IMG/VR virus record: IMGVR_UViG_3300042691_032585
Coordinates: 1-23,984 of that record
Strand: one strand, 5' to 3'
DNA length: 23,984 nt
Source of the DNA: a virus
Below, piece after piece: positions 1 through 23,984 of the stretch. The position numbers were made by a program, and so were the translations under genes. Within the stretch, counting starts at the first letter, position 1. Each line of letters begins with the position of its first letter. The notes beneath the pieces are model-generated. The model had not been told where the DNA came from. It worked only from the letters and a program-made list of their open reading frames with translations, and did not search any database.

Positions 1-157
1 CCCCATAGACATGAGGTATAAGTAGCTGAAGTCTACCAAGTCCCTCAGGGTCATTACGATCAAAAACAAAACCTCGGTAAGAACCGTAGTACTTACCGAA
101 TATTTCCATTCCCCTAAGTAAGAGCTTAGAGATTAAATTTTCTAAAGGTGAAGCCAT
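1..157 (-). CDS. Baseplate spike/gp5-like OB-fold protein, N-terminal part (cut by window edge)
   Basis: An open frame starts with ATG at 157 and runs off the left edge of the window; only 52 codons are visible. The N-terminus reads MASPLENLISKLLLRGMEIF, followed by a segment containing YYGSYRGFVFDRNDPEGLGR and then LQLLIPHVYG. The pattern 'Y-x-G-x-V-x-D-x-x-D-P-x-x-x-G-R-(V/L)-x-(V/L)' is typical of the OB-fold at the start of T4 gp5, P2 gpV and VgrG spike proteins. The start codon overlaps the TAA of the upstream hub gene by one base (TAATG), which supports translational coupling. In contractile tails the spike sits on the hub trimer and punctures the outer membrane. Whether it carries a lysozyme domain cannot be seen here. 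Confidence 0.75.
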   Translation of the reverse strand, partial: MASPLENLISKLLLRGMEIFGKYYGSYRGFVFDRNDPEGLGRLQLLIPHVYG

Positions 158-2001
158 TATTCAATTATATTACCTGAACCAGGTGTTACAGTATTAATTA
201 CATCAATAGGATCTTGCGCTCTTTTTGAGGGAACAACGGTTGGAGTAGTTTCATCAGGAGCATCAGGGCCAACTTCTATGTTAACCTTCCCAGGTACCTT
301 TTTATTATCTTTACCGCCCACCCCTTGGCCATTTGAGAAACCTTCGGCTTCAATGTAATAGCCTCCCATATCAATTCGGTGGCTTACTGAAGTTACCCAG
401 TAGTTGTTACTGTATTTCTTACCAATATTCCTAAGGGATACTACCGATTCACTTTTAATATGTGGATCCCCAATAGCGGTAAAACTTATTTCGATCTTCT
501 TTAAATTCTCAGTTGCTACTATGTTCTCAGCTTCAGCCTTAGCTGCAATAGGATTCCTTTCTAAGGAAACAAATGACTTATTCCCATTTAACATAGCCCA
601 GAGTTCCTCTTGGGTAACATCTTGGGGTGGGTACTTTTGTTTACGAGCTTCTATTACACCTTGACCCACCATCTTTTCTATTTGATCGTAGGTTTTAGGG
701 AATAATACTGGTACATTATTATAAATCCTTAATGCCCGATCATATTCATCCTGGCTTATGTAGCCCCCATTTTTCCAGGCCAAAAGGTTTGATAGAGAAT
801 TACTTTCAATTTTGTCTCTCCCACTTTTAGCTACTTCCTCTCCCAGAGTTTGGCCCACTATTTCAGTGGCCAGTACTCCTATAATTCCCGTAGCCAACCT
901 GCCCCCTTTAATAGTCATCCCCGCTACCTTAGTTAACCACCTGTTTAATTGTATACCCGTTATAAGCCCAGGTATAATTTTCAATCCATCCTTTACTAGA
1001 TCTTCTCCCCACTTATTTAATATCCTTGAATTCTCTCCTAGTTTGGGTAGCTCTTTATTTTCTATCCCTAAGAACTGGGTGTTATAGGTTTTATTTTCGG
1101 GATCCCAATTTGATACTGCTATACTATCTGCTTCGGAATCTATAGACTCAGAATTGGAGGCTACGTTAAAGCTTAGCAGTTCTCCGTTACCCCCGTAGTA
1201 AGTATAGTTTTTTACTGGTTTACCTTCCAAGTTCCTTACTGCTACTTTCAATTCGTTGTCTCTACCTGTAGCAATCCAGGGTCCGCCTCCTGATTTGGCC
1301 AAGAGTTCCTTAATAAGGAGTAAGTCAGATTTGTTAGCCTGGGGGTAAAAATTATACCTGTAAACCTGGGCTGCTAGTTGAGTGTCATGAGTTTCCAATC
1401 CTGGTACAGGATTAACCATACCATTAAAGAACTTATAATCCGCATCAGCGGGGCGGGGCTTACCATCTAGTTCATGCCTTTTATGATCTTCAATATAAGC
1501 TTGAACTGGATCCCGTCTAAATGAAAAGTTCTTGCCTTGTAGGTTTAGGACTAAGCCGTGTTTCTTGCAAAAGTCGGTTACTACTTTTAACCAGTCAAAG
1601 GTATCTTCATCATTTCCCGTACCCGCAGTATGTATTTCTTGGCTATAGGAATCCTTTAAACTGGAGGCTTTATCAGTTCCCTTTACAACTAAGGCAACAC
1701 TGTTATCATCACCCGAAAATTCTATATCCCTTACATAGAATACTCTCGAACATTTGCCCCCAACTATATAGCCCCATACTACCTTTAATTGAGAGCCTTC
1801 TAGGAAACCCTTGTAGTCTATTATACTGGTGGTATCGGAATTTAGGGAGACTTCTACCTCATCGTCCTTTTCCTCGTTGTAGGTATACTTAAAATTGGTT
1901 ATTACGTAATTGAATGGTAATCCCACATACTTGCCCTGCCCCTCCTCATAAGAGAAGAGCTTTATAAAACAAGAATCGTATCCGTTAGGCAATACTGCCA
2001 T
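157..2001 (-). CDS. Baseplate hub protein (gp27 / gpD-like), with a central insert
   Basis: This 614-aa protein is probably the tail-baseplate hub, the trimer that joins tube and spike (T4 gp27, P2 gpD, VgrG N-terminal type). The N-terminal about 120 residues form the usual beta-rich domain, including FYVRDIEFSGDD and KGTDKASSLKDSYS. They are followed by a stretch resembling the family segment that introduces the second domain (DTFDWLKVVTDFCKKHGL, about 134-150). The C-terminal part (about 500-560) has the last hub domain with GDPHIKSESVVSLRNIG and YWVTSVSHRIDMGGYYIEAE. Residues about 305-475 are not hub-like: they are helical, with a hydrophobic stretch near 355-385. The gene overlaps the LysM gene upstream by 17 bp and the spike gene downstream by 1 bp. 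The hub assignment rests on pattern and gene order. Confidence 0.72.
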   Translation of the reverse strand: MAVLPNGYDSCFIKLFSYEEGQGKYVGLPFNYVITNFKYTYNEEKDDEVEVSLNSDTTSIIDYKGFLEGSQLKVVWGYIVGGKCSRVFYVRDIEFSGDDNSVALVVKGTDKASSLKDSYSQEIHTAGTGNDEDTFDWLKVVTDFCKKHGLVLNLQGKNFSFRRDPVQAYIEDHKRHELDGKPRPADADYKFFNGMVNPVPGLETHDTQLAAQVYRYNFYPQANKSDLLLIKELLAKSGGGPWIATGRDNELKVAVRNLEGKPVKNYTYYGGNGELLSFNVASNSESIDSEADSIAVSNWDPENKTYNTQFLGIENKELPKLGENSRILNKWGEDLVKDGLKIIPGLITGIQLNRWLTKVAGMTIKGGRLATGIIGVLATEIVGQTLGEEVAKSGRDKIESNSLSNLLAWKNGGYISQDEYDRALRIYNNVPVLFPKTYDQIEKMVGQGVIEARKQKYPPQDVTQEELWAMLNGNKSFVSLERNPIAAKAEAENIVATENLKKIEISFTAIGDPHIKSESVVSLRNIGKKYSNNYWVTSVSHRIDMGGYYIEAEGFSNGQGVGGKDNKKVPGKVNIEVGPDAPDETTPTVVPSKRAQDPIDVINTVTPGSGNIIE

Positions 2002-2371
2002 CGAGTTGTATTTTTAATTTAATGAGGTCGGGTATGATTAAAGTCTGGCCTACGGGTAATTCCCAGGCATTCTCTAATTTGTTTACATCTTGAATAATCC
2101 AATATGGCTTAGAAGAGCCATAGTATCTGAAGGCCAACTGTGATAAGCTATCACTCGAAATTACGGGGTGATAGCGATCATCAGGTGAGGGAATGTAATT
2201 TATTCGGGTGCGTTCCAGGGTTGATAGCTGGGCATCATAATTCACCACGAATCCCGTAATAAACGGGCTATCACTTTTTACTTCTACTGAGGTTATATTT
2301 ATGGGGCGAGCTGGGGGTAAAGCGGAATCTCCAGCATCAGCTCCCACTCGGGTTAAGGGAGGGGTTGGCAT
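1985..2371 (-). CDS. LysM-domain baseplate protein (gp53-like)
   Basis: A 128-aa protein. A proline-rich N-terminus and a short beta region are followed by a LysM-like module at about residues 68-115: SDSLSQLAFRYYGSSKPYW, then an N/K segment and ELPVGQTLIIPD. LysM modules of this kind occur in T4 gp53-type baseplate wedge proteins and in the LysM proteins of contractile injection systems, where they act as structural adaptors near the hub. The position between a tube-initiator-like protein and the hub fits that role. The 3' end overlaps the hub gene by 17 bp. It is unlikely to be a secreted peptidoglycan hydrolase, because there is no signal peptide or catalytic domain. Confidence 0.75.
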   Translation of the reverse strand: MPTPPLTRVGADAGDSALPPARPINITSVEVKSDSPFITGFVVNYDAQLSTLERTRINYIPSPDDRYHPVISSDSLSQLAFRYYGSSKPYWIIQDVNKLENAWELPVGQTLIIPDLIKLKIQLDGSIA

Positions 2372-2372
2372 A

Positions 2373-2975
2373 TTAGTATCTTAGGTCTGATATGGTTGAA
2401 CGTTGGCGGTTTATATTAGCTACCCTTACTAAGGTAATCTGTTGTTTAGCTAAACAGGGCAGCATGTTCTTAGACTGGTGGAATAAGGAAAGCTGGTAAG
2501 GAGCAGCCTTAATTAACCATACAGCTTCCTGGAATAACTGTTTATTTTCCAGTACATTGCTATTTGGCTGGGCTTTGAAAGAAGAGTGCCAGTCGAGTAG
2601 GACTGTACGGGGTCTTCCTTTATAGGCATCATTCTTACTCATACCTTCTAACCATTTGCACTTAGTTATAACGTCCTCTCTTGACTCTTCAATAGAATAC
2701 CAAGATACTTCGAATTCTAAGGTATCTTCACTACCTGTGTAATGGTAGAAAGGGTTATTACGTCCCGGAGAGAATATGGGGTTTAGCTTATTTTCAAAGC
2801 TATAGCTTAGGTTCTCTGGTACAGTTTGGATTTCAATCTTATTACGGGGATTCTCCTTATCTACTATCCACAAAGATCGGCCAGTATATTTCCATTTACC
2901 ACCTGTTGGGGGTGGAGATAGGAAATTCTCCTCAGCGGATGGGCCTAGCCCGAATGTACCTTGTCTTTCTGCCAT
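2373..2975 (-). CDS. Tail tube initiator / CIS-tube-like baseplate protein
   Basis: A 200-aa protein. Visible features are a GKWKYTGRSLWIVDKENPRN segment, then IEIQTVPENLSYSFENKLNP, a GR-N-x-x-F-Y-H-Y-T-G-S-E-D-T-L-E-F-E-V-S-W-Y strand pair, KWLEG, PRTVLLDW, and a closing LPCLAKQQITLVRVANINRQ. This order ('P-E-L-x-Y', 'G-x-x-x-L-x-F-x-(V/L)-x-W/F', 'KWLE', 'P-x-V-L-L-x-W') resembles the tube-like proteins of contractile systems that cap the tube at the baseplate (T4 gp48/gp54 and the CIS_tube family). These typically sit beside a LysM protein, as here. The gene lies 2 bp after the tape-measure stop and just before the LysM gene. The family call is by eye and moderately sure. Confidence 0.6.
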   Translation of the reverse strand: MAERQGTFGLGPSAEENFLSPPPTGGKWKYTGRSLWIVDKENPRNKIEIQTVPENLSYSFENKLNPIFSPGRNNPFYHYTGSEDTLEFEVSWYSIEESREDVITKCKWLEGMSKNDAYKGRPRTVLLDWHSSFKAQPNSNVLENKQLFQEAVWLIKAAPYQLSLFHQSKNMLPCLAKQQITLVRVANINRQRSTISDLRY

Positions 2976-2977
2976 GA

Positions 2978-4978
2978 TTAGGGTTTATAACCTGTTGTAC
3001 GAATTAAGCTTGAGGTATCAGCTCTGTTTTTTTCACTGGTAGATAGTGTCCTACCTCTTGGGTCTACTATGGTAACTTGAACTGCTTTACCTTCAGAATC
3101 CTTGAGGAACTTAAGTAGTTCTTCCATTACCAGTTGAGTCTTTGCATCTTTCCCGCCATAGTTGCCCCTTACTCCTGCATTAACATCTCCCCGAGCTGCA
3201 GCAAGGTCAGCTCTAAGCATAGCATCATTCTGGTCAGTAGTAGTGGAGAAGTCAAAGTTCCTAAAGAACCACTTACCATAAGCTACTACCACTTTAAACA
3301 TGTATACTATAGAGTCCTTGATCTTTACTACCATATTGTGGAAACCATCTGAGAATTTATATAGGGTGAATAATAGTGCCCCTATACCTATAGCTATCTT
3401 ACCCCAAAGAGGTATAAACCTTATGATCTTGGATAGGTTAGCTACGTTAAACCATTTGAAGGAGAAAAAGTCAAGTAGCCATTTCCAACCCATCCCCTTT
3501 TTAAGGAATGTACCCGTGAAGCCACTTATTAGTCTTCCAGCTCGGTTAAAGTAGGAAAATTTGCCTTGCATATTACGAGCTAATAGGAATAAACTATCTA
3601 TGAAACCCGGACTTGCTGCCGTTAGTTTTCCGAGTAAACGGTTGGCAAAGAAGAAGGTAAGTACACCCGTTAGGGTATATAATACTACTCCCAAAGCAGT
3701 TACAGCCATTAATACTTTCCCAAGTCCCGTTTTACCAAAGGCTGCTAAACCCCTGAATGCTTCTGCTAATAATCTCATAGCGGGAATTACTATGGGCATT
3801 ATGGCTTCTGAGAATGAGTCAGCTAATTCAAAAATAGCATTGTTGAACAGCTGTATTTTAGCTGCGTAAGATTCCATCCTTATTTTATTTACATTCTCTG
3901 CTTCCTTAGCCACATTACCATCTTCCAGGGACTTTATTAATTCTTGTAAAGTTTTGGCAGGTGTGCCCCTAGTACTCTCAGCTTTTAGGAATTGGAATAG
4001 GTTTGATTCTCTTGCTCCCCTCTTACCAAAAAGATCGAGTAAAGCCGAGTTCCTTTCCAGTAAAGGAAGTTTTTGTAATCCCTCCTGTAACTTGGTAAGC
4101 ATCTCAAATGAAGGCTTGAATCCCCCAGTTTTAGGATCAATAAAGTCAGCGGGAGTCAATCCAAGCCTAGCTAAAGCCTTCTTCTGCTTAGGCCTAGCAG
4201 AACTCCCCACAGCCTCTGCCAGATAAGTATAGAAATTACCAAAGGTAGTACCCGATATACTTCCCTTTAAACCCGACTGAGCAATACCGGCAGTGATAGC
4301 CAAGGTTTCATCCAGAGTCATATTGTACATCCTGAGGAAAGGAGTAGCATACTTAAAAGTTTCATATACTTGGGCGGCATCAACAGTAGTCATGTTGAAA
4401 GCTTTAGTCATCTTATCCACTACTAATTGGGCCTCATCAAAAGTTTTCCCATACTGGGCCATGATGTTTAGGAGAATATTAGCAGCTCCTTCTTCTCCTC
4501 CGATTTGAGGTAAATCAGCAGCAGAAGCAAATAACATCATCGCTTTCGTCATCTTCTGCATACCCTCTAGTCCTACCCCACCTTTTGCAAGTTCTGTAAA
4601 GCCTTGGGAGATCTCAGTAGCAGTATAAGGGACAGTTCTTGAAAGATCAATAGCTATAGCTTTTAGCCTACGCATACTGTCTTCATACTGTTTCGCTGTC
4701 CCGCCCATTCCCCCTACTCCAATGGTTAAGTGTAAAGCAGCATCAAAATCTTTTACTGCCATTACTGCTTGCCTCATTCCATACAACATACCCGTCCCAG
4801 CCAACGCCATTCCAAGCCCTCTATCCCGTATAGCTGTAGTTTGAGCTATGATTTGTTTCTGGGAATGAGCAGCAAGGCTGTCAAATGACTTCCTTATTTT
4901 AGCAGCATTACGTGTAAAATCATCCCTAAGGAAGACTGATACACCGAGGCCTAGTACGCTGTGTGTGTTACGAAACAT
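2978..4978 (-). CDS. Tail tape measure protein
   Basis: A 666-aa protein that sets tail length and occupies the tube lumen. Residues about 75-330 carry the TP901-type tape-measure core: VKDFDAALHLTIGVGG, LSRTVPYTATEISQGFTELA, KGGVGLEGMQKMTKAMM and the MTLDETLAITAGIAQSGLKG segment. Hydrophobic stretches at about 425-455 and 520-545 match the membrane-active part of these proteins, thought to help the tube cross the inner membrane. The charged C-terminus includes VTIVDPRGRTLSTSEKN. At roughly 1.5 angstroms per residue, 666 residues suggest a tail near 100 nm (established rule of thumb, not measured). The ATG follows AAATAAACACA with no Shine-Dalgarno. It lies 5 nt after the stop of the frameshifted chaperone product. 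Confidence 0.92.
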   Translation of the reverse strand: MFRNTHSVLGLGVSVFLRDDFTRNAAKIRKSFDSLAAHSQKQIIAQTTAIRDRGLGMALAGTGMLYGMRQAVMAVKDFDAALHLTIGVGGMGGTAKQYEDSMRRLKAIAIDLSRTVPYTATEISQGFTELAKGGVGLEGMQKMTKAMMLFASAADLPQIGGEEGAANILLNIMAQYGKTFDEAQLVVDKMTKAFNMTTVDAAQVYETFKYATPFLRMYNMTLDETLAITAGIAQSGLKGSISGTTFGNFYTYLAEAVGSSARPKQKKALARLGLTPADFIDPKTGGFKPSFEMLTKLQEGLQKLPLLERNSALLDLFGKRGARESNLFQFLKAESTRGTPAKTLQELIKSLEDGNVAKEAENVNKIRMESYAAKIQLFNNAIFELADSFSEAIMPIVIPAMRLLAEAFRGLAAFGKTGLGKVLMAVTALGVVLYTLTGVLTFFFANRLLGKLTAASPGFIDSLFLLARNMQGKFSYFNRAGRLISGFTGTFLKKGMGWKWLLDFFSFKWFNVANLSKIIRFIPLWGKIAIGIGALLFTLYKFSDGFHNMVVKIKDSIVYMFKVVVAYGKWFFRNFDFSTTTDQNDAMLRADLAAARGDVNAGVRGNYGGKDAKTQLVMEELLKFLKDSEGKAVQVTIVDPRGRTLSTSEKNRADTSSLIRTTGYKP

Positions 4979-4983
4979 TGTGT

Positions 4984-5921
4984 TTATTTAATTTTGCCTA
5001 ATTCATCTTCCATATCCTGGAAATGCTTTGAGGCTATTTCATTTGCCCTTTTTCTTTTGGTTATAGGTAGGGTAATATATTCATGGTAGGTAAACCTGAA
5101 TCCCGCCTTGCAGACATAGAAATAGTCCCAGACTATATCTGCACTGGAAAGAAAAAATCAGGTTGAGTGATTACTGCAATTTCAGTTACCTTACGGCAAG
5201 AAGAATTTTGACAGGTTATAGCAGTAGTACCTTCCCAAGCAGGATCGTTCAAAGCAATATCTTTCCTGATTTCTGCCATGTCTTTAGCAGAGAAGGGACG
5301 GAAGTTTTGGAGCTTTATAAACCTGCCCGATTCATCCTTCCATTCTATATGTCTACATAAGAGTTCATGGTTCTTATTTAGGTCATTTCCGTCTATATCT
5401 AGTAGCATCTTTTCTCCCACTCCATCTAAGTACTTATACTTAATTTCTTTGTTACTAGAAAGCTTGATTATTCTCTCACTTTCCTTGCCATTTGGGTAAG
5501 GGGGTATGAGATCTTTGGTCCACTCTGGGGAATCCTTATCAGGAAAAGGTTTACTGTAATCCCAATCATAGGCAGCAAGGTTTTCTTCTAAAGGGGGATT
5601 CTCTTTCTGGCAATGTGGGCACTTAAAGATGAAGGTCATGGTATTACCTAATGAAGCAATACGGGACTTTAAAAGTAGACTGTATTTATCCCTTACTTTC
5701 CACTTAGCTATACCGTGGGAGTTAAGGGCTACCTTCTGACCATCAATTTCTTTAAGGATCTCCGCAATAAACTTATTGATGGAAGATCCCTCTATTGCAC
5801 TACCTTGACGGGATATGATAGCATCATCTTCTCCGTTCTGTTCTCTGAAGGTAACTTTCATACCTGAGGGTAGAACAGCATTAAATAAAGTAGGCTGGAT
5901 TAAATTAATAACTTCTGACAT
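4984..5921 (-). CDS. Tail assembly chaperone, -1 frameshift fusion product (gpGT-like)
   Basis: This is the predicted longer product of the chaperone gene, made if ribosomes slip -1 at T TTT TTC (5157-5151). The first 257 residues are shared with the short form. Re-reading C5151 then gives 55 more residues, including DIVWDYFYVCKAGFRFTYHE, YITLPITKRKRANEI and FQDMEDELGKIK, ending at TAA 4986-4984, 5 nt before the tape-measure ATG. The -1 frame has a TGA right before the heptamer and no ATG, GTG or TTG until shortly before its end, so it cannot plausibly be a separate gene. The extension resembles the short helical C-terminal parts ('Y-H-(F/E)…I…L…RRR…') seen in phage tail chaperones. Lambda G/GT is the model: the extension binds the tape measure while the shared part recruits tube subunits. 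Total length would be 312 aa. Confidence 0.8.
5109..5157 (-). promoter_or_regulatory. Programmed -1 frameshift signal: slippery T TTT TTC plus stem-loop
   Basis: On the minus strand the heptamer TTTTTTC occupies 5157-5151, in phase with the chaperone reading frame (GAT TTT TTC). After a 7-nt spacer (5150-5144), TGCAGATATAG (5143-5133) can pair with CTATGTCTGCA (5119-5109). This gives an 11-bp stem with one G.U pair and a 13-nt loop. An alternative inner stem ATAGTC/GACTAT with a 3-nt loop is also possible. The zero-frame stop TAG lies inside the 5' arm. Heptamer, 5-9 nt spacer and downstream structure are the three standard parts of a -1 frameshift site. Confidence 0.82.
5133..5921 (-). CDS. 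Tail assembly chaperone / gp26-like baseplate-assembly protein, unshifted product
   Basis: This is the 262-aa product of normal termination at TAG 5135-5133. The start is taken at ATG 5921 (MSEVINLIQPTLFNAVLPSG); the 15 upstream in-frame residues are hydrophobic and overlap the spacer after the terminator. The N-terminus (LPSGMKVTFREQNGEDDAII, 17-36) resembles the T4 gp26-type 'baseplate' family often found between tube and tape measure. Two cysteine pairs, C101/C104 (CPHC) and C237/C242 (CQNSSC), could hold one zinc ion. By position between tube and tape measure it takes the place of the tail assembly chaperone, and the frameshift at its 3' end agrees. The gene lies just after a strong terminator, so its transcript level may be lower than that of sheath and tube. 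Confidence 0.72.
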   Translation of the reverse strand: MSEVINLIQPTLFNAVLPSGMKVTFREQNGEDDAIISRQGSAIEGSSINKFIAEILKEIDGQKVALNSHGIAKWKVRDKYSLLLKSRIASLGNTMTFIFKCPHCQKENPPLEENLAAYDWDYSKPFPDKDSPEWTKDLIPPYPNGKESERIIKLSSNKEIKYKYLDGVGEKMLLDIDGNDLNKNHELLCRHIEWKDESGRFIKLQNFRPFSAKDMAEIRKDIALNDPAWEGTTAITCQNSSCRKVTEIAVITQPDFFFPVQI

Positions 5922-5952
5922 GTGGAAATTTATAATTAAATAGTAAAACCAC

Positions 5953-5987
5953 AAAAAAAGGAGCAAGATATAATTCTGCTCCTTTTT
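5953..5987 (-). terminator. Intrinsic terminator after sheath-tube genes
   Basis: Read on the minus strand: TGCTCC/GGAGCA arms (5982-5977 and 5965-5960) around an 11-nt loop. They are extended by A5/T5 pairing (5987-5983 with 5959-5955) and end in a run of seven T (5959-5953). It lies 38 nt after the tail tube stop and 31 nt before the chaperone ATG, so it ends most sheath/tube transcripts before the lower-copy tail genes. Confidence 0.88.
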
Positions 5988-6025
5988 CGTGCCCTGAGTG
6001 AGGGATTAGTAAATGTGTTGAAGTA

Positions 6026-6484
6026 TTAGAAATGGTCTACCTGATCTACGCAGAATTCGATTTCTTCCATGGTGTTGTCGGATTCTTTTCTGCGGAAATT
6101 AACCCCGTTTATTTTTGAGGGCCAGCAACCATAGAGTACCCAGGTATTAATAACAGTTACCCCATCATTAGAGAACTGTTCAATTACAACAGACCTTTTG
6201 TAATTACTTGGGAGATCTCCACCGCCTGCGAATACATCCTGAACTTGGAACATCCAGTCCCATACCCAGTTATCTGGTGCGGTAGCAGTTGAGATTTTAG
6301 AAACCTTACAGGTTCCGTATTTTTGCATACCCCCTGTTTTAACCAGGAAGTTAGCATCTCCATGTTCTACCACATCTATGTCAAAGTCAGGTATATCAAC
6401 CTGCTGGGCCAAGAAGGGGTTAAGTCCTGGGACCTGTATGGAGAAGTTAAAGTTTTTGCGAGGATTTGGAATGTTTACTGGCAT
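6026..6484 (-). CDS. Tail tube protein (gp19-like)
   Basis: A 152-aa protein, the usual length for the T4 gp19-type tube subunit that stacks in hexameric rings inside the sheath. Residues 1-30 (NPRKNFNFSIQVPGLNPFLA, QQVDIPDFDIDVVEHGD) match the common start 'P-x-x-x-F-x-F-x-V-x-(I/V)-x-G…F…V.lP…eve.. eyreG'. The C-terminal half has VFAGGGDLPSNYKRSVVIEQ and INTWVLYGCWPSKINGVNF. The motif 'W…nawP.k…g..l' is the family's characteristic strand. It directly follows the sheath gene (6-nt gap) and is followed by an intrinsic terminator. The start context TAATTAACCATGCC is identical to that of the capsid cement gene. Confidence 0.92.
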   Translation of the reverse strand: MPVNIPNPRKNFNFSIQVPGLNPFLAQQVDIPDFDIDVVEHGDANFLVKTGGMQKYGTCKVSKISTATAPDNWVWDWMFQVQDVFAGGGDLPSNYKRSVVIEQFSNDGVTVINTWVLYGCWPSKINGVNFRRKESDNTMEEIEFCVDQVDHF

Positions 6485-6490
6485 GGTTAA

Positions 6491-8056
6491 TTAGTTGGGT
6501 GTTGAAGTTTGAAATACTGAGAAGTCTACGCCTAGATCAGTAACGATAATCTCAATTCCGATCTCCTGTAAGCTTGGGATGATCTTAACATAAAGTTTCA
6601 CTTTATATTTACCTACAGCCAAATCGTTGAGGTCATTTACTACTACATCTTCAATACGAGAAATGTTTTGATCCCCATCCCATACGTATGAGAATAAAGC
6701 CCTCTTAGCAACATAAGAATCCAGAGTAGGTTCTACCGCCCTGAATATCTTTTTGAATGTTACCAGATCAGCAGGATCTTCAAGGAAGCCTTCAAGGATA
6801 GGACCTAATGATTTTTGCAAAGCGATCAAAAACCTTACGGTATTCAGGAAGGACATTTGATCATTAGCAAGTTGTGCTGAGAAGTTACCGCTTAATTGGA
6901 TTTGGCCATTCTTAGCAACTACCATATTGATCTGGTGGTTAGCTAAGAGGTTCAGATCCTCTTTCATGGCTGGAGTACCGAAGTTAGTTATAACATTCAG
7001 AGCATTACGGATAGCTCCACGGTTTCTTCCTGCAAATGAATACCATTCCCCGAATAAGAGGTCACTGGTAGCGGCAAGCCCTAATATATCTCCCAGCTCA
7101 GAGATATTCTTCTGTAACCCAGTGGTAGGATCGGTTACTACCAAACCTCCCCCAAAGAAGGCAGTATACTTTGAACTGATGTTAAATCCATCCCTTTCGG
7201 TGATCAAATCATTAGCAGTAGTTAAAGTATGGTCAAGGTGAGCGAAGTATACAAGGTCTTTACGGGTATCAGCATAAGCAGCACCGGCTACGTGTATAGC
7301 AGAAGCTGACATCTCGGGCATACAAACTTGCATAGCATCGTCATAGGCATCAAAAGCATTAAAGCCTGTTCCTCCTGCAGAGTCCCCAATATAATCGGCA
7401 TCTACTACTGTACCGCCATTAGATCCAGTAGAGTAGGTTTTTACTACGTTTACTGGACGTAGTGTTCCTACTAAAGCAGAAAGGTCATTGTAAGTTACGC
7501 TTACAATTTTAGACCTCTTAATTACAGTATCAAGGTAGTGAGAGTTGGCAACTGTGGGTTGGCCGGGGATTGTAAGGTTTGTATAAATCTCGGTAAGATC
7601 GGGTTCATCAATATGATAAACCTTTAAGTTAAAGTAATCGGCATCTCCGTTAGAAGCAGCATATACTTCAGCCCTTATGTTGTTTCCATCTGCTCCAGGG
7701 TTTTTCAAAGGCAAAGAGAAAAGGTTACTTGGAGTAGAGTTAGCAAAGGCGGTAGTTGTAGCTTTTGTTGCGGTAGAAGTACTGGCATCGGCTGGGTCAG
7801 TGTAATGAACTACCCTTGAAACACGCAATTGTGATCCCGCTTCCAGTGCTCTTTTGCAAAGCAAAGGAAAATCGCTAGTGGAAATTAATCCGCCATAGAT
7901 CTTAACAAACTGAGGCCAGCTTGTGACTACAGTACTGGGATCTGCAACAGGACCTCTTTTGGTAATTCCACCCACGAAGCTAATTCCCTTTATAAGCTGA
8001 GCTACAGAGAAATTTAGGTTGGTGATGGAAAAGTTTACTTGGGCAGTATTAGGCAT
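6491..8056 (-). CDS. Contractile tail sheath protein
   Basis: A 521-aa protein forming the contractile sheath around the tube. The N-terminal segment (about 20-70) reads QLIKGISFVGGITKRGPVAD, then TVVTSWPQFVKIYGGL, the usual sheath entry 'G-x-x-x-x-G-x-x-x-x-G-P…P..V.S..d…yGg'. The middle carries a long domain with many small residues. The C-terminal about 150 residues include FLNTVRFLIALQKSLGPILE, WDGDQN and VVVNDLNDLAVGKYKVKLYV, typical of the conserved C-terminal sheath domain that contacts the tube and neighbouring subunits. The length is usual for compact sheaths (about 450-650 aa). The ATG follows a 52-nt A/T-rich gap without a Shine-Dalgarno. Transcription with the tube gene is likely, ending at the terminator near 5953. 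Confidence 0.93.
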   Translation of the reverse strand: MPNTAQVNFSITNLNFSVAQLIKGISFVGGITKRGPVADPSTVVTSWPQFVKIYGGLISTSDFPLLCKRALEAGSQLRVSRVVHYTDPADASTSTATKATTTAFANSTPSNLFSLPLKNPGADGNNIRAEVYAASNGDADYFNLKVYHIDEPDLTEIYTNLTIPGQPTVANSHYLDTVIKRSKIVSVTYNDLSALVGTLRPVNVVKTYSTGSNGGTVVDADYIGDSAGGTGFNAFDAYDDAMQVCMPEMSASAIHVAGAAYADTRKDLVYFAHLDHTLTTANDLITERDGFNISSKYTAFFGGGLVVTDPTTGLQKNISELGDILGLAATSDLLFGEWYSFAGRNRGAIRNALNVITNFGTPAMKEDLNLLANHQINMVVAKNGQIQLSGNFSAQLANDQMSFLNTVRFLIALQKSLGPILEGFLEDPADLVTFKKIFRAVEPTLDSYVAKRALFSYVWDGDQNISRIEDVVVNDLNDLAVGKYKVKLYVKIIPSLQEIGIEIIVTDLGVDFSVFQTSTPN

Positions 8057-8108
8057 GACTTTTAGCGCTTAAATATTTGTTATTGAAAGTTACTTTAGTA
8101 TTGTGGCT

Positions 8109-8813
8109 TTAGGATACAATGAAGGTAGGTCCATCAGTATAATCATCGGGGTCACCAAGTTTATCCTCTACCTTAATTTCTACAATCTTAGCAGCATCTT
8201 TAACCTTGTTCTGGCTAGAATCAATTATATCATCTACCCTGTAAGTATAGGTAGATTCTTTATAACCTTCATCTGTGGCAGCATAATCGTTGTAACCCAA
8301 CTGTTTAATGAAGAACTTGTCCTCGGGATTTACAGAATTGTAGATTTGAATATATCCTCGCTTAGGTAAGGCTAAGGCTAGTATCTGGTGCATAACTCTG
8401 TTTTCAGCTGCAGTATTATATACCAGGGTTATCTCATATTCAAAGTTGGCAGTCTGAGGGGGTAGTAAAAATCCTTCCCAAGCAGTACTACCTTGGTTTA
8501 AAGCATACTGGACATCGGGGGCAGTACCCAGGTCTCCTGGTAACCTAAAGCTATTAGTGATAACTATTCGGGGGACTTTCATCTCGTATTTTTTCTGAGA
8601 TGACCCTATACCATAAATTTCTATGGAGAACCCCTTGACTCCCACGATGGCGGTAATGGCAGCTTTCCAAGCAGCTACTCCCGCATCATTATCAGGGTAA
8701 GTACCAGTATCTGCTACATCGGGTAAGTACCCTTTGTCAACTAGCTCTAACCGTATAGCTTCAAAAAGTGAGCGATCTACTTTTTCTATTATGTCGGTTA
8801 ATACTGTGCTCAT
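8109..8813 (-). CDS. Tail terminator / neck-to-sheath protein (gp15-like), candidate
   Basis: A 234-aa protein just upstream of the sheath gene. The N-terminus (TDIIEKVDRSLFEAIRLELV) is helical. The rest is mostly beta, with KGFSIEIYGIGSSQKKYEMK, VPRIVITNSFRLPGD, FEYEITLVYNTAAENRVMHQ and LALALPKRGYIQI. The 'E-x-x-(L/I)-x-x-x-(S/T)-x-x-x-x-x-x-x-(M/L)-x-x-(I/L)-x-x-x-(L/F)-P-x-(R/K)-G' stretch is common in phage tail terminator proteins, which cap the tube and stop its growth. Its place between the tail-completion-like gene and the sheath agrees. The start overlaps the stop of the upstream gene by 4 nt (ATGA). The exact family is not recognised, so the role is inferred mainly from gene order. 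Confidence 0.55.
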   Translation of the reverse strand: MSTVLTDIIEKVDRSLFEAIRLELVDKGYLPDVADTGTYPDNDAGVAAWKAAITAIVGVKGFSIEIYGIGSSQKKYEMKVPRIVITNSFRLPGDLGTAPDVQYALNQGSTAWEGFLLPPQTANFEYEITLVYNTAAENRVMHQILALALPKRGYIQIYNSVNPEDKFFIKQLGYNDYAATDEGYKESTYTYRVDDIIDSSQNKVKDAAKIVEIKVEDKLGDPDDYTDGPTFIVS

Positions 8814-9367
8814 ATTGGGGCTTTATACTTCTTTAATTTTTCTTTAATAGGTTTCCATCCTCGGGTTTTAAGTTTACGTTGGATAGACTGGATAATTATC
8901 TCATCTATACCTAATAGGTTTAATTCCTGCATTGAGGGGACCCATAAAGGCCTTTTGGGGAGTTTAATTCCTTTACCCCATAAATTGTTATTACCCCGTT
9001 CATGCATGAAGGCTACTCGAGAAATAGATATCCTACCATATTTAGATTTGTAGTACCTATCAGCTCTTACACCCACTAACCAAGCATCCTTCTGTGGTTT
9101 GAATACCTCAATGTTATTGTAGTATCTCCAACGCTCTATAAGGATTTTATCCCGATTGTCTCTTTTACGATCGCGGTAGTTGGGACTAAGGGGTTCCCAA
9201 GGTAGGTCCTGATTACGTAGGTGAGATTTTACTAAGCGGTGCAAGGTCATTACTACTTGCCTTTGACCTTCTATAGCTCCTTTGTTTAAGTCTTTATCTA
9301 AGGTCTCAGTCAGCTTATTAAAATTTTCCCAGTCCCTCATACGGACATAGGCTAAGCCGAGTTTCAT
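8810..9367 (-). CDS. Tail completion / virion morphogenesis protein (gpS or HK97 gp10-like)
   Basis: A 185-aa basic protein. It opens with a helical region (WENFNKLTETLDKDLNKGAI, about 13-32) followed by VVMTLHRLVKSHLRNQ. It then reads PWEPLSPNYRDRKR, a segment like the 'W.pLsp.Y…K….' stretch of the Mu/P2 gpS virion morphogenesis family. Later come VAFMHERGNN and LPKRPLWVPSMQEL, matching the closing '…h..G….iPaRp.lg.s.e…' pattern of gpS/gp10 proteins. These complete the tail and seal the neck. It begins 1 nt after the preceding gene's stop and overlaps the next gene by 4 nt. Confidence 0.7.
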   Translation of the reverse strand: MKLGLAYVRMRDWENFNKLTETLDKDLNKGAIEGQRQVVMTLHRLVKSHLRNQDLPWEPLSPNYRDRKRDNRDKILIERWRYYNNIEVFKPQKDAWLVGVRADRYYKSKYGRISISRVAFMHERGNNNLWGKGIKLPKRPLWVPSMQELNLLGIDEIIIQSIQRKLKTRGWKPIKEKLKKYKAPI

Positions 9368-9368
9368 G

Positions 9369-9836
9369 TTAAGGGTGTGATTGGCCAGTGTTTAGTTCTT
9401 CTCTTTTGAGGATGATTGAAGTCCAAAGGCCCTCATTGTCATCTTGAGAAGTATCGGTATCTCCGAGAGCTTTATGTACGCGCCCATCAAAGACAAACCT
9501 ATCAGCAGCAGGATCAAAAGCAAAGTTTCCATTTGCGTTTATATACCCAAGTTCTTGGAGATATTGTTTGTTTAAGATTAGCATTACATTTTCCTTATCC
9601 TGTTCTCCTTGTTCTGAGGTCCTATTAATAGGCCAGGTCCTGAAGGCATTATATTGGAGTAAACCTTTTAGGTTTATATTGGTAAACCTTTCAGAAGCGT
9701 TGTCTTCACCGTAACGGTCTAGACCCCCTCGGGATCTTTTCCATACTATGGGTTTCTGAGCAAAAGTTTCATGAGCATCCCTCATTAAGTTTTTGTACAT
9801 GTCCCATTGGGTAGCTGTAACTAGTGGGGTAGCCAT
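9369..9836 (-). CDS. Head-closure / neck protein candidate
   Basis: A 155-aa protein that I do not recognise by motif. The N-terminal part is helical (WDMYKNLMRDAHETFAQKPI). The rest appears beta-rich: INLKGLLQYNAFRTWPINRT, then a QGEQDKENVMLILNKQYLQE stretch, DRFVFDGRVHKALGDTD and LWTSIILKREEL. A small beta-barrel with a late 'G…y.V…d' segment, placed between an adaptor-like gene and a gpS-like gene, is what head-closure proteins (SPP1 gp16 type) look like. The stop codon is 1 nt before the next ATG, and its own ATG abuts the upstream stop. Function is inferred from position only. Confidence 0.5.
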   Translation of the reverse strand: MATPLVTATQWDMYKNLMRDAHETFAQKPIVWKRSRGGLDRYGEDNASERFTNINLKGLLQYNAFRTWPINRTSEQGEQDKENVMLILNKQYLQELGYINANGNFAFDPAADRFVFDGRVHKALGDTDTSQDDNEGLWTSIILKREELNTGQSHP

Positions 9837-10592
9837 TTAGGAAACGATTCTGAATAGTACTGGGTATTTATAGGTATTCTCGCATAGAGGGTGTTTAATC
9901 TTCAGCCTCTTAGAGAGAGAGCAAATAGTTGCTACTGTTGTTTTCTCAAAAGTACTTCCTGATTTGAAAGTAGAGGAGATAAATTCATTGGCGGCTTCGG
10001 TGTTATTATACCATTCCGCCTCGGATGGACCGGTTACTAATTTTTTCAACCCAGCTGACCCCGAAGAACTGCTCGTAGAGCTAGTATTGGATTGCACTAG
10101 TATGATTTTATTGACTTCATCAAGAATTAGTTTATAAGCTACTAATTCTGCTATAAGAGCGTTAGCTAGAGGGGGCCATTCGTTCTCATTGAAAAGGGAT
10201 TCATCATCTATCTCGGGGTCCATTAAAGGCTGAAGATAGAGCTGTTCAATTTTAATGTAGTTCTCCTTACATAAGGAGTCTATGGTCATCCCTGCTGGAA
10301 TACGGCAATCGATCATTTCTGAGATGCTCAATAACTTCCTTCCCTGTCCTACATGTATAGTTAAGGTTTTAACTGAGGAACCATCAACGTTAGTTACGGT
10401 CACAGTTATAGTATACGACCCAGGTAAGCTGAAGACATGGACGGGGTTTTGAAGAGTGGAGGTGTTAGCCATACCACTATCAATGTCTCCGAAATTCCAG
10501 GCCCAGGAAGTAGGAACATTCAGAGAGCTATCTGTGAATTGTACAGATAGCTCGTTTTCTGAATATGAGAAGTTAGCAACGGGAGCAGCCAT
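9837..10592 (-). CDS. PKD (Ig-like) domain fused to a head-tail adaptor-like protein
   Basis: A 251-aa protein with two parts. Residues 1-82 form a clear PKD domain: APVANFSYSENELSVQFTDS, SWAWNFGD (the hallmark WxFGD) and NPVHVFSLPGSYTITVTVTN. Residues about 85-251 look like a phage adaptor: an acidic helical stretch, PPLANALIAELVAYKLIL, a serine-rich linker (about 167-178), LKKLVTGPSEAEWYN, and the end CSLSKRLKIKHPLCE. Small helical adaptors (gp15/gp6-like) join portal and head-closure proteins, and the location downstream of the capsid genes fits. PKD and other Ig-like folds are often attached to surface-exposed virion proteins, where they are thought to bind carbohydrates weakly. Here the domain is at the N-terminus of a neck protein, which is less usual. 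No signal peptide. Confidence 0.65.
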   Translation of the reverse strand: MAAPVANFSYSENELSVQFTDSSLNVPTSWAWNFGDIDSGMANTSTLQNPVHVFSLPGSYTITVTVTNVDGSSVKTLTIHVGQGRKLLSISEMIDCRIPAGMTIDSLCKENYIKIEQLYLQPLMDPEIDDESLFNENEWPPLANALIAELVAYKLILDEVNKIILVQSNTSSTSSSSGSAGLKKLVTGPSEAEWYNNTEAANEFISSTFKSGSTFEKTTVATICSLSKRLKIKHPLCENTYKYPVLFRIVS

Positions 10593-10594
10593 AG

Positions 10595-11002
10595 TTATCC
10601 TCCGTATTCATCCAGGAGGTCTTGGAGTTCTTGAACGGTTTTTGATGAAAGTTTCTTTTTCTTTTTCTCGGGTACACTTGATTCCTCAATTGCTTTAAGT
10701 AATTCATCCCGAGTTAGCCCTTGGTCAGAGGTTTCATTTTCTTCCTCTACCACTTCCTCCTCTTCATCCTTAGCTGGGGCAGCTACAGGAGCAGAACCCT
10801 TTTTAGCCATGATATTGTCATAGGCAGCCTCATCGATTTCAACAATGTGACCCTGAGCCAAAGCTGAGATAACCCTTGCATTCTTGTTTAACTTATGGGC
10901 AGGAGCAGTACCTGGTGTAGCCAGGGTGATCTTCAATCTTGAAGAGGTGTCATAAAACATGGAAGCTTTTGCACCCAGTTTAAAGTAACGTAGTTTAGCC
11001 AT
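10595..11002 (-). CDS. Small acidic head-associated protein with HeH-like C-terminus
   Basis: A 135-aa protein. The N-terminal about 70 residues (MAKLRYFKLGAKASMFYDTS, then VISALAQGHIVEIDEAAYDN) form a compact domain. It is followed by an alanine/proline linker, a highly acidic stretch (DEEEEVVEEENE) and a C-terminal helical hairpin, LTRDELLKAIEESSVPE-KKKKK-LSSKTVQELQDLLDEYGG. That last part resembles the short helix-extension-helix modules (HeH/SAP-like) found at the end of many phage head proteins. The gene lies between the major capsid gene, beyond its terminator, and the neck genes. A role as a head-stabilising or fibre-like accessory protein is plausible but not shown. The start codon follows AAATTAAATACC with no Shine-Dalgarno. 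Confidence 0.55.
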   Translation of the reverse strand: MAKLRYFKLGAKASMFYDTSSRLKITLATPGTAPAHKLNKNARVISALAQGHIVEIDEAAYDNIMAKKGSAPVAAPAKDEEEEVVEEENETSDQGLTRDELLKAIEESSVPEKKKKKLSSKTVQELQDLLDEYGG

Positions 11003-11037
11003 GGTATTTAATTTATATTAGAATAGACTGTGGAAAC

Positions 11038-11070
11038 AAAAAAGAGCTAGCGGGAAAACTAGCTCTTTTA
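11038..11070 (-). terminator. Intrinsic terminator after the major capsid gene
   Basis: Read on the minus strand: GAGCTAG (11065-11059) and CTAGCTC (11050-11044) pair around an 8-nt loop. The stem is extended by A/T pairs and ends in a run of six T (11043-11038). It sits 25 nt after the capsid gene stop and 36 nt before the next ATG. Confidence 0.88.
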
Positions 11071-11094
11071 AGATTACTATGGAAAATGGACGGA

Positions 11095-12195
11095 TTAGTC
11101 GATTACTACGTTCTCCAGGGCATCTACATCCATGTATGAAGGGAATGGAAGGTTAACAATCGTATCTGATTGATCCATTACCACCCTTGCATCTCTGTAG
11201 ATGATACCGTAACCAGTAGTGAGGGTAGCATAGCTTGCCTCAGTTTGGTTGGAGACGATTTTCTCAGATTCTACCATCAATGGCTGAGCATTGTATTTGA
11301 TAAGAGCCGAGCTGGTATCAATAAGGATTTGCTGATCGTCAGGAACGTTACCGTGGATCCAGTAGTCAGTCTGAGACGGTACTGGGGTTTTAAGGGTAAG
11401 CTTAGCATCGGTAGTACCAGCTTTGCGATCCTTAAATTCGGCAAGATCCAAAGTATCAAGGGCCATTTCTTCTCCCCCGATGATAGCATCAGGAGTACGG
11501 CCAATTCTGCGCATTCTGATCCAGATTTTCAAAAGATCACGGTAAACGAGAGTGTTAGCCGTAGCAACCCCAATTACTGGAGCTGATTCTGAACCGTTAG
11601 CTTGTTCTCCGTTGATCAAGCAATCAATCATCAGGGCATCTAAGCCGTGGCTTAATTTGATACCCATATCCTGAAGGAACAGGGAGATGATGTTAAGGCT
11701 TACGTACTGCTTAAGTTCGTAAGAGATTTTAACACCCTTACCCATCTTGGTAAGTTTCAAAGTCTTCTGGCCATACGAGATTGTACCAGTGCTGATTGTC
11801 TCAGCTTCACCCACCACTTTAGGTGTGGCATCACTCATATTAATCCAAGGCTGAGTGATAGTGGGGTTTGGAACTGTCTGTTCAGCCGCCACAATGTTTG
11901 GCCAAATAGCAGACCTGCGAAGTCCTAAGCGGATGGCATCACGAATAATCTCGGGATACAAGAATCTTACCGAAGGGTCCGGCAGAGTGATAAGATTCTG
12001 GATAGTGTCCATGGTAGGATCGATTCCTAAATCCTCATAGAATGCACCGAGGGAGACACCATAACGTTTTTGTACGTAATCCGCCAGATTTACATCTAGG
12101 GGTTTATCGCGATCTGATCTCATTGCATCAAGAGACCTTACAATGTCCTCTACATCATTTTTATAAGAGGATTTCTCGTATTGAGCTTTATTCAT
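11095..12195 (-). CDS. Major capsid protein (HK97 fold)
   Basis: A 366-aa protein. The start (MNKAQYEKSSYKNDVEDIVR) is a charged helical arm. After it come SVRFLYPEIIRDAIRLGLRR, PWINMSDATPKVVGEAETIS and TISYGQKTLKLTKMGKGVKI, which matches the HK97-fold E-loop and spine region ('…v.ega.i……..k…k.gk…..s.e…'). The tail end (GIIYRDARVVMDQSDTIVNL) is the usual '…r.d..v…..ai…' strand. Position after the cement protein and protease/scaffold genes, and before a strong terminator, agrees. There is no obvious separate delta domain. The N-terminal about 60 residues could be trimmed by the upstream protease, but no cleavage site can be named. Confidence 0.87.
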   Translation of the reverse strand: MNKAQYEKSSYKNDVEDIVRSLDAMRSDRDKPLDVNLADYVQKRYGVSLGAFYEDLGIDPTMDTIQNLITLPDPSVRFLYPEIIRDAIRLGLRRSAIWPNIVAAEQTVPNPTITQPWINMSDATPKVVGEAETISTGTISYGQKTLKLTKMGKGVKISYELKQYVSLNIISLFLQDMGIKLSHGLDALMIDCLINGEQANGSESAPVIGVATANTLVYRDLLKIWIRMRRIGRTPDAIIGGEEMALDTLDLAEFKDRKAGTTDAKLTLKTPVPSQTDYWIHGNVPDDQQILIDTSSALIKYNAQPLMVESEKIVSNQTEASYATLTTGYGIIYRDARVVMDQSDTIVNLPFPSYMDVDALENVVID

Positions 12196-12248
12196 GGTTT
12201 TGTTATAAATGGGTTAATTTTTGGGTTGTATCAACTTGATGGTTATCC

Positions 12249-12671
12249 TTACTTCATTAATACTCTTACAGCATCCCCAGGAGCAGCGGCAACATCTAAG
12301 CACCAACCAACAATGTTGGACTCAGTTACTGAGGTGTCATCTACTACAATGCGGGCATCAGTAGAATCATAGGAATCATAAAGAACTGGTCCAGGAGTCA
12401 TAGCGGTTTTAGCTTCTCCATTTACCACGCATTTTCCGTGGCAACCAACGGTTACCAATTCACCTGTAGCACGGTCATGGATAGCAATCCCGATATGTGT
12501 AGTGGAAGCAGTTCCACCAGCACCAGGTACTACTTTACCTGCAGAATCCAGTTCTACTGGCTGACCAGCTTTTACAGCTGTAGCACCAACTTCAAACTCA
12601 AGGTGGAGTTTGTGGGCTTCGATTTCGTTAAGGAATACGGATTTGGTTACTGATCCAAGTGTACTAGGCAT
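12249..12671 (-). CDS. Capsid cement / decoration protein
   Basis: A 140-aa, glycine- and alanine-rich beta protein: LEFEVGATAVKAGQPVELDS, GKVVPGAGG, HIGIAIHDRATGELVTVGCH and NIVGWCLDVAAAPGDAVRVL. The pattern 'G.pV.l…G.v…….iGia……GelV.V…G…..' is that of small capsid cement proteins (the DUF2190/decoration group) found directly before major capsid genes. Such proteins bind capsid surfaces and stabilise expanded heads. It lies between the protease-scaffold and major capsid genes. The start context TAATTAACCATGCC is shared exactly with the tail tube gene, suggesting both are strongly translated. Confidence 0.75.
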   Translation of the reverse strand: MPSTLGSVTKSVFLNEIEAHKLHLEFEVGATAVKAGQPVELDSAGKVVPGAGGTASTTHIGIAIHDRATGELVTVGCHGKCVVNGEAKTAMTPGPVLYDSYDSTDARIVVDDTSVTESNIVGWCLDVAAAPGDAVRVLMK

Positions 12672-12737
12672 GGTTAATTATTTTTAGAGTGGTTACGATT
12701 TATGGTATTAATAGTTATTGAGGTATTGAGTTAGGGG

Positions 12738-13283
12738 TTACTTCTGGCCGTGAAGATGTGTTACATCTATGTTGGCTTTAGAAAATTCAGCCTCAACCTG
12801 TTGGCGGGTCTTTTTAACTGGGTTACCCTGACCTTCTGAAGATCCTCCAGAACCCTCCTCTGAAGCAGAGGCACGGCTTACATTGTGACCATTACAATCT
12901 TTACAGGTAAGGGGGAACTTAGCTTCCAGAGCGTCAGTGAATTGTTTGTTGAAACCTTCAATAACTGAAGGTTCAGTAGCGTTATTTATAATATCCAACA
13001 TGAAAGCATTAGCATCACCGTATACTTTCTTGTGGTTGGCCACTGTCTCAGCTTTAAGAGCAACAAGGTGGGCTTTACCGATTTTGTGTTCCGGGGTCTC
13101 AACTGGGGTTTGACCTTTAAGAGTTGTAAGCTCTTCGTTGAGAGTGTTTACCTGGGCAGTAAGATTAGTTACTGCAGTTTGGCTGTCGGCAAAGGCAGCC
13201 TTATTTTCCTGAAGTTTTGCCATACACTGTTCAAAAGTTGTGGCATCATCAAGGCCCAGAAATTGTTGAAGTTCTTTAAGCAT
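12738..13283 (-). CDS. Possible nested scaffold protein from an internal start
   Basis: The ATG at 13283 (residue 292 of the protease-scaffold) opens a 181-aa frame beginning MLKELQQFLGLDDATTFEQC. This is a typical beginning for stand-alone phage scaffold proteins and falls exactly at the protease/scaffold boundary. The upstream bases are A/T-rich (AATCAGATACTAACATG), like the start contexts of the other genes here. Lambda C/Nu3 is the known precedent for a scaffold nested in frame inside a protease gene. It is supported by layout only; proteolysis could produce the same fragment. Confidence 0.4.
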   Translation of the reverse strand: MLKELQQFLGLDDATTFEQCMAKLQENKAAFADSQTAVTNLTAQVNTLNEELTTLKGQTPVETPEHKIGKAHLVALKAETVANHKKVYGDANAFMLDIINNATEPSVIEGFNKQFTDALEAKFPLTCKDCNGHNVSRASASEEGSGGSSEGQGNPVKKTRQQVEAEFSKANIDVTHLHGQK

Positions 13284-14156
13284 GTTAGTATCTGATTGAG
13301 TTTCTAAGTTTTTAATTTCATCCTCTTCTGCACTGAGAGAGAGTAGGTCTGTCTTATAAGAATAAAAGTAGACTTGTGAACCCCCCTTAGCCGAATTCTG
13401 GCTAACGGCATATTCGGGATTTATAATTTTGCCATTACCATCAGTTACTTGAGCCCAAGGGTCAGCACCATGTGCTACCAGGGAAGTTTCATGGTAGGCT
13501 CCGATCTCTGTTACTATCCTCCTTACTAATTGCTTGTCTTCCCCAAATGTCCCGATCTTACTCATGAACTCTTCGTCAGACATTTTGGGATGGGATTTTT
13601 CCCAGGCAAATGATACAGTTACAGAATTGGAGTGGATAGCGGGAGGGCTCATCATAATGGCCCTGGCAATTTTTGGATGGGATTTACCATCTATCTTTAG
13701 TACTCCTATAATCCCGGCGGGTACTTTTAATCCCCCTTTAGTAGTATAGCTGTCCTGCCAAGCTACTTCTGCCACTGATCCCACTTCATTACCGATTTGA
13801 GCATCGTGGTTAGTATAAACGGATTGGCCCAGTAATTTACTCATAGAGGACTTAAGTACTCCATTCATACTGAAATCAATTGGGTTATACCTACGGTGGA
13901 CAATTGTTTCGGATAGTAACCTGAAGGTGGGGCTGATAAACTCATCATCTTTTGGCTTCAGATCTTCAGCAGTAACTTCGGGGTAGTAGGTATTAAAGTT
14001 AGGGGTAGAGGTGTCAAAAAGGCCGAAAGAAGAAGTATCCTTTTTCTCCAAGGTTTGTTTCTTACCTACATCTTCTGGGTGTAGTTTAAGAGGGGTATGA
14101 GCTAATATTAAGCTGTGGCCGCATCCTATAACGGCTGTCATCATTTCTTTAGGCAT
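12738..14156 (-). CDS. Prohead protease fused to scaffold protein
   Basis: A 472-aa protein. Residues about 80-240 form a prohead-protease-like domain: VYTNHDAQIGNEVGSVAEVA with H117 as likely catalytic histidine, SNSVTVSFAWEKSHP (S178 or S182 as likely nucleophile), and the closing YHETSLVAHGADPWAQV, which parallels '(E/V)-x-S-L-V-x-x-(G/P)-A-(N/D)-P' of S78-type proteases. Residues about 290-400 are a coiled-coil scaffold (LKELQQFLGLDDATT, NLTAQVNTLNEELTTLKGQ). A CKDCNGHN cysteine pair and a low-complexity Ser/Gly-rich tail follow. The fusion means the scaffold is delivered together with its protease, which clears it before packaging. An internal ATG at 13283 could give free scaffold. The catalytic triad is read by eye only. 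Confidence 0.75.
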   Translation of the reverse strand: MPKEMMTAVIGCGHSLILAHTPLKLHPEDVGKKQTLEKKDTSSFGLFDTSTPNFNTYYPEVTAEDLKPKDDEFISPTFRLLSETIVHRRYNPIDFSMNGVLKSSMSKLLGQSVYTNHDAQIGNEVGSVAEVAWQDSYTTKGGLKVPAGIIGVLKIDGKSHPKIARAIMMSPPAIHSNSVTVSFAWEKSHPKMSDEEFMSKIGTFGEDKQLVRRIVTEIGAYHETSLVAHGADPWAQVTDGNGKIINPEYAVSQNSAKGGSQVYFYSYKTDLLSLSAEEDEIKNLETQSDTNMLKELQQFLGLDDATTFEQCMAKLQENKAAFADSQTAVTNLTAQVNTLNEELTTLKGQTPVETPEHKIGKAHLVALKAETVANHKKVYGDANAFMLDIINNATEPSVIEGFNKQFTDALEAKFPLTCKDCNGHNVSRASASEEGSGGSSEGQGNPVKKTRQQVEAEFSKANIDVTHLHGQK

Positions 14157-14178
14157 ATTTAAGGGGGGATTAGTATTG

Positions 14179-15609
14179 TTACTTCAGAGACTTTTCTTGA
14201 GGCTTATTTTTCTTCCTTACCTTTTTATCAGAAGCATCTTTTTGTTTTTCTCTTGCGGCTTCAGCTTCGGGGTCTGAAACTTGGTTACGAAGGTATCTAA
14301 TATCTTTTTGGTCGGGTTTCTCATAGCCCATTAAGTTGGCATAAGTTTCCAGGGATATGATACCATCATAGTAAAGATCACTTGTATTGCGGATCTTAAT
14401 TTCCTGAGCCTGTTGGTATTTAAGTTCATCAAGTACAGTAGATTGGTTAAATTCTACCTGTAAAGACTTGAATTTAAACCCCGCTAGTGTGAGATCTAAA
14501 GTGTAACCAAATTCCAAGTTCTTCTTTACAATAGCTTGTATATTCTTGATCTGGGCTAATAGCTTTGTAAAGATTACAGTGATCTGGGATTCAGTAGTAC
14601 TGTAAGGACGGCCAAGCAGAGAACCATCTTGTTTTAACCCCGAAAAGATCTGGAGCTCATTGTTTTGGTATAACTCTTTTACACCCACTAAATCCTTGGT
14701 GAAACTTTGGAAATCGAATTCAGCATCTTCTTTAAATCCTAAAACTATACCATCTTTAAACCCTGCCTTAACTCGATCTCTTGCTTGGTCTAAGAAGCTT
14801 TCTACCCTTTGAAGATATTTGGTATCATTTTCATTAGCTTCTTTATCGGGCTTTTCTAAGTTAACAGTTAAAAAGCCTATCAAACCCACCATATCAATTA
14901 AGAAGTCAATGTTGGTTAACATTTTCTTCTGGCGGGTTAATGCTACTAAGCTGGGTAGGTAAGGGGGTATACCATAAGGTATTTCCTGATCTCCATTGAG
15001 AGCATAGTATTTGTAGGTTTCTATGTTTAACTTAATTAGGTCTTTTTCACCTACGCCGTTTTCAATTTTTTGGTATGGGAAGTACTTACCGTTAGCCTTA
15101 TTATAAACAAACCTAATAGTTTCGGGATTAACTAAAACATAGCGGTCTACACCTGTTAAATCTTTATTAGGTACCCATTCACCTGAACAAGCTCCAGATA
15201 TCATGACTTGGGATATCATACGGTTGATTAAACCATCCATACCCGCAGTAGCTTCTGACCATTGGAACTTACGGTTATTAAGGTGTTCTAACATCTTGTT
15301 AGCCTCAACCTCATTAACGGTAGAGTCAAACCTAATAGTATGACCGGTGTTACCTAATTGAACTATGTTATCTAAAGCCTGGGAAACGTCTTCATTATAA
15401 TAGGCTAACTTTCTTATTAATGGGATTACATCAAATACGAAATCAGGCATTACTACGGGCAAATCACTCATTAAATCGGTAACAGTAGAAGGGGGTGTAC
15501 TAACCCTCCCTGAAGGTAAGCTACTAGTTTTAGCCTTAAGTTTAGGCTTAACTAGGTCTTCGCTACCCCATGATATGATATTTTTACCGAATAATTTAAA
15601 GTGTTTCAT
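14179..15609 (-). CDS. Portal protein
   Basis: A 476-aa protein forming the dodecameric DNA entry ring. The N-terminal part (about 50-110: FVFDVIPLIRKLAYYNEDVS, ALDNIVQLGNTGHTIRFDS) matches the helical region that opens many portal proteins ('…..v..a…i…v….'). The middle includes GVDRYVLVNPETIRFVYNKA and IPYGIPPYLPSLVALTRQKK, the common '…G.s.l…l….' helix, then VGLIGFLTVNLEKPD, LFSGLKQDGSL-like text (IFSGLKQDGSLLGRPYSTTE) and a long helical stem. The C-terminus is lysine-rich. It lies directly after the terminase and overlaps its stop by one base (TAATG). Length and order are usual for a portal. Confidence 0.82.
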   Translation of the reverse strand: MKHFKLFGKNIISWGSEDLVKPKLKAKTSSLPSGRVSTPPSTVTDLMSDLPVVMPDFVFDVIPLIRKLAYYNEDVSQALDNIVQLGNTGHTIRFDSTVNEVEANKMLEHLNNRKFQWSEATAGMDGLINRMISQVMISGACSGEWVPNKDLTGVDRYVLVNPETIRFVYNKANGKYFPYQKIENGVGEKDLIKLNIETYKYYALNGDQEIPYGIPPYLPSLVALTRQKKMLTNIDFLIDMVGLIGFLTVNLEKPDKEANENDTKYLQRVESFLDQARDRVKAGFKDGIVLGFKEDAEFDFQSFTKDLVGVKELYQNNELQIFSGLKQDGSLLGRPYSTTESQITVIFTKLLAQIKNIQAIVKKNLEFGYTLDLTLAGFKFKSLQVEFNQSTVLDELKYQQAQEIKIRNTSDLYYDGIISLETYANLMGYEKPDQKDIRYLRNQVSDPEAEAAREKQKDASDKKVRKKNKPQEKSLK

Positions 15610-17114
15610 TAGCCTGGCAGTGTTACGGGGCCTTTCCTCTTAGACCTCCTTATTATGTTTGTAATAGCTTTACCCATTATAGCATCATCTGAATATGAAC
15701 CGTCTGATAGGGATTCTTCCTCAAGGTTAGCATTTTTATTACCTTTACCCATAGCAACTGGGCGGTTGGCATTGTCGTAAATAAAGGTGTAAGCTTCAGC
15801 AACAAAAAAAGGATCACGGATGATTAATCTATCCTCTCGTATATCCTCTTCTAATTGATCTACCATAACAGGCCTATTCTTACGAGTAGTATACCAGCCA
15901 GGTATTATTTCTTCTTTAGGTTTCCTTTCCCCTTTCTCTTTAACAAACCTTGTAGTATAGTGTAAATTCTTATACCCATCAGCTTCAAGTTTAGAGGTTA
16001 CTGCTAAACCTATGTCGTTTGATTCAGGGGCTACTCGAGCATAGTTGTATTTTTTACCGTATTTACCAAGTAAATCGGCTAACCTATTTACATGGACTTT
16101 TCCTTTGAAGCAAGCATATTCTTCTCCGTAACGATCCATTATTGTAAAGGCGGTATAATCTTGTGAACGACCGGTTGAAACGTCAGAACCAATAAAGAAA
16201 TCCTTGTCTTTATCGGGATACTTAAAGATACGGAATTGGCCATTCATTAGTAATTCGGCTGGTTCATACCCTTCAAGTTCTTCTTCAATAGCCCTTATGT
16301 CTAAGAGGTTAAACACTGAATTACCTGAAGTAAGGAAGTCACCATCAATCTCTTGGGCGGTACGACGAGGACCTAAGGCTTTTGACATTAACTTATACCA
16401 TTCATCATCTCGTTCGGGGTGCATCCTCCATTTTAACCTGATGGCATTAAAGTCATTACCCCCTGATACAGCTTCTACCCACTGTTTATGAAACCAGTTA
16501 CCAACACCGTATGGGGTAGAATTAAGGATTGCTGATCCTCCCGTTGATAAGGTTGGGAAAGCTGCCGCCCAAATTTGGTTAGCCCAACGAATGATGGCTG
16601 CTTCATCAATTACCAGAAGGGAGAGACCTTCTGAACGTCCCGCATTTTCTGTAGTCGGGATTGAGGAGATGATTGAACCGTTAGCAAATTCCATGTCAGT
16701 CCCGGTCCCTATTTCACTTCCTCTACCATTTATGACAGGAACCTTTAAGTGGTCGGGAAGGTTCCGGTACATGTATTTAATTTTCCTCAAAACCTTCTTA
16801 GCCACCCTGTCCTTGATAGAAATGATCTGAATAACTTTGTTGGGATGGTAAGAAGCCAGCCAGAGGCAATACATGGAGATAAGTTCTGTAATCCCTGCCT
16901 GTCTGAACTTTAGGATGATATTGAACCTATTTGTGAGGAATTGCCAGAGAACCGCTTTCTGAAAAGGATAGAGATCAAACTTAACCTTTCCCCTTACTGG
17001 GTGAACTACGTAGATGAATTGTGAAAAGAAGAACACATCCTTTACAACCTGGGTTAGTTCTCCGAATTGTTGAGAGTTTAAGGGTTTAGAGATGAGTTTT
17101 TCTACTTTAGACAT
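15609..17114 (-). CDS. terL: Terminase large subunit (packaging ATPase-nuclease)
   Basis: A 501-aa packaging motor. ATPase: an RQ-type P-loop at 69-76 (KFRQAGIT), Walker B LLVIDEAA (167-173, D170/E171) and a coupling motif LNSTPYG (198-203). The P-loop has Ile in place of the usual Lys in GKT, a variant known in many terminases (RQ-x-G-I/F-S/T), with K69 just before it. Nuclease: D311 in IGSDVSTGRSQDYTAF, E364 in APESNDIG and D476/D477 in SYSDDAIMG form the RNase H-like metal site. The gene overlaps the portal start by one base. No small terminase gene is visible next to it; the gene upstream is the endolysin, separated by an AT-rich palindromic spacer. Confidence 0.93.
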   Translation of the reverse strand: MSKVEKLISKPLNSQQFGELTQVVKDVFFFSQFIYVVHPVRGKVKFDLYPFQKAVLWQFLTNRFNIILKFRQAGITELISMYCLWLASYHPNKVIQIISIKDRVAKKVLRKIKYMYRNLPDHLKVPVINGRGSEIGTGTDMEFANGSIISSIPTTENAGRSEGLSLLVIDEAAIIRWANQIWAAAFPTLSTGGSAILNSTPYGVGNWFHKQWVEAVSGGNDFNAIRLKWRMHPERDDEWYKLMSKALGPRRTAQEIDGDFLTSGNSVFNLLDIRAIEEELEGYEPAELLMNGQFRIFKYPDKDKDFFIGSDVSTGRSQDYTAFTIMDRYGEEYACFKGKVHVNRLADLLGKYGKKYNYARVAPESNDIGLAVTSKLEADGYKNLHYTTRFVKEKGERKPKEEIIPGWYTTRKNRPVMVDQLEEDIREDRLIIRDPFFVAEAYTFIYDNANRPVAMGKGNKNANLEEESLSDGSYSDDAIMGKAITNIIRRSKRKGPVTLPG

Positions 17115-17146
17115 GATTTCTGGAAAAGGGTTACAACAAGATAATA

Positions 17147-17201
17147 GGGATAATACTTACATATATTATTTTTAATAATAATATAGTAATAAGTATATCC
17201 C
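17147..17201. repeat. 55-nt AT-rich imperfect palindrome before terL
   Basis: From GGGATAATACTTAC (17147-17160) to the matching inverted end GTAATAAGTATATCCC (17186-17201), with a central ATATTATT/AATAATAT pairing. The arms match in order except for a few 1-3 nt bulges. It occupies most of the 101-bp gap between the endolysin stop and the terL start. There is no T-run, so it is not a standard terminator. It could be a weak terminator, an RNA-processing site or an operator; which one cannot be told from the sequence. Confidence 0.55.
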
Positions 17202-17215
17202 TTTATATCTGTGTG

Positions 17216-17857
17216 TTAAATTTTGGGAGGGAAGTGATCGGTTAAGGCCTCTATAAGGGAAGGTTGAGGAAAAAGGTCGGATTTATCTTTCCTAACAGAG
17301 GTATGGGCCCATATTCCATTAAGGCCCTGCGATATAATTAAAGGATTGTATTCAAGGAAATCGGAAATATCATCCTGTACCTTTATGTTAAATTTACCAA
17401 TTAAATGATCCAAGAGTTCTAGTAAAGCTAAAATTTGGTCATCTGTGTATTTTTCATAGTACAGGAAATCCTTCCAAGGGGATTTGAGTATCTCCACTTG
17501 GTCCGGGGGTACTATTTTAGGCAGTTTTTTCAGGGGTAAGGCAGGGTAGAAAATATAGTTTTCCCCTTCCTTAAATAGTCTTCCCCGAGATACCAATTCT
17601 ATACCTATTGATGATTTCTCCAGGGCAGAAGAATTGGCACCCAAATGATAAGCCCATCTCTCTGGTTCAAAGGCCTCTATAATGGTCCCATCCCTCTCAA
17701 TTAAATAGGCACAGCCAATATGGTCGGGTGTCTGGTCCCACCAACTTAACGCCGATAAAGCAGATGATCCTGACGTATGGTGTAGGAAAATCTGCTTTTT
17801 AGGGAATTCCCCAGGATAATACTGGAGGCTTTTTAGGTACTTTTTTACTATCTTCAT
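17216..17857 (-). CDS. Endolysin: N-acetylmuramoyl-L-alanine amidase (Amidase_2 type)
   Basis: A 213-aa peptidoglycan amidase. The zinc site is readable: H26/H27 in IFLHHTSG, H71 in WAYHLGANSS and H185 in WAHTSVRKDKSD, with K190/K192 near the usual active-site lysine. GIELVSRG (85-92) is the family's central strand after an 'N/S-x-x-SIGIE' motif (SSALEKSSIGIE). There is no signal peptide, so release through a holin is expected, and two membrane proteins lie directly upstream. It begins 3 nt after the previous stop. A lysine/proline-rich insert near 105-135 is longer than in T7 lysozyme. Enzymatic type is fairly certain; host range is not known. Confidence 0.9.
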   Translation of the reverse strand: MKIVKKYLKSLQYYPGEFPKKQIFLHHTSGSSALSALSWWDQTPDHIGCAYLIERDGTIIEAFEPERWAYHLGANSSALEKSSIGIELVSRGRLFKEGENYIFYPALPLKKLPKIVPPDQVEILKSPWKDFLYYEKYTDDQILALLELLDHLIGKFNIKVQDDISDFLEYNPLIISQGLNGIWAHTSVRKDKSDLFPQPSLIEALTDHFPPKI

Positions 17858-17860
17858 AAA

Positions 17861-18085
17861 TTATGTTTTAGGGAAGGCCCTCGTTAAAAAGTAGCCTATT
17901 GCTCCCGTTATCATGCAAATATAGGACAGGTCAATATTGGTCTTTAGGCCGGCCATTCCTCCTCCGAGTCCCAACCAGATCATGGTTTCACCCAAAGCAA
18001 AAAGCCAAGGTGGCCTTGGCTTTCTGTAGTTTTCGAGTCCGGCCTTTATAAAGCCTTTTTCCCTTATTTCTTTCATAGCTCCCAT
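17861..18085 (-). CDS. Small two-TM membrane protein of the lysis cassette
   Basis: A 74-aa protein with a charged N-terminus (MGAMKEIREKGFIKAGLENY) and two hydrophobic segments, WLFALGETMIWLGLGGGMAG (27-46) and IDLSYICMITGAIGYFL (51-67). The start codon overlaps the holin stop by one base (TAATG), and the endolysin follows after 3 nt. By position it may be an antiholin, a second holin or another membrane helper. No lipobox is present, so it does not look like an outer-membrane spanin. The exact function is unknown. Confidence 0.55.
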   Translation of the reverse strand: MGAMKEIREKGFIKAGLENYRKPRPPWLFALGETMIWLGLGGGMAGLKTNIDLSYICMITGAIGYFLTRAFPKT

Positions 18086-18504
18086 TATGATAGCTTTATC
18101 TTCTCAAATGTACGGCCAATGAAGTAATAGGAGAAAGCTGCTAAGAGTAATACCTTAAACATCTCAATCCATGCCTCATCTACCTTCATGAGAACGGTTT
18201 CTACTGAGTCGAGTACTGCCAGTGATGATACAACAACTAGGAGGAATATTAAAGCCATAGGCCTTATATTCTTACTAAGCCAAGAATCACTAAGCATATC
18301 ATTTTTAGCCCTTTCCGTTAGGTTGGTTTGAGCTATTTCATTCTCTTTTGCCGCTAATTCAGCAATAGCTTCTGCAGCCCTGTGGTTTTCTTTTTCCAGT
18401 TCCAGGGCTGCTTGGGCTCTTGAACCTGGGTCTGGGATCTTGTCAAGGATAGCCTTTACAGCTCCCCCAGATAGGATCTCAACTACTTTATCAAAAAATG
18501 GCAT
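18085..18504 (-). CDS. Holin, 3TM/GTA-type
   Basis: A 139-aa protein. A long charged helical half (ALELEKENHRAAEAIAEL, about 33-50) is followed by RPMALIFLLVVVSSLAVLDS (81-100) and FKVLLLAAFSYYFIG (116-130), ending in RTFEKIKLS. The order 'W-x-x-x-x-x-R-P… two membrane segments …Y-x-x-x-R-(T/S)-x-E-K' is the signature of the 3TM holin family, known from gene-transfer agents and many phages. Holins permeabilise the inner membrane on schedule to release the endolysin, which is encoded two genes further on. The stop overlaps the next start by one base. Confidence 0.8.
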   Translation of the reverse strand: MPFFDKVVEILSGGAVKAILDKIPDPGSRAQAALELEKENHRAAEAIAELAAKENEIAQTNLTERAKNDMLSDSWLSKNIRPMALIFLLVVVSSLAVLDSVETVLMKVDEAWIEMFKVLLLAAFSYYFIGRTFEKIKLS

Positions 18505-18505
18505 G

Positions 18506-19138
18506 TTACTTAGGGACTACAATTTCTGAAAATTCACTTTGCTTATCCGCCATGATAGCACAATCTGTTACTACGTACCACCTATATTTTTTACCTGGTA
18601 CTACAGCTACTGATTTACAGGGAGTAGATGAGGTATAGGTACTATAGGAATAGGATCCAGTGCCATTATCGACTGCAACTTTAATTGTATAACCTGTAGC
18701 AAATCCTCCTGACCAAGATAGGTAGGCTTTGTTATTGGCTAATACGTATTTAAGGCCGGTTGCTATTGAACATGAATCAGAATAACTTGAGGTTGTATTA
18801 GTAGGAGTTTTCATGGTGAATACCCAGGTACTGCAAATAGCTGTAGCACCTCTGTAACCAACTAATCTCGCTTTCATAGTTTTCCCATAGGTAATCTTAG
18901 GAGGCCCTAATTTGATGGGCGACTTAGTTTCATAATGGGTCATTTGAGTTAAACTGGTAGTATCCACCCCCGTGGTATCTGATGCAAATAGGATTACCTT
19001 TTGTACAGAATCGGCTTTAGTGAAATACACAAATGTGTGAGCACTGGTGGTATCATACGTTACGCTCGTGATACATTGCGCGGGAGCCATTAAGTATAGC
19101 CCCAGGACTAGGATTAAGGTTGTGATTAGTTTTTTCAT
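18506..19138 (-). CDS. Secreted fibronectin-III-like protein
   Basis: A 210-aa protein with a clear Sec signal peptide: MKKLITTLILVLGLYLMAPA, with likely cleavage before Q21. The mature part contains two beta domains similar to fibronectin type III. The first is about 24-112 (SVTYDTTSAHTFVYFTKADS, STWVFTMKTP) and the second about 120-210 (LKYVLANNKAYLSWSGGFAT, GKKYRWYVVTDCA, ending SEFSEIVVPK). Cysteines at the ends of these domains may form disulphides outside the cytoplasm. The gene lies between a methyltransferase gene and the holin with gaps of 13 and 1 nt. A phage protein exported to the periplasm or surface could mask a receptor or block superinfection, but nothing in the sequence proves that. 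There is no lipobox. Confidence 0.7.
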   Translation of the reverse strand: MKKLITTLILVLGLYLMAPAQCITSVTYDTTSAHTFVYFTKADSVQKVILFASDTTGVDTTSLTQMTHYETKSPIKLGPPKITYGKTMKARLVGYRGATAICSTWVFTMKTPTNTTSSYSDSCSIATGLKYVLANNKAYLSWSGGFATGYTIKVAVDNGTGSYSYSTYTSSTPCKSVAVVPGKKYRWYVVTDCAIMADKQSEFSEIVVPK

Positions 19139-19151
19139 GAGTTTTTAGTTT

Positions 19152-20153
19152 TTATATATTTATCTGTAATAAGGTCTTACGTACCCAGGTAGATATTTCC
19201 ATTGGGAAGCATTTTGTCACCGTTATATTTCCTTTGTTTATCCAGTAGCCTGGGTTGCCCCCATAAAAAACTAACTTAAATTCATCAGGTATGCCTTGTA
19301 TCCTTGCTCTTTCTCTCGGTGACATTATGTCACCTTCGGCATTAAATTCTCTGTTTCCCTTCCTTACTGTAAGGGGATAATCTTCTGGTAGATTGCGGTA
19401 TACCCCAGGAGCATTGATCATCTTGGTCTCACCCGTTTTCCATCTTTTAGCTTCAGGATTACTTTGCCATCCCTTCTTTATGTCCCCTATAGTCATTTTA
19501 CAACCCCCAAACATAGCTATCTTAGTTTCATAACTAAGACGACTATGACATAGGTCATTGTTTAGGCTGCCTAAGGATTCAACTAGTTCCTTAAAAGTTC
19601 TAAGTTTTAATTTCTTTTTATTCGGAAGTTTGAATGCACTAGAAGCTACCTGAAATCTACTCCATTTTTTATATATCCCTATTAATACCAATCTTTTACG
19701 AGATATTTGGCTATTACCCCACTTTGAAACTGACCCATTGTACGTAATGAAATGATAACCTGGGAACTTATCTTTTATGTCGGGATAGGTTTTTAAAAGG
19801 GCAGGCAGGTTTTCCATTACAAACATGTAGGGACGGAATAGTGTAACAGCCTCAATAAACATATTGAGACTTTTGTTTACCTTAGGATCACTAAACTTCT
19901 TACCCCTTGAATAGGCTAATACTGAAGAGTGACCACAGTCTGGGTGACCTATTATCAAGGTGGGCCTTACCCCGACTAATTCATCTGCGTTTAGATCTCT
20001 AAACAAAGGTTGGTCATAATTTGCCTTCCACTGTTCATCTTTTGGAGTTTTAAACGCCGATCGGGGTTCTATATTGCCAAGTAGATATTTTCTAAAAGGC
20101 CATAGTATAGCCCCATTTCCTGCGCAAACTCCTAGTACTTTGATAGTTGCCAT
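19152..20153 (-). CDS. DNA cytosine-C5 methyltransferase-like protein with variant motif IV
   Basis: Start chosen at ATG 20153 (MATIKVLGVCAGNGAI), since C5-methyltransferases begin near motif I; an in-frame upstream ATG at 20207 would use up the intergenic region. Length 333 aa. Motif I VCAGNGA (9-15); motif IV GHPDCGHSS (69-77, C73 as candidate nucleophile); motif VI ENLPALL (114-120); motif VIII QISRKRLVLIG (149-159). Late motifs are SPRERARIQGIPDEF (IX-like) and WINKGNITVTKCFP (X-like). The usual motif IV is PPCQxFS; here PDCGHSS replaces it. Such phage enzymes mark phage DNA against host restriction. No restriction endonuclease is encoded nearby. It is transcribed divergently from the DnaA-like gene. 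Confidence 0.8.
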   Translation of the reverse strand: MATIKVLGVCAGNGAILWPFRKYLLGNIEPRSAFKTPKDEQWKANYDQPLFRDLNADELVGVRPTLIIGHPDCGHSSVLAYSRGKKFSDPKVNKSLNMFIEAVTLFRPYMFVMENLPALLKTYPDIKDKFPGYHFITYNGSVSKWGNSQISRKRLVLIGIYKKWSRFQVASSAFKLPNKKKLKLRTFKELVESLGSLNNDLCHSRLSYETKIAMFGGCKMTIGDIKKGWQSNPEAKRWKTGETKMINAPGVYRNLPEDYPLTVRKGNREFNAEGDIMSPRERARIQGIPDEFKLVFYGGNPGYWINKGNITVTKCFPMEISTWVRKTLLQINI

Positions 20154-20217
20154 GTTTATTAAGAAATAGGTATTGCCGACGTTATTGGGGTTTTCTATTT
20201 TATTCAAATATTAATAT
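20154..20217. promoter_or_regulatory. Divergent intergenic control region
   Basis: These 64 bp separate the leftward methyltransferase/late block from the rightward operon, so promoters for one or both should lie here or in the adjoining gene ends. A weak rightward candidate is TTGCCG (20173-20178), 17 nt, TATTTT (20196-20201), which would place the RNA start about 8-10 nt before ATG 20218. On the minus strand TAATATTTG near 20207-20215 recalls the Bacteroidota -7 element (TAnnTTTG) with one extra base. Neither is a strong match. Confidence 0.35.
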
Positions 20218-20754
20218 ATGATTCCCGAAGATTTATCCCGTGTAAGAAGGATAAGCAGTGAAGAGGCTTTTAAACTTAGGAACTTAATAATACTTTGGAA
20301 CAGAAATGTACCAGGGGGAATTGATGTAATTAAATCTAAGAAACGTAAGGATGGGGTGGTAGACTTAAAATGTATATTTTGTTTCATAGCCCGAAGGACT
20401 ATAAAGCTATCTTTTCAACAAATAAGTGATTACATCTACGCTGATAATCATACTACTATCATGTATTATGTTAAGCGGCATGAAGACTTAATGGAGGTAG
20501 ATAAAGACTACCAAAGACTAGCCACACCTTTAATTAATACCATAAGTTTAGAGGTAGATAACCCATACTTTAAGCTTTTCCAACTCGTAATGAACTTTGA
20601 AAACAGTAAAAGAGAGTTAGAAGAATATATACAGGCTTTCAATTCTTATATAATTAATGACGACTTAAATTCAGCATCTCGTAACCTATTGAAACTTTTA
20701 TCCAGTCGATATGAACCAGCTCCAAATTCAGAACCTTATCCCGTTAGAGGGTAA
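20218..20754 (+). CDS. DnaA C-terminal-like helix-turn-helix protein
   Basis: A 178-aa protein. Residues about 52-92 look like DnaA domain IV, which binds DnaA boxes: IFCFIARRTIKLSFQQISDY, then IYADNHTTIMYYVKRHEDLM. The 'DH(S/T)TVxxA…' signature is here NHTTIMYYV. The AAA+ ATPase part of DnaA is absent, as in stand-alone phage and mobile-element proteins with this domain. The C-terminal half (about 110-178) is helical and unassigned. It is the first gene of the rightward operon, consistent with a replication or early regulatory role. A small terminase, which is also an HTH protein, is an alternative I consider less likely. Confidence 0.65.
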   Translation: MIPEDLSRVRRISSEEAFKLRNLIILWNRNVPGGIDVIKSKKRKDGVVDLKCIFCFIARRTIKLSFQQISDYIYADNHTTIMYYVKRHEDLMEVDKDYQRLATPLINTISLEVDNPYFKLFQLVMNFENSKRELEEYIQAFNSYIINDDLNSASRNLLKLLSSRYEPAPNSEPYPVRG

Positions 20755-21094
20755 AGAAGGGGTATTTAAAGCCCGCCACCCAGAGAAAAAATATTGGGTT
20801 TATTATGTACAGAGACAATGTAGTTGTTGCGGAGTAACTTACTTTGCTACTCGAGGGGGTAAAGACCACAAGAAAGCCGGCTATTTTTGTTCCCCTATTT
20901 GCCAAGATAAATTCTTTGGAGAAACTGATCCTGAGAATGAACAAATCATTATACCAAAGATGATCACCAAAGATATTGGTTGGTATTTAACATTTGGTAG
21001 AATATTCCCATTAGAACATTTTAGACCAACTCCTTACGAACCAAGGATTGGTAGAACCGCTCAAACCGCCACTCCCCGAGGACTATCAAAATGA
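20711..21094 (+). CDS. Zinc-binding (treble-clef/ribbon-like) protein of unknown role
   Basis: A 127-aa protein starting 44 nt inside the previous gene (ATG 20711, MNQLQIQNLIPLEGKEGVFK). Four cysteines are spaced as a zinc site: C37-x2-C40 (CSCC) and C60-x3-C64 (YFCSPICQDKF), separated by a basic GGKDHKKAG loop. The 'C-x2-C…(Y/F)-C-S-x-x-C-(Q/R)' arrangement is common in phage and HNH-associated zinc fingers, but no HNH catalytic residues follow. The C-terminal about 45 residues are rich in P, R and T and likely disordered. The long overlap with the upstream gene suggests coupled translation. Nucleic-acid binding is plausible but not shown. Confidence 0.6.
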   Translation: MNQLQIQNLIPLEGKEGVFKARHPEKKYWVYYVQRQCSCCGVTYFATRGGKDHKKAGYFCSPICQDKFFGETDPENEQIIIPKMITKDIGWYLTFGRIFPLEHFRPTPYEPRIGRTAQTATPRGLSK

Positions 21095-21363
21095 TAATCA
21101 ACGAGACGATTATTGTCTGTTTTGATTATATGGATCCCGTTGATTACGCGGTCCGTAAAGATGATGTCGTTTTAGTTGGTAAGTTAGTATACGGAGCAAT
21201 AGAAGATCCAGATACGCAAGTTACTGCTTTACAAACAGTAGACTGCTTTGATTATTATGATATCCAAGAAGGAAAAGTCAAGGGTATTTTTACAAAGGCT
21301 TTTGCAGAAGCAGAGGTCCTTATTAATAAAAGAGAATTCCATTTAGCCTGGCCATGGAAATAA
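21091..21363 (+). CDS. Small protein of unknown function
   Basis: A 90-aa acidic protein, not recognised. The sequence suggests alternating strands and helices: ETIIVCFDYMDPVDYAVRKD, DVVLVGKLVYGAIEDPDTQV, VDCFDYYDIQEGKVKG and a C-terminal FAEAEVLINKREFHLAWPW. The ATG overlaps the stop of the zinc-protein gene by 4 nt (ATGA). The end overlaps the next gene by 10 nt, so it is part of a tight operon. No signal peptide, membrane segment or metal motif is visible. Confidence 0.6.
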   Translation: MIINETIIVCFDYMDPVDYAVRKDDVVLVGKLVYGAIEDPDTQVTALQTVDCFDYYDIQEGKVKGIFTKAFAEAEVLINKREFHLAWPWK

Positions 21364-21608
21364 CCGTAATAGCTTTATTGACCAGTGGAGAGGAGGGGGA
21401 TACGGGTATGCCCCTCTTAAGGAGAAGGATGTCATTTGATGTAACGGACGTCAGGTTTTTTTATGAAGGTTCCCAAGAAGGGACCATCAATATCTTTTTT
21501 GGCGAGATTACAGGAGTTCTTATTGAATATAACTTCAAGAAATTCGATTCTCTGTGGAAAAGAGCCCGGGCAGAGAATATCTGGATAACCCCCTTCACCA
21601 AAAACTAA
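21354..21608 (+). CDS. Small protein of unknown function
   Basis: An 84-aa protein, not recognised. It appears mostly beta: MEITVIALLTSGEEGDTGMP, RRRMSFDVTDVRFFYEG, GTINIFFGEITGVLIEYNFK and a helical end (FDSLWKRARAENIW). It starts 10 nt before the stop of the previous gene, in another frame, and ends 5 nt before the metallophosphoesterase ATG. The packing supports it being a real gene. Its role is unknown. Confidence 0.6.
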   Translation: MEITVIALLTSGEEGDTGMPLLRRRMSFDVTDVRFFYEGSQEGTINIFFGEITGVLIEYNFKKFDSLWKRARAENIWITPFTKN

Positions 21609-21613
21609 ACATT

Positions 21614-22816
21614 ATGTCAAAAGGAAATAGCCGCGAGGACTTAGTGAGCCTTATATTAGAGCTTATTAAGATGGACCCAAAATTGGGCAGATACAATCTC
21701 GCAAAATTAGTCTGGGAAAAACACCCAGACTTTTTTGTTACCATGTACGATAAGAAGTACACGCTTATGGGTATACAACGGGTTGCCGAGATTGTAAAAA
21801 GACGTTTCATGGAGCAAGAAACCAATTCCGATACTTCCTCACCTTTAGTATCACAGCTCAAGGAAAGGCTTTTCCATAAAAGAGGATCCCATACATTAAT
21901 AGAACTTTCCGACCTTTATGATGTATCAGTAAAAAGAATTAAAGAAGCCCTCGAAGAACTTAAAGAAAAGGGCTATAATGTTGATACCGAGAACGATATT
22001 ATCATAATGGACACTTTAATTACCAAAAATGAAGATACCATACTTAATGTTGAGAAAATGTCTCAGGGTAACTTCCGTTTTGGAGCCATTGGGGACAACC
22101 ACTTAGCCAGTAGGTATGAAAGACTCGATGTACTCAATGCCTTATATGACCATTACGCTAAAGAAGGCATCTCAATAGTTTATAATACGGGTAATTGGAT
22201 TGAGGGAGAGGCTAGATTTAACAAACACGACCTTTTGGCACACGGTTTAGACCGTCAGTTGGATTATTTTTTGGAAAGATATCCCCAAAGGCCCGGAATT
22301 ACCACTCGTTTAATCACAGGAGATGACCATGAGGGCTGGTATACTCAGCGGGAAGGTATTAACGTAGGAAAATACCTACAAAGTAAGGCTGAATCAATCG
22401 GCAGGAAGGACCTTATTTTCCTTGGTCACATGGAACATGATGAATTACTCACTGCTGAATCGGGTCATACGAGGATTAGGATCCTTCACCCTGGTGGGGG
22501 ATCATCTTATGCCATCTCTTATGCTCCCCAAAAGATAATTGAATCGTATACAGGCGGAGATAAACCAGATATTTTATTAATTGGCCACTATCATAAAGCC
22601 TCTTATGAGTATATTAGAGGCGTTCATACCTTACAAACTGGTTGTACCCAAGATCAGACACCTTTTATGAGGAAGAAAAAGCTAGCTGCCCACTTGGGGG
22701 GCTGGATTTTTGAATTTTCACATGATAAAAATGGGGCTGTAACTCGTTTCAAATCCGAATTTTTCCCATTCTACGACAAAGCCTACTACAAAAGCAGTTG
22801 GCAATACCACCACTAA
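21614..22816 (+). CDS. Metallophosphoesterase with N-terminal winged-helix-like domains
   Basis: A 400-aa protein; ATG 21614 (MSKGNSREDLVSLI) is preferred to an in-frame ATG 60 nt upstream inside the previous gene. Residues about 5-65 and 78-128 look like two DNA-binding helical domains (LIELSDLYDVSVKRIKEALE is winged-helix-like). Residues about 153-395 are a calcineurin-type phosphoesterase: IGDNH (D161, H163), NTGNWIEGEARFN (N194), ITGDDHEGW (D238, H239), HPGGGSSYA (H292) and LIGHYHKA (H325, H327). These ligand residues bind two metal ions. In Mre11/SbcD-type nucleases the same fold cuts DNA ends. With DNA-binding domains in front and a replication-type operon around it, a phage DNA-processing nuclease is a reasonable guess. 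Confidence 0.75.
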   Translation: MSKGNSREDLVSLILELIKMDPKLGRYNLAKLVWEKHPDFFVTMYDKKYTLMGIQRVAEIVKRRFMEQETNSDTSSPLVSQLKERLFHKRGSHTLIELSDLYDVSVKRIKEALEELKEKGYNVDTENDIIIMDTLITKNEDTILNVEKMSQGNFRFGAIGDNHLASRYERLDVLNALYDHYAKEGISIVYNTGNWIEGEARFNKHDLLAHGLDRQLDYFLERYPQRPGITTRLITGDDHEGWYTQREGINVGKYLQSKAESIGRKDLIFLGHMEHDELLTAESGHTRIRILHPGGGSSYAISYAPQKIIESYTGGDKPDILLIGHYHKASYEYIRGVHTLQTGCTQDQTPFMRKKKLAAHLGGWIFEFSHDKNGAVTRFKSEFFPFYDKAYYKSSWQYHH

Positions 22817-22829
22817 GTCCTTCTTTCCT

Positions 22830-22862
22830 GGGTATTTCTATTTATTTATATATAGAAATCCC
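22830..22862 (+). promoter_or_regulatory. Hairpin directly before the start codon of the 22863 gene
   Basis: GGG-T-ATTTCTAT (22830-22841) pairs with ATAGAAAT-CCC (22852-22862): 8 bp plus GGG/CCC, with one bulged T and an A/T-rich loop. The stem ends at the base before ATG 22863. It lacks a T-run, so it is not a normal terminator. It could limit read-through or block initiation at the next gene. Confidence 0.5.
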
Positions 22863-23327
22863 ATGCACTTACATTCCCTTGTATCTTTATTGTTCCTAAT
22901 TATCTCTTCAATAGCCTACGCAGCAATGTGGGCTTTGAAGTTTAAGAACTTTAGGAAATCCATCTTCTATACCTTTAAAAACTACTCCTATTGGGATCCC
23001 AATTTAGGTTGGTACAAGAAATGGAAGATGGTAGATTTCGCAATTATACCCAACACCAAGAGGCCTTGGTATTACCTCTGGCTTTATAAACCCGAATACG
23101 TGGAGAAGTTTCCTTATTCTTCCACCTTTTTAGTATCCTTAACCGATGGGTTCCACCTCTTGCAATTCATATTTCTTAATACTCTGTTCTTAGGCTTAGT
23201 TTTTTACCAGCCCACGTTCAATCTAGTGCTTGATTTTATACTACTACGAGTAATTTGCAGTCAAATATTCGAGTGGTTCTACAGCAAAGTATTTTATAAC
23301 CCCAACAAATATGGAAAAAATAATTAA
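22863..23327 (+). CDS. Polytopic membrane protein of unknown function
   Basis: A 154-aa protein with about three membrane segments: VSLLFLIISSIAYAAMWAL (7-25), LLQFIFLNTLFLGLVFY (99-115) and LVLDFILLRVICSQIFEWF (about 121-139). A cytoplasmic or periplasmic loop contains YWDPNLGWYKKWKMVD and PWYYLWLYKPEYVEKFPYSS, rich in W, Y and K. Similar 'W-(D/N)-P-x-L-x-W-x-x-K-W-K' loops occur in unassigned Bacteroidota proteins, as far as I recall. It overlaps the next gene by 17 nt. The first segment could also be read as an uncleaved signal anchor. The function is unknown. Confidence 0.6.
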   Translation: MHLHSLVSLLFLIISSIAYAAMWALKFKNFRKSIFYTFKNYSYWDPNLGWYKKWKMVDFAIIPNTKRPWYYLWLYKPEYVEKFPYSSTFLVSLTDGFHLLQFIFLNTLFLGLVFYQPTFNLVLDFILLRVICSQIFEWFYSKVFYNPNKYGKNN

Positions 23328-23529
23328 TTACTACCACTATGTGGGACCAGTAGGCTTTATAGTAGCCGGACTAGTAATACTCATCCTAACTTGGTTAGTC
23401 CAGGATACCTGGAAGTCTATCAAACAAGCTTGGATCTGGGGGGACAGGTGGCAAGTGATACTTGTTACAACAATTTTACTGGCTGTACTGGGAACAGGGG
23501 CCTATATACTAACATTAATCCTTATATAA
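23311..23529 (+). CDS. Small two-TM membrane protein
   Basis: A 72-aa protein with two hydrophobic helices, YVGPVGFIVAGLVILILTWL (10-29) and WQVILVTTILLAVLGTGAYI (47-66), joined by a short charged loop (QDTWKSIKQAWIWGDR). It starts 17 nt before the stop of the preceding membrane protein and ends 1 nt before the next ATG. The two membrane proteins may work together. A second holin-like or membrane-stress function cannot be excluded. Not recognised. Confidence 0.6.
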   Translation: MEKIINYYHYVGPVGFIVAGLVILILTWLVQDTWKSIKQAWIWGDRWQVILVTTILLAVLGTGAYILTLILI

Positions 23530-23530
23530 C

Positions 23531-23731
23531 ATGTCAGAAAACACTATTCCAAGGAGAATCAGGGTAGACCTAAATACCCAATCAGAGTTAGCTATTCGTA
23601 ATGCTATACTTGAAGTCGAAAACCTGGGAGCTGATCCCAAACTCACAGATGCGGTAGTACTTTTATCAAAGGCTAAAGAATTAGTATCAGACTATATGGA
23701 TTCACAACTACATAAAGTAACTATAAAATGA
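23531..23731 (+). CDS. Small helical protein of unknown function
   Basis: A 66-aa soluble protein. A basic N-terminus (IPRRIRVDL) precedes two helices, ELAIRNAILEVENLGADPKL and DAVVLLSKAKELVSDYMDS. The layout 'A-I-x-x-A-I-x-x-V-E-x-L…L-T-x-A-x-x-x-L-x-x-A' loosely recalls the two-helix hairpin proteins that phages use to sequester cyclic-nucleotide defence signals (Acb2/Tad1 hairpin group), but no diagnostic residues could be confirmed. It ends in an ATGA overlap with the following gene. Confidence 0.55.
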   Translation: MSENTIPRRIRVDLNTQSELAIRNAILEVENLGADPKLTDAVVLLSKAKELVSDYMDSQLHKVTIK

Positions 23732-23984
23732 TAATTACGAACCCCACTACCGAAGAGGCAGAAGAAGGGAATGAATTAATATCCAACTACATGGGTTGGA
23801 TGAACCATGAGAGAAGGTACCAATATGACTTCGAAAGCCTTTTAAGAGTATGGAAGCAAATCATCCAAGACAAGGAGATGGTAATAGGTTTTAGGGAAAT
23901 GTATCACCACTTCCACACTGGTATAGACTTGAAGGACTCCATACTCTGCTGGAGAGTAGTAACAAGGTATATTAAATTGGCAAA
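23728..23984 (+). CDS. Unknown protein, N-terminal part (cut by window edge)
   Basis: ATG 23728 overlaps the previous stop (ATGA) and the frame stays open to the window end, giving 85 complete codons. The visible sequence is helical and charged: NPTTEEAEEGNELISNYMGW, YQYDFESLLRVWKQIIQDKE, then FREMYHHFHTGIDLKDSILC and WRVVTRYIKLA. It is not recognised. Its coupling to the upstream gene shows the operon continues to the right. Confidence 0.65.
   Translation, partial: MIITNPTTEEAEEGNELISNYMGWMNHERRYQYDFESLLRVWKQIIQDKEMVIGFREMYHHFHTGIDLKDSILCWRVVTRYIKLA

Follow-up and report, generated by a model that had tools for sequence, protein, structure and literature searches.

The window, which is the whole stretch of 23,984 bases analysed here, carries on its minus strand a series of tail genes in which a chaperone gene lies between the genes for the tail tube and the tape measure protein. 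The features of this region are as follows, in the order in which the minus strand is read.

8056-6491, minus strand: tail sheath protein of a contractile tail (phrog_23, 4e-34)
6484-6026, minus strand: tail tube protein, gp19-like, upstream of the chaperone (PF06841, 2.5e-16)
5921-5133, minus strand: TAC-N, the predicted zero-frame tail assembly chaperone, 262 aa, PF12322 (Pfam, PHROG, AlphaFold)
5160-5158, minus strand: TGA of the −1 frame, abutting the heptamer on its 5′ side (sequence)
5157-5151, minus strand: slippery heptamer T TTT TTC, in phase with the chaperone frame (sequence)
5151-4984, minus strand: −1 frame extension (TAC-C), 55 codons from CTT at 5151, then TAA at 4986-4984
5150-5144, minus strand: spacer TTTCCAG, 7 nt (sequence)
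5143-5109, minus strand: stem-loop, putative stimulator, 5143-5133 pairing with 5119-5109 (folding)
5135-5133, minus strand: zero-frame stop TAG, which ends the 5′ arm of the stem (sequence)
4978-2978, minus strand: tape measure protein, 666 aa (PF10145, 9.6e-29; phrog_28, 3e-46)

The initial annotation had placed a programmed −1 frameshift at 5157-4984, and re-reading the minus strand reproduced all of its coordinates and counts. The zero-frame 3′ end of the chaperone reads CAA CCT GAT TTT TTC TTT CCA GTG CAG ATA TAG, with the TTT and TTC of the heptamer as zero-frame codons. The TAA of the extension ends 5 nt ahead of the tape measure ATG at 4978. As deduced from the sequence, the short product TAC-N has 262 aa and the long product TAC-NC would have 257 + 55 = 312 aa. 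Only one ATG, GTG or TTG occurs within the extension, an ATG (in ...QDMEDELGKIK) close to its 3′ end; with this start so late and a TGA abutting the heptamer, an ordinary separate gene is unlikely, as had been claimed. The window contains 37 stop-to-stop frames that are 100 codons or longer. In three of these the last 15 codons include an in-phase heptamer, and a −1 opening of at least 40 codons behind the heptamer was found for the chaperone frame only.

The zero-frame protein matched PF12322 (T4_baseplate) with an E-value of 1.3e-7 (32 bits, cut-off 24.5) and PHROG 150 (baseplate hub) with an E-value of 2e-5. Both T4 gp26 and T4 gp51 match PF12322 in Pfam; residues 1-201 of gp51 cover the domain, with about 48 extra residues beyond. 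AlphaFold, run with alignments from which rows of annotated phage records were left out, predicted the short form with a pLDDT of 93. The top viral fold matches of this model were T4-like hub assembly proteins, SP-15 among them, and the closest PDB fold was the HK97 tail assembly chaperone 2ob9, at a non-significant E-value of 0.71; a PDB sequence search with the zero-frame product found no relative of solved structure. Judged by its sequence, the gene between tube and tape measure encodes a member of the T4 gp26/gp51 (PF12322) family of tail assembly chaperones. A second, longer PF12322 paralogue was not found in the 23,984-base contig, which gave one match and may be a fragment.

Two Cys pairs, CPHC and CQNSSC, occur in the window chaperone (5921-5133). 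Similar pairs are present in T4 gp26 (CPEC) and in copies of the family from Bacillota, and are mostly missing in the aligned close relatives, several of which the window chaperone also outscores against PF12322. Elsewhere in the window, a protein of the head-tail region, encoded at 10592-9837 (minus strand), has an N-terminal stretch that by eye is PKD-like (VPTSWAWNFGD...GSYTITVTVTN).

A scan of viral contigs with the zero-frame protein as a single sequence found no relatives. These were gathered via tube and sheath scans, and then with the chaperone of a related phage and a chaperone alignment, which gave 39 distinct contigs, window included (38 relatives). They come from numerous metagenomes, phage entries in GenBank and a single MAG, and 35 were left once near-identical contigs had been removed. 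Relatives are mostly 30-60% alike in protein, and nearest-neighbour identities among the 35 contigs range from 36 to 85%. A further match, L025, was rejected as spurious and short. Two more contigs, L056 and L057, are incomplete or broken and stand outside the 39; in L056 (2956-3690) the chaperone frame stops early while the heptamer, the zero-frame tail and the −1 extension persist downstream, which reflects an internal deletion, a broken gene or an assembly fault.

Every one of the 39 contigs has an in-phase heptamer (TTTTTTC in 37, TTTTTTA in 2) and a homologous −1 frame extension of 47-76 residues that runs up to the tape measure gene. The initial annotation had named two findings that would speak against a frameshift, namely loss of the slippery site in relatives and disruption of their −1 frame; all 39 contigs keep both site and frame. 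The zero-frame stop lies exactly 15 nt past the heptamer in 32 of the 39 contigs and 12-24 nt past it in the others. Searching with the fusion by tblastn recovered the zero frame followed by the −1 frame, in the same order, in eight independent relatives, and conservation of the extension begins right at the slippery site. Codon usage at the site is also constrained. In all 35 contigs, the codon preceding the heptamer ends in T (GAT, GGT, AAT, AGT, TCT, GCT or CAT), against a background in these genes of 35% T at third positions, and the first Phe codon at the heptamer is TTT, which makes up 54% of the Phe codons of these genes. The amino acid preceding the heptamer varies (D, G, N, S, A or H). 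Given that the T-ending codon and TTT are invariant while the amino acid is variable, a constraint on slippage, not on the protein, explains the pattern. Comparative genomics thus strongly supports a programmed −1 frameshift as the source of a longer chaperone.

A stimulatory structure downstream of the slippery site is a frequent but not a required part of tail chaperone frameshifts of the lambda G/GT kind. The stem of the putative stimulator in the window has 11 bp, including one G-U pair, and closes a 13-nt loop. The fold of 5150-5100 has an energy of −17.1 kcal/mol (z −2.7), equalled by 2 of 200 shuffled sequences, and the 40 nt downstream of the heptamer rank at 2.1% among local windows in folding energy. 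RNAalifold on 15 aligned sites found no consensus structure, since the stems lie at about the same place in differing registers. Each contig was then folded separately against local controls: 12 of the 35 ranked among the 5% of local windows that fold most stably, where 1.75 would be expected (KS p 8e-4, kinship ignored), and a good part of the relatives lack the hairpin. The hairpin is therefore genuine in the window, where the 11-bp stem proposed by the initial annotation is exact, and is enriched among the relatives without being universal, so that its conservation holds only in part. The further proposal, that a zero-frame stop placed within the stem adjusts how much of each product is made, is unsupported as a general rule, given that the distance from heptamer to stop varies by branch of the family (12-24 nt here, 3 nt and 21-39 nt in others described below).

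Could the long form arise from an extra base in the mRNA, added by RNA polymerase on the T run, instead of from the ribosome? A T6 tract is present in every relative and one added base would lead to the identical frame. However, the run is not longer in the relatives, its phase fits X XXY YYZ, hairpins are enriched at the ribosomal distance, and six T is short for RNA polymerase, whose slippage usually needs 8-9 T or more; we consider such transcriptional slippage improbable. Still less likely is the view of the extension as a small independent gene that depends on translational coupling or re-initiation. Many records annotate it so, for example Bellamy gp11 and the 'baseplate hub assembly catalyst' of K566, and most cyanophage-type contigs have an ATG 3-6 codons into the extension; yet in the window the only possible start lies near the end of the extension, conservation runs from the slippery site on, and a free-standing gene would not keep the heptamer and the phase. 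A sequencing or assembly error, that is, a spurious one-base deletion in one continuous chaperone gene, has a negligible chance of being right, for although runs such as T6 are well known for indel errors in single contigs, the same frame relation recurs in 39 distinct contigs, in each of which the zero frame closes within a few codons, and the heptamer shows synonymous-site conservation.

On the sequence evidence, we regard chance and artefact as excluded and a programmed −1 frameshift as the only good reading: it is very likely that slippage at T TTT TTC makes the long chaperone form in this contractile-tail phage. Slippage, product ratio and partners are inferred here from the lambda system (PMC5009743). 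Most ribosomes would reach the TAG and make TAC-N (262 aa) as the major product. A minority, slowed by the hairpin where it is present, would move back by one base on T TTT TTC as the two Phe tRNAs switch their pairing from TTT TTC to TTT TTT, and would read 55 more codons to give TAC-NC (312 aa) as the minor product. Many copies of TAC-N would then coat the tape measure protein, and the few copies of TAC-NC would recruit tube subunits via their extra domain, like lambda gpG and gpGT.

AlphaFold predicted the extension as three helices (pLDDT 91.6). No credible Pfam match to it was found, and a Pfam profile search of 16 members gave no DUF6760 match at E ≤ 1, which rules out the DUF6760-like identity suggested earlier. 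Direct comparison of the extension profile with the tail of gp51 was not significant. The two can be connected through intermediates: in pairwise comparisons, the extension matched the extensions of a branch that is read in the +1 frame (E 5e-6), these matched the extensions of cyanophages (E 4.5e-7), and the cyanophage extensions matched the gp51 tail (E 1e-9). The extension thus appears to correspond to the C-terminal part of T4 gp51, by transitive sequence similarity only.

A −1 extension was also detected in other branches of PF12322. Copies of the family in five Bacillota genomes all have T TTT TT(C/G) followed by a −1 extension, with the zero-frame stop 21-39 nt past the heptamer; a search of 398 genomes of another phylum gave no PF12322 matches. 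One more distant viral contig (L008) likewise ends in T TTT TT(C/G) and has a −1 extension. In all 80 cyanophage-type contigs (L083-L162), gp26 ends in T TTT TTC and is followed by a −1 extension, and the zero-frame stop lies 3 nt past the heptamer. Synechococcus phage Bellamy (L081, 1171-2072) and Vibrio phage K566 (L082, 1159-2180) also have the heptamer and the −1 extension, which their records annotate as a 'baseplate hub assembly' gene of its own. Going by these sequences, what is annotated in cyanophage-type T4-like phages as a small 'gp51 / baseplate hub assembly' gene is probably a −1 extension of gp26, and its annotation as a separate gene is probably wrong. A distant PF12322 relative (L007, 3020-4071) has a −1 extension in which the canonical heptamer was not found; GGC TTC TTT TTG stands at the conserved place and the zero frame continues for many codons.

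Frameshifting in tail chaperones is textbook knowledge for long-tailed phages, and Xu, Hendrix and Duda reportedly described in 2004 the conserved tail assembly chaperone frameshift, with lambda G/GT. The window shares with lambda G/GT the position of the site between the major tail protein and the tape measure, an in-phase heptamer at the 3′ end, a short and a long product and the −1 direction. It differs in its T TTT TTC, which is not the lambda sequence, and in its N-terminal domain, PF12322; sequence homology to lambda gpG is not part of the likeness. Vladimirov et al. (2022) are said to have identified T4 gp26 and gp51 (Straboviridae) as tail assembly chaperones. The window shares with these PF12322 and, via the intermediates, a C-terminal domain like the gp51 tail, whereas T4 and its Straboviridae kin use two genes where the window uses a single gene and a frameshift. 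With cyanophage-type phages (Bellamy; Kyanoviridae), the window shares T TTT TTC at the gp26 end and the −1 extension, but there the stop lies 3 nt past the heptamer instead of 15, and the extension is annotated as its own gene.

One review describes the chaperone frameshift as a widely conserved trait of long-tailed phages, 'except T4' (PMC5009743), and another source states that in some T4-like phages the short and the long form come from a pair of paralogous genes and involve no frameshift (PMC10885494, citing Vladimirov et al. 2022). In contractile phages of the Vandenendeviridae and Andersonviridae, phage Adele among them, a chaperone frameshift at an invariant GTTTTT is described in PMC12846349, which names Vladimirov et al. 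2022 as the source for poly-T −1 signals in T4-like phages. These phages share with the window a contractile tail, a T-rich −1 site and an extension up to the tape measure gene; their chaperone locus is a different one, and the likeness is one of site and layout. Since poly-T −1 sites in chaperones of contractile phages have already been reported (PMC12846349), the window is a further case of a known kind.

What the comparison adds is a −1 frameshift site that is near-invariant in the T4 gp26/gp51 chaperone family, though T4, the best-known member, has no frameshift. Within this family, the frameshifters comprise a large lineage of uncultured contractile phages, copies in Bacillota genomes and cyanophage-type T4-like contigs, and given this spread across PF12322 lineages, the two-gene arrangement of T4 looks like a derived exception. 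For annotation, gene callers leave the 150-bp stretch empty or give it a false small gene; the correct call follows where a PF12322 ORF ends in T TTT TTN ahead of a tape measure gene.

The extension is in the +1 frame in SP-15, LIS04, GXN1, immuto, Mel-JY01, BRock and one huge phage. Within this +1 branch, TTTYTTTNNCCTGA is invariant in the immuto-like contigs, being present in all 79 complete ones (L163-L242), each of which has an in-frame TTT(C/T)TTTNNCCTGA just ahead of the zero-frame stop. Flavobacterium phage immuto itself (L077) has the same in-frame motif and a +1 extension. Within the motif, CCT is found in 79/79 contigs and GAC in 76/79; in the same genes, CCT accounts for 38% of Pro codons and GAC for 22% of Asp codons. 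The motif resembles the YUU_U +1 slip of the prfB type, with a CCUGA element 3′ of it, and no match for TTTYTTTNNCCTGA among described +1 signals was found in the papers searched. The less expected aspect of these data may be that one PF12322 family uses one Phe-Phe site for −1 or +1 recoding by branch, with gene duplication in T4. We give about even chances to the full proposal, in which a single Phe-Phe position close to where the short form ends would serve −1 recoding at T TTT TT(C/A/G) in most branches, a further branch would shift +1 there at YTT T, and T4 would have exchanged recoding for a duplicated gene. If true, the PF12322 family preserves a history in which both the direction and the mechanism of frameshifting changed while the site stayed in place.

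Among the +1 extensions, those of L013 (SP-15), L074 (LIS04), L078 (GXN1), L080 (BRock), L076 and L079 are without the full TTTYTTTNNCCTGA, and SP-15, LIS04 and GXN1 have in common NCC CGA TTY shortly ahead of the zero-frame stop.
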